A DNA stretch of 37,221 bases, from IMG/VR virus record IMGVR_UViG_3300011259_000017, positions 1 to 37,221 of that record. The stretch is one strand, 5' to 3'. A program made the translations under genes and the position numbers. Origin of the DNA: a virus. Each line of letters begins with the position of its first letter. The stretch's first letter is position 1. Below the pieces are notes generated by a model. That model searched no databases. It was not told the origin of the DNA and worked only from the letters and a program-made list of their open reading frames with translations. Positions 1 through 37,221 of the stretch are shown piece by piece.

Positions 1-180
1 TGTAATAGTGGTTTCAGATGGCGCGTTAATCGCCTCAACTGTTGTAACTTGTGGATTACTACCTACTGACAACACTGTACCACTTGCAATACTCGCCATC
101 GAGCCGCTCGTAAGTGTTACGCCTGTTACCGTAGGACTTCCATTTGTAAAAGTCCCGCTTGCTATTATAAAACCTGCCAT
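1..180 (-). CDS. Tail fibre or tip-associated protein, N-terminal fragment
   Basis: An open frame begins at an ATG whose first base overlaps the stop of the tail-tip gene (TAATG arrangement) and runs off the left end of the window after 60 codons. The visible part is rich in Gly, Ser, Thr and Val and starts MAGFIIASGTFTNGSP, a low-complexity beta-type composition often found in fibre proteins. The overlap means it is translationally coupled to the tail-tip gene and belongs to the tail module. Fibre identity rests on composition and position only; no domain is recognised in the fragment. Confidence 0.6.
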   Translation of the reverse strand, partial: MAGFIIASGTFTNGSPTVTGVTLTSGSMASIASGTVLSVGSNPQVTTVEAINAPSETTIT

Positions 181-3100
181 TATTTAAGCCCTTTTATTAA
201 TTCTTTCAATTCGTTTAATTCTGATTTTAACTGTTTTATCGCTGCTAATCCATGTATGTAAGCGTGTTTGTAGTTAAAAGACAGCGTGCCGTCCTCACTT
301 TCACTTGCAGCGCCATCGAATATTTCGCCAGCAGTTTCAGCATTCACACCAACTTGCAATCTATCGCCATATTTATCAGTGTCTTTAAATTCGTATTCCC
401 ACAAGTCTAAATCCATTACTTTTTGTAGAGATTCTTTAGCATCAAGTTTACGGTGGAAGTTTTTTAGTTTTGGGTCAGAGGTTTCAAATACGACACCGTC
501 AACTGTAACGCCTGTTGATGTTGTATTTAATTTTGACGCGCCGCCGTAATACAGTGCGGCATAAGTAGTTGATGAGAATGTACCAACTCTTACGCCTATA
601 TTCCCGCCTTTTTTTATATCTACATATTCGGTTGCTGATGTTGATAACGACTCAATTAATGCGGTAGTAGATGTTTGTATTGTAAAGTCGTCAGCACTCC
701 CTAATGTAAAAAGGTTTGCACTGAATAACGTTATATCATCATCAAGGCTTATTGTTGCGCCTCTGTTGTTTGTTATATTGAAAAGCCCCGGCGATAAAGT
801 TAAATATGCCTCCTCTGTGCCGTGTGAGAATTTAATTTGTTGAGTGCTTGCAGCTGTCCTTATTTTTATATATTTATCAGTATCAGATAATACATTAACA
901 CCACCACGCCCAGAAGATGGTGAGGTTGTTATATAATCGTATGTGCTGCCTGACTCGCTTATACTATTTCCATCCAAACTAACATAATCAGTGCCAGTAG
1001 CAGGGAAGAATTTTTGCGTAGTACCTTCAATTTCTACACGCTGCCCAGTCGATGCAGACTTAATTGTCGTACCAGTAACCGTACCGCCATTAATAGTCGT
1101 ACCAGTAATCGTCCCAGTAAACGTACTATCAGTAGCTATTATCTTGCCGTCGAAAACAAACGTATCATCAACATCAACCCACTGGAATGCAACGCTGAAA
1201 TCATCAGGGCGTAAAAACTCTATCTTGTCACCGATAAAGCTAATCGTACCGTTGTCTGGCTCACCCTGTATATTAATACCAGTAATGCGCTTGTTTACGT
1301 CAGTCCCTAAAAACGCTCTTGCGGTCAACGTGCCTAATTGTGAATCAAACTCACTATTTAACGTCAACTGAGTGCTTGCAAATTCTTCCCCCTCAGTGAC
1401 TCTAGCATCGATACCGCTTATTGCATTTGCGTTGCCCTCAACGTCAACCTCAATCAAGTCAACTTTTGTTACAGTCGCATCAACAACGCCATTAGTCGTG
1501 CGTATTTCGTCAACACGTAAATAGTTTTGGTATGCGTCAGATATTCCCTGTCCAGTCAGATTAATTTCGTCAATCGTCATAACGTCAATGTCAGATTCTA
1601 AATTGTCTATAGCATCAACGGCATCATTAATTTCTTCTTGTATCGCGTCAATGAACGGCGCAACTTGATCACCAGTATTAGTAGTGGTTGTCGATTCGCT
1701 ATACCATGCAGATGTACCAAACGCATTGACTGCGCGAGTATAGATTGTGTATTGCGTGTCAGGCAACAATCCAGTTATAGCAACGTCATAGCCTTGCGCT
1801 TTAGGTGATGGTGTGTAACTCGTGCCATCGCCTTCAACATAGTCAAAATCGAATACAGTACCTAACCCTGCGCCGCTTAAAATAGGTTTGGCTGAAATAT
1901 CCCAATCACTGACAATTAAATCTAAATCGGTCGGTGTTGTCGGTGCGGCTAGTGTTGCTAACAACGTACCCGCTGTTGACGTTTTGCCTAACGTATTACG
2001 TGCGTACACTTCAAACGTATAAGCGCCACTGGCCAATAATGGAATGGTGAAAGACTTTGTATCGCATGGCTGAGATAACACCTCTACGCCGCCCACAATC
2101 GCTTTAACGAGATAACCACGAGTAAACGCATTACTAGCGTGCGACCAAGTTAATAATCCAGTTGTTGCGAGTGTGGTGTCAACTGTTATCGATAAACCTG
2201 TCGGCGCATCTATAACGTTCGGATTGCCAAGATATGAGCCGCCTATGTACTCGTTGTAGGTTTGGTCAACCCATGGATAAACTGTATCATTATGCAAAGT
2301 CGCTGCAATAGTTACAGTGTAATCATCGTTTTCCGTAATAGAGTCGATTCTAAACTCTTTATTAACCCATCCGCGCGTGTTGTTAGTAATATCAATAACA
2401 TCACCAACGTCTAACTCCATAGCTAACGCGGTCGCTGTGAATCCGATTTGGTCATTGTTTCGACTAACTTTTGCGGCCACTTCTGCAAGTTGCAAAGCCT
2501 CTGCTTTATACACGCAAGTTTCACTCGTTATAGAGTGGTCAAGTAAAACGCCGTTATCCTCTGCTAACCAAGTCGTGTACGTTGCGCTATCTGTTTCTGG
2601 ATAGATAACCTCGTCCATTTCAAAGTTGTTTTCGATATTTGGAAATCTAACAGTAACTTGGTTGTATTTATCATTCTTACTAGTTGTTTTGGTTGTGATT
2701 GCGCCGATTATGTTGTCATCATCAAATGAGAACACGCTATCCGCTTCTGACTCAGTCGCAACACTAAACAGTCCGTTGTTATCAGGGAAGAAGCCACGAA
2801 ATGAAGTAGCAATTTCTTTCACGTTGTCGAATACTTGTACGCCTGTATCAATGATATTGTTATGCGAGAAACGAGCAAACGTTTCAGTTTCTTCTATATT
2901 CGTAACACAATAATAATCCTTTAAAACTGGGTCATACTCACAAACACGTTTTGTCACTGCCGATGTGTGGTCTGTACCGCAAAAATTAGCCACGATAGTC
3001 GCGTTAGTGTAATCAATTAATGAATCACTTAAATCTAACCCGTACACATCGCTTTTGATGTAATCGATTAGGTGTACAACTGGATTTTCAGTGTAGATTG

Positions 3101-3665
3101 TTTCGTCTGTGCGCCAGTCGTAACATTTCTTACCTTTGATGCGCGCTGTTATCTGTGGCTCACCCTGCCAGATATTCTCGTCTTGCGCCTGTTCAAACGT
3201 GAAGATACCTACGCACAACCCCTCGTATAAACTGGTAGTATCAGACCAACGGTTAAACTTACCAGAGCCACCCATAGGCGTTAGATTGTCAGCGCCACCT
3301 TTGCGTAGTTCATACGTAAACCACTTACCGCCGCCCTCTTTTGACCATCGCGCGTCATTCCACGATACGCCGTTAAAAAATACCTCCTCAATTTCTTCAA
3401 CTTCACCGTGACAGAAAACAGCTAACACATGATAAAACTCGTTTTTAATCCCGCCTGAACCGTCTGTTGTATTTTCATCAACAATATCAGCGCCCACAGT
3501 ACGAGTCCCGTACACAAGCTTAATTGGCAGGTTTGAGCCTTTACGTTGTAGTTTTAACCCTTCTTTTGGTTGTGTTTTAGGGTCAATCCAGTTTTTGATT
3601 AAATCGATTGTGTTGAATACAAACTCGCCAACGCCTTCAATTAAATTGAATAAAAAGAAACTCAT
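180..3665 (-). CDS. Tail-tip attachment protein (lambda J-like) with C-terminal S74 chaperone domain
   Basis: This 1161-residue protein should sit at the tail tip and contact the host. The N-terminal third (about residues 30-480) resembles central tip proteins of siphoviruses. Two fibronectin-III-like segments follow (about 490-575 and 580-670, with the 'YTFEVYARN' and 'YTIYTRAVNAFG' strands). Next comes a coiled region and a Gly/Thr repeat linker near 880-920. The last 100 residues begin TSDPKLKNF and match the intramolecular chaperone of the endosialidase/S74 type, in which autocleavage occurs just before the Ser-Asp (Ser1063 here). The end is coiled coil (AAIKQLKSELNELKELIKG). The stop overlaps the next fibre gene and the start abuts the 182-residue tail gene. 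Fusing S74 to the J-like protein rather than a separate fibre is less usual. Confidence 0.85.
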   Translation of the reverse strand: MSFFLFNLIEGVGEFVFNTIDLIKNWIDPKTQPKEGLKLQRKGSNLPIKLVYGTRTVGADIVDENTTDGSGGIKNEFYHVLAVFCHGEVEEIEEVFFNGVSWNDARWSKEGGGKWFTYELRKGGADNLTPMGGSGKFNRWSDTTSLYEGLCVGIFTFEQAQDENIWQGEPQITARIKGKKCYDWRTDETIYTENPVVHLIDYIKSDVYGLDLSDSLIDYTNATIVANFCGTDHTSAVTKRVCEYDPVLKDYYCVTNIEETETFARFSHNNIIDTGVQVFDNVKEIATSFRGFFPDNNGLFSVATESEADSVFSFDDDNIIGAITTKTTSKNDKYNQVTVRFPNIENNFEMDEVIYPETDSATYTTWLAEDNGVLLDHSITSETCVYKAEALQLAEVAAKVSRNNDQIGFTATALAMELDVGDVIDITNNTRGWVNKEFRIDSITENDDYTVTIAATLHNDTVYPWVDQTYNEYIGGSYLGNPNVIDAPTGLSITVDTTLATTGLLTWSHASNAFTRGYLVKAIVGGVEVLSQPCDTKSFTIPLLASGAYTFEVYARNTLGKTSTAGTLLATLAAPTTPTDLDLIVSDWDISAKPILSGAGLGTVFDFDYVEGDGTSYTPSPKAQGYDVAITGLLPDTQYTIYTRAVNAFGTSAWYSESTTTTNTGDQVAPFIDAIQEEINDAVDAIDNLESDIDVMTIDEINLTGQGISDAYQNYLRVDEIRTTNGVVDATVTKVDLIEVDVEGNANAISGIDARVTEGEEFASTQLTLNSEFDSQLGTLTARAFLGTDVNKRITGINIQGEPDNGTISFIGDKIEFLRPDDFSVAFQWVDVDDTFVFDGKIIATDSTFTGTITGTTINGGTVTGTTIKSASTGQRVEIEGTTQKFFPATGTDYVSLDGNSISESGSTYDYITTSPSSGRGGVNVLSDTDKYIKIRTAASTQQIKFSHGTEEAYLTLSPGLFNITNNRGATISLDDDITLFSANLFTLGSADDFTIQTSTTALIESLSTSATEYVDIKKGGNIGVRVGTFSSTTYAALYYGGASKLNTTSTGVTVDGVVFETSDPKLKNFHRKLDAKESLQKVMDLDLWEYEFKDTDKYGDRLQVGVNAETAGEIFDGAASESEDGTLSFNYKHAYIHGLAAIKQLKSELNELKELIKGLK

Positions 3666-4213
3666 TATCTACCACCCCAAATTAATTCTTCGTTTATGTC
3701 TTTTGAATTTATAAAGCTAGTAGTATTTGGAATTAACCTGCTAAAACTTGCCTGTGTTGTTCTTATTCCACGCACCACTTGCCATGCGCCGAAAGCGTTA
3801 GAGCAGTTAACTTCCATAGTCGCACTTTCAACGCCGTCATTTACAGCGTAACTGTCAATCGTAACAGTTGTTTGCATTAACTGACCAATAACAGAATAAT
3901 CATCCCCAATGATAACTTTGCGAACTGTGATTGTTTGGTTTTGCTGATTGTCATTTAAAAATAGCGCCAACATAGTTTGGTCAACGGCTGTAAATAAAAT
4001 GTTAAAATCAAGTACGGTTAAATCAACTTGCTGCTTAAACGGGTCAGAGCCTAAAACTAAATTTGTCGCTGTATAAACGTCTGTGTTGTGCGTTAAACTG
4101 GTCGCAAAATCGGCAAGGTAATAATCGCCATCAACAAGATTTAATTCATATAAATAAACAATCGGTTTGTTAGCAGCAATCGCCGCTTTAATCGGTGTGC
4201 TATAATTCTTCAT
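3665..4213 (-). CDS. Distal minor tail protein
   Basis: The 182-residue protein lies between the putative distal tail protein and the tail-tip protein, the place where lambda-like phages encode gpL/gpK-type baseplate hub proteins. Its sequence resembles the phage minor tail families with an N-terminal 'PIVYLYELNL...YTATNLVLGSDPF' beta domain and a C-terminal 'VVRGIRTTQASFSRLIPN' segment. Only one cysteine is present, so the iron-sulphur site of lambda gpL is not obvious. Its start overlaps the upstream gene by 4 bases and its stop touches the tip gene, so the tail genes are translationally coupled. Family assignment is by resemblance and position. Confidence 0.6.
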   Translation of the reverse strand: MKNYSTPIKAAIAANKPIVYLYELNLVDGDYYLADFATSLTHNTDVYTATNLVLGSDPFKQQVDLTVLDFNILFTAVDQTMLALFLNDNQQNQTITVRKVIIGDDYSVIGQLMQTTVTIDSYAVNDGVESATMEVNCSNAFGAWQVVRGIRTTQASFSRLIPNTTSFINSKDINEELIWGGR

Positions 4214-4773
4214 ATATCCTCGATTAAATCTAATTCTAATGATGCGCTATTTCTATCTGCATCAATTTCGAATGATTGAACTCGGTTGCGCAATAGCATT
4301 TTAAATACACAGTTGTTAAAAGTAACTGTTGCTCCAGATGTAACGGTGTCAGCTAATAAGTTTGGTGAAAATGTAATGTCATTCCCTACAATACTATCAA
4401 CAATATAAGCCTTGCTATGTCCTGCAAAATTAAAGAAATCACCGACTTGCACACCTGTCACACTTGCTAGTTCAACTTGAGCATCGCCTTTTGTTATTTC
4501 TTCTGCCGTTGTTGTCGTACTTGCGTTTGATTCGCTGAAAATAGGCATTGTAAGGCTGATAGAGTCGTTTTCTCTGTTAACCTTACTGATGAATGCCATA
4601 ATTGTTTTTATATCCGTTTGTTCAAGTTCAACCGACCTAATGCGAAAATCAAAGCGTTGCCCGCCTAATCTACGATATGCAAGTTTTAAGCTACGCGTTT
4701 CAGTTGATTGATACGCATAGTTATCCACTGGCGTGGCTGAATTTATTTTAAATACGTCTGGTAAAGTAGCCAT
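4210..4773 (-). CDS. Distal tail protein candidate, next to the tape measure
   Basis: A 187-residue protein encoded directly after the tape measure gene. The N-terminal 60 residues (LPDVFKINSATPVDNYAYQS, then 'LAYRRLGGQRFDFRIR') form a beta-rich domain like those of tail completion or Dit-type proteins. The middle holds a 'VELASVTGVQVGDFFNFAGHSKAYIVDSI' stretch, a small barrel motif seen in several tail proteins. It is expected to join tube and tip. The start is one base from the tape measure stop. Identity is inferred from order; the domain match is suggestive, not proven. Confidence 0.55.
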   Translation of the reverse strand: MATLPDVFKINSATPVDNYAYQSTETRSLKLAYRRLGGQRFDFRIRSVELEQTDIKTIMAFISKVNRENDSISLTMPIFSESNASTTTTAEEITKGDAQVELASVTGVQVGDFFNFAGHSKAYIVDSIVGNDITFSPNLLADTVTSGATVTFNNCVFKMLLRNRVQSFEIDADRNSASLELDLIEDI

Positions 4774-6839
4774 TAAAATGCGACTCCTTGTGCACGTTTA
4801 GCGCGTCTTATAATGTTAACGAATAAATCTTGATTGCTTATCGCCCACTTTGTCATTTCTTGATTTGATGGGCTTACAACATTAAAGTTAATTGTGTCTT
4901 GGTTGGTAATTGTATTACCCCCGCCCATTTTCGATATATCCTCACCTCTATTCATAGCCTCAAGTGTCGCACGATTCTTTTTAGTGTTCGGTGCATTTAC
5001 GACAAATTCCTGACCATGCACAACACCTGCGACCTCTTTCGTGCCATAACTGCCAGTGTAGCCGCCTTGTTCAAATCCTGAGTATTCCTGACTTTGTATT
5101 TTGGCAACCTGCACACCTGCCAAAGCGCCGATTGATGTAGCTAGCGCCGCACCCGCAATAGGGTTCAATGTTGTAAATGGTGAACCTAAAACATTAGTAA
5201 TTGCCAACGCTGCATTTAATGCCGCTTGAGCTGATGCAAAGTTTTTGTAATCGTTGAATGACTTCTCACCGCCTTCTTTTGCTATATCCGCTAAGTTGCC
5301 AAACAAATCAGCAGTCGCACCAAGCATGGATTGGTTAGATTGCAATTCTAATTGTTTACGCTTTTCCGCCTCTGCCGTTGTAATATCTGTTTTCTTTTTC
5401 TCAAACGACTGAAACGCCAATAACCGCTCAGCCTCAAGCGATCCAACTTCTGCCCCGATTGATTTTTCATACTGAGTGATTATTGCTAGACGTTGTTCAT
5501 ATTCTTGTTGAACTCTACCTGCCGCACCACCTTGTTCACCTGTTAGTGTTGTGGATAGCGTGTCGAACTTGGTAGAAAGTTGAGCTTTCTCTCTAGCCGC
5601 TAACGCCTCCGCAGCAGCCAACTCCCTAGTTGCTTTTATATCAGCTTCTTTGGCAAGTTTAGACGCATTTAAATCAATTATTAATTTCTTGATACCTTCA
5701 TCTAAATCGTCTGCACTTGTTGCGCCAGTAGCTAATGCAGCGGCGTATAGTTGACTTTCTAACTCGCCTTGTTCAAGTGCTATTTTTTGGACTTCTAATG
5801 ACGCTGTTAACTTTGCAATCGCTTGAGTAGTTGGATCTAACTTATCCCCAGTCTCTTCAACTTCCCTAGAAAAATCAGATAAGAATACGCGCAACGTGTT
5901 AACGTTTTCAACACCATCATCAAACTGTTTTATAAACGGTATAAACTGCTCAGTGAATTTAGTAATCTTTTCATTACCAAAACCAGTAGCCTCATTAACA
6001 TTCTCAAGTTCAGTTTGAAACGCTTTTATTGTAGATGGATTCGCGTTTTTTCTTATATCAGCGAGTGCAACATTAAAACGAGCGGCACTTTCAAAGTTAA
6101 TGCCAAATGAACGAGCTGTTTTATCTATCTCAAATCTAAAATTAGATATTTCATCAACAGATAACCCACGTTTTAACAGACTGTCTACGTCTGTTATTTT
6201 ACCTTCCAATTCCTCAAACGGTACTTGTAAGCCGAAAAACTGGTCTGAACTAACACTAGCTAAAACCCTGATGTCACCCGCAAGGTTTTTGATCGCACCT
6301 GATGCAATTTTAATTTGCTGATTAGAGTCTGTTATCGATTTTGCTACTTGCACTTTTGCAAGCGTTTCAGATGATTTTGCTAGTGATAATATCTCACTAG
6401 ATAGACGTTTAACTCCTTGCTCATCTTCGTCAAGCGTGGTTTTTAATTTCTCTAATATACTTTCTAATTCTTCGGCGGCTGTGTCTGCACTTTCCATTGA
6501 CAGCGCCATACCGATAGCGGACGCAGTAAGCGCGGTAACAACACCGATTAATGGCGCGCCTAACACAATACCTAAATCCGCAGATTGCTGAGATAGCGCA
6601 AGCATGGCAGATTGTCCACCTTGTATTTGCCCTACAAATTGCTGAACCTGTATACCTGCTTGACCTGCATTCCTACCTAAACCGCTAACCGCTGAACCTG
6701 CCTTGTTAGTTGATGTAGTTATATTCTTTGCAGCTTTCTCGGTCTTAGTACCTTGCGTTTCTAATGTTTTAAGCTCACTCGTAGCCGTCTTAATCTGACT
6801 ACTATCAGCTTCTAATTCTAATCTTGCTCTCTGTGCCAT
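4773..6839 (-). CDS. Tail tape measure protein
   Basis: At 688 residues this is the second longest gene of the tail block and sits after the tail chaperone pair, the fixed position of the tape measure. It has long helical and coiled stretches (about 130-500), many Ala, Glu, Lys and Gln, and two hydrophobic segments (about 95-120 and 540-580) typical of the part ejected into the envelope. The C-terminal 'NTITNQDTINFNVVSPSNQEM' region is common in the lambda gpH-like type. By the usual 0.15 nm per residue rule the tail would be near 100 nm. A Shine-Dalgarno TTGGAG lies 10 bases before the start. A candidate promoter of its own is just upstream. Confidence 0.9.
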   Translation of the reverse strand: MAQRARLELEADSSQIKTATSELKTLETQGTKTEKAAKNITTSTNKAGSAVSGLGRNAGQAGIQVQQFVGQIQGGQSAMLALSQQSADLGIVLGAPLIGVVTALTASAIGMALSMESADTAAEELESILEKLKTTLDEDEQGVKRLSSEILSLAKSSETLAKVQVAKSITDSNQQIKIASGAIKNLAGDIRVLASVSSDQFFGLQVPFEELEGKITDVDSLLKRGLSVDEISNFRFEIDKTARSFGINFESAARFNVALADIRKNANPSTIKAFQTELENVNEATGFGNEKITKFTEQFIPFIKQFDDGVENVNTLRVFLSDFSREVEETGDKLDPTTQAIAKLTASLEVQKIALEQGELESQLYAAALATGATSADDLDEGIKKLIIDLNASKLAKEADIKATRELAAAEALAAREKAQLSTKFDTLSTTLTGEQGGAAGRVQQEYEQRLAIITQYEKSIGAEVGSLEAERLLAFQSFEKKKTDITTAEAEKRKQLELQSNQSMLGATADLFGNLADIAKEGGEKSFNDYKNFASAQAALNAALAITNVLGSPFTTLNPIAGAALATSIGALAGVQVAKIQSQEYSGFEQGGYTGSYGTKEVAGVVHGQEFVVNAPNTKKNRATLEAMNRGEDISKMGGGNTITNQDTINFNVVSPSNQEMTKWAISNQDLFVNIIRRAKRAQGVAF

Positions 6840-6867
6840 TTTTGCGACTCCAAGTATCTATGTAAAT

Positions 6868-6896
6868 AGTATAACTGGTCAGACCTCTTTAGTCTA
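6868..6896 (-). promoter_or_regulatory. Leftward sigma70-like promoter for the tape measure gene
   Basis: Minus strand reads TAGACT, a 17-base spacer, then TATACT. The -10 (6873-6868) is 5/6 and the -35 (6896-6891) is 4/6 to consensus. The predicted start near 6861 leaves a short leader with a good ribosome site before 6839. The ACTGGTC box (6874-6880) lies inside the spacer. Confidence 0.5.
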
Positions 6897-6912
6897 TTAA
6901 GTGTGTTATTGT
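6874..6912 (+). promoter_or_regulatory. TGGTC-box promoter, cassette 1
   Basis: The palindrome-like box ATAACTGGTCAGACC has its TGGTC at 6876. An extended -10, TGTTATTGT, has its TATTGT hexamer at 6907-6912, 31 bases downstream. No TTGACA-like -35 is present, so the box takes that place. It precedes the 6941 gene. Confidence 0.6.
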
Positions 6913-6940
6913 AGGTTTTTAATTAAGTAGGAAACACGAA

Positions 6941-7126
6941 ATGAACGAAGAATGGTACGAAAGAGCAAACAAAATAAATTGCAACCCTCTATATCATAGC
7001 AAGTTAAAATTTATGACACTTAGAGAGATAAAGGAGTTACATAGAGATAACAACTTAAGTGATGATGTAAAGCTGGACCAGAAAGGCATATTGAGCGCAT
7101 TAGAGTTATTGGAAAAAACGCTATAA
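6941..7126 (+). CDS. Small hypothetical protein, cassette 1
   Basis: A 61-residue charged, probably helical protein (MNEEWYERANKINCN start). It stands alone as a plus-strand gene wedged between the tail chaperone frameshift product and the tape measure gene, both on the minus strand. A ribosome site AGGA lies 9 bases before the ATG. It has its own box promoter upstream and a hairpin terminator right after the stop. No family is recognised. The layout (own promoter, one gene, terminator) is that of a moron. Confidence 0.75.
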   Translation: MNEEWYERANKINCNPLYHSKLKFMTLREIKELHRDNNLSDDVKLDQKGILSALELLEKTL

Positions 7127-7160
7127 CAAAAAACCGCTATTCAACAGAATTAGCGGCTTT
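7126..7160. terminator. Bidirectional hairpin terminator
   Basis: CCGCTA (7134-7139) pairs with TAGCGG (7151-7156), with an inner TTC/GAA pairing. On the minus strand it is followed by six T residues (7133-7128), on the plus strand only by CTTT, so it should act better on the leftward transcript. The frameshifted chaperone stop lies in the left arm. Confidence 0.65.
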
Positions 7161-7774
7161 AACCATTTCTAACAAACAATCAATTTCAAAATGTTTAGGC
7201 TTGATGTCGTATAGGTCGAAATAATCTTTTATTTCTCGCCTTGAAACATCAGGCCACATTTCACAAAACCAATTCCATACGTATCTAGTCTCACTTGGCA
7301 ATTCTAACTCCTGTGCATCTTTAGGAATAGGCTTGCCATGCTTAGCTATTTGCGCATAATGGTCTTTACGGCTTATTTTTTTCTCGGCCGTTTCGACGAT
7401 TGGCTTTTGCTGCCAGAAGTATCGCCTTGTATACTCGATTGTTTTGTCTGTGACTTTTTTACAAAATCAGCTCTAGCACTCGCTAACTTGTCAATTTGCT
7501 CGCACAAGCTAGGTGAGTTTTTAAGTAAATCAATTTTATTTTTAGGCGTGCATTCCTCATCAAATGACCATGAAGTAATTAATGCAGCAACTAAAGTCTC
7601 GCTTATTTCATCGTTTTTTACTTTACCAGAAATAGCATCAAGTTGAATTTGTCGTTTCGCTTTCGTAAATTCGTCTGAATCTGTGCCTAAATACTCTAGC
7701 CATTGTTCGCCGATATGTACTCGTTCTGGTTTGTTGCAATCGTCTCGCGTGTATAAGTCTGTAATACTAGCCAT
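7137..7774 (-). CDS. Tail assembly chaperone G-T fusion by -1 frameshift
   Basis: The upstream frame (from ATG 7774) ends at TAA 7375-7373, directly after A AAA AAA in the correct X XXY YYZ phase. Slipping one base back continues through 79 more codons to TAG at 7139-7137, giving a 212-residue protein. The extension reads ISRKDHYAQIAKHGKPIPKD at first and ends EMVKAANSVE. This matches the lambda gpG/gpGT arrangement, where a minor frameshifted product binds the tape measure and tube subunits during tail assembly. Position between tail tube and tape measure is exactly that of G/GT. No strong downstream pseudoknot was noticed. Confidence 0.85.
7373..7774 (-). CDS. Tail assembly chaperone, short (G-like) product
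   Basis: A 133-residue protein made when ribosomes do not shift at the A7 run. It is acidic to neutral with a basic, Ser-rich tail (SGSKSQSSKRPRKK). Lambda-type G proteins have similar size and are made in large excess over the fusion. Ribosome site AAAGGGGTG precedes the ATG, which touches the stop of the 73-residue gene. Identity rests on the frameshift, gene order and size. Confidence 0.8.
   Translation of the reverse strand: MASITDLYTRDDCNKPERVHIGEQWLEYLGTDSDEFTKAKRQIQLDAISGKVKNDEISETLVAALITSWSFDEECTPKNKIDLLKNSPSLCEQIDKLASARADFVKKSQTKQSSIQGDTSGSKSQSSKRPRKK
7376..7382 (-). other. Programmed -1 frameshift slippery heptamer
   Basis: Minus strand A AAA AAA, read in frame as AGA AAA AAA TAA. 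This is one of the most efficient bacterial slippery sequences and is in the right phase to join the two tail chaperone frames. Confidence 0.85.
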
Positions 7775-7995
7775 TATTTAACACCCCTTTTGTGAGCGTA
7801 ACAGGTTAGATTGATAGTGGTAAACTCGTCTTTATCTGTTGTCGCTGAACAACTTATTAATCCATTTATTAATTTATCGTTTTGGTCAACTACAAATATA
7901 TTACCGTCAACCTCTTTAACAGAAAGGTATGTTTCACCGACTTCTAAATCAACATCAATCGGACTCGCTAGCTTACTTGTTATCTTCTCAGCCAT
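7774..7995 (-). CDS. Small tail-module protein of unknown function
   Basis: A 73-residue protein between the tail tube gene and the chaperone genes. It is predicted beta-rich (VDLEVGETYLSVKEVDGNIF and a second strand set near the C-terminus) with no signal peptide or membrane segment. It abuts the chaperone start by overlapping stop and start codons, so it is coexpressed with tail genes. No family is recognised. A tail accessory role is only inferred from its neighbours. Confidence 0.7.
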   Translation of the reverse strand: MAEKITSKLASPIDVDLEVGETYLSVKEVDGNIFVVDQNDKLINGLISCSATTDKDEFTTINLTCYAHKRGVK

Positions 7996-8030
7996 TTTAT
8001 AACCTCATCAAAGTTAATCATCCTATAAAT

Positions 8031-8084
8031 GGCTGCGGCAACGGTGGATGAATCCGCTTTCAACTATTCAGTCTAGCCGCAACC
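8031..8084 (-). other. RNA stem-loop after the tail tube gene
   Basis: In the leftward transcript GGTTGCGGC (8084-8076) pairs with GCCGCAGCC (8039-8031), nine pairs including one G-U wobble, enclosing a smaller GGAT/ATCC-type hairpin. It lies 7 bases past the tube stop and lacks a T tract, so processing or mRNA stabilisation is as likely as termination. Confidence 0.5.
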
Positions 8085-8090
8085 AATTTG

Positions 8091-9020
8091 TTAAACTGGT
8101 GTTCTTTCGATTACCAGTTCGCTTTCTTCTGTAGCATCATACAACGATTGAAACGGCATACTTAACGTAATTGCACCGTCACCAGATACATCAGGTTGGC
8201 CGCCAGTATACTTGATATTAGGCATATAAAAACGTAACTCGCTCGTATCTTCTGCAACTAAAGTAAACTCTAATGAAGATGCAGTCTCGTTAACGAATTT
8301 ATTTAACATCACCATATCTTCAAAATACACGGTAATTGTGCCAGTTACGTTTGTACGTGCTATTGACTTATCAACAGCGTTTGAGCTACCGACCGCGAAT
8401 AAGGCCTCTATACCATTAGCCAAAGTCATATCAATAGATGTGACGATGCCAATTTCAGAACCGCCTTCTTTAATCACACCGCTGAACGAATCAAACGGGC
8501 ATTGTGAAGACGGTGTGTCGTATGTAGCACCGGCAACCATTGTATTTGTCGGGTCTTGGTCTAGACCTACAAACGAGATTGAGCCTGTAACAAGCGCATT
8601 AGGTGCGATAGATAATGATAATTCATTACATTCAACGCCTGTATAACGTATGCGCTGACTAATATCAGCAAAATAACGCTCAAAAGTAAACGAACGGCGT
8701 GTTGAACCTGTTAGCAATTGGTCAGTACCCGCAATCGGCGCGTCAGTTTCCCACGTGCCACAAGTTACAGCCTCTAACATATCATCAAAGTCACCGTATG
8801 AAAGCTGCAATGAACCGTCACCGCCGACTTGCTTATTCCCCGCGCGGAAACATCGGATATGGCGACCGCCTAATTCTTCGGATTGAATACTGTCTTTGCT
8901 TAACGCTAAAGTAGTACCAGTGTGTCTAAATGGACTAAAAACGGGCGTGGTAGGAGTTGTACCAGTAACCGTTTCTTCTACGTAATATAACGAATGCTCG
9001 CTACCACTTGCTATAGTCAT
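8091..9020 (-). CDS. Major tail tube protein
   Basis: A 309-residue protein with the features of siphovirus tube proteins of the 'Phage_tube_2' kind: N-terminal 'SEHSLYYVEETVTGTTPTTPVFSPFRHTGT', a central 'GDGSLQLSYGDFDDMLEAV' segment, and a C-terminal 'GDGAITLSMPFQSLYD' beta strand. It should polymerise into the inner tail tube. A strong ribosome site (AAGAGG) precedes the ATG, and a stem-loop follows the gene, as expected for an abundant structural protein. It lies just after the tail terminator gene. Assignment is by sequence feel and gene order. Confidence 0.8.
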   Translation of the reverse strand: MTIASGSEHSLYYVEETVTGTTPTTPVFSPFRHTGTTLALSKDSIQSEELGGRHIRCFRAGNKQVGGDGSLQLSYGDFDDMLEAVTCGTWETDAPIAGTDQLLTGSTRRSFTFERYFADISQRIRYTGVECNELSLSIAPNALVTGSISFVGLDQDPTNTMVAGATYDTPSSQCPFDSFSGVIKEGGSEIGIVTSIDMTLANGIEALFAVGSSNAVDKSIARTNVTGTITVYFEDMVMLNKFVNETASSLEFTLVAEDTSELRFYMPNIKYTGGQPDVSGDGAITLSMPFQSLYDATEESELVIERTPV

Positions 9021-9024
9021 GTTA

Positions 9025-9441
9025 TTAACCTCTTGTTAAATATGCTGTATAATTTACTGTTATAATCCAACGATACCAAGCGTCCTCAACTTCGGACGGT
9101 CTACATGGAGCGCTGTTTATTCGTATGTACTGACTGTTATATGCTAACTTCTCACCAGTCTTTAATACTGTTTTAATTTCGCTAACTGCGTTAATTGCAT
9201 CCAGATAAGCGTTTGTCAATTTCGGACAAAACACATCGACCTGCATAACACCAGAAACTTCATTTAATCCACTTGTACCAAGCGTGACGGGTAAATCACC
9301 CATATCTAATATATTGGCACGCAACCAAATCGCATCATTAGGTGTGGTAAATGAAGCGTTAGGCCATTCTATTTCATACCCGGACAAGTTAGCATCAACT
9401 ACACCTTGAATTAACCCTTGATAAATATTAACTATTGTCAT
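9025..9441 (-). CDS. Tail terminator protein
   Basis: A 138-residue protein in the position of lambda gpU, between the gp10-like protein and the tail tube gene. The pattern 'IYQGLIQGVVDAN...IEWPNASFTTPNDAIWLRANIL' and the later 'GVMQVDVFCPKLTNAYLDAINAVSEIKTVL' is that of the DUF4128-like terminator fold, which caps the tube and meets the head connector. Its start overlaps the upstream gene by 14 bases and no clear ribosome site is present, so translation is probably coupled. Confidence 0.7.
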   Translation of the reverse strand: MTIVNIYQGLIQGVVDANLSGYEIEWPNASFTTPNDAIWLRANILDMGDLPVTLGTSGLNEVSGVMQVDVFCPKLTNAYLDAINAVSEIKTVLKTGEKLAYNSQYIRINSAPCRPSEVEDAWYRWIITVNYTAYLTRG

Positions 9442-9790
9442 AATTGAATTTCACTATATTAGCCCATCTAGCTTCAACGATTTTAACCATGCCCGTAGGC
9501 GCTTTTTTAGAATGACCATCTTCTAGCCGCTCAATGTAAGGCAGGTTAGAAAATAATAATATCGAGTTACCAACGTTTGTAACATCAAGTGGTGACACAT
9601 TAAGTATTTTAGCGCCTACTGAATTATTATTAGCTCTACCCATTAACCAACTAGCACGAGCCGCACCTGTTAACACTGGCGTAGCTTGCACAACTTCATT
9701 AAAAGCTTGAGATACAGACTTTCGCCATGTTGTATCAACAATTTCTTCAATGTTGCCAACCGCATTAGATAATTGTGCTGTAAAACTCAT
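9428..9790 (-). CDS. HK97 gp10-like head-tail/tail completion protein
   Basis: A 120-residue protein when started at ATG 9790, which has the strong ribosome site AAGAGGTG. An upstream in-frame start at 9832 has none and would precede the predicted transcript start. The sequence has the gp10-like pattern: a helical N-terminus, then 'QATPVLTGAARASWLMG' and 'LLFSNLPYIERLEDGHSKKAPTGMV', as in proteins that complete the tail or join it to the head. Its own leftward promoter overlaps the divergent box promoter. Confidence 0.75.
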   Translation of the reverse strand: MSFTAQLSNAVGNIEEIVDTTWRKSVSQAFNEVVQATPVLTGAARASWLMGRANNNSVGAKILNVSPLDVTNVGNSILLFSNLPYIERLEDGHSKKAPTGMVKIVEARWANIVKFNYDNS

Positions 9791-9810
9791 TATTAACACC
9801 TCTTTGCGTA

Positions 9811-9839
9811 ATAATAGCACTGGTCGTACCACATAACAA
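9811..9839 (-). promoter_or_regulatory. Leftward promoter for the gp10-like gene
   Basis: Minus strand TTGTTA (9839-9834), 17 bases, TATTAT (9816-9811), with TGC forming an extended -10. The TGGTC box lies in the spacer. The start would be near 9804, 14 bases before the ATG at 9790. Confidence 0.5.
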
Positions 9840-9856
9840 ATTTAAGTATGTATACT
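9819..9856 (+). promoter_or_regulatory. TGGTC-box promoter, cassette 2
   Basis: Box CACTGGTCGTACCACA has TGGTC at 9821; the -10 TATACT is at 9851-9856, 30 bases on. It drives the 175-residue gene at 9887. Confidence 0.6.
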
Positions 9857-9886
9857 GGGTGTTCAATTAATTAATTAGGAATAGTT

Positions 9887-10414
9887 ATGAAAGAAGGCGA
9901 TATATTTAGATGGCAATATAACCATAAAACATTATTAAAAATGAACGATGGTGACAACGGTGGGACTACCTACTGGTGTAAATCTCAAATAGCCATAGTC
10001 AATAAAGATGGGTTACTTTGCGATACATATTGGGGGTATAGCAATTTTGACTCACTAAGATTCAGTAGCGATCAAGTTAAAGAAAAATTAGATTTGAAGT
10101 TTATTGCAAACATTAATGATTTAGTTAAATCAGATATTATTGAGAGAGCTTACTATTTAGATGCTGATTGCGTTGATTTAAATCACCCAAACAGCACAAT
10201 AGGTAATTTCTACATAAGAAAGGGGGCGGTAAAGAACTTAGAAAAAATAAACCGCCTTTTAGATAGAGGCATCAAAAAGGTTGAGAAAGAAATTTCATAC
10301 CAACTATCTCAAATTGAAAGTATGAAATCAGCGAAAAAAGAACTAACAAGTGAATCAAGGTTGCATGTTTTACCAAACGATTTAAACCTTAATGATACTT
10401 GTTGGGATGATTAA
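9887..10414 (+). CDS. Hypothetical protein, cassette 2
   Basis: A 175-residue plus-strand protein, alone between the gp10-like gene and the connector genes. The N-terminal half is beta-rich and aromatic (GDIFRWQYNHKTLLKMNDGD, TYWCKSQIAIV). The C-terminal third is a charged, probably coiled helix (KNLEKINRLLDRGIKKVEKE). There is no signal or membrane segment. Ribosome site AGGA precedes the ATG. The last 4 bases overlap the end of the convergent connector gene, and no clear terminator separates them. No family is recognised. Confidence 0.75.
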   Translation: MKEGDIFRWQYNHKTLLKMNDGDNGGTTYWCKSQIAIVNKDGLLCDTYWGYSNFDSLRFSSDQVKEKLDLKFIANINDLVKSDIIERAYYLDADCVDLNHPNSTIGNFYIRKGAVKNLEKINRLLDRGIKKVEKEISYQLSQIESMKSAKKELTSESRLHVLPNDLNLNDTCWDD

Positions 10415-10770
10415 CCCCTAACCTGAATAACCCACACAGCATTAGCAGGGTCTTGTTCCGCACTAATTACAGTGCAGACTTGACCTTGCACTGTGACTTT
10501 TAAATTGTCAGTACGTGGTGTTAACGTGGTAAATTCTTGCGGTCGAGCTAATAGTTTAAAATCATTAACTTGTATTTGAACTCCATTAAATTGACTCGCA
10601 TTGTAATCTTCAATGATGCAATTAACTGTGTCGGTTATATCTGGGTCGTAAGTACTAGGTGGGGTAAACCCGCCTTTTTTTACAAAGGTGCATGAAACGA
10701 GAAAATCAGCAAATTCATCATTAAATAATTCGTCAGCTAATTCTTGAAACTCTAGTTTAGTTGTTGCCAT
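10411..10770 (-). CDS. Head-tail joining (stopper-type) protein
   Basis: A 119-residue protein directly after the putative adaptor gene and before the gp10-like gene, interrupted only by cassette 2. The N-terminal helix (LEFQELADELFNDEFADFLV), then a 'TVNCIIEDYNASQFNGVQIQVNDFKLLARPQEF' barrel and final 'VCTVISAEQDPANAVWVIQVRG', match the small beta-barrel stopper proteins of siphoviruses, which seal the head after packaging. Assignment is by fold pattern and order. Confidence 0.65.
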   Translation of the reverse strand: MATTKLEFQELADELFNDEFADFLVSCTFVKKGGFTPPSTYDPDITDTVNCIIEDYNASQFNGVQIQVNDFKLLARPQEFTTLTPRTDNLKVTVQGQVCTVISAEQDPANAVWVIQVRG

Positions 10771-11261
10771 TACGCACTAACCAAAGAGCCAAGACCGCTC
10801 GAAGTATAAGTAACATAAGGTGACAATAACCTGTCAATTGCTGTGGTTGGGTATTTAGTTGTATACGTTGCATTCTCTGCATAATCAACCGTTTTGGATA
10901 ACGATGCAACTTTCTTAGATTCGCCAGTAACAGCCCTAGATTCAATGCTAACAGGGTCAACAAATAAGCGCCCCACCAGTGACAAACTAGATGCCTGTAA
11001 CGCTGCACGCTTAATGGTTGAGTTTAACGGCACGCAGTCGGTCGGTATTTGCATTCCTTGGGCGGCGTTTAACTTTGTGCCTTTGAATGTGAAAAACGTA
11101 TCAATGTAATCAACAGACGCGCTAATGATTGCCGCCTGTTTTTGTTCATCGGTATAAACGGTCGTGTCGTTTCTGTCTTCTAAATATGTTGTTAATTCTG
11201 CGACACTAATCAAAGCGTTTGCATTCTCGATGCCTGTGCCGTCTTCCAATACAAATGCCAT
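10770..11261 (-). CDS. Head-tail adaptor protein ('DnaT-like' phage family)
   Basis: A 163-residue protein that starts MAFVLEDGTGIENANALISV and has the all-helical pattern 'TYLEDRNDTTVYTDEQKQAAIISASVDYIDTFFTFKGTKL', ending the conserved part with 'QGMQIPTD'. Phage proteins of this kind are often labelled putative DnaT-like ssDNA-binding proteins, but in morphogenesis blocks they occupy the connector (HK97 gp6-like) position, as here. It probably binds the portal ring. The start touches a leftward promoter overlapping the divergent cassette 3 box. Confidence 0.7.
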   Translation of the reverse strand: MAFVLEDGTGIENANALISVAELTTYLEDRNDTTVYTDEQKQAAIISASVDYIDTFFTFKGTKLNAAQGMQIPTDCVPLNSTIKRAALQASSLSLVGRLFVDPVSIESRAVTGESKKVASLSKTVDYAENATYTTKYPTTAIDRLLSPYVTYTSSGLGSLVSA

Positions 11262-11278
11262 TATTTATTTACCTTTTA

Positions 11279-11317
11279 ACTGGTCATACCACATTATGCT
11301 ATTTTTTGTTGTACTAT
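11279..11317 (+). promoter_or_regulatory. TGGTC-box promoter, cassette 3
   Basis: Box AACTGGTCATACCACA has TGGTC at 11281 and a -10 TACTAT at 11312-11317, 31 bases downstream and preceded by TG. It precedes six small plus-strand genes. Confidence 0.6.
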
Positions 11318-11321
11318 TCAA
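11293..11321 (-). promoter_or_regulatory. Leftward promoter for the adaptor gene
   Basis: Minus strand TTGAAT (11321-11316), 17 bases, CATAAT (11298-11293). The start would fall near 11286, inside the TGGTC box (11281-11291), so a protein bound there should block it. Confidence 0.5.
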
Positions 11322-11348
11322 ATACTGATTAATTTTAAGGTGAATAGT

Positions 11349-11648
11349 ATGAGTGATGGAGATTATATAGTAATAGACACAGCCGACAGAGTTTTGAACT
11401 TTCATGGTGAAAAAATAGGTGCTGTAATAACAAAAATGGAAGTTAACGATGGTCTTTACGGATCAAGAACTTCCAGTTTAACTATTGAGTTAACATGTGT
11501 AGATGAAATGGCTGATGACGTGTTTGATTTTGTAGACGTTAAACTGCAAGAGGCTTATGAATTATCACGCGTTAAGTCAACTTATTACTTGCTTGTCGGC
11601 TCAGCAAGTTTAATAGCTGGTTTAGCTTTTGGTTTATTAATTAAATAG
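11349..11648 (+). CDS. Small tail-anchored membrane protein, cassette 3
   Basis: A 99-residue protein from ATG 11349, preferred over GTG 11340 because AAGGTG lies about 7 bases upstream of the ATG. The soluble N-terminal part (MSDGDYIVIDTADRVL) carries acidic patches (DEMADDVFDFVD). Residues 78-99 form one hydrophobic helix (YYLLVGSASLIAGLAFGLLI) ending at the C-terminus, so it is probably anchored in the inner membrane with the N-terminus in the cytoplasm. First gene of cassette 3. No family recognised. Confidence 0.75.
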   Translation: MSDGDYIVIDTADRVLNFHGEKIGAVITKMEVNDGLYGSRTSSLTIELTCVDEMADDVFDFVDVKLQEAYELSRVKSTYYLLVGSASLIAGLAFGLLIK

Positions 11649-11656
11649 GGATTGTT

Positions 11657-11809
11657 ATGAACAAAGCAGAAATAATGAAAGAGTTTAGAGAGAAGCAATC
11701 AGTAATATCTTTAAGTTATTATAGCGATGAAAAGAAATTCAAAGCAACAAAGCAATTAGTTATTGATACAGAATTAAAACTAAAGGAGTTAAAAGAAAAT
11801 GACAAGTAA
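11657..11809 (+). CDS. Small charged protein, cassette 3
   Basis: A 50-residue, Lys/Glu-rich, helical protein (MNKAEIMKEFREKQSVISLS start), 8 bases after the previous stop, with TAGGGA as ribosome site. Its end overlaps the next gene by 11 bases, an operon-like arrangement. No family recognised. Confidence 0.6.
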   Translation: MNKAEIMKEFREKQSVISLSYYSDEKKFKATKQLVIDTELKLKELKENDK

Positions 11810-12056
11810 AAAACGGCCAACAGAAATAGAGTCGCATAAAGCTAAAGTTGTTAATGCGTCTAATTGTTATACTGGTTATTCTGCTGCGTTTGATACTTCA
11901 TTTGGTGAGGTTATTGTAACATCTAACAGTATTAAGGCGTTACATGGTGTTGCGTATAGTCTTATGGGGTTTAGATTTGAGTTAGACGAAAGCAAGGTGC
12001 AAAAAGTTGCTATTTTTGACCATAATAAAATTGAGGTGGAAAATGAAAACAGTTAA
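11799..12056 (+). CDS. Hypothetical protein, cassette 3
   Basis: An 85-residue protein preceded by a strong ribosome site (AAAGGAG, 9 bases before ATG) that lies inside the previous gene. Mixed alpha/beta composition with 'AAFDTSFGEVIVTSNSIKALHG' in the middle. No membrane segment. Overlaps both neighbours, so it is translated from the same cassette mRNA. Function unknown. Confidence 0.7.
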   Translation: MTSKKRPTEIESHKAKVVNASNCYTGYSAAFDTSFGEVIVTSNSIKALHGVAYSLMGFRFELDESKVQKVAIFDHNKIEVENENS

Positions 12057-12801
12057 AGATGTTTATGATAAGTATAAAGAGTGGCCTGAGACGCACAATG
12101 GTGAATGGTGGATTGGTATTGGGGTTTGTTCACAAGGTAATATACGCCCTTATCAAAATAACAGTACGATATCTAACGAGAATAACGGCTGTTACAAAAT
12201 ATGCACCCGCGAACAATACGAGCAATATAAAGCTGAGCAGGAGAATAAAAACATGAAAGCAAGTTGGTATGATTATGATAAAGGTGAGGCGGTTAGTTTA
12301 CCGCCTGTAAATACAGAGTGTTTGGTGTTTAATCATGATTTAGGTAAGTCTGCTGAGTGGGAAAAATGCACAATTCTTTTCATTGGGGATTTTAAATGTG
12401 TTTATACAAGTGAGTCATGCAAAGAGCGTGTAGGTGATATTGATACTATAGGTAAACTCGAATTCCGCCCACTAGACCACGACAAGTACAAGGTTAAAGC
12501 TGCACCTATGGATTGGTTGGTTGGCAGTGGTATTGATTGTGAGTTTAGCAACGACGGCGTTAATTGGCATGTGAGCCTGCTTGATGATACTAGAGGGTTA
12601 GAGTATTGTGATTTTGTAAAGTTAAATTGGAAACAATGCCGCCCACGCATGAATCACAAGCATGTTTTGACGCAAGAGCAATATTCTTTAATACCGCATG
12701 AGTTTAAAGACAACACATATATAACCAAATACGGTGATTGCATAGTCGAATTCACAGGTTTAAAAGATGGTTACAAATTCGCGCATGATGTGGAGTGGTG
12801 A
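12043..12801 (+). CDS. Hypothetical protein, cassette 3
   Basis: A 252-residue protein from ATG 12043, chosen because GAGGTGGA precedes it; an upstream in-frame TTG at 12007 has no such site. It is rich in Trp, Tyr, Cys and Asp. Two similar segments end in an 'EQY' helix, TREQYEQYKAEQENKN and LTQEQYSLIPHEFKDN, each after a 'Y/HK..' stretch, which hints at an internal duplication. The centre contains 'DWLVGSGIDCEFSNDGVNWH'. No catalytic motif is recognised. It is the largest gene of this cassette. Confidence 0.7.
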   Translation: MKTVKDVYDKYKEWPETHNGEWWIGIGVCSQGNIRPYQNNSTISNENNGCYKICTREQYEQYKAEQENKNMKASWYDYDKGEAVSLPPVNTECLVFNHDLGKSAEWEKCTILFIGDFKCVYTSESCKERVGDIDTIGKLEFRPLDHDKYKVKAAPMDWLVGSGIDCEFSNDGVNWHVSLLDDTRGLEYCDFVKLNWKQCRPRMNHKHVLTQEQYSLIPHEFKDNTYITKYGDCIVEFTGLKDGYKFAHDVEW

Positions 12802-12804
12802 GAA

Positions 12805-12951
12805 ATGGAAGAAAGTAAAGAGCTAGTCAGAGCATGGCTAGATGAAGAAAAACATGGCGCAGATAGGGCGCAAGAGTTAATTTATTTTAGCGATGAATTG
12901 ATTGAGTTTTATAACTGGCTTGTTTGTAAGAAAATTGATGAGTTGGAGTGA
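12805..12951 (+). CDS. Small hypothetical protein, cassette 3
   Basis: A 48-residue acidic helical protein (MEESKELVRAWLDEEKHGAD start) beginning 3 bases after the previous stop, with GGTGAG as ribosome site. Its TGA overlaps the next ATG (TGATG). No family recognised. Confidence 0.6.
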   Translation: MEESKELVRAWLDEEKHGADRAQELIYFSDELIEFYNWLVCKKIDELE

Positions 12952-13067
12952 TGAGAGATTTAGCGAAAGTGATAGCATTTGCAATATGTATGTATTGCGG
13001 TTTTCAATATGATAGTGGATGGGCGTTTTTCGGCGCTGTACTGTTGTTTTTAAACCTATGTGACTAA
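12951..13067 (+). CDS. Small membrane peptide, last gene of cassette 3
   Basis: A 38-residue peptide coupled to the previous gene by TGATG. It has two short hydrophobic stretches (VIAFAICMYCGF and WAFFGAVLLFLNL) around a polar turn, so it may be a membrane hairpin. A terminator starts 10 bases after the stop. Function unknown; size makes this less certain than its neighbours. Confidence 0.5.
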   Translation: MRDLAKVIAFAICMYCGFQYDSGWAFFGAVLLFLNLCD

Positions 13068-13073
13068 CTAAAC

Positions 13074-13099
13074 AAAACCGCCAATTAAGGCGGTTTTTT
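13074..13099. terminator. Intrinsic terminator between convergent genes
   Basis: CCGCC (13078-13082), loop AATTAA, GGCGG (13089-13093), then six T on the plus strand; the minus strand also has T residues after the hairpin. It ends cassette 3 and probably also the leftward Ig-protein transcript. Confidence 0.8.
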
Positions 13100-13475
13100 A
13101 TAATGCAACTACAAATGACGTGCTAAATGCCAACGTAAACCCAAACTTGTTTTTACACTTAACAACACATCTAACAGTTTGACCAACCCAAGCAACTAAC
13201 AATAACAATGTTGCAGTTGTTGCCGCCGGTATATCAACACCGTCAAGCTGCCATTGATATTCAAACGTAGTTGGTGCGTTAGATTCCCATTCGCCGTTAT
13301 CGGTTGTAGCTTCCTCTGTAGGCGCTGTACTACCCGAAACGGTCGGTTGCACAACATTAATAGGAGCAACATTAAACTGCCTATGTTTGTACTGCTGAAT
13401 CCTAAAAAAGTGATCGCGCGTTAGCTTTGAACTTCGCTTTAAACTTCCAGTTGGATTATTCTTCCAAATAGTCAT
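13098..13475 (-). CDS. Ig-like domain protein of the head module
   Basis: A 125-residue protein whose C-terminal 80 residues look like an immunoglobulin-type fold: 'TTFEYQWQLDGVDIPAATTATLLL', then 'GQTVRCVVKCKNKFG', the typical W...C pattern of bacterial and phage Ig-like domains. The N-terminal 40 residues are basic. It is encoded right after the major capsid gene and a 43-residue gene, so a capsid decoration or surface-adhesion role is plausible. Decoration is inference from domain type and place. Confidence 0.65.
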   Translation of the reverse strand: MTIWKNNPTGSLKRSSKLTRDHFFRIQQYKHRQFNVAPINVVQPTVSGSTAPTEEATTDNGEWESNAPTTFEYQWQLDGVDIPAATTATLLLLVAWVGQTVRCVVKCKNKFGFTLAFSTSFVVAL

Positions 13476-13479
13476 ATAT

Positions 13480-13502
13480 AAAAATAAAGCGGGTTACCCC
13501 GC
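13480..13502 (-). terminator. Hairpin between the 43-residue gene and the Ig-like gene
   Basis: Leftward RNA GCGGG-GTAA-CCCGC (13502-13489), followed by TTTATTTTTATA. The short stem and mixed T tract suggest a partial terminator that lowers expression of the Ig-like gene. Confidence 0.6.
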
Positions 13503-13508
13503 CTTATC

Positions 13509-13640
13509 CTATTTTGATGCTTTATCTTTGGCGGCTTTTAATTCCGCTTTTTTCTGCTCGCGTAATATGCGGGCGTGTGTTTTCGGGTCAACTAGTGAGC
13601 CGGGAACTAAACCATCTTTGTTTGTTTTTACTTCTGACAT
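13509..13640 (-). CDS. Small conserved-looking head-module protein
   Basis: A 43-residue protein, MSEVKTNKDGLVPGSLVDPK then 'THARILREQKKAELKAAKDKASK', with a flexible N-terminal half and a strongly basic/charged helix. It is flanked on both sides by hairpins and follows the capsid gene. Similar very short, charged proteins follow capsid genes in other phages, but no function is known. AAAGAGGA precedes the ATG. Confidence 0.65.
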   Translation of the reverse strand: MSEVKTNKDGLVPGSLVDPKTHARILREQKKAELKAAKDKASK

Positions 13641-13659
13641 TTTACTAATCCTCTTTCAA

Positions 13660-13684
13660 GAAATAAGCGGGGTGTTAACCCCGC
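13660..13684 (-). terminator. Hairpin after the major capsid gene
   Basis: Leftward RNA GCGGGG (13684-13679), loop TTAACA, CCCCGC (13672-13667), then TTATTTCTT. It sits 7 bases past the capsid stop and probably terminates part of the transcripts so that capsid mRNA exceeds downstream mRNA. Confidence 0.7.
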
Positions 13685-13690
13685 ATCAAA

Positions 13691-14704
13691 TTACCCATTG
13701 GTGACGAGAAATGCGATCCCAATATTTTCCCTTTCAAATACACGAGTCCAGTTGGCAGCAAGCGCACACTCTGCAACAGTTGGAGAGTCACCAGTAACAG
13801 TAGTTTCATTCCATTTGTAACCTTCTGGATGAATTAACCACTGTTTACGCTCTACAAGTGTTTCAATACCTGCACCGTCACCCGCTAATTCGTCATATTC
13901 AACTGCAACAGGACGTTTAGCCATCGCTTCACCGTAACCGAACACACCCGCTTTATATAAGACAGACACGTAACGGAAACCAGAAGTTGTACCCGCGATT
14001 ACTGGCATTTTCTTATCTTCAACAACTCGCAAGCCGTTGTAAGTAGGAATTTGCACGCCAGTTTCTGAGTCTTGAATATACACAATTTGATTTTCTAAAA
14101 TCATCTTAGTGTAAACAACAGGATGGACTGCAATTAGTGATAACTCGTCTGCTGATTCGCCCATTGTCGCACGAGCTGCAACAAACGCCTCAAAGCTGAA
14201 TTTATTGGTATCGTCAACGCCAACAGTAGTTTCTAACGAGATATCATAAATCATGTCGTCATCGTTAGCTTCATTTTCAAGGAATATACCGGTAGTAATT
14301 GCTTGAATACGAGCTTCAAAACGATTGTCCCAGTATCGCGCTGTTTTAGATTGAATTTCCATCATTGGGTCTTCTGTGCCTAAAACCTCTGCAACTAGGT
14401 TAGCTGTTTGCCATGCGTTATTAATATGAACATTACGAGCGACCATTTTGCCAGTTGAGATTTTATCAGGCGTTGCAGACGATGCAGGATCGTCTGAGCT
14501 GATATTTTCTGAACTGTACGCAAGGTCTTTCCAGTAAGGAATTGATGTAATATCACCTTCACCCGCCGCACGTTGGTTTAGTAATGCGTTTGTTACTGCC
14601 ACACCAGATGCAACGAAAGCGTTACGGTCTGGGTGGTTTTCGCGCATATATGACGCATATACATCTGGGTCAAATTGCACATCTGTTAATTGAGTAGTAG
14701 CCAT
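13691..14704 (-). CDS. Major capsid protein
   Basis: A 337-residue protein located after the scaffold gene and before a strong hairpin, as expected for the capsid subunit. It begins with a 'LTDVQFDPDVYASYMRENHPDRNAFVASG' N-arm, then 'AGEGDITSIPYWKDL' and 'KMVARNVHINNAWQTANLVAEVLGTEDPM', and near the end 'KRPVAVEYD' and 'ETLVERKQWLIHPEGYKW'. This is the pattern of HK97-fold coat proteins of the gp13-like kind, in which no propeptide is removed. Strong ribosome site AAGAGG. No N-terminal scaffold segment is fused to it. Confidence 0.85.
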   Translation of the reverse strand: MATTQLTDVQFDPDVYASYMRENHPDRNAFVASGVAVTNALLNQRAAGEGDITSIPYWKDLAYSSENISSDDPASSATPDKISTGKMVARNVHINNAWQTANLVAEVLGTEDPMMEIQSKTARYWDNRFEARIQAITTGIFLENEANDDDMIYDISLETTVGVDDTNKFSFEAFVAARATMGESADELSLIAVHPVVYTKMILENQIVYIQDSETGVQIPTYNGLRVVEDKKMPVIAGTTSGFRYVSVLYKAGVFGYGEAMAKRPVAVEYDELAGDGAGIETLVERKQWLIHPEGYKWNETTVTGDSPTVAECALAANWTRVFERENIGIAFLVTNG

Positions 14705-14717
14705 TTTTATTGCCTCT

Positions 14718-15431
14718 TTACGTTAAATTAAATGCTTTCTTAAATCCAACAGGGTCGCGCTTCTTAAATTCGATACGCTCCGCCGATGTCATTGATTTAG
14801 GGTCTTTATCCGAGGCACGGCCTTGATTCGATCCTTTTGCGTTACCGCCGCCACTTGTTACGATGTCGGCTTTTATTAAAGACTGAAATAAAACGTGGTC
14901 ATTAATCCACTTTTCAAAATCAGCGCTATTTTGTGACGTGGCACTGCCGTTGTCATCCAAATATGTTACTTCGTCAGTTTCTGCGTCCACTTCAAGAAAA
15001 TCAGAAACCAACCGAACGAATGCAGCTTCACCGCCCTTTTTAGCGTATTTAGCTGATAGAGTTGCGGCAATAGCTTTCTTTTGCTTTGCTGCTAACTTCT
15101 TCATTCGCTCTTTAAATTCGTTCTTTGTTTCTTCTTCGCGGCGTTGAGCGTCTGCAATTTGCTGTTTTAGTCGAGTCTCAACTTCTTCGGTGTTACCCTC
15201 TGCTTTAGCTTTGTCATAAGCCTCTTGCTTTGCCGCGTTAATTCTTTCTTGTTCAGCTTCTTTGTAATCCTGCAATTCTTGAGCGGTAGTTCTAAACTTT
15301 CCGTCTAACTCGTTTGCAGTTTGTTTAACTTTTAATAAACCTGCATGTTTATATACATCCCCAACTTTTGTATAGTCGGATTTAATAAACTCTGGCAGTT
15401 CATCATATTGTTCTTGCGTTAGTTCTGACAT
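14718..15431 (-). CDS. Capsid scaffold protein
   Basis: A 237-residue protein from ATG 15431 (MSELTQEQYDELPEFIKSDY). An ATG at 15479 in the same frame is rejected because the predicted transcript starts near 15482 and that codon lacks a ribosome site. The middle (about 55-120) is a long charged coiled coil rich in Glu, Lys and Gln, as in scaffolds, and the C-terminal part ends in a basic 'AERIEFKKRDPVGFKKAFNLT' motif that could bind the capsid. It lies between portal and capsid genes, the classical place. It should guide prohead assembly and leave before maturation. Confidence 0.8.
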   Translation of the reverse strand: MSELTQEQYDELPEFIKSDYTKVGDVYKHAGLLKVKQTANELDGKFRTTAQELQDYKEAEQERINAAKQEAYDKAKAEGNTEEVETRLKQQIADAQRREEETKNEFKERMKKLAAKQKKAIAATLSAKYAKKGGEAAFVRLVSDFLEVDAETDEVTYLDDNGSATSQNSADFEKWINDHVLFQSLIKADIVTSGGGNAKGSNQGRASDKDPKSMTSAERIEFKKRDPVGFKKAFNLT

Positions 15432-15488
15432 CTGGCACGGCCTTATATCGTTAGTTGTAATCACACTCACTGAGCGCATCCTTTAGTA

Positions 15489-15517
15489 ATGTTAACTGGT
15501 CAGACCACACGTGTCAA
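15489..15517 (-). promoter_or_regulatory. Leftward promoter for scaffold and capsid genes
   Basis: Minus strand TTGACA (15517-15512, perfect -35), 17 bases, TAACAT (15494-15489). The TGGTC box lies in the spacer. Best leftward promoter in the structural block. Confidence 0.6.
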
Positions 15518-15531
15518 ATTTATGTTATCTA
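15495..15531 (+). promoter_or_regulatory. TGGTC-box promoter, cassette 4
   Basis: Perfect box AACTGGTCAGACCAC with TGGTC at 15497. The best extended -10 is TGTTATCTA, TATCTA at 15526, 29 bases downstream, slightly shorter than elsewhere. A consensus TATAAT at 15575-15580 may be a second start. Confidence 0.5.
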
Positions 15532-15586
15532 GGTGCAAACAAATTAATTTAAAATAAATATTAAATAATACTTGTATAATATAATT

Positions 15587-15645
15587 GGCGTGTATATTAT
15601 TAACTCACTGGTTAGGCAATAACGCTTACCTAAACGCCTTGGAGG
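15587..15645 (+). promoter_or_regulatory. Structured leader of cassette 4 with a motif shared with 30973-30993
   Basis: GGCGT (15587-15591) can pair with ACGCC (15634-15638) and TTAGG (15612-15616) with CCTAA (15629-15633), just before the ribosome site TTGGAGG. The loop holds GGTTAGGCAATAACGCTTA (15610-15628), nearly identical to the leader of the gene at 30955 on the other strand. Confidence 0.45.
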
Positions 15646-15650
15646 CTGCT

Positions 15651-15893
15651 ATGTTAAAACTAAAAACAACTAAATTATTTTACGCTATCAAAAAAACTGA
15701 TGATGGCTTTGCGTATACACGCTCACGCAATGATGACATTACAGAGGATAAAACAATTTATTCTAGTTCTGCGTTATGTGAAATTTCTGCATGGTCGCTT
15801 GATACGCCTAGCGCGATATTGAAAGACATGAAAGCAATCGGGCTTACTGAGTTTGACGCTTTGAAAGCTAAAATGTATATGGGTGTTCAGTAA
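15651..15893 (+). CDS. Hypothetical protein, cassette 4
   Basis: An 80-residue protein from ATG 15651, preceded by TTGGAGG 5 bases upstream. The N-terminal half has beta strands (TTKLFYAIKKTDDGFAYT), the C-terminal half helices ('DTPSAILKDMKAIGLTEFDALKAKM'). No membrane segment. It is the first gene of a two-gene cassette between scaffold and portal genes. No family recognised. Confidence 0.7.
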   Translation: MLKLKTTKLFYAIKKTDDGFAYTRSRNDDITEDKTIYSSSALCEISAWSLDTPSAILKDMKAIGLTEFDALKAKMYMGVQ

Positions 15894-16048
15894 TGAATTG
15901 CAAATACAATGACTGTGGATGGTGTTACGCACCTAAACAGTTGGAGAAAAACGACAGCAACAGGCAATGCAATAAACCGACCGAGTGTAAGCAGGTTAAG
16001 CCTGACGTTAAACAAATAACCAAAACAAACACAGTGAAAAACCGCTAA
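15893..16048 (+). CDS. Small Cys-rich putative zinc-binding protein
   Basis: A 51-residue protein coupled to the previous gene by TAATG. It has five Cys: C3, C8 and C12 (MNCKYNDCGWCYAP), then C29 and C34 (RQCNKPTEC), spaced like a small zinc ribbon or treble clef. The tail is Lys/Thr-rich. Its stop lies in the loop of the convergent hairpin shared with the portal gene. Zinc binding is inferred; function is unknown. Confidence 0.6.
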   Translation: MNCKYNDCGWCYAPKQLEKNDSNRQCNKPTECKQVKPDVKQITKTNTVKNR

Positions 16049-16060
16049 CTAGGCGGTTCA
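16036..16060. terminator. Hairpin shared by convergent ends of cassette 4 and portal gene
   Basis: AACCGC (16040-16045), loop of 7, GCGGTT (16053-16058). On the minus strand it is followed by TTTC, so it should act mainly on the portal transcript. Both stop codons lie within it. Confidence 0.55.
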
Positions 16061-17565
16061 TCATCTTCAACAACTACATCGCGGCTAGGTGGTAAAACAC
16101 CTTGGCCGCTTTCTAACTCGCCAATCATTTCTTCGACTGAATCGCCTACGCCCCAACCACCGTTAAATAACGCAGTAGCTAATTGACGGATAGTTAACAC
16201 GCCATCAATATACATACCGCGCAACTGCGCAACTTCTTCAATTGACAGTTTAGGCGTTGCAAAGTCTCTAGGTAGCGTAATTGTAATTTCATCAAGCCTT
16301 GATTCAACTTCATCAGGCGACCATAAACCCTCAAACATGCAGCAATAAGAAACTGCACGCTTGGTTGCAGCTTCCATTGTGTCAGCCATTTGAGATAGCA
16401 TAGCGTTTTGCTTGCTTGCGTTAATGTCAGCCTCTGTAGCTGTCATATTGCCGCCAGTTGATGGACTTGCTCCACCTAGAGCAATAACGCGCTTGTCGTA
16501 CTGCTCAAAGTCATACTGAAACGAATCAAGCTCCGAGCCAACGCCTACAACTTCAACACTTACGTTATTAGGTAAGTTATTAACAGCATAAGCGCCTGTT
16601 TCTATTTTGCTGCGTCCGTTAACTTCCTCAAATAACTCTTTATCGCCATTCTGCCAACCTTTCGTGTACGTAGTTGGTGCAATCGCTTTTTGTGTCTCAG
16701 TGTAAACCGCTGACTTTCTGTATTGAGCTAAATCTATATCGGCAATCTGACCAAGATAACCAACTTGTATCGGTAGTTCACCTGCGCGCATTTGCTCATC
16801 AGAGCAAAATATAATAGGTATCCATTGTAGCACCTTGCCGCCAACCATCACATAGTCACGCTCACCATCTTCATTCGTACCGCGCTCGTTATAAACCACT
16901 TTTTTCTGATAGTAGCCGGTTTCATCTAAACCTAGCTCAAGATGCGATTCAACAACACTAGTTGTCTTTGTTTGCTCGTCAAATTCTTCGCCCCATTCAA
17001 CCAGGTCAATCCACGCTAATTGCATAACGCCGTTAATACGCTTGAATGACCAGTTGATAATATTTTCACGGCTGTACGATTTAATCACAGCGCGAGGATT
17101 TGCAGCTTTAACATCGGCTTTAGAAACAGAATCTAAATCAACTTGACCAAGCCCGTTGAAATCAACAACGAATGCGAGCCATTTAGTTTGCAGGACCTCG
17201 CTTGTTTGCAATTCCATCATAGCTTTTAAGCTCGTGCCATCACCATCTGAATTTTCAATTAGATAGTCAACTTTATCAGGTACTTCAATATCAGCATCAA
17301 TAAAGCGCATTTTACCTAACATTGTGCGGCGTGTTTCATCTGTATAGCCGGGGAATTCTGCGCCGTTGATGTATTTCTCGTAACGCAATAATGCACTATC
17401 GCTCGTTTGGTCAACGTCAGACGGATGCGGCAACAATACAGTCTTTTGGCGCTTAACCTCGTCACTGCCTTTATTGCACGTACGCACCTTGAACAGCGGC
17501 TTTACTGCTAAATCGTACTGGTCGCTTGTTTGCGCTTTAGTTGTTTTAATCTCTGTATTTTGCAT
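16045..17565 (-). CDS. Portal protein (DUF4055-like)
   Basis: A 506-residue protein of the size and pattern of phage portals in the DUF4055 group: early 'ALLRYEKYINGAEFPGYTDETRRTMLGKM', central 'NIINWSFKRINGVMQLAWIDLVEW', then 'SALDIAQ'-like segment 'IADIDLAQYRKSAVYTETQKAIAPT', and the helical 'SPSTGGNMTATEADINASKQNAMLSQM'. The dodecameric portal sits at one capsid vertex and passes DNA. It is followed by scaffold and capsid genes across cassette 4. In this phage it comes after the gp7-like gene instead of before it. Confidence 0.8.
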   Translation of the reverse strand: MQNTEIKTTKAQTSDQYDLAVKPLFKVRTCNKGSDEVKRQKTVLLPHPSDVDQTSDSALLRYEKYINGAEFPGYTDETRRTMLGKMRFIDADIEVPDKVDYLIENSDGDGTSLKAMMELQTSEVLQTKWLAFVVDFNGLGQVDLDSVSKADVKAANPRAVIKSYSRENIINWSFKRINGVMQLAWIDLVEWGEEFDEQTKTTSVVESHLELGLDETGYYQKKVVYNERGTNEDGERDYVMVGGKVLQWIPIIFCSDEQMRAGELPIQVGYLGQIADIDLAQYRKSAVYTETQKAIAPTTYTKGWQNGDKELFEEVNGRSKIETGAYAVNNLPNNVSVEVVGVGSELDSFQYDFEQYDKRVIALGGASPSTGGNMTATEADINASKQNAMLSQMADTMEAATKRAVSYCCMFEGLWSPDEVESRLDEITITLPRDFATPKLSIEEVAQLRGMYIDGVLTIRQLATALFNGGWGVGDSVEEMIGELESGQGVLPPSRDVVVEDDEPPS

Positions 17566-17573
17566 TATTGCCT

Positions 17574-17612
17574 ACTGGTCAGACCACATTAATGGATTAA
17601 TTGTATTACACT
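17574..17612 (+). promoter_or_regulatory. TGGTC-box promoter, cassette 5
   Basis: Perfect box ACTGGTCAGACCACA with TGGTC at 17576 and a -10 TACACT at 17607-17612, 31 bases downstream. Drives the ten-gene cassette that includes the endolysin. Confidence 0.55.
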
Positions 17613-17617
17613 GTCAA
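17588..17617 (-). promoter_or_regulatory. Possible leftward promoter for the portal gene
   Basis: Minus strand TTGACA (17617-17612), 18 bases, ATTAAT (17593-17588). The start would fall near 17581, inside the TGGTC box. The -10 is only 4/6, so this is tentative. Confidence 0.35.
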
Positions 17618-17641
17618 TAGTTAAGCAAATAGGAGTTAATA

Positions 17642-17782
17642 ATGGAACTAATATTAAAACAATTAGTAGGTGGCGGTGTCGCGATTATATCAATCGCGTT
17701 TCTATTAAACTTAATTTATCACTACATTAAAGTGTGTAAGCAAATCAAAAAATTAAAAGGTGAACAAAATGAGCAAAGCTAG
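17642..17782 (+). CDS. Small single-pass membrane protein, cassette 5
   Basis: A 46-residue protein with one hydrophobic helix (about residues 8-27, LVGGGVAIISIAFLLNLIYH) and a Lys-rich C-terminal tail. AGGAG lies 9 bases before the ATG. It overlaps the next gene by 14 bases. It lies in the same cassette as the endolysin, so a holin-related role is possible but unproven. Confidence 0.6.
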   Translation: MELILKQLVGGGVAIISIAFLLNLIYHYIKVCKQIKKLKGEQNEQS

Positions 17783-18053
17783 AGCGGTATTTAAAGGCAA
17801 CGAGTTACAAAGTTATTCTGGCGGGTGTAGCTCATATGAGCGCGTATACACTAGAGGTGACGATATACAAAGCAACCCGCCGCAAGTTGATAAATTGATT
17901 GATATAACTGAACTACAAAACCAGCTAGCAGAAAAAGACGCGGTTATTGCTGAGTTGAAATCAATGTACGAAGGATTAGAAAACGCTAAATCAGAAGGTA
18001 ATTATTACGGACGGAGTAACACTATAATTAATTATATAGGAAATTTAAAATGA
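17769..18053 (+). CDS. Hypothetical protein, cassette 5
   Basis: A 94-residue protein from ATG 17769, chosen over GTG 17760 because AAAAGG lies 8 bases ahead. The N-terminus is basic with 'YSGGCSSYERVYTRGDD'; residues 45-75 form a coiled coil (ITELQNQLAEKDAVIAELKS). It overlaps both neighbours. No family recognised. Confidence 0.65.
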   Translation: MSKARAVFKGNELQSYSGGCSSYERVYTRGDDIQSNPPQVDKLIDITELQNQLAEKDAVIAELKSMYEGLENAKSEGNYYGRSNTIINYIGNLK

Positions 18054-18178
18054 CTAACTACGAACTACTACTAACCCACAGCGCCGCATTTTTACTAGGT
18101 GGTTTTATATGGCATTTAATACTGGTCGGATGTGTAAAACATATCAACGGTGTTATTATTGGTGATGAAGATGATTAA
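18050..18178 (+). CDS. Small membrane protein, cassette 5
   Basis: A 42-residue protein with one hydrophobic segment (AAFLLGGFIWHLILVGCV) and an acidic end (GDEDD). Start overlaps the previous stop by 4 bases. Its coding region also holds a complete box promoter (18121-18159) for the next gene, so these codons carry two functions. Confidence 0.55.
   Translation: MTNYELLLTHSAAFLLGGFIWHLILVGCVKHINGVIIGDEDD
18121..18159 (+). promoter_or_regulatory. TGGTC-box promoter inside a coding region
   Basis: ACTGGTCGGA with TGGTC at 18123 and a textbook extended -10 TGTTATTAT (hexamer 18154-18159), 31 bases downstream. Start near 18166 would place the 18165 ATG at or before the transcript start, so later in-frame ATG 18171 might be used on this transcript. 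Confidence 0.55.
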
Positions 18179-18473
18179 ACCACTATTACTATTAACACTA
18201 ATATCACCAATCGCACACGCGGCTGATATTTACCTGTACAGCAAAACATCCATTGGTTACAAGTTTGATCAATCAAATGTTATGCAGGAAGACTTTTCAT
18301 ATTATAAATCGCATCCTATAAGCTCAACTTTTGAGTTAGGTTTAAACGTTAACAAGTGGAGTTTTGGTGTTAAACATGATAGTCAGCCGTTTGATGGTTG
18401 GCCAGTAAACAACAAAGGCGAATTGCACAAAACAGAAGTGTTTATTTCGTATACTAAAAAATGGGAGTTGTGA
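18165..18473 (+). CDS. Exported beta-rich protein
   Basis: A 102-residue protein with a clear signal peptide: MKMIKPLLLLTLISPIAHA, cleavage expected after AHA. The mature part alternates polar and hydrophobic residues in strands (IYLYSKTSIGYKF, STFELGLNVNKWSFGVKH, KTEVFISYTKKWEL) and ends in an aromatic-rich strand, like outer-membrane barrel segments, though it is too short for a whole barrel. It might modify the host surface, for example in superinfection exclusion. That role is inference only. Start at 18165; GTG 18150 would add hydrophobic residues but has no ribosome site. Confidence 0.65.
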   Translation: MKMIKPLLLLTLISPIAHAADIYLYSKTSIGYKFDQSNVMQEDFSYYKSHPISSTFELGLNVNKWSFGVKHDSQPFDGWPVNNKGELHKTEVFISYTKKWEL

Positions 18474-18634
18474 TGGACAACAAAGAAGATAAAAAATATT
18501 GCAAAGAATGCGGTGGGTTTATTAAGTATGATAAAACATCAAGATTGCTTAGCTCGCCGCCAAAATACAAAGGCGTGTGCAAAGATTGCGGAAGTTTTGT
18601 TTACACCAAATGTAGTGAGGTTGAAGATGAATAA
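18473..18634 (+). CDS. Small zinc-ribbon protein
   Basis: A 53-residue protein with two CxxC knuckles, C10-C13 (YCKECGGF) and C36-C39 (VCKDCGSF), spaced as in a zinc ribbon. Ends acidic (EVEDE). Start overlaps the previous stop (TGATG) and its end overlaps the next gene by 8 bases. A nucleic-acid or protein-binding role is likely from the fold type, but the partner is unknown. Confidence 0.65.
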   Translation: MDNKEDKKYCKECGGFIKYDKTSRLLSSPPKYKGVCKDCGSFVYTKCSEVEDE

Positions 18635-18797
18635 CCTACAACCTTGGAGGCCAACTGAGCTACTACTGAGTAATGAAGAAATACAACTGAGTAGAGATAT
18701 TGCACGAGAAGACAGAATAGAAACTTTGCTGTCAATGTTAGAAATCGTGTTAATGGTCGATATTATAATAATGCAAATGGTGATTAGTAATGACTAA
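18627..18797 (+). CDS. Small protein with hydrophobic C-terminal helix
   Basis: A 56-residue protein from ATG 18627, preceded by GAGG in the upstream gene. A polar acidic half (MNNLQPWRPTELLLSNEEIQ) is followed by a very hydrophobic, Met/Ile-rich stretch (LSMLEIVLMVDIIIMQMVI), probably membrane associated. A longer reading upstream in this frame overlaps the zinc-ribbon gene and is not supported. Overlaps the next gene by 8 bases. Confidence 0.55.
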   Translation: MNNLQPWRPTELLLSNEEIQLSRDIAREDRIETLLSMLEIVLMVDIIIMQMVISND

Positions 18798-19005
18798 AAT
18801 AACAGCAGCAGAGTTATTAACTTATGCACTCAATGAAAGTGGATTAAAAACTTCTTTTGTTGCCAAGAAATACGGCGTTACAGTGCAAGCAATAAATAAG
18901 TGGAAACGTGGCGACTTCTGCCCTAAATACGATGATTTATGCGGTATTTTAGAATATTTGGGGTTTGATATGGCTGAATTGATAATAAAACTGAGGAATA
19001 AGTAA
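18790..19005 (+). CDS. XRE-like helix-turn-helix protein
   Basis: A 71-residue protein with a helix-turn-helix at about residues 20-45: 'LKTSFVAKKYGVTVQAINKWKRG', in which the second helix (TVQAINKWKRG) has the typical recognition-helix pattern. Similar one-domain proteins act as Cro-like or accessory DNA-binding regulators. It lies immediately before the endolysin gene and inside a box-driven cassette, so it is a candidate, among others, for the protein that binds the TGGTC boxes. That link is speculative. Confidence 0.75.
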   Translation: MTKITAAELLTYALNESGLKTSFVAKKYGVTVQAINKWKRGDFCPKYDDLCGILEYLGFDMAELIIKLRNK

Positions 19006-19006
19006 A

Positions 19007-19489
19007 ATGTTAGATTATAAACAATTACACGACTTTGTAGCCAAGCCGCTATTAAGTCAAATTAAAAACGGCATGAGTGGTATTGATGCGTTTATGATGT
19101 GTGTCGCTCATGAGTCAAAAGGTGGCACATATTTAAAGCAAACTCACGATGGCCCCGCAAAAGGTATCATTCAAATGGAGCCTGACACACATAATGATGT
19201 ATGGCGCAATGGTGATTCAATTTGGGATAACGCTTTAAAGTTAGGAATAATTGAACGTTGGCAATACGATATTAAAACACACCCAACATCAGACCGATTA
19301 ATATACGATTTACGTTATAATGTGTTTATGTTTCGCCAATTTATGTTTATGCAGCCTGGCGTTTTACCCGTGCGCAGTAGGGAGTTAGCGAAATATCTTA
19401 AAAAGTATTACAACACCGAAAAAGGTAAGGCTACAGCAGAAAGTTATTACTATGACCATATAAACTGGCTTAATAATGGTACTCATTAA
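19007..19489 (+). CDS. Endolysin, lysozyme/transglycosylase type
   Basis: A 160-residue protein with the lysozyme-like pattern: catalytic Glu at residue 36 in 'CVAHESKGGTYLKQ', then 'DGPAKGIIQMEPDTHND', equivalent to the Gly-Gln-Met segment of soluble lytic transglycosylase and phage lysozyme domains. No signal peptide or SAR segment is seen (the N-terminus is MLDYKQLHDFVAKPLLSQIK), so release would need a holin. Start lies one base after the HTH gene. It should cut cell-wall glycan at lysis, making this cassette late-expressed. Confidence 0.75.
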   Translation: MLDYKQLHDFVAKPLLSQIKNGMSGIDAFMMCVAHESKGGTYLKQTHDGPAKGIIQMEPDTHNDVWRNGDSIWDNALKLGIIERWQYDIKTHPTSDRLIYDLRYNVFMFRQFMFMQPGVLPVRSRELAKYLKKYYNTEKGKATAESYYYDHINWLNNGTH

Positions 19490-19595
19490 AATAATACTAA
19501 TCCCGTTATTGTTTGTTGCAATAGCGGTTTTACTTTCGCATAAAACTAAAGAAGAATATCAACAGCCGCACAGTTGTGATTGGGAGGATGAATGA
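19476..19595 (+). CDS. Small N-anchored membrane protein after the endolysin
   Basis: A 39-residue protein with an N-terminal hydrophobic helix (LIKIILIPLLFVAIAVLL) followed by a polar tail (SHKTKEEYQQPHSCDWEDE). It overlaps the end of the endolysin gene by 14 bases and the next gene by 4 (ATGA). Position next to the endolysin fits a holin, antiholin or spanin-like accessory, but it is too short for a normal i-spanin. Assignment open. Confidence 0.6.
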   Translation: MVLIKIILIPLLFVAIAVLLSHKTKEEYQQPHSCDWEDE

Positions 19596-19822
19596 ACAAA
19601 GCACTAAAAAGATTTAAGCGTGTTAAGTGGATTGATACTGAGTTAGCCAGAAAGTACAAATTTAGGCGAGCATTAAACCACGCGCATGTGCTAGCAATAA
19701 AATCTATGGCTCAACTAAAAATTGACACAATAAGAAACTCAAATGATAATTTATTTGAAAAACAACTTGCAGTTAATGTGGTTAGAAGAGACGCTCGTGA
19801 GGCAATAAGCAAACTGGTCTAA
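19592..19822 (+). CDS. Small basic protein, cassette 5
   Basis: A 76-residue, strongly basic, helical protein (MNKALKRFKRVKWIDTELAR start), coupled to the previous gene by ATGA with GGGAGG as ribosome site. The positive charge suggests nucleic-acid binding, but no domain is recognised. Its last codons contain a complete TGGTC box for the next gene. Confidence 0.65.
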   Translation: MNKALKRFKRVKWIDTELARKYKFRRALNHAHVLAIKSMAQLKIDTIRNSNDNLFEKQLAVNVVRRDAREAISKLV

Positions 19823-19851
19823 TCTGTTTAGGTTGGTTGTTGTGGTATTGT
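19812..19851 (+). promoter_or_regulatory. TGGTC-box promoter before the 19886 gene
   Basis: AACTGGTCTAATC with TGGTC at 19815; extended -10 TGGTATTGT with its hexamer at 19846-19851, 31 bases downstream. Confidence 0.6.
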
Positions 19852-19885
19852 GGGTTTTTAATTAACTTAAAGAGTGAGAGAGATT

Positions 19886-20224
19886 ATGTGTGATGCAGAA
19901 GAGCCGAAGTGCTTTCAAGTGATAACAAGAAAGGCACGAAAAGAACACAAATGCTGCGAGTGCAGAAAAATAATAAGCAAGGGTGAGTCATATCAGTATT
20001 GTAGTGGCATATGGGACGACCCCCAATCATACAAAACGTGCTCGTCATGCGTTGAAGTAAGAGATAATTATGACAATACCAATTCATGCATACCACCATT
20101 TGGAAGCTTAAGTGAATATGTGCAAGAGCAGTTTTATACAGGGTTTGGTGTTAATGAGCTAATTAAGTTAAACCCACAGTTAGAGAGTAATGTTAAAAAA
20201 TTACTTGGAAAAGCCGCTAATTAA
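19886..20224 (+). CDS. Cys-rich putative zinc-binding protein
   Basis: A 112-residue protein from ATG 19886, preceded by GAGAGAG; GTG 19874 is less likely. Residues about 23-60 hold 'HKCCECRKIISKGESY' and 'KTCSSCVEVRD', two CxxC pairs flanking a strand, a zinc-ribbon-like arrangement. The first ten residues also contain two Cys. The C-terminal third is helical. Its own box promoter and a following terminator make it a one-gene unit within cassette 5. Function unknown. Confidence 0.7.
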   Translation: MCDAEEPKCFQVITRKARKEHKCCECRKIISKGESYQYCSGIWDDPQSYKTCSSCVEVRDNYDNTNSCIPPFGSLSEYVQEQFYTGFGVNELIKLNPQLESNVKKLLGKAAN

Positions 20225-20238
20225 AGCGGCTTTCTTTT
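20211..20238. terminator. Bidirectional terminator at the end of cassette 5
   Basis: AAGCCGCT (20211-20218), loop AATTAA, AGCGGCTT (20225-20232), followed on the plus strand by TTCTTTT; AT-rich on the other side for the leftward HNH transcript. Confidence 0.75.
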
Positions 20239-20253
20239 AATTCAATCCCGTTA

Positions 20254-20997
20254 CTATTTAGATCTATTATCATCAAAAATATTTAACAAATATTGTGTTG
20301 GATTTTCTTTCCTCCACTTCCAATCAGCAGCTGTATGACATGCCTTGCAAAGCGCCTCAAGGTTTGACTGCTTATTAGCTTGTGTTTTATTTTTATGTTG
20401 ATGGAATGGTATTATGTGATTAACATCTAACTTTCTTCCGTTTTCTTCTTCTGTCTTTCCACATATTTTACAAACTCGCCCGTGTAAATCTCTGCATTTC
20501 TCAGCAATCTTTAACCAACCTGCACCCCTTCCGCCACTTCTAGAGCTGCCGCCTTTCCAGTTAGGATGATTTTCTTTGTGGTGAGCTGTCTTTAACTTCC
20601 TTTCCTCATCTGTTTTCATTAGATATGAAACACACTCTGATGAGCAAGTTTTTCTGGACTTATCTTTTATGTATCTATTCTCTCCTGCCATATAAGAAAT
20701 CGCACTAAACTCAACTCCACAAGCTTTACATTTTTTGCGGCACAATCTTGAGAAATACTCATTTTTACACGTTTGAGAGCAGTATTTTCTTGTTTTCGCC
20801 TTTCCTGTTATAGCAATATGATTGCCGCACCCGGCGCAATCAAAACCGTTAGCTTTCCAAATGTCACGCCTAAATTTATCGTAGCAATCCCTAGAGCAAA
20901 ATATGTTTTTGCACCTGTCGCCACTTCTATTTTTTACAGGTGTTCTATTAACTCTATTGCCACATTCTTTACAATGATGTATATTTGATTTGCACAT
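20254..20997 (-). CDS. HNH homing-type endonuclease with zinc fingers
   Basis: A 247-residue protein from ATG 20997 (GGAG 7 bases upstream); a longer reading to 21057 is unlikely. The N-terminal half has several CxxC knuckles (HCKECGNRV, CAGCGNHI, CKACGVEF) for DNA binding. Then 'KENHPNWKGGSSRSGGRG', a motif typical of phage HNH homing enzymes. The C-terminal HNH domain has 'VCKICGKT', 'KLDVNHIIPFHQHK', 'NLEALCKACHTAADW', with His-Asn-His catalytic residues and four zinc Cys. Free-standing between the gp7-like and portal genes, it is probably a mobile insertion that cuts related phages. Confidence 0.85.
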   Translation of the reverse strand: MCKSNIHHCKECGNRVNRTPVKNRSGDRCKNIFCSRDCYDKFRRDIWKANGFDCAGCGNHIAITGKAKTRKYCSQTCKNEYFSRLCRKKCKACGVEFSAISYMAGENRYIKDKSRKTCSSECVSYLMKTDEERKLKTAHHKENHPNWKGGSSRSGGRGAGWLKIAEKCRDLHGRVCKICGKTEEENGRKLDVNHIIPFHQHKNKTQANKQSNLEALCKACHTAADWKWRKENPTQYLLNIFDDNRSK

Positions 20998-21071
20998 TTC
21001 GTTACTCCAATAACGTTTGTGAAGTGAGGTGAGGGAGCGCCAACTCCCTTGTTTCATGCTTTATTATACGA

Positions 21072-22205
21072 TCATAGGCCTGCCATATCAAATGCCTTTT
21101 TGTCCAGAATCTTCAACTCATCTAGAGTGAGTATTCTATTACTCATATCTGTGAATTGACTTAACTTTAAATTCCCTTTTACCAATAACTCAGCTCTAGC
21201 TTTACCAAGAGTCGACTCTATAAACCACATAGGTTGCTCTTCAAGCCAAACTTCATGGCTTTTTTTTGCAGAGACTTGACCCGGCTTAAATATGTCAGTG
21301 TCTTTTTTGCCTCTATAACCAACCTTTGATTTAACTCTTAACCTTTCTTTTCGCTCATCGTACAACTCCCTAGCTTCCGCACCTTTAACACCACCAACCG
21401 CCGATTGTGTTCCAGTTAACTGAGCGCCTTTTACAACTGAAAGCATAGTCGAACGGCAGTTGAAATGATTTGGAGGCCAAGGTATATTTTTTGCCGTAAC
21501 AGACCATCTTTTGCCAGATAAACCCAAACATATTAAGCTTGTTTTATTATCCCAAACAGAAAGATAAACCAATTCATTTAATATATCCTTATTGTCTTCA
21601 ACCATAGCCTTTTTAGCCTGATTAGCATAATGAATATAACCAGTGCGCGCTAATGTTTCAGCCTCACGCGCAATAATTCCACCAACAACATTCTTAACCG
21701 ACTTCTTAATCTGGCTAATAGATTGACCAGAATTAAATCCAGTACGTACAGCAGAATTAATATAACGCTTACGTGAATCAACATTAGTCGTCGTGTAATC
21801 ACCCCACGGCGCAACTGAGACGTTTTGGCCGCTCGTTAACTCCATCATTGCGGTTTTCATGTAGCGTTGAATGTCATCACTATCAGGCACAGTTATAGCC
21901 GCAACACCCGCAGCAGTTTGATACGCTGCTTGCCATTGAGCCTCATAATCAGCAAGTGGGTTTAAATAATCAGTTGTTAATTCAGTCCAACCGTTATTAT
22001 CTTCAATCGCCTTATTGATAGCTCGAACAATACGATTTAATTGTGCTTGAGTAGGATTTTCGTCGAACTCATTTAATATGCGCGCAATTGATTTGTATGT
22101 TGCATCTAATGACGGCTTTACAACTGAGTTAATGCCACCACTAGCAAGTCTTTCGATATACTGTTGGTGGCGTAGTTGTTCGTCTATGTCGTATTTAATT
22201 GGCAT
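21072..22205 (-). CDS. Minor head protein, SPP1 gp7 / Mu F-like
   Basis: A 377-residue protein. The C-terminal half has the head-morphogenesis domain: 'RYINSAVRTGFNSGQSISQIKK', 'REAETLARTGYIHYANQ', then 'VWDNKTSLICLGLSGKRW' and 'PWPPNHFNCRSTMLSVV', the Asp-Thr-Ser...Cys...His-Cys-Arg signature of Mu F/SPP1 gp7-like proteins. The N-terminal half is helical. These proteins bind the portal and enter the head in few copies; they affect DNA delivery. It lies upstream of the portal gene, reversing the common order. Confidence 0.8.
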   Translation of the reverse strand: MPIKYDIDEQLRHQQYIERLASGGINSVVKPSLDATYKSIARILNEFDENPTQAQLNRIVRAINKAIEDNNGWTELTTDYLNPLADYEAQWQAAYQTAAGVAAITVPDSDDIQRYMKTAMMELTSGQNVSVAPWGDYTTTNVDSRKRYINSAVRTGFNSGQSISQIKKSVKNVVGGIIAREAETLARTGYIHYANQAKKAMVEDNKDILNELVYLSVWDNKTSLICLGLSGKRWSVTAKNIPWPPNHFNCRSTMLSVVKGAQLTGTQSAVGGVKGAEARELYDERKERLRVKSKVGYRGKKDTDIFKPGQVSAKKSHEVWLEEQPMWFIESTLGKARAELLVKGNLKLSQFTDMSNRILTLDELKILDKKAFDMAGL

Positions 22206-22221
22206 TTAAAAGCCTTTGTGT

Positions 22222-22359
22222 TTATGGTTGGTCATTATCAACAAACCCTTTTATGTGGCCAGTAACCATTAAGTTACTAATTAAATGCTTAGTTCTAACC
22301 TGTTTCGGCAATACTTTTTCACCTAAATTAATAATCTTTACAGCCCAAAACTCTCTCAT
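22222..22359 (-). CDS. Small hypothetical protein of the head module
   Basis: A 45-residue protein, MREFWAVKIINLGEKVLPKQ then 'VRTKHLISNLMVTGHIKGFVDNDQP', 8 bases after the HslV-like gene and before the gp7-like gene, all leftward. No clear ribosome site or family. A plus-strand reading of the same region has no promoter or ribosome site and is judged a shadow. Confidence 0.5.
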   Translation of the reverse strand: MREFWAVKIINLGEKVLPKQVRTKHLISNLMVTGHIKGFVDNDQP

Positions 22360-22367
22360 TAGATATT

Positions 22368-22829
22368 TCACACGTCACCGCCTGTAATAAACTCCATACT
22401 TTCAACATCAAAAACAGAAATATCACCACCTGTGCCAACGTCCATTGTAGCAGCAAACTCAGCAGCACTAAACGCAGATTTACCTAACTTCATAACAGAC
22501 AACGCATAAGGAGCACCCGAGCCGATAGCCTCGTTAAATGTTAACTCAATTTCAAAATAACCCGTTTCATTATCAACGCCAGAACAATAAGCGACACCAT
22601 CAATAACAAAAATACAAGTTACAGCAGGTACAAAATCAGGTTTAAATCCTATTAACTTATCCATATCTAAAAACGGTTTTATGTCAGCAATATCACCGGC
22701 AAAGAAATAATAAACGCCATCTTTTTCATGCCACTTTTTAAACGATGTGGATTTAATCTCATTGCCCGCCGTCATTAATCCATCACATGCGATTTGTTTA
22801 GTTTCATGGTTGTATACGATTGTAGTCAT
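22368..22829 (-). CDS. HslV/proteasome-like Ntn hydrolase
   Basis: A 153-residue protein starting MTTIV at ATG 22829, better placed after GGATGA than ATG 22835. Removing Met would expose Thr1, the nucleophile of HslV and proteasome beta subunits. Counting from that Thr, Asp15 (IACDGLMTAGN) and Lys31 (STSFKKW) keep the spacing of Asp17 and Lys33 in bacterial HslV with a two-residue loop deletion. 'EAIGSGAPYALSVM' matches the HslV 'AIGSGGPYA' loop. It is slightly shorter than HslV (about 175). No HslU-like ATPase is seen. It lies between terminase and head genes, so a head maturation protease or a host-directed peptidase are both possible. Confidence 0.8.
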   Translation of the reverse strand: MTTIVYNHETKQIACDGLMTAGNEIKSTSFKKWHEKDGVYYFFAGDIADIKPFLDMDKLIGFKPDFVPAVTCIFVIDGVAYCSGVDNETGYFEIELTFNEAIGSGAPYALSVMKLGKSAFSAAEFAATMDVGTGGDISVFDVESMEFITGGDV

Positions 22830-22861
22830 TTTCATTCATCCGTTTAGTTCATCCGATAACC

Positions 22862-22890
22862 ATTATCAGCCAATTAGTGTTTATTTGCAA
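22862..22890 (-). promoter_or_regulatory. Leftward promoter for the HslV-like and head genes
   Basis: Minus strand TTGCAA (22890-22885), 17 bases, GATAAT (22867-22862, 5/6). Start near 22855, 26 bases before the ATG. The TGGTC box (22899) lies just upstream and does not overlap. Confidence 0.5.
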
Positions 22891-22896
22891 ATCGCA

Positions 22897-22936
22897 ACTG
22901 GTCAGTCCTGTTTTTACTAGACAATAATTTTACAGT
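22897..22936 (+). promoter_or_regulatory. TGGTC-box promoter of a short transcript
   Basis: AACTGGTCAGTCCTG with TGGTC at 22899 and a -10 TACAGT at 22931-22936, 32 bases downstream. No long gene follows before the terminator at 23052. Confidence 0.5.
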
Positions 22937-22942
22937 GAACTA

Positions 22943-23077
22943 TTGTTTAGTTTCTAAAGTTCGTATTACATTTAATACTTAACTAACGATGAGGATTTAA
23001 AAATGTATTTGTTGCTGTAATGGCAACTATTCGGAATTACCTAACAGTTCAAAGCCAGATTAATTTCTGGCTTTTTT
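22943..23077 (+). ncRNA. Putative small RNA or leader peptide transcript
   Basis: About 135 bases from the predicted start to the terminator, with no gene of normal size. It carries GAGGA and a five-codon reading frame MYLLL (23003-23020), whose TAA overlaps an ATG starting a 26-codon frame (23020-23100) that runs through the terminator. It may be a regulatory RNA or a translated mini-leader. The rest of 22836-23158 holds only promoters. Confidence 0.45.
23052..23077 (+). terminator. Intrinsic terminator
   Basis: AAGCCAGA (23052-23059), loop TTAATT... then TCTGGCTT (23066-23073), followed by TTTTTT. Strong on the plus strand. Confidence 0.85.
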
Positions 23078-23090
23078 ATATCTGTTCACA

Positions 23091-23129
23091 ACTGGTCTAA
23101 TCAGTTAATCAAATAAACCGTGCTAGTAT
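23091..23129 (+). promoter_or_regulatory. TGGTC-box promoter for 23159-23703
   Basis: AACTGGTCTAATC with TGGTC at 23093, extended -10 TGCTAGTAT with hexamer 23124-23129, 31 bases on. It starts 14 bases after the preceding terminator. Confidence 0.6.
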
Positions 23130-23158
23130 TGGTTTAAGTTAATTAATGAGGAGTAGTT

Positions 23159-23428
23159 ATGAGCTTAATAACAGATGTAAAAAACTTAACGCCGTTATGG
23201 GTTGTTATTTGCAGAAATAGCAGTGAACAAGCCTACGTATTAAATTGGTGTAAAGTTAATGAAAAATCAGTTTCTAACTGGATGGTTGGTAATAATAAAT
23301 TCCCAATGTGCTACGACATTAGAGAAGGTGTTGCTGGTTGGACTGACTTACTTGATCGCGCAATGAGTTATATTGATTTTATAACATTTTATAACAACGA
23401 AAGTTACATACAGGAGCAAACAAAATGA
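23159..23428 (+). CDS. Hypothetical protein, cassette 6
   Basis: An 89-residue protein with a good ribosome site (GAGGAG). Aromatic-rich (LTPLWVVICRNSSEQAYVLN, 'GVAGWTDLLDRAMSYIDF'), with no membrane segment or known motif. The end overlaps the next start by 4 bases (ATGA), so the two are coupled. Confidence 0.7.
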   Translation: MSLITDVKNLTPLWVVICRNSSEQAYVLNWCKVNEKSVSNWMVGNNKFPMCYDIREGVAGWTDLLDRAMSYIDFITFYNNESYIQEQTK

Positions 23429-23703
23429 ACAATGAAACACATGAAGATAGAGTGAAGATTTTAGAGGGTGCGCCTGATGGTGCGACTCATGTTAGCAATG
23501 AAGATTTTGAATTATACTACAAGGAAGACGGGAGTTATTATGCTACCCATAAAGGGAGATGGTCTAGAATTTCCGCGTTGCTTGGTTCTGTTAGCTCACT
23601 AGCAGACATACAAAAACTAGTTGATATGCAAAATGAGATTGATGCGTTGAGCAAGCAGGTTGAGGTTTTGCACAACACTTATTCTATTGGAGGGTTTGAT
23701 TAA
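23425..23703 (+). CDS. Hypothetical protein, cassette 6
   Basis: A 92-residue protein. The first half has the 'LEGAPDGATHVSNEDFELYYK...W' pattern often seen in small phage proteins beginning with an acidic strand and a Trp; the second half is a coiled coil (IQKLVDMQNEIDALSKQVEV). Coupled by ATGA to the previous gene and followed by another box promoter. Confidence 0.7.
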   Translation: MNNETHEDRVKILEGAPDGATHVSNEDFELYYKEDGSYYATHKGRWSRISALLGSVSSLADIQKLVDMQNEIDALSKQVEVLHNTYSIGGFD

Positions 23704-23709
23704 TATATA

Positions 23710-23748
23710 ACTGTTCGGAGTTGTTAGCAGCCAGTTTTGTGATATAAA
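23710..23748 (+). promoter_or_regulatory. Variant TGTTC-box promoter
   Basis: AACTGTTCGGA with TGTTC at 23712 (one change from the consensus) and -10 TATAAA at 23743-23748, exactly 31 bases on. Drives the last five genes of cassette 6. Confidence 0.5.
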
Positions 23749-23778
23749 TAGATTTAGTTAATTAGGAGAAACAAACAA

Positions 23779-23919
23779 ATGACTGAACAAGAATTTTACA
23801 GCTTATATAAGAAATCGGAAACGGTAGAAACTAGAGCTAAAAACGCGAAAATTGCACGAGATAAAATTGAAGAATTAAAAGATAAACGCGAAATTGAGAA
23901 GGCGAATGATTATGAGTGA
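23779..23919 (+). CDS. Small coiled-coil protein, cassette 6
   Basis: A 46-residue Lys/Glu-rich helix (MTEQEFYSLYKKSETVETRA, then 'KIARDKIEELKDKREIEKAND'), AGGAG 11 bases upstream. It overlaps the next gene by 8 bases. No family recognised. Confidence 0.6.
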   Translation: MTEQEFYSLYKKSETVETRAKNAKIARDKIEELKDKREIEKANDYE

Positions 23920-24202
23920 TTTAAATAGATTCACTGGTGGTGACTGGAAATTAACACGATATGGTTATGAGAAATATTCAATAAATGGCGAGAACGGCGA
24001 GGAAGTTTGCTTCACGCACAGCCAATTTAATGGGCTAGTGCTTGCACAAGCTAAGAATATGTATGAAATTCTTAACCAAATAAATAACTTTATAGCAGAT
24101 TCCAAAAATGAAATTGACCTTGCTGATTTAGTTTGTGGCATTGCTCACGATATTGATAATTTACTAAACGCATGTAAACCACCGGAGAAAGATAATGATT
24201 AA
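23912..24202 (+). CDS. Hypothetical protein, cassette 6
   Basis: A 96-residue protein from ATG 23912, about 10 bases after AAGG; two upstream in-frame starts are too close to it or lack a site. N-terminal beta strands (RFTGGDWKLTRYGYEKYSIN, 'EEVCFTHSQFNG') and a helical second half with 'DLADLVCGIAHDIDNLLNAC'. No known motif. Overlaps the next gene by 8 bases. Confidence 0.65.
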   Translation: MSDLNRFTGGDWKLTRYGYEKYSINGENGEEVCFTHSQFNGLVLAQAKNMYEILNQINNFIADSKNEIDLADLVCGIAHDIDNLLNACKPPEKDND

Positions 24203-24395
24203 CCTAACACTCGCATTTATAATATTTTTTATATCGTCGTTATCATTAACGCATTACAAGAAACTTGCATCATTAGAAGAAGCACATCCAGTTGGTTATG
24301 CGATATTCGGATTAGTGATAATAATTGCCTTACTTGTTTCTACTGCGCTAATGCTTACTTATTTTTTCTTATTAATGATTGGAGTTAATGCATGA
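24195..24395 (+). CDS. Two-pass membrane protein, holin candidate
   Basis: A 66-residue protein with two hydrophobic helices, residues 3-19 (NLTLAFIIFFISSLSLT) and about 33-62 (VGYAIFGLVIIIALLVSTAL onward), separated by a charged turn (HYKKLASLEEAH). Size and topology fit a class II holin, but it is in a different cassette from the endolysin and has no basic tail. Overlaps both neighbours by 4-8 bases. Confidence 0.6.
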   Translation: MINLTLAFIIFFISSLSLTHYKKLASLEEAHPVGYAIFGLVIIIALLVSTALMLTYFFLLMIGVNA

Positions 24396-24745
24396 TTATT
24401 CAAATAAAAGTTACTGAGCAAATGATTAAAGCCTGTAAGTCGTGGGTTAATGATGTTCAAACTTATAGACTTAAATCATTGAAACGAGTTACAACAACCG
24501 AACTAACTGGTTACTTCTGGTGGAGGAAAGAAATTGAGGTTGAATCTTATGTGTATAACCAAGATTTAAAAATTCCACCGTTATGCAGACTTATTGATAT
24601 GCATTACAACATACTGCCAATTCTACACGAGCCTGAAACTGAGTATACAATACATACAATATCAAAATTAAAATCACCGCAAGTTATACTACTAGATACA
24701 CGAGAGTTTAACGATATTAACGAACTTATGGAGTATTACAAATGA
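24392..24745 (+). CDS. Hypothetical protein, cassette 6
   Basis: A 117-residue soluble protein. Starts MIIQIKVTEQMIKACKSWVN; the middle has 'LTGYFWWRKEIEVESYVYNQ' strands and the end 'VILLDTREFNDINELMEYYK'. Coupled by ATGA overlaps on both sides. No known motif. Confidence 0.7.
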   Translation: MIIQIKVTEQMIKACKSWVNDVQTYRLKSLKRVTTTELTGYFWWRKEIEVESYVYNQDLKIPPLCRLIDMHYNILPILHEPETEYTIHTISKLKSPQVILLDTREFNDINELMEYYK

Positions 24746-24846
24746 TTAACCAAGAGGCGCTAAATAAGGCGGCTGATATATTCAACACTTATCCGAGATT
24801 AACTATAGTAGCTCAACAAGTGCGTATTGCGCTAGGTCGGGTTTAA
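24742..24846 (+). CDS. Small hypothetical protein, end of cassette 6
   Basis: A 34-residue protein (MINQEALNKAADIFNTYPRL, then 'TIVAQQVRIALGRV'), probably one or two helices. Start overlaps the previous stop by 4 bases; its stop overlaps the convergent terminase stop inside a hairpin. Real translation is plausible from the coupling but unproven. Confidence 0.5.
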   Translation: MINQEALNKAADIFNTYPRLTIVAQQVRIALGRV

Positions 24847-24866
24847 CGAAACCCGACTGCTTTTGC
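24836..24866 (+). terminator. Hairpin between cassette 6 and terminase
   Basis: GTCGGGTTT (24836-24844), loop AACG, AAACCCGAC (24849-24857), then TGCTTTTG on the plus strand. Nine perfect pairs; both convergent stop codons are inside. No T tract on the minus strand. Confidence 0.65.
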
Positions 24867-26408
24867 TGGTTTCTTATTCTTCGATGCGCATCTATAACGC
24901 AACGTATCATAATCGTGGTCTTCTTGGTCTGTGTCAATATCATCAGGGTTTTTAGTGTCACGCGCAAGCACTGAAAACCTTGATATAATCCCACGTACAT
25001 TATTAAAGAAATACAAAGCTGGCCTTTCTGTTTTACCTGATTCTGATTCCTTTGCTTCTAATGCAGACTCTAGCATTTCACACAATAAAGACGCACCTGC
25101 AACACGGCTACCGGGCCTTTTATCTGACTCAGTCCATGTCACACCCGCCGTTTGCATTTTATCCGCTATACTAATTTGGTCATCATTAGGGTTAAATATT
25201 GCATTATCAGCAGGACCCGGCATAACGCGATTGTGACTTTCGGCAATACCCGGCGTTATATTACATTGCCCCTCAAACTTAAACGGCTCTTTAGTGTCTT
25301 TGCCGATAATCCTATCATCAACCCACTTAACCATTTTACCTACATTAGTGGCTGACATGTTTAAACCTTTATTTAACTCGTCAGGCCTGCAACCGTATAA
25401 CTCACCAATTACAAACACAGTTCCGCGAGCAGGACAAAAACGCTTACCACTTTCTAATGTGATTTCTGTACCGTCTGCCTCTGCAAACCATAAGTTACTA
25501 AACGGTTTTGACTCACCCCAATCGTGTGCGCGGTCTAATGTCCATGTTCGAGGTATTTTGAACGGCTCAATGACATGAACGCTTGATTTCCATAAGTGGT
25601 CGAATCTACCACCACTCGTAATATCCCATGAACCATCAACCCAAGCAGCTCGTTTATTCGGGTCTTTAATCGCCATCAAATTGGCAATGTATTTAGTATC
25701 TAGGTATTTATTCTCGCGCCATGAGCCATGAATAGCAACACGGGTAAGTGTTACAACTTCTTCTTCCTCGGTTGCAGGGTTAAATACATTAGTTGTAGTT
25801 TTATATACTTTACCGCGAGGTATAACGTCAATGAATCGTTTCTTAACCCACGTGTGTCCAACGCCGAACGGGTTAGTAGTAGAAAAGCACTCTAGTGGGA
25901 TTGGTGGTAATAACGAACCATCATCAAGCGGATAATCTTCTGGTTTAAATGATGAGCGCATACAGGAAAACATTGACTCGTAAAACTCTGAATCATGTCT
26001 TTTTGTTAATTCGTTGTGCCCTATAAATGGGAATTCTTGCCCGTGATAATTCCAGTAACCATCTGCCTTTTGTTCATACCTGAATAGTAATTCTTCACCT
26101 GTCGGCCACACCCATTTAAGTTCACTTGCAGATGACAAGAAACGAGCTCCATCTTCAAACTTATTAAATAACTTTTTAGATTGCGCAACAATATCGGCTA
26201 AGTTTTTATACTCCATATCGAATATAACACCACGCCAGAAAGCGCCGTAACCTAGACCGACTAAACGCCTAAATCTAAGCAATTGAGCCGCAGTTTTACC
26301 GGGTCCGCGAGTGCCCTCATATAATATTTCATCGCATGGACAAGATAACGCTAATGATTGAGAGCCATTTTGCGGCCTAACTACAACCTTGTATTGTGGG
26401 TTAGTCAT
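24843..26408 (-). CDS. terL: Terminase large subunit
   Basis: A 521-residue packaging motor. N-terminal ATPase: Walker A at 32-39 (GTRGPGKT), then the 'FIGHNELTKR' segment where the acidic pair of Walker B is Asn-Glu rather than Asp-Glu. C-terminal RNase H-like nuclease: 'AHDWGESKPFSNLWF' with the first Asp and 'PGPADNAIFN' with the second. It cuts and translocates DNA through the portal. Start overlaps the small subunit by 8 bases. Length is normal for the family. The Asn at the Walker B Asp position is unusual and worth confirming. Confidence 0.9.
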   Translation of the reverse strand: MTNPQYKVVVRPQNGSQSLALSCPCDEILYEGTRGPGKTAAQLLRFRRLVGLGYGAFWRGVIFDMEYKNLADIVAQSKKLFNKFEDGARFLSSASELKWVWPTGEELLFRYEQKADGYWNYHGQEFPFIGHNELTKRHDSEFYESMFSCMRSSFKPEDYPLDDGSLLPPIPLECFSTTNPFGVGHTWVKKRFIDVIPRGKVYKTTTNVFNPATEEEEVVTLTRVAIHGSWRENKYLDTKYIANLMAIKDPNKRAAWVDGSWDITSGGRFDHLWKSSVHVIEPFKIPRTWTLDRAHDWGESKPFSNLWFAEADGTEITLESGKRFCPARGTVFVIGELYGCRPDELNKGLNMSATNVGKMVKWVDDRIIGKDTKEPFKFEGQCNITPGIAESHNRVMPGPADNAIFNPNDDQISIADKMQTAGVTWTESDKRPGSRVAGASLLCEMLESALEAKESESGKTERPALYFFNNVRGIISRFSVLARDTKNPDDIDTDQEDHDYDTLRYRCASKNKKPAKAVGFR

Positions 26409-26886
26409 CTTTATTTAATAACTCATCATGTACCGATTTACTGGACGATTCCCAATCATCAACACTTGCAGCGTTAGGTACTGGCATGATGTTTTGTATA
26501 ACGACTTGCTGACTTTCACCTTCTGGTGATGCTCTCCACTCGTTCTTGCGTCTATTCTTAAGCCAAAATATAGCGGCGGTAGTATCTGGTTGTTGAATCT
26601 CTTTGTATGGGACTACAACCTCTTCACCTTGGAATTGAAATATCTTTACAGTGTCATATTCATAACCAACCGCGCGTTTGTACAGGGACATTTCGACTCG
26701 GTCGTCCGCATCGGTCTTTCCAACTTTTAAGGCGTCCGAAAACTCAGGGTGATCATACTTCCATTTGTAGAATGTTGACCTTACTATATCTAGCGCTTCA
26801 ACTACATCGAAATCAGTAGCGCCTAGTTCACACATCTTTTTTGCTATATTTGCGTACTCTGGTTTGTACTTGGTAGGTCTAGCCAC
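26401..26886 (-). CDS. terS: Terminase small subunit
   Basis: A 161-residue protein if started at GTG 26886, giving the common start MARPTKYKPEY, with AGAGAG upstream; a GTG at 26913 would add nine residues and lacks a site. A helix-turn-helix lies at about 25-50 ('GATDFDVVEALDIVRSTFYKWKYDHPEF'). Later 'YKRAVGYEYDTVKIF' and 'TAAIFWLKNRRKNEWR' are typical of phage small terminases of this type. It recognises the packaging site and loads the large subunit. Confidence 0.85.
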   Translation of the reverse strand: MARPTKYKPEYANIAKKMCELGATDFDVVEALDIVRSTFYKWKYDHPEFSDALKVGKTDADDRVEMSLYKRAVGYEYDTVKIFQFQGEEVVVPYKEIQQPDTTAAIFWLKNRRKNEWRASPEGESQQVVIQNIMPVPNAASVDDWESSSKSVHDELLNKDD

Positions 26887-26936
26887 TGGCTTTCTCTCTT
26901 GTAAAATAAACACGGTTTATAATGTAAATAGTACGC

Positions 26937-26963
26937 AAAAAAAAGCCTAGAGTCAATCTAGGC
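26937..26963 (-). terminator. Strong leftward terminator upstream of terminase
   Basis: Leftward RNA GCCTAGA (26963-26957), loop TTGAC, TCTAGGC (26951-26945), followed by eight T (26944-26937). It should end the transcript of 27158-27415 and neighbours, so terminase needs its own promoter or antitermination. Confidence 0.85.
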
Positions 26964-26979
26964 GAATGGGGAGTAATGC

Positions 26980-27042
26980 TTATTTCGTTATAATGTGAGT
27001 TGCAATAATAATCCACCCAATAATGAATGGTATATTTTTCAT
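26980..27042 (-). CDS. Possible 20-residue membrane peptide
   Basis: MKNIPFIIGWIIIATHIITK, almost entirely hydrophobic with Lys at both ends, just before the terminator. Its ribosome site is weak (AAGAA). It is in the same leader-like region as the 13-residue peptide at 27072-27113. Translation is uncertain. Confidence 0.3.
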   Translation of the reverse strand: MKNIPFIIGWIIIATHIITK

Positions 27043-27071
27043 TTTCTTAGTGACGCAAATGTCATACAGAT

Positions 27072-27113
27072 TTACAATAATGCAGCTAGATATAAAAACC
27101 AAACACTTATCAT
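27072..27113 (-). CDS. Possible 13-residue hydrophobic peptide
   Basis: MISVWFLYLAALL, preceded by an excellent ribosome site (GAGAGGA, about 7 bases before ATG), which is the main support. It lies between the 85-residue gene and the terminator. It might be a small membrane peptide or a leader; size makes it uncertain. Confidence 0.35.
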   Translation of the reverse strand: MISVWFLYLAALL

Positions 27114-27157
27114 AATTCAATCCTCTCTAAGTTAATTAAATCGAAATGTTGTCTTAT

Positions 27158-27415
27158 TTACTCAACCCTTAAAATAGTTGTTTTTGGGATGTATATCGCG
27201 TCACTTTCACCGAAGTATATTAGAGGTAATGAAACCTCTGTAACCTTGCGACTGTGCGATATATATCCATCATATAGGTATGTTACTTTACTGCCTACTT
27301 TAACCTGCCCACCCAGTAGCTCTATATTCTTTTGATGTTCAATTGCCGAATCTAAGTTTAAAAATTCTAAGCCATCGGTTGTTAGATATTTTTTTATTGT
27401 TTTTATAGTGTTCAT
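27158..27415 (-). CDS. Hypothetical protein
   Basis: An 85-residue protein (MNTIKTIKKYLTTDGLEFLN start), preceded by GAGAGGA. The first 40 residues look like the 'F..DG..F.....A..H' pattern of small phage proteins with an N-terminal strand and helix; the rest is beta-rich ('GSKVTYLYDGYISHSRKVTEV'). It stands alone between the tRNA genes and the terminator. Function unknown. Confidence 0.65.
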   Translation of the reverse strand: MNTIKTIKKYLTTDGLEFLNLDSAIEHQKNIELLGGQVKVGSKVTYLYDGYISHSRKVTEVSLPLIYFGESDAIYIPKTTILRVE

Positions 27416-27613
27416 CTTAAATCCTCTCTCAGTTAATTAAAAATTTACCCCTTTTCGCCATAGCGGGGCTACTATTACTATGAACACGGCTTATTAGTTA
27501 TTAAGTTTACGCGCGTTTAGATAAGCATATGCACTTAAATGAGTCAGGAGAAACCCGCTAACATAAACCAACCCGACCAATCACGGTGGCCATTTCTGGC
27601 GGTTGTCTAAAAT

Positions 27614-27698
27614 TGGTACGAATGGTGAGAGTCGAACTCACAATACAAAAGTAACTAGGGTCTAAGCCTAGCGCGTTTACCAGTTTCGCCACATTCGC
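27614..27698 (-). tRNA. tRNA-Leu (anticodon UAG)
   Basis: 85 nt with encoded CCA. Acceptor GCGAATG pairs with CATTCGT (one G-U). Anticodon stem CTAGG/CCTAG holds loop CTTAGAC, anticodon TAG, reading CUA and related Leu codons. A long variable arm (TTACTTTTGTATT region) and T arm GTGAG-TTCGACT-CTCAC complete a class II tRNA. It follows tRNA-Pro by 6 bases. Confidence 0.95.
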
Positions 27699-27704
27699 AT
27701 AAAT

Positions 27705-27781
27705 TGGTCAGTGTGGCAGGATTCGAACCTGCGACCACCTCGTTCCAAACGAGCTACGCTACCAGACTGCGCTACACACTG
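27705..27781 (-). tRNA. tRNA-Pro (anticodon UGG)
   Basis: 77 nt with encoded CCA. Acceptor CAGTGTG/CACACTG is perfect; anticodon loop TTTGGAA with stem GCTCG/CGAGG (first pair mismatched) gives anticodon TGG; T arm GCAGG-TTCGAAT-CCTGC. Similar in layout to bacterial tRNA-Pro. Reads CCA/CCG-type codons. Confidence 0.95.
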
Positions 27782-27999
27782 AATAAACCTTTAAATGGCG
27801 GCCGTGCATTCACACCCTAAACCACTTAGTGTAATTGACTTGGTTCGGCTCATGAGATCTATTAAAGACATCCGTTAGCTACAATCCCTAATTTCAAATC
27901 AACTACACTAAATAGTTTTCTAGTCTTTCCCAGTGTCCGCAACTTTCTTTTTACAAGTTCTAATCAGTTGTCGCCGCTTGGATTTACTGTTTACTCAGT
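27782..27999 (-). ncRNA. Structured leader upstream of the tRNA genes
   Basis: About 218 nt from the predicted start to tRNA-Pro, with no gene. TTAGTGTAGTTGA (27911-27899) pairs with TCAATTACACTAA (27838-27826), 13 pairs. The one variant position is a G-U wobble in the leftward RNA but an A-C mismatch on the other strand, which favours a leftward RNA structure. An alternative pairing ACACT (27936-27932) with AGTGT (27909-27905) would compete. The stretch 27416-27613 shows no gene. Confidence 0.45.
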
Positions 28000-28005
28000 C
28001 CGTTT

Positions 28006-28033
28006 ATATTACCACTCTAATTCCCCATGTAAA
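28006..28033 (-). promoter_or_regulatory. Promoter for the tRNA transcript
   Basis: Minus strand TTTACA (28033-28028), 16 bases, TAATAT (28011-28006) with TGG before it, an extended -10. An orphan AACTGGTCGGA box (28043-28053, plus orientation) lies just upstream. Confidence 0.6.
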
Positions 28034-28059
28034 CCTGTTTTTAACTGGTCGGAGGAGTG

Positions 28060-29274
28060 TTATATCGTGTGAACCTTTCGTCTAATGTTAGCATGAAACC
28101 CCGCTTTGGTTTTGTACAGACGGTCGCGCACTTCTTCAAGTGTTAACGTATCGCGACCAACTTCACCATAAGTCTTACTGCGCCTTACAACAGTCAAGCA
28201 TGAACGACTACGATAACCTGCATCGTGCGCGTATCTGTCCATTGTTGCTAACTGGTTAAACGATTCAATCTTAACGCCTGCATGCTCTTTGCTAACCATG
28301 TGATGATGAATATGTCCAATATCGATATAGTGATATTCAGTTTCGCCATAATCTTGTCTGAAATCCGTAACCATAACATCGCCTAAGTTTTTAGGACGGC
28401 ACTTATCAGAGTGATGACACATAACAAACGTATTACCCATTCGATAAGGGATAAAAATACACTCGTTGTTCAATACCGTAACTCGTTCAGTTTCTTTAAA
28501 CATTGCGTCTAAATGAACAGCCATCCAAATATCATTAGTGCGCGAGTGATTACCTTGATTAATTATCACGTCAACGTATTTAAAATGAGTCAATGCCTTC
28601 TTAACAATCCATTCCATAGTTCGACGATATGCCTTAATCATTTTTGGATAACGGGTATCATAATCTAGGTCGTGGCCACTCGCCTCAGTCTTGGCGCTAA
28701 AGTTTTCGTAGTGCGTCATATCTCCCATATCTTGTATAACGCAACGTTCATAACCCTCGTTTCGTTCGATGTGCCAACCCATCGCAGCGCACAATTCACG
28801 CTCAGCAATTTCCAAGTCAAAATCGTGACCAACTTCCTTGTCATACGCGACCATGCCCAGGTGAGCATCACCGATATTAAACCAAGGAATTACGTCTGTG
28901 TTTAAATCTGGCTTATCAAATTGCGGTAAATCATTTAACGGTATTGGCGTTGTTTTCTCTTTCACATGCTCGTTAAACATTTCCATCAACGTGTCGATTG
29001 TGCGGCTAGTTTTAACCCACTCCATGACTGTGCCAGTTGAACCGTCTTCTTTGTCTTTGTGCCTGACAAGCGTGGAATACCCCTTAACCAGTTGCGAGTC
29101 AGGGTTGTTATAATAACGGTCGTTTTCTGGGTCGAACCCGGTAGCAACAAGTTTTGCTTTACGTCTTGATATAGTTCGCGGATTTACTTCAAATTCCTTT
29201 GCTATATCGGCAACGCTTTTACCTTCTGTTAACGCCTTTTTTAACGCATCGTCTGAAAATGTATATGGTCGCAT
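28060..29274 (-). CDS. Metallophosphoesterase with N-terminal HTH
   Basis: A 404-residue protein. Residues 10-45 form a helix-turn-helix (KSVADIAKEFEVNPRTISRR). Residues 133 onward show all calcineurin-like phosphoesterase motifs: GDAH (135-138), GDMTH (184-188), GNHSR (241-245), CHHSD and GHIHHH, which bind two metal ions. Such enzymes in phages may act on nucleic acids or nucleotides. AAAGGATG precedes the ATG, 3 bases after the upstream gene's stop. Fusion with a DNA-binding domain suggests a DNA substrate, an inference. Confidence 0.85.
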   Translation of the reverse strand: MRPYTFSDDALKKALTEGKSVADIAKEFEVNPRTISRRKAKLVATGFDPENDRYYNNPDSQLVKGYSTLVRHKDKEDGSTGTVMEWVKTSRTIDTLMEMFNEHVKEKTTPIPLNDLPQFDKPDLNTDVIPWFNIGDAHLGMVAYDKEVGHDFDLEIAERELCAAMGWHIERNEGYERCVIQDMGDMTHYENFSAKTEASGHDLDYDTRYPKMIKAYRRTMEWIVKKALTHFKYVDVIINQGNHSRTNDIWMAVHLDAMFKETERVTVLNNECIFIPYRMGNTFVMCHHSDKCRPKNLGDVMVTDFRQDYGETEYHYIDIGHIHHHMVSKEHAGVKIESFNQLATMDRYAHDAGYRSRSCLTVVRRSKTYGEVGRDTLTLEEVRDRLYKTKAGFHANIRRKVHTI

Positions 29275-29276
29275 TT

Positions 29277-29474
29277 TTATTCATCCTTTGTTAATTTAAA
29301 AAATGTTGCATCACGCCTAACGGTCACAAAACGCCCGTCAATCAATTCTAAGACCTCAATTCCTTTATTCACCTTAACGGCTAGGTTCTCCTTAGTTATC
29401 CCCGCAGAATCACACAGGGTTCGCCTATCGATACCTTTTGATTCAGCTAGATTTATTAATTCGGTTAGTTTCAT
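29277..29474 (-). CDS. Small hypothetical protein, possible DNA-binding
   Basis: A 65-residue protein (MKLTELINLAESKGIDRRTL start) with 'LCDSAGITKENLAVKVNKGI', which could form a helix-turn-helix, and a short beta wing (DGRFVTVRRD). AAGG precedes the ATG. It ends 3 bases before the phosphoesterase start, in the same operon. Confidence 0.65.
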   Translation of the reverse strand: MKLTELINLAESKGIDRRTLCDSAGITKENLAVKVNKGIEVLELIDGRFVTVRRDATFFKLTKDE

Positions 29475-29483
29475 AATTCTACC

Positions 29484-29615
29484 TTAATAATATATTTTTC
29501 GGATGCGGCGGCTAAAATCAAGTCTAGCTCTGTAATTATCATAGCGAGAAAACCAGTAATTAATAGCTATCACCTCGTGATACTGCTTATTGAATGTTGT
29601 TTTTGATATACTCAC
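29484..29615 (-). CDS. Small basic protein with GTG start
   Basis: A 43-residue protein (MSISKTTFNKQYHEVIAINY, then 'WFSRYDNYRARLDFSRRIRK') rich in Arg and Tyr. GTG start preceded by GCGGAGGA and overlapping the previous stop (GTGA), good evidence of coupling. No family recognised. Confidence 0.55.
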   Translation of the reverse strand: MSISKTTFNKQYHEVIAINYWFSRYDNYRARLDFSRRIRKIYY

Positions 29616-29983
29616 TTTAAATCCTCCGCAGTTATGCCTAGTGCCTTGTTTAGATTGACAACGTCTTTCTTGCTCAGCCTAATATCGCTTATGTTATAAT
29701 CGGCATCTAAAATAACAACTCCACCGCCATCATCATCGATTTTTATACTCTCAATATCACTGTCACTCCACTCTACCGACTTAATGTCGAATGGTTTGCG
29801 TGGGATTGGTGTTGAGGAAATACACAAGCCGTTGCATTCATATTTAACCTGCAACACCAACCCGCAAAGAATTTGTGCAAACCTATCATTTTCAAAAGTA
29901 ACATCCCCATGAAATGTTACAAAATAATGAGTAGCCCACTCAGGCGCCAAATCAATTTCTTTCTGTGTTAATGGTCTGTTCAT
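29612..29983 (-). CDS. Hypothetical early protein
   Basis: A 123-residue acidic protein from ATG 29983 (MNRPLTQKEIDLAPEWATHY); a TTG at 30007 is less likely. The start resembles a group of small phage proteins opening with 'PLT..E...AP..AT.Y.'. The end is Asp-rich (IKIDDDGGGVVILDADYN). Part of a run of short leftward genes; function unknown. Confidence 0.65.
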   Translation of the reverse strand: MNRPLTQKEIDLAPEWATHYFVTFHGDVTFENDRFAQILCGLVLQVKYECNGLCISSTPIPRKPFDIKSVEWSDSDIESIKIDDDGGGVVILDADYNISDIRLSKKDVVNLNKALGITAEDLK

Positions 29984-29994
29984 TTGTTTGCTAC

Positions 29995-30255
29995 TTAAAT
30001 CTCGCAAGATTGTATAAATTTGATAGCGCTTTCTCTATCTAGTTTTAAAACAAAAATTAAAATCTCTTTAGGTATAGCATAATTATTAGAGTTAATATCA
30101 ATCATGCAAATACCATCCGTTTGTTGAACTATACCCCATCCATCCCCTAATTTATCTTCAATTATTTTATCTAATTCAATGTTCAACTCCTTTAACTGCC
30201 CCTCAAGCTTGAAAAATCTATCTATAATTTTTTCTTCTTTTTTACTCATTTCCAT
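29995..30255 (-). CDS. Hypothetical early protein
   Basis: An 86-residue charged protein (MEMSKKEEKIIDRFFKLEGQ start) whose first 35 residues form a coiled coil; later 'DGICMIDINSNNYAIPKEIL' is beta. ATG 30249 is an alternative start. Part of the small-gene early operon; no family recognised. Confidence 0.65.
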   Translation of the reverse strand: MEMSKKEEKIIDRFFKLEGQLKELNIELDKIIEDKLGDGWGIVQQTDGICMIDINSNNYAIPKEILIFVLKLDRESAIKFIQSCEI

Positions 30256-30267
30256 TTACCGTTTTGG

Positions 30268-30501
30268 TTATTTGTTAAGTTTTTGTTTTACATCATCCCA
30301 TACGCAATTTTCAACAAGGCATATATTGCTCAACTCGGCAAGTGGTACTGTTACCATTCTAGTGCCATGGTGATACGCATTGTCGTCGCCCACTAAACTC
30401 CTATAGTAAACTCCGCATTGAGCTATATTATCAGTTAACTGATCGTACTCTCTTTGTGTAAATACTTTGTATCCGAAAAAATTCATAATACGTTTAATCA
30501 T
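30268..30501 (-). CDS. Hypothetical early protein
   Basis: A 77-residue protein (MIKRIMNFFGYKVFTQREYD start), with TTGGAG upstream inside the previous gene and a 4-base overlap with it. The N-terminus is amphipathic and may touch membrane. No motif recognised. Confidence 0.6.
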   Translation of the reverse strand: MIKRIMNFFGYKVFTQREYDQLTDNIAQCGVYYRSLVGDDNAYHHGTRMVTVPLAELSNICLVENCVWDDVKQKLNK

Positions 30502-30728
30502 AATAACTTTAACTCCAATTTAGTTATATCTGAATACATTCCCCTAAAATCTGACTCGTACAAGCCTTGTGCTTTTAGCATCCTTATCTTAGAGCGTATA
30601 AGGTCAATTTCACGCTGAATCTCGCTATTGTTTTCTTCCTTTAACTTTCTTCTTAGGTTGTTGCGTTTGATATGAGTGCCGCTTATTTGCGACACCATTA
30701 ATTCTATTTCTTGTTCGGTGTAAGCCAT
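30498..30728 (-). CDS. Coiled-coil early protein
   Basis: A 76-residue protein, highly charged and helical throughout (MAYTEQEIELMVSQISGTHI, then 'NNLRRKLKEENNSEIQREID'). Overlaps both neighbours (1 and 4 bases). No family recognised. Confidence 0.65.
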   Translation of the reverse strand: MAYTEQEIELMVSQISGTHIKRNNLRRKLKEENNSEIQREIDLIRSKIRMLKAQGLYESDFRGMYSDITKLELKLL

Positions 30729-30955
30729 TATGCAAACACCAAAGTTTCAGATTCTTCAACCTGCATAGCTTGGTTATAAAACGCTACCAGTTGAGGGTAT
30801 ACAGCTTTAAATGAACGACCTGTTAATTCTAAACCTGCAATTAACGCTTGAGCTTTTATTGCAGAAAGAGAAGATTTTAAACGGTACATATCCAAAAGGT
30901 TGATTGCTTGTTTCATAACTTCTGTTTTTGCGTCTGTAAATTTAAGTGTTTTCAT
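30728..30955 (-). CDS. Hypothetical early protein, first gene of the operon
   Basis: A 75-residue helical protein (MKTLKFTDAKTEVMKQAINL start), with GGAGAGAAG as ribosome site. It is the first gene after the promoter at 31003-31030 and a leader with the GGTTAGGCAATAA motif, so probably the most strongly expressed of this early run. No family recognised. Confidence 0.7.
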   Translation of the reverse strand: MKTLKFTDAKTEVMKQAINLLDMYRLKSSLSAIKAQALIAGLELTGRSFKAVYPQLVAFYNQAMQVEESETLVFA

Positions 30956-30972
30956 AATCTTCTCTCCGTTTC

Positions 30973-30993
30973 GTTAAGCCTTATTGCCTAACC
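30973..30993 (-). promoter_or_regulatory. Leader motif shared with the cassette 4 leader
   Basis: GGTTAGGCAATAAGGCTTA in the 5' leader of the 30955 gene; the cassette 4 leader on the other strand has the same 19 bases with one change. Both lie shortly before the ribosome site. Confidence 0.4.
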
Positions 30994-31002
30994 GATGAAT
31001 TC

Positions 31003-31030
31003 ATTATACTAGGGTAATTTGATAATACAA
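31003..31030 (-). promoter_or_regulatory. Early leftward promoter
   Basis: TTGTAT (31030-31025), 16 bases, TATAAT (31008-31003, consensus -10). Drives the small early genes from 30955. It lies at the edge of the iteron region. Confidence 0.6.
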
Positions 31031-31061
31031 GGGTTAATTTGAAAATAATTTGGCAAATAGT

Positions 31062-31325
31062 GCAGATAGTTACAGATAGTATTGGTTCACTATCTGCAAC
31101 CCCTTGTTTTTCCTTATTAATTTATACAAATAGAGAGATAGTAATATATATATATTATATTTTTAATTTATTAAAAAAGTGTATATAGCTATCTTATATC
31201 TATCTATTTAATACTTATTTATATATATACTATTTAACTACTAGTCACTATCTGACTATCTGCACTATTTTTTATATAAATCAATAGTTTACAGATAGTA
31301 GAGGCTCACTATCTGTCACTATCTG
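31062..31325. repeat. Iteron array with AT-rich core, candidate replication origin
   Basis: Eight copies of the octamer ACTATCTG or its complement CAGATAGT: 31063, 31073, 31089, 31247, 31255, 31292, 31308, 31318. The left cluster forms GCAGATAGT/ACTATCTGC arms (31062-31070 and 31089-31097). The right cluster has ACAGATAGT/ACTATCTGT (31291-31299 and 31308-31316). Between them about 150 bp is nearly all A and T. There is no gene from 30956 to 31373. The primase gene is adjacent. This is the usual build of an iteron origin with an unwinding element. Confidence 0.7.
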
Positions 31326-31340
31326 CTAACTATTAGATAT

Positions 31341-31363
31341 AAAAAAACCTCAATTAAGAGGTT
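31341..31363 (-). terminator. Terminator of the primase gene
   Basis: Leftward RNA AACCTC (31363-31358), loop TTAATT, GAGGTT (31351-31346), then T tract (31347-31341), 11 bases after the primase stop. Confidence 0.8.
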
Positions 31364-31373
31364 TTCGTTGTTT

Positions 31374-33563
31374 TTACTTCAAGGAGTATTTTGTCGTCAC
31401 CTTGTGATTTTTGGCTACGCAGTCCTCCTTTTTTATTAAACCCATACTAACTAGTTTTTCCAAAACAGCTAAAACGTCTTTTTTCTCAGCAGGCCTACAA
31501 CGATTTGCAATAACACCAAGTGTCACTCCGTCTTCTTGTGACTCGATAACGGTCTGTATTTTAACCGCTAGTCCGTCCGCTGATTTTTCCATATTGGAGT
31601 AGGCGAGTTTTATTTTCTTATCTATGTCTTTCTTTGCAAGCTCAAACGCCCATGTAATATGCTCGTCTGTTCTTACCCCGTCACCAATAGCAAGTATAAA
31701 ACTTAATTTTGATGTTATCTCATAGCCACGTCTTGGAATTGCTTCTAAACCGTTGTCTTTTGATTCCTCTGCCATATCCCAAAAGTATTGATAAACCTCG
31801 TCAAGTTTTGATACAGCGCTTGGCGTGCTTTTTATTGGTGACTTTGCGCCGTAGTTTTCAACGCGCCATCCTGTTTGCCCTGCCAATGCTTTTAACTTCA
31901 ATTCCATTTGCATTGACATTTTTGGTTTTTTAAATCCTTTTTTACGCTTTGGGTTGTTTTCTGGCTCGTCAAATATCATCGAGCGACTGATAAATCCGTT
32001 TGTTGCAATCTCGTATGTTACTAGGTCGTTAAACGTGACAGGAGTCGTGTAACCAATCATAGCGAGAAATGGCATTTCTAAACCTTTGTCGATGTTCTCT
32101 ACTGCATACTCAAGCTGTTTAATTCGTTGTACTGTTAGCTCGTCTGCCTCGTTATCTTCTTTTTTCTTTATGCAGAATGATAATTCCTTTTTCATTTCTC
32201 GCATTAGGTCATCTTTTAAGTCCCCACTTACTGGTAAATAAGAATTGGCTTTACTGTATACGCTCATTATTAAACCGATAACGCCCTCTAAGTAGGTAGC
32301 GCCGGATTTTCCTGCATTTGTTATTTTCTTTAATACGATGCCTAATTCATCGACTGAGTAAAAAGCCGCTTGATGGCGCACAAGGTTTCGTACAATCTCT
32401 TGCTCTGATTTAATATTACCGTGTACCGCTTGTGACATATCAGCAACACGCATGCACTCAAGGAAAGCTTGTTGTACTGCCTCTTTACCTGTTGAACTTC
32501 CTGCAACACAGAATGTTAATAAGTTGGCCGTCATGCCGTCTTGTTCGTCTATGTAACGTAATCCTGCAATGTTGCCAACTGCTTGTATAGCGGCTGCAAC
32601 GGCTAGATTTTCTCTAGGATACAAACATTGGTCGTTTATCCATTGTGTTAATTCACCGACAAAGCCCGGTGGGCGTTTTAAATCTACAATAGCGGTTTCG
32701 GTTGATTTGAATTCAACATCAGATACAAATTCAACTTCTTGCTGATAACCGCCTGATTCAGCTAGATTGATAACTGTACCAAGTTTAACTGGTGTGTCTG
32801 ACTTGCCAAATGAGTGCCAATGCTTATTCATCGCGCCAGAGTTGTACTTACTGCCTTTTTGACTCCAGTCGTCCCAAAGGTCGAACCCTGCACCGCCTAA
32901 AGTTTCATGGATTGCCATACCGACACGAACCCAGTTATCGTAATCAATATCAGGGTCTATAAAGGAAAGCATTTCTTCTACGTCTTTATCGTCAACGTCT
33001 ACTGTGCCAATATTGGTAGCCACTCGTACCTTGTTTGGTTTTCTTAACATGTCTATTAACGATGTTGGTGCGTCTGTAACTTCGTCTGGACTTCCTTTTT
33101 CAGTTTCATATACATTGCCGCTTGCATGTAAAGAGTCCGAGCCAACGACAAACCCACTTGATTTAAAGTCAATGCCTTTATGTGTTTCTAAATGTGACAA
33201 TAAAGAAACATCTTTAGGTGCTTTAAAATATATGTGCCAACCTCCGCCACCTGTTGCGACTACGAATTGTGATTGATCATAATATTCCTGTACCTGTGCA
33301 AGGCTTCCGCCGTTGCGTGGGTCTATATCTATAATAATGTAGCCGTAGCAAAGAACACCAAAACCAGTTTTAAAGTGGCCTAATTCGTCCATAATATCTA
33401 ACTGTTCGTCTGACCATGTTGGCGTATGTTGCCAGTTAGACGCTATTGGGTGTTTAAAAAATGATTCACACTCTGGATTCCCACAGTCGCACAAATCATC
33501 TTTCGCGCCATGTAGACCAAATACTTTAAACCCTGCCTCTATATAATCGTAATGGTTAGCCAT
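31374..33563 (-). CDS. Primase-polymerase with C-terminal ATPase domain
   Basis: A 729-residue replication protein. The N-terminal prim-pol domain has DxD (Asp79, Asp81 in YIIIDIDPRNGG), the 'GGGGWHIYF' motif (His110) and 'SSGFVVGSDSLHASGNVYE'. A PriCT-like linker follows at about 195-265 (DPDIDYDNWVRVGMAIHETL). Then a domain with Walker A GSSTGKE (355-361), resembling DUF3987-type ATPases. It should prime and perhaps unwind at the adjacent iterons. TTGGAG precedes the ATG, 3 bases after the Cro-like gene. The C-terminus looks like a winged-helix (about 680-725). Confidence 0.85.
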   Translation of the reverse strand: MANHYDYIEAGFKVFGLHGAKDDLCDCGNPECESFFKHPIASNWQHTPTWSDEQLDIMDELGHFKTGFGVLCYGYIIIDIDPRNGGSLAQVQEYYDQSQFVVATGGGGWHIYFKAPKDVSLLSHLETHKGIDFKSSGFVVGSDSLHASGNVYETEKGSPDEVTDAPTSLIDMLRKPNKVRVATNIGTVDVDDKDVEEMLSFIDPDIDYDNWVRVGMAIHETLGGAGFDLWDDWSQKGSKYNSGAMNKHWHSFGKSDTPVKLGTVINLAESGGYQQEVEFVSDVEFKSTETAIVDLKRPPGFVGELTQWINDQCLYPRENLAVAAAIQAVGNIAGLRYIDEQDGMTANLLTFCVAGSSTGKEAVQQAFLECMRVADMSQAVHGNIKSEQEIVRNLVRHQAAFYSVDELGIVLKKITNAGKSGATYLEGVIGLIMSVYSKANSYLPVSGDLKDDLMREMKKELSFCIKKKEDNEADELTVQRIKQLEYAVENIDKGLEMPFLAMIGYTTPVTFNDLVTYEIATNGFISRSMIFDEPENNPKRKKGFKKPKMSMQMELKLKALAGQTGWRVENYGAKSPIKSTPSAVSKLDEVYQYFWDMAEESKDNGLEAIPRRGYEITSKLSFILAIGDGVRTDEHITWAFELAKKDIDKKIKLAYSNMEKSADGLAVKIQTVIESQEDGVTLGVIANRCRPAEKKDVLAVLEKLVSMGLIKKEDCVAKNHKVTTKYSLK

Positions 33564-33731
33564 TTATTTCTCCAAGTAGTCAGATAGTTTTTTTATCACT
33601 TCATAACTAGGATTTAACTTTACCCCTTTTCTTATAGCTGACAAGTAAGCGCCCGTAACGCCTATATCTGCGGCTACCTTTGTTAAGTTTTTATCTTGTA
33701 ACTTTTCTTTTATTTCTTCTAATGCAAGCAT
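33564..33731 (-). CDS. Cro-like helix-turn-helix protein
   Basis: A 55-residue protein (58 if started at ATG 33740, which sits directly against the ribosome site; ATG 33731 is 9 bases farther and better spaced). The helix-turn-helix is at about residues 15-36, 'NLTKVAADIGVTGAYLSAIR', with the recognition helix GAYLSAIRKG. It is the first gene behind the leftward of two overlapping promoters and ends 3 bases from the primase start. Size and place suggest a Cro-type regulator that may bind the GGTTGACA repeats at its own promoter. Confidence 0.75.
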   Translation of the reverse strand: MLALEEIKEKLQDKNLTKVAADIGVTGAYLSAIRKGVKLNPSYEVIKKLSDYLEK

Positions 33732-33780
33732 CTTTTTCATCCTTTTTTGTAATTTAATTTAATTATTTCTAATCTGATGG

Positions 33781-33809
33781 TTGACATATTAAAACTACTG
33801 GTTTAAATT
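33781..33809 (+). promoter_or_regulatory. Rightward promoter of the recombination genes
   Basis: TTGACA (33781-33786), 17 bases, TAAATT (33804-33809). Its -35 lies within an inverted repeat, GGTTGACA (33779-33786) and TGTCAACC (33809-33816). Confidence 0.6.
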
Positions 33810-33814
33810 GTCAA
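33786..33814 (-). promoter_or_regulatory. Leftward promoter of the Cro-like and primase genes
   Basis: Minus strand TTGACA (33814-33809), 17 bases, TAATAT (33791-33786). Each promoter's -10 touches or overlaps the other's -35, so they face each other and polymerase should occupy only one at a time. Confidence 0.65.
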
Positions 33815-33844
33815 CCGTTGAAGACAAAAAGAGGAAATAAAAAA

Positions 33845-34639
33845 ATGACAAATTCTTTGTTATCTAGTATCACCAAGCCGCAGGCTAGACCTGCAATTAT
33901 TACAATAACGGGCGATCCCGGCGTAGGTAAAACCGTGCTGGCTGCAACGTTCCCTAAGCCTATTTTTATCCGTGCAGAGGATGGCATGGAATCAATCGGA
34001 TTAGATAAACGTCCAGACGCTTTTCCAGTGTTGGACTCAGTAGGTGCATTATGGCAGCAGCTAAAAACGCTTATTGATGAAGACCACGGTTACAAAACGT
34101 TAATCATTGATTCTGTTACACAGCTAGAAACTATGTTTGCAGAGCATATAATGGAAACCGACCCTAAGAAACCTAAAAGCTTAGCGCAAGCAAACGGCGG
34201 TTATGGTGCAGGTTATAGCGCAGTTTCAGCCTTACATGGTCGAGTTCGCAAAGCGGCAAAGATACTAAACGAGCGTAAAGGTATGTTTGTTGTATTCATT
34301 GCTCACAGTGAAACGTCAACTATTGAGTTACCAGACCAAGACCCATACAGCCGTTACGATTTACGTTTACATAAAAAGTCTGTGCCACACTATGCCGACA
34401 ATGTTGATATGGTCGCATACTTACGCCTTGAAACATTTACAACTGGTGACGGTGAGCGTAAAAAAGCTATTTCAAGCGGTCAACGTATTGCGGTGTGTCA
34501 TACTGATGCAGCACAAATAAGTAAAAACCGTTACGGTATTACACAACCAGTAAACGTAAGCGAAGGTGTGAACCCGTTTATTGAATTTATTCCGGCACTA
34601 ACGCCAACAACTAATTTAAACAAAGAAGAAGGTAAATAA
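33845..34639 (+). CDS. RecA-like ATPase, Sak4-type annealing protein
   Basis: A 264-residue protein from ATG 33845 (GAGG 10 bases upstream); the TTG at 33818 lies at the transcript start and is rejected. Walker A at 23-30 (GDPGVGKT), Walker B in 'YKTLIIDSVTQLE', and later 'MFVVFIAHSE' and 'DNVDMVAYLRL' as in RecA-core proteins of the Sak4 group. With the next genes it forms an ATPase, ssDNA-binding, exonuclease set for recombination. No N-terminal or C-terminal extra domain. Confidence 0.8.
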   Translation: MTNSLLSSITKPQARPAIITITGDPGVGKTVLAATFPKPIFIRAEDGMESIGLDKRPDAFPVLDSVGALWQQLKTLIDEDHGYKTLIIDSVTQLETMFAEHIMETDPKKPKSLAQANGGYGAGYSAVSALHGRVRKAAKILNERKGMFVVFIAHSETSTIELPDQDPYSRYDLRLHKKSVPHYADNVDMVAYLRLETFTTGDGERKKAISSGQRIAVCHTDAAQISKNRYGITQPVNVSEGVNPFIEFIPALTPTTNLNKEEGK

Positions 34640-34641
34640 TC

Positions 34642-35172
34642 ATGTCATTTTGGAACTTAAACGATAATACAGAGCAGTTAAACACAACTGGTACATTTGA
34701 ATCTGCGGGTGGCGATATGGAGCCAATACCTGCAAAAACTCAGGTTAAAGCGGTTATTGATGAAGCTAAATTGGACGACTATGAAGGCGACCAATACATT
34801 AGCTTGCGATGGTCAATCTTAGCGCCAGAAGAATACAAAAACCGTAAAGTGTTTCAGAAAGTACGTGTATTTGAATCAGACCCTAAAAAACAAGATAAAG
34901 CTAAACGTATGCTTGCAGCTATTGCAGCTAATGCGGGCGGCGGCTTGCTACAAGAAGCTGACCCAACATCTGGAATCGCGCTACAAAAACATTTGTTAAT
35001 GAAACCAATGGTTATTATGTTGCAGGTTTGGGCAATGGAACAAGACGACGGAACAACACGTAAGGGCAATTGGGTTAGCGCTGTTAGTCCGTTAAACAAT
35101 CAAGCAGCACCACAGCAGCAAGCACAACAGGCACAACCTGCGCTAAACGATGACTTCGATGGTGGATTTTAA
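34642..35172 (+). CDS. ssDNA-binding-like protein (DUF669 type)
   Basis: A 176-residue protein. An OB-like core (about 20-130) with 'YEGDQYISLRWSILAPEEYKNRKVFQKVRVFES' and a flexible Gln/Ala-rich linker (AAPQQQAQQAQPALNDDFDG) ending in the acidic tip DDFDGGF, like the protein-binding tail of bacterial SSB. AAGAAGG precedes the ATG, 2 bases after the ATPase stop. It probably coats ssDNA and recruits the neighbouring recombinase. Family name by resemblance. Confidence 0.75.
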   Translation: MSFWNLNDNTEQLNTTGTFESAGGDMEPIPAKTQVKAVIDEAKLDDYEGDQYISLRWSILAPEEYKNRKVFQKVRVFESDPKKQDKAKRMLAAIAANAGGGLLQEADPTSGIALQKHLLMKPMVIMLQVWAMEQDDGTTRKGNWVSAVSPLNNQAAPQQQAQQAQPALNDDFDGGF

Positions 35173-35184
35173 TTAACCAACTGC

Positions 35185-35219
35185 AAGGAGCGCCCTAGTA
35201 ATAGGGCGTTTTATTTATT
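35185..35219 (+). promoter_or_regulatory. Shine-Dalgarno separated from its start by a hairpin
   Basis: AAGGAG (35185-35190) is followed at once by hairpin CGCCCTA-GTAA-TAGGGCG (35191-35208) and then TTTTATTTATT before ATG 35220. Folding would bring the site to 11 bases from the start. The same hairpin plus T tract could also work as a weak terminator. Confidence 0.55.
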
Positions 35220-36062
35220 ATGGAACAAAGAAGCAAAGAATGGTTTTTAGCCCGTAAGGGTAAAATAACTGGCAGTATGGTTGGCGCAGCTTTAGGGGTT
35301 AATCCTTGGTCTAAACCAGATGATGCTATGCGTAGAATGGTTAGAGATTATTGCGATCAACCTAGCGAGTTTACCGGTAACATTGCAACCGAATACGGAA
35401 CTAATAACGAGCCTAACGCGACAGAAGACTACCAATTTGAAACTGGTAACACTGTTGTAGAAGTTGGTTTTATTCAGCACAGCGATTGGCTTGGTGCTTC
35501 ACCTGATGGGTTAATCGGCGATGATGGCGTATTGGAAATTAAATGCCCATACGGTATGCGAGACGCTAAAAACGAAAGTGATTTTAAAAGTATTGACGAT
35601 CAACCTCACTATTACGCACAAATGCAAATTGAAATGTTATCAACTGGCCGTGAATGGTGTGATTTTTACCAGTGGTCTGCTTATGCGTCTAAACTTGAGC
35701 GTGTTAACTTTGACCCGTTTTGGATTGAAGAAAATTTACCTAAGCTAAAAGCGTTTTACGATAAATATTTAATTGAGCGCGAGCCGGATAACGCATGGAG
35801 ATACATAGACGGAGGTCAATTAGTTTACAATTACAAACTAAAAAAAGCCGCTTTTGATGTTGCTAAGCAGGAGTTTGAGGAAGCCAAAAACGCATTAATT
35901 GAAGCGGCAGACGGTAAATCATGCACTATCGGTGATGTTAAAGTGACAATGGTTAATAAAAAAGGCTCTATTTCTTACGCTAATGCGGTTAAAGATTTAT
36001 TGCCGGATGCTGACTTGTCAAAATACGAGGGTAAAACCTCACAATCTTGGAGAATTACATAA
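35220..36062 (+). CDS. YqaJ/lambda-exonuclease-like recombinase nuclease
   Basis: A 280-residue nuclease. The N-terminus 'EWFLARKGKITGSMVGAALG' is typical of YqaJ. Catalytic residues are Asp96 in 'GASPDGLIG', Glu106 and Lys108 in 'VLEIKCPYG', and 'HYYAQMQIEM' follows, all as in the PD-(D/E)XK fold. It should degrade one DNA strand to give 3' tails for annealing. No ribosome site lies in the usual place; one lies behind a hairpin. Its stop overlaps the helicase start by one base. Confidence 0.85.
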   Translation: MEQRSKEWFLARKGKITGSMVGAALGVNPWSKPDDAMRRMVRDYCDQPSEFTGNIATEYGTNNEPNATEDYQFETGNTVVEVGFIQHSDWLGASPDGLIGDDGVLEIKCPYGMRDAKNESDFKSIDDQPHYYAQMQIEMLSTGREWCDFYQWSAYASKLERVNFDPFWIEENLPKLKAFYDKYLIEREPDNAWRYIDGGQLVYNYKLKKAAFDVAKQEFEEAKNALIEAADGKSCTIGDVKVTMVNKKGSISYANAVKDLLPDADLSKYEGKTSQSWRIT

Positions 36063-37221
36063 TGTTAAGGGGTTATCAACAAGACTCAGTTAATGCAATA
36101 ATTGAATGGGTTAAAAAATGTGTTGACCCCGCTTTAGTTGACTTAGCAACTGGAGCAGGTAAAAGTCATATAATATCAGCCGTTGCAGATTGGATAAGAC
36201 AACAAAGTGACAAGAAAGTCTTGGTGTTAGCCCCGTCTAAAGAACTAGTGGAGCAGGACAGGGAGAAATACTTATCAACTGGCAACCCCGCAAGCTTGTA
36301 CTGTGCATCATTGGGTAAATGCTTAAAACATAGTGTTGTTTTTGGTTCACCTCAGAGTGTGAAGAATGACATTAAAAAGTTTAAAGGCGGTTTTGCGGCT
36401 ATCATAATTGATGAATGTCATAAAATCACACCGACAATAAAAGATATTATTGCGCATATAAAAAGCGACAGCCCAAAATGTCGGGTTATTGGATTGACGG
36501 CCACGCCTTACAGATTAAACACTGGTTACATATACGCCATTGATGAGCATGGAAACCCAGTGCCGGAATATAGGACGCGCGACCCGTATTTTGTTAAATG
36601 CCTACATAGAGTTTCGGCTCAATACTTAATTGATGAGGGTTATTTAACGAGGCCACACGCCGACCCTGACCACATAAGGGGTTATGCAGCAGGTTCGCTT
36701 GAGTTAAATAAACAAGGCAAGTTTGACGCGCGTGAAGTTGAACAGGTATTCGAAGGCCACGGGAACTTAACATCTGAAATAGTCGCAGACATTGTTTATA
36801 ATAGCCAATACAGAAACGGCGTTATTATATTCGCAGCAACAAGAAAACACGCCGAAGAAGTTATGGCAAGCCTACCACCCGCTAATTCTAGGCTTGTAAC
36901 TGGAGAAACAAAAGATAGTGACAGAGTTAAAATAGTAGACGACTTTAAAAAGAGACGGTTTAAATACCTTGTCAACGTATCAGTGTTAACAACTGGTTTT
37001 GATGCTACGCATTTAGACGTGGTTGCTATACTCAGAGCCACCGAGTCAGTTAGTTTGTTACAGCAGATTATAGGGCGAGGACTAAGGCTTGGTGATCCAA
37101 ATACGGCGGGCGATTTAATTGCAATTGCCAACAGTGAAAAACCCGATTGTTTGGTGCTAGATTATGCTGAAAATATAGAACGACATTGCCCCGATGGTGA
37201 CTTATTTAATCCGGAAATAAG
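36062..37221 (+). CDS. Superfamily 2 DNA helicase, 3' end outside the window
   Basis: 386 codons are visible. Motif I GAGKS (31-35), Ia 'LVLAPSKELVEQ', DECH box (117-120) in 'AAIIIDECHKI', motif III TATP (146-149), then the second RecA domain with 'NGVIIFAATRKHAEEV', 'VSVLTTGFDATHLDVV' and motif VI 'SLLQQIIGRGLRLG'. This is a complete set of a UvsW/RecG-like or restriction-type helicase core. It follows the exonuclease by an overlapping TAATG. The C-terminus is cut off by the window. Confidence 0.85.
   Translation, partial: MLRGYQQDSVNAIIEWVKKCVDPALVDLATGAGKSHIISAVADWIRQQSDKKVLVLAPSKELVEQDREKYLSTGNPASLYCASLGKCLKHSVVFGSPQSVKNDIKKFKGGFAAIIIDECHKITPTIKDIIAHIKSDSPKCRVIGLTATPYRLNTGYIYAIDEHGNPVPEYRTRDPYFVKCLHRVSAQYLIDEGYLTRPHADPDHIRGYAAGSLELNKQGKFDAREVEQVFEGHGNLTSEIVADIVYNSQYRNGVIIFAATRKHAEEVMASLPPANSRLVTGETKDSDRVKIVDDFKKRRFKYLVNVSVLTTGFDATHLDVVAILRATESVSLLQQIIGRGLRLGDPNTAGDLIAIANSEKPDCLVLDYAENIERHCPDGDLFNPEI

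Follow-up and report, generated by a model that had tools for sequence, protein, structure and literature searches.

The window analysed here, a viral contig of 37,221 bases from IMG/VR (IMGVR_UViG_3300011259_000017) that is possibly an incomplete genome, carries a gene that appears to belong to the PPH family, known from phages since 2021 and presented as the first truly viral branch among proteasome-like proteins (PMC8665760). Taken jointly, our reading is that the product is a catalytically competent Thr1 hydrolase, encoded as an accessory of the late region, probably acting without an ATPase and not needed for head assembly; we put the probability of this combined reading at roughly 0.6. 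If active, PPH would represent a proteasome-type enzyme in naturally minimal form. The analysis also weakens two earlier guesses, namely that the protein is a prohead protease or a partner of host HslU, and it names phages and neighbouring genes with which its function can be tested.

The open reading frame spans 22835..22368 on the minus strand—the preliminary description had given no strand—and encodes 153 aa from the MTTIV at 22829, whereas the plus strand of 22368-22829 contains several stops. MTTIV is likely the start that is used, because homologues begin at MTTI and because the spacing of a weak ribosome-site match, GGA, suits the second ATG (22829), which it precedes by 9 nt, rather than the first, which it precedes by only 3 nt. 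The MTTI is common to all 14 aligned homologues and is the annotated start in 13 of them, the exception (L014) being annotated from an earlier position. With this start, Thr1 would be freed by ordinary Met removal. Promoter matches near the gene are at chance level (20 found vs 17.1 expected). A chance open reading frame or a frameshift artefact was considered as well and is ruled out by the intact frame, the conserved residues and the existence of 77 homologues.

Table 1. Features of the PPH gene and its downstream neighbours. Positions are those of the window; residues are counted from Thr1, and conservation refers to 77 homologues.
Feature	Position	Strand	Evidence or remark
PPH-family Ntn hydrolase (putative)	22368..22829	-	stop codon after 153 codons counted from MTTIV; loss of Met would expose Thr1
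Alternative upstream start, ATG AAA, giving MK-MTTIV	22830..22835	-	judged unused; homologues begin at MTTI
Catalytic Thr1 codon	22824..22826	-	model residue 2 lies on Thr1 of HslV/proteasome chains; T in 77/77
Asp15 codon (Asp17 equivalent)	22782..22784	-	D in 75/77, E in 2/77
Lys31 codon (Lys33 equivalent)	22734..22736	-	77/77
AIGSGAP motif with Ser103 (HslV Ser124, proteasome Ser129)	22509..22529	-	74 S, 2 T and 1 C of 77
D-x-x-T-G-G motif with Asp129 and Thr132 (proteasome Asp166, Ser169)	22425..22442	-	D in 76/77; 51 T and 26 S (77/77)
45-aa ORF between PPH and the MuF-like gene	22222..22359	-	no PHROG match for 42 of its residues
MuF-like minor head/head morphogenesis gene, downstream, recurrent neighbour	21072..22205	-	phrog_241, E 2e-76; Phage_Mu_F

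The assignment to PPH relies on the published marks of the family (cluster KEGG OC.1434257, WP_042125023.1), beside which the protein was set. Like the published members, it combines an Ntn core bearing Thr1 and the Asp17- and Lys33-type residues with the loss of H2, the latter of the two helices in the first pair, and it has no propeptide, the Met standing directly before Thr1 at the predicted start; at 153 residues it is close to the ~140 of the description, and the family occurs among phage genes in tailed phages and prophages. Judged by these marks, the window gene fits the known PPH family, which would correspond at least partly to PHROG 1040 ('peptidase HslV family'), matched by the window protein with an E value of 5e-27. 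It differs from the other members in that some conserved noncatalytic residues are replaced and that the closest member found is at most 45% identical. PPH homologues were located in 105-106 phage records; they are 136-165 aa long (median 148) and nearly all begin with MTTI. A scan of viral contigs with the single protein returned no match, and the most diverse alignment gave no usable pattern for scanning contigs, whereas a closer alignment did; in bacterial genomes, the scan found one locus only.

Within the wider superfamily, to which BPH, AAH, Anbu and connectase also belong, the missing H2 sets PPH and RPC apart from BPH and Anbu, while connectase is without either helix of the first pair and carries a large insertion; AAH, too, is present in phages (PMC8665760). 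Profile searches place the family nearer to the proteasome than to HslV. The best NCBIfam matches of the window protein are HslV models, yet it falls far under their cut-offs (NF003964, 19.6 vs 137; TIGR03692, 17.1 vs 157.75), and it likewise stays below that of the Pfam Proteasome model (13.9 vs 22.4 bits), which 22 of 60 homologues match with E values up to 0.01. The archaeal proteasome beta model is matched by 39 of 60 family members, as against 14 for HslV, and the family profile finds its closest solved structures in proteasome beta5-type chains (E 7e-12). Calling the protein 'HslV-like' was thus right insofar as it is a proteasome/HslV-type Ntn hydrolase, but the label is too narrow for a protein that fails the HslV models and fits PPH. 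In the literature searched, no functional study of any PPH, be it of activity, oligomer or substrate, was found; one genome report on a Salmonella jumbo phage lists an HslV without HslU (PMC7823757).

The predicted structure agrees with this placement. AlphaFold2, supplied with 60 sequences comprising the window protein and IMG/VR relatives, returned a confident model (pLDDT 96.2, pTM 0.90), and a structural search with it, of the kind that the preliminary description had proposed against HslV, recovered the proteasome/HslV Ntn fold: 20S proteasome beta subunits (Z up to 16.9) and HslV (Z 16.2-16.6) are tied at Z 16-17 with an rmsd of ~2.5 over 137-148 residues, and BPH is among the matches. 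Helices are confined to residues 47-55, 106-114 and 119-129, with a loop at 56-69, so that H2 is absent from the model. The features first noticed in the sequence, i.e. MTTIV, AIGSGAPYA and, in numbering from Thr1, Asp15 and Lys31, are all present. Their supposedly constant two-residue offset to HslV holds up to Lys31 (mature residue 11 aligns with HslV 13) and has grown to 21 at AIGSG (99 aligns with 120), a jump between Lys31 and the GSG motif that is due to the missing H2. Despite the common fold, Thr1, Asp and Lys positions and GSG motif, PPH departs from HslV (ClpQ) by its lack of H2, and it departs from 20S proteasome beta subunits as well, being ~40-50 residues shorter and having no alpha subunit, no propeptide, no H2 and no C-terminal helix.

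Conservation of the active site argues for activity. The catalytic set of Thr1, Asp15, Lys31, Ser103, Asp129 and Thr132 is intact in the window copy, and each position is invariant or nearly so among the 77 homologues (Table 1), although the agreement at Thr1 and Asp15 in this alignment (A4) arises partly by selection, the patterns used for scanning contigs having included MTTI[AV]Y and the Asp15 region. The same conservation of Thr1 and Asp15 is seen in a pattern-free alignment of tblastn hits (A1), and the catalytic residues are near-invariant in the 14 aligned homologues from phage records, which were collected without sequence patterns. These residues suggest that the PPH of the window is very probably active as a Thr1 Ntn hydrolase. 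In the mechanism that we propose, host methionine aminopeptidase would strip the Met and free Thr1, whose hydroxyl would attack the amide bond with the help of Lys31, Asp15, Ser103, Asp129 and Thr132, Gly44 forming part of the oxyanion hole. Since H2 is missing and the phage brings no HslU of its own, PPH probably acts independently of an ATPase, on substrates of phage or host origin that may be small, unfolded or specific.

The gene lies within the late/head gene region, as had been noted from the start, and immediate neighbours across the family are enriched for MuF and connector genes: downstream, MuF in 10 of 59 cases and the head-closure gene Hc1 in seven of 59; upstream, the adaptor gene Ad1 in nine of 60. 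The order TerL-PPH-MuF-portal-scaffold-capsid is moreover common to several contigs. If the real job of an active Ntn hydrolase were an optional processing of virion or connector, or quality control at portal and neck, these preferred slots would be accounted for, but we regard this role as unlikely. Its narrower form, a virus-encoded minimal proteasome-type protease that lacks H2, works without an ATPase and is devoted to optional processing or quality control at the portal/connector of tailed-phage heads, is likewise unlikely; if true, it would explain why the gene has come to lie next to MuF, Ad1 and Hc1 several times independently.

The position of the gene varies, however. Among the 39 of 77 rows that could be assigned a slot (38 are unplaced), 12 including the window lie directly upstream of MuF, six at the neck, six before the terminase, six next to replication genes and nine elsewhere in the head region. 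On the PPH tree, which is built on few columns, slot labels change 35 times as compared with 36.6 for shuffled labels, which gives no sign that slot and protein are inherited together. Other family members have NinG, replication or lysis genes as neighbours, and in the closest capsid relative with PPH (84% identity) the gene is found in the segment running up to the tape-measure gene instead of between TerL and MuF. PPH is an optional extra with a changing gene position. The preference for head and connector slots could point to a genuine, if optional, part in virion assembly; insertion hot-spots in late operons and a real optional connector role fit it equally well.

Between 13691 and 26913 on the minus strand, the genes follow the unusual order TerS-TerL-PPH-MuF-HNH-portal-scaffold-capsid, with MuF before the portal, an order shared wholly or in part with four contigs (L024, L026, L034 and L043). 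A free-standing HNH endonuclease gene (20254-21057, minus strand) directly follows MuF; HNH genes near PPH also occur in Vibrio phages 2.095.A and K44 and in L024. Islands of small open reading frames on the plus strand, mostly of no known family, interrupt the minus-strand late genes between TerL and PPH (23159-24745), HNH and portal (17760-20224) and portal and scaffold (15585-15893). One open reading frame of 160 aa at 19007-19489 on the plus strand, opposite to the late genes, matches PHROG 3108, whose function is not annotated. In Vibrio phage 1.197.A, PPH is followed immediately by a MuF homologue of unusual length (L007:4560-6629), in which an intein splicing region is annotated and whose MuF match is split in two pieces.

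The preliminary description had raised a role as head maturation protease. As the prohead protease of the phage, PPH would cleave capsid or scaffold proteins within the prohead. With known prohead proteases (S78, ClpP-type and phiKZ-type, e.g. SPN3US gp245), PPH shares the presence of a protease-type gene within head regions, in its case beside MuF, portal and connector genes, and indeed neither an S78 nor a ClpP-type protease was found in the window record or in 48 PPH-bearing records, in line with the early remark that no other prohead protease is seen. These proteases belong to unrelated families, and the comparison with capsid relatives makes the proposal improbable. Among 16 records whose capsid protein is a close homologue (60-100% identity), one contains PPH, most of these records being fragments. 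A 41-kb contig with a capsid protein 76% identical to that of the window covers the genes from TerL to the major tail protein and has no PPH, and in L111 (capsid identity 81%) TerL is directly followed by MuF with no PPH between them. PPH is also missing from eight of 10 reference phages whose capsid protein is homologous, including Jerseyvirus LSPA1, while Jerseyvirus 5sent1 has it; phages with this capsid and scaffold system often do without PPH.

Because capsid relatives without PPH are also without S78, which was not found in any of the searched reference phages with a homologous capsid, the missing second protease is not read as a substitution by PPH; it is probably explained by a capsid type that has a separate scaffold gene and needs neither protease. 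The capsid protein of the window matches its family over the full length with no evident prodomain, and the scaffold is encoded by a separate gene. Elsewhere, PPH coexists with dedicated proteases: SPN3US encodes PPH as gp001 and, as a distinct and essential prohead protease, gp245 (PMC10052503), and in Microbacterium phage LeeroyJenkins gene 16 encodes a PHROG 1040 protein (E 6.8e-31) and gene 25 a separate head maturation protease (PHROG 15531). Finally, Jersey-like phages and Shewanella phage 3/49 carry the gene away from their head module; in phage 3/49 it is found among replication/NinG genes even though the capsid protein is homologous to that of the window.

The other early suggestion, a peptidase that uses host HslU, would make PPH a phage stand-in for host HslV that docks on the host ATPase and redirects ATP-dependent proteolysis. 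The shared fold and the HslV models as best NCBIfam matches speak in its favour. Many known hosts, among them Salmonella, Vibrio, E. coli and Pseudomonas, are expected to have HslUV. Against it stand the HslV scores, far under the cut-offs, and the residues of the docking site. In HslV, the pocket for the HslU tail is formed by Phe54, Phe57, Gln114 and Ala79 (PMC6429459). Aligned to HslV, the window protein has Lys in place of Phe54 (the family mostly Asp/Glu) and Leu in place of Phe57 (the family mostly Ile), and Ala79 is lost together with H2; the comparison rests on these three positions, the alignment at Gln114 being without confidence. Furthermore, a PHROG 1040 protein is present in a Microbacterium phage, although Table 1 of PMC8665760 lists no HslV for Actinobacteria. 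As first observed, no HslU partner is visible in the window record, nor was one found in the 48 PPH-bearing records. A partnership with host HslU is therefore weakly supported, and we consider it improbable.

That the protein is instead a catalytically dead structural or scaffold protein reusing the Ntn fold, the 'modified inactive scaffold' of the preliminary description, is very improbable: the window copy has lost some residues that the family conserves (R18L, D114K and R129M, counted from the initiator Met), but its six catalytic positions are intact and near-invariant in the family, and the change at 114/129 is a correlated swap found in several other members. In the 77 homologues, these two positions covary without exception, Asp114 being paired with Arg or Lys at 129 in 68 sequences and a residue other than Asp with one other than Arg/Lys in the remaining nine (Fisher p 6e-12, a statistic that ignores phylogeny). 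The minority state Lys114/Met129 of the window is shared with a Vibrio-phage clade, the Jersey-like phage 5sent1, SPN3US and others. Such covariation suggests a maintained contact, which may join H3 to the end of H4 or lie between subunits.

For the catalytically competent enzyme that we favour, assembly through H3 and H4 is plausible, because both helices rank with the best conserved elements of the family and form the ring-to-ring contact in proteasomes (PMC8665760); PPH would probably self-assemble through them into a ring or a smaller assembly. Across the family, sequence entropy is 1.60 in H3 and 1.26 in H4, compared with 2.55 in H1 and 2.95 in the loop that replaces H2.

Follow-up and report, generated by a model that had tools for sequence, protein, structure and literature searches.

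Superposed antiparallel promoters predicted between two divergent DNA-metabolism operons of a tailed phage

In a virus record of 37,221 bases (the whole of which constitutes the window analysed here), an exactly antiparallel pair of TTGACA-17-TAnnnT promoters at 33781-33814 lies between a leftward operon encoding an HTH protein and a primase, and a rightward operon encoding Sak4, SSB, exonuclease and helicase proteins. The superposed geometry is conserved among relatives of this phage, and is dependent upon divergent gene order. With a probability of roughly two-thirds, the site would act as the shared early promoter of the DNA-metabolism region, in which a superposed sigma70-type pair serves one direction per polymerase binding and is subject to feedback by the HTH protein. 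A published account of the site was sought in the open-licence literature, and none was found.

Anatomy and genetic setting of the site

The site and the genes that flank it comprise the following features:

33779-33816, no strand: inverted repeat GGTTGACA...TGTCAACC with both -35 boxes, dyad near 33797
33781-33809, plus strand: rightward promoter TTGACA-17-TAAATT, predicted start near 33816 (direct reading and scan; kept in relatives)
33786-33814, minus strand: leftward promoter TTGACA-17-TAATAT, predicted start near 33779 (direct reading and scan; kept in relatives)
33564-33731, minus strand: Cro-like HTH protein, 55 aa (58 aa from 33740; Pfam HTH_3, E 5.9e-8; phrog_18104; alignment)
31374-33563, minus strand: Prim-Pol / PriCT-2 primase, second leftward gene (phrog_3022, E 4.9e-143; Pfam)
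33845-34639, plus strand: Sak4-like annealing ATPase (AAA_24), first rightward gene (phrog_124; PF13479)
34642-35172, plus strand: single-strand DNA-binding protein (SSB) family (phrog_9002, E 5.2e-62)
35220-36062, plus strand: YqaJ / RecE-like exonuclease (phrog_434; PF09588)
36047-37219, plus strand: DNA helicase, running past the window end, exact start unsure (phrog_16)

The original prediction placed a rightward and a leftward TTGACA promoter on the same 34 bases, with each -35 box touching or overlapping the opposing -10 box and both -35 boxes lying within the arms of an inverted repeat; direct reading and a promoter scan bear out each of these points. The rightward promoter consists of a -35 box (TTGACA, 33781-33786), a spacer of 17 nt and a -10 box (TAAATT, 33804-33809), and the leftward promoter of a -35 box at 33814-33809 (TTGACA), again 17 nt, and a -10 box at 33791-33786 (TAATAT), such that one base is common to each -35 box and the -10 box that opposes it. 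The arms that contain the TTGACA boxes, GGTTGACA at 33779-33786 and TGTCAACC at 33809-33816, can be extended in a repeat search to 15 nt each (87% complementary, with a gap of 8 nt). Among 30 matches to GGTTGACA in the window with at most one mismatch, these two arms are the only exact ones, and TTGACA-N22-TGTCAA has a single perfect match there, with 35 others among the matches listed, each carrying 3 mismatches. The window contains a single copy of the strict reciprocal pattern, TTGACANNNTA-N12-TANNNTGTCAA, whereas none of 400 first-order Markov windows contained one. The promoter scan detected 18 promoter-like sites in the region versus 25.4 expected, so that such sites are not enriched as a whole, and the notable point is therefore the register of the two TTGACA boxes. 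A sequence scan for the exact window site elsewhere matched only two near-identical contigs.

The first leftward product had been predicted to be a Cro-like HTH protein of 55 residues, an assignment that holds: its HTH_3 domain (PF01381) scores 33.1 bits versus a curated Pfam cut-off of 23, and, while the longest open reading frame would encode 58 residues, the protein probably starts at the internal ATG at 33731, since most relatives begin at that methionine. The same is true of the predicted division of functions, with replication (the Prim-Pol primase) to the left and recombination (Sak4, SSB, the YqaJ exonuclease and the helicase) to the right. Genes typical of tailed phages (terminase, portal, major head, tape measure and tail) lie leftward. 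Among annotated phages, those closest in Sak4 have Vibrio, Listonella and Pseudoalteromonas as hosts, on which basis the phage is presumed to be marine. The record ends within the helicase gene and may therefore be incomplete.

Several additional elements were observed elsewhere in the window. A second HTH_3 protein (71 aa, 18790-19005, plus strand) is encoded far from the site, in a plus-strand island (approximately 17760-20224) inside the leftward structural block, and is adjoined by an HNH endonuclease (20254-21057). An HslV-family peptidase (22368-22835, minus strand; phrog_1040) lies between the terminase and head-morphogenesis genes, and a terminator-like stem (35187-35212; 11 pairs and a T run) is located between the SSB and exonuclease genes, within the rightward operon.

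Conservation among Sak4 relatives

Relatives of the Sak4 protein were drawn from viral contigs and phage records, in which 248 loci were matched; genome contigs queried with the Sak4 protein of one such locus (L015) yielded no relative. Merging of identical upstream stretches reduced the 248 loci to 137, and removal of 11 with less than 200 nt of upstream sequence left 126 distinct loci. To each of these a regulator type was assigned, with representatives of each type profile-scanned: 102 carry a divergent HTH_3-type regulator, 9 a YdaS-type and 1 a P22 Cro-type regulator, and 14 have no divergent regulator directly upstream. Clustering at a k-mer similarity of 0.4 gave 68 loci (50 HTH_3, 5 YdaS, 1 P22 Cro and 12 with none), in which a single regulator slot is filled by three protein families.

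In each locus, the top-scoring promoter of either direction was taken from the last 120 bases, with a weight matrix of approximate E. coli frequencies. The forward and reverse promoters so chosen were superposed, at an offset of 31-34, in 44 of the 56 loci that have a divergent regulator, whereas none of the 12 loci lacking one showed this; over 40 shuffling rounds, the mean was 2.15 of 56 and the highest count 5. These counts sustain the earlier claim of superposed promoters between divergent operons; in the remaining 12 of the 56, the top-scoring pair falls outside this register. As the register in this count was set by the forward promoter, only the counts of the reverse promoter are informative. 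Among AT-rich relatives, the reverse -10 box (TANNNT) displays a peak at a spacer of 17 nt (14 of 28 loci, with 6 of 34 unused due to a -35 box not starting with TTG or a right arm that could not be placed). Among GC-rich relatives, a TANNNT box is found at that spacer in 1 of 22 loci, and the right arm hardly varies from TTGAC. Leftward promoter activity from the site is consequently doubtful in the GC-rich group, where the right arm may be an operator, or else a promoter with a weaker -10 box.

The primase gene varies in orientation along with the regulator, and is leftward in 41 of 50 HTH_3 loci, 5 of 5 YdaS loci and the single P22 Cro locus, and rightward in 9 of the 12 loci without a divergent regulator. 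Of the remaining HTH_3 loci, 8 of 50 lack a detectable primase of the Prim-Pol family and 1 of 50 (L110, of the phiHSIC type) has a rightward primase; L110 is the sole divergent-HTH locus of that kind, and is without the superposed geometry. In three loci (L118-L120) the divergent HTH gene is found one gene further up; L118 and L119 show no superposition, and L120 has an offset of 34 but a poor -35 box (TTCTCC). On the Sak4 tree, absence of the divergent regulator requires 4 changes, and independent contrasts run in the predicted direction in 2.4 of 4 cases on average and never in the opposite one; a phylogenetic sign test on these only 4 independent pairs was not significant (median p 0.5).

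Comparison of the window with one relative, L199, indicates that the site is 91% identical (42 of 46 positions), as compared to 62.5% for Sak4 and 60% for the HTH protein over the compared parts. Between the arms, the window has the 7-nt core CTACTGG and L199 its reverse complement, CCAGTAG, in near-identical surroundings; a micro-inversion was considered for this core, and three substitutions explain the difference equally well.

Proposed mechanism and its alternatives

We infer that both promoters are active and fire early, that polymerases exclude each other at the site, and that the HTH protein acts as a repressor, with the exclusion of one polymerase by another following from the complete overlap of the promoters. 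Each polymerase binding event would commit the site to one of two outcomes, namely transcription of the HTH and primase genes leftward, or of the Sak4-SSB-exonuclease-helicase operon rightward, so that a single site would supply both operons, and the relative strengths of the two promoters would determine the ratio between them. Once enough of the Cro-like HTH protein has built up, it would most likely bind the site and damp both directions, and this negative feedback would correspond to a coordination of the two operons rather than to a bistable switch between fates.

Among the alternatives, the one that survives best, although we judge it unlikely, holds that the inverted repeat is primarily an operator of the HTH protein laid over a strong rightward promoter, that its arms resemble -35 boxes for that reason, and that the leftward promoter is weak or located elsewhere. 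Retention of the right-arm TTGAC in those GC-rich relatives without a reverse TANNNT box favours such an arrangement, as does a comparison of the arms (in which L262 is without a left arm), where both arms of one clade shift jointly from TTGAC to TTGC, a change that fits an operator. Similarity of the site was also found to track similarity of the HTH protein when Sak4 similarity is taken into account (partial r 0.63, permutation p 0.001); however, the neighbouring leader, which lies 3' of the site and outside the repeat, gives a partial r of 0.53 with the HTH protein, such that much of the covariation reflects linkage and is not counted as proof of an operator. In three groups of relatives, the sequence that separates the arms is no more palindromic than expected by chance (51 of 158, 65 of 220 and 45 of 121 positions paired), and the offset of the right arm, which varies from 25 to 31 across relatives, is awkward for a single rigid dimer site. 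The operator reading is further opposed by the occurrence of identical geometry with different regulator families, by its presence in other phages beside genes not known as regulators, and by the peak of the reverse -10 box at a spacer of 17 nt in AT-rich relatives.

In two GC-rich loci, L134 and L137, inspection by eye revealed a TGTG/CACA symmetry around the left arm (AGTGTG-N10-CACACT and GATGTG-N10-CACATC); it is possible that this symmetry represents a candidate operator over the forward -35 box, and a TGTG-N10-CACA-like element at that position would be in keeping with the operator reading. Binding of the HTH protein to the arms is itself plausible, and forms part of the shared-promoter reading as well.

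The original prediction went on to describe the site as a switch between replication and recombination. A bistable developmental switch of that type is suggested by the Cro-like protein, the divergent operons and the superposed promoters, but is very improbable: no opposing regulator was found among the rightward genes, no integrase or lysogeny repressor appeared by name among the 50 open reading frames scanned against PHROGs, both modules consist of DNA-metabolism genes and would serve phage DNA synthesis, and phages of the phiHSIC type carry the primase on the right-hand strand while retaining the divergent HTH gene. That part of the prediction is accordingly not supported. The notion that a strong rightward promoter is faced, on the opposite strand, by a -35-like sequence of no significance, which draws on the frequency of -35 and -10 matches in AT-rich DNA and on the unenriched promoter scan, is scarcely credible in view of conservation in relatives as compared to shuffles, the empty Markov windows, and the enrichment of the strict pattern at divergent junctions.

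Wider occurrence and comparison with known systems

The strict pattern extends well beyond the Sak4 family. Viral contigs contain at least 120 loci that match it; among the matches listed, 105 of 121 sites lie between divergent genes as judged by a crude caller of open reading frames, and 2 lie inside such frames, versus a background in the same contigs of 226 divergent pairs among 1342 adjacent ones. A composition-matched control pattern was found at 9 loci in the whole collection, 7 of them inside open reading frames and 0 at a divergent junction. When 80 loci were clustered, their flanks fell mainly into two families, one pairing a Terminase_2-type protein with a small coiled-coil-like protein, and the other an SNF2-type helicase with a protein of 122 residues; profile scans of two flank representatives (the Terminase_2 type and the SNF2 helicase) found no known regulator. 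Phage contigs with these two gene pairs over a superposed divergent promoter are represented by L277-L396. The site of L351 is located between a gene that appears HTH-like by eye and one for a DUF2800 / PD-(D/E)XK nuclease. Bacterial genomes contain at least 119 sites, with 47 of 119 at divergent junctions among the matches listed, versus 173 of 824 background pairs. As promoters naturally sit at divergent junctions, such enrichment indicates that the sites are promoters, and not that each of them fires in both directions.

The predicted superposition is thus real and recurs in unrelated phages, some of them without known regulators in the flanks. A broader proposal, which we regard as evenly poised, is that sigma70 promoters exactly superposed in antiparallel orientation (TTGACA-17-TAnnnT in each direction, with starts approximately 37 bp apart) constitute a widespread and separately recurring class in phages, distinct from the kind that shares a -10 box, which would tie a pair of divergent operons to a single site of polymerase binding and for which an adjoining autoregulator would be optional and exchangeable. 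As a natural, conserved set in which both -35 boxes match the consensus and overlap is complete, these sites represent a regime in which polymerase competition should be strong. A site of 34 bp also offers a simple template for the study of polymerase exclusion, noise and the control of operon ratios, and the strict pattern provides a sequence rule for locating divergent operons in phage contigs.

Comparable arrangements are found in several known systems. The tetA/tetR region of Tn10 contains overlapping divergent promoters beside an autoregulator, and TetR-like proteins (15, named by eye from their sequences) form the largest flank cluster among the bacterial matches listed; that regulator is, however, unrelated to the phage HTH protein. 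In cro/cI regions of the lambda type, a small Cro-like protein is found beside early divergent genes, but we know of no superposed promoter pair of the present kind there, and, in contrast to the two opposed regulators of a lambda-type bistable switch, no regulator was found among the genes to the right of the phage site.

Bidirectional promoters, as described by Warman, Grainger and colleagues, also contain overlapping elements for divergent transcription; they have one near-symmetric -10 box in common, with starts 7-25 bp apart and most commonly 18 (PMC12825309, PMC10268837). The phage site differs in that its -10 boxes (33804-33809 and 33786-33791) occupy opposite ends, and its predicted starts, as calculated from the positions of those boxes, are approximately 37 bp apart. 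Polymerases are described as unable to bind bidirectional promoters both ways at once, and the basal level of five tested in E. coli as too weak for polymerase competition (PMC12825309), whereas both -35 boxes of the phage site are consensus and its basal strength would differ.

The closest known case is the Pc/Pr pair of pLS20, for which an exact reciprocal overlap of two divergent promoters has been proposed, the -10 box of each coinciding with the -35 box of the other, and in which an Xre-family, divergently transcribed regulator (RcoLS20) acts on both promoters, an arrangement termed a genetic switch (PMC4207663). The phage site displays the same reciprocal overlap, and is likewise accompanied by a divergent regulator of the Xre/Cro type (HTH_3, 33564-33731). 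In pLS20, Pr is weak and regulator-dependent, and a second operator and DNA looping are involved (PMC4207663); the phage site, in contrast, has a consensus -35 box in both promoters and a phage setting, and operator matching for it covered single-arm matches alone. While reciprocal overlap of -35 and -10 boxes had thus already been proposed for pLS20 Pc/Pr (PMC4207663), what appears to be new is how widely the superposed class extends among phages.
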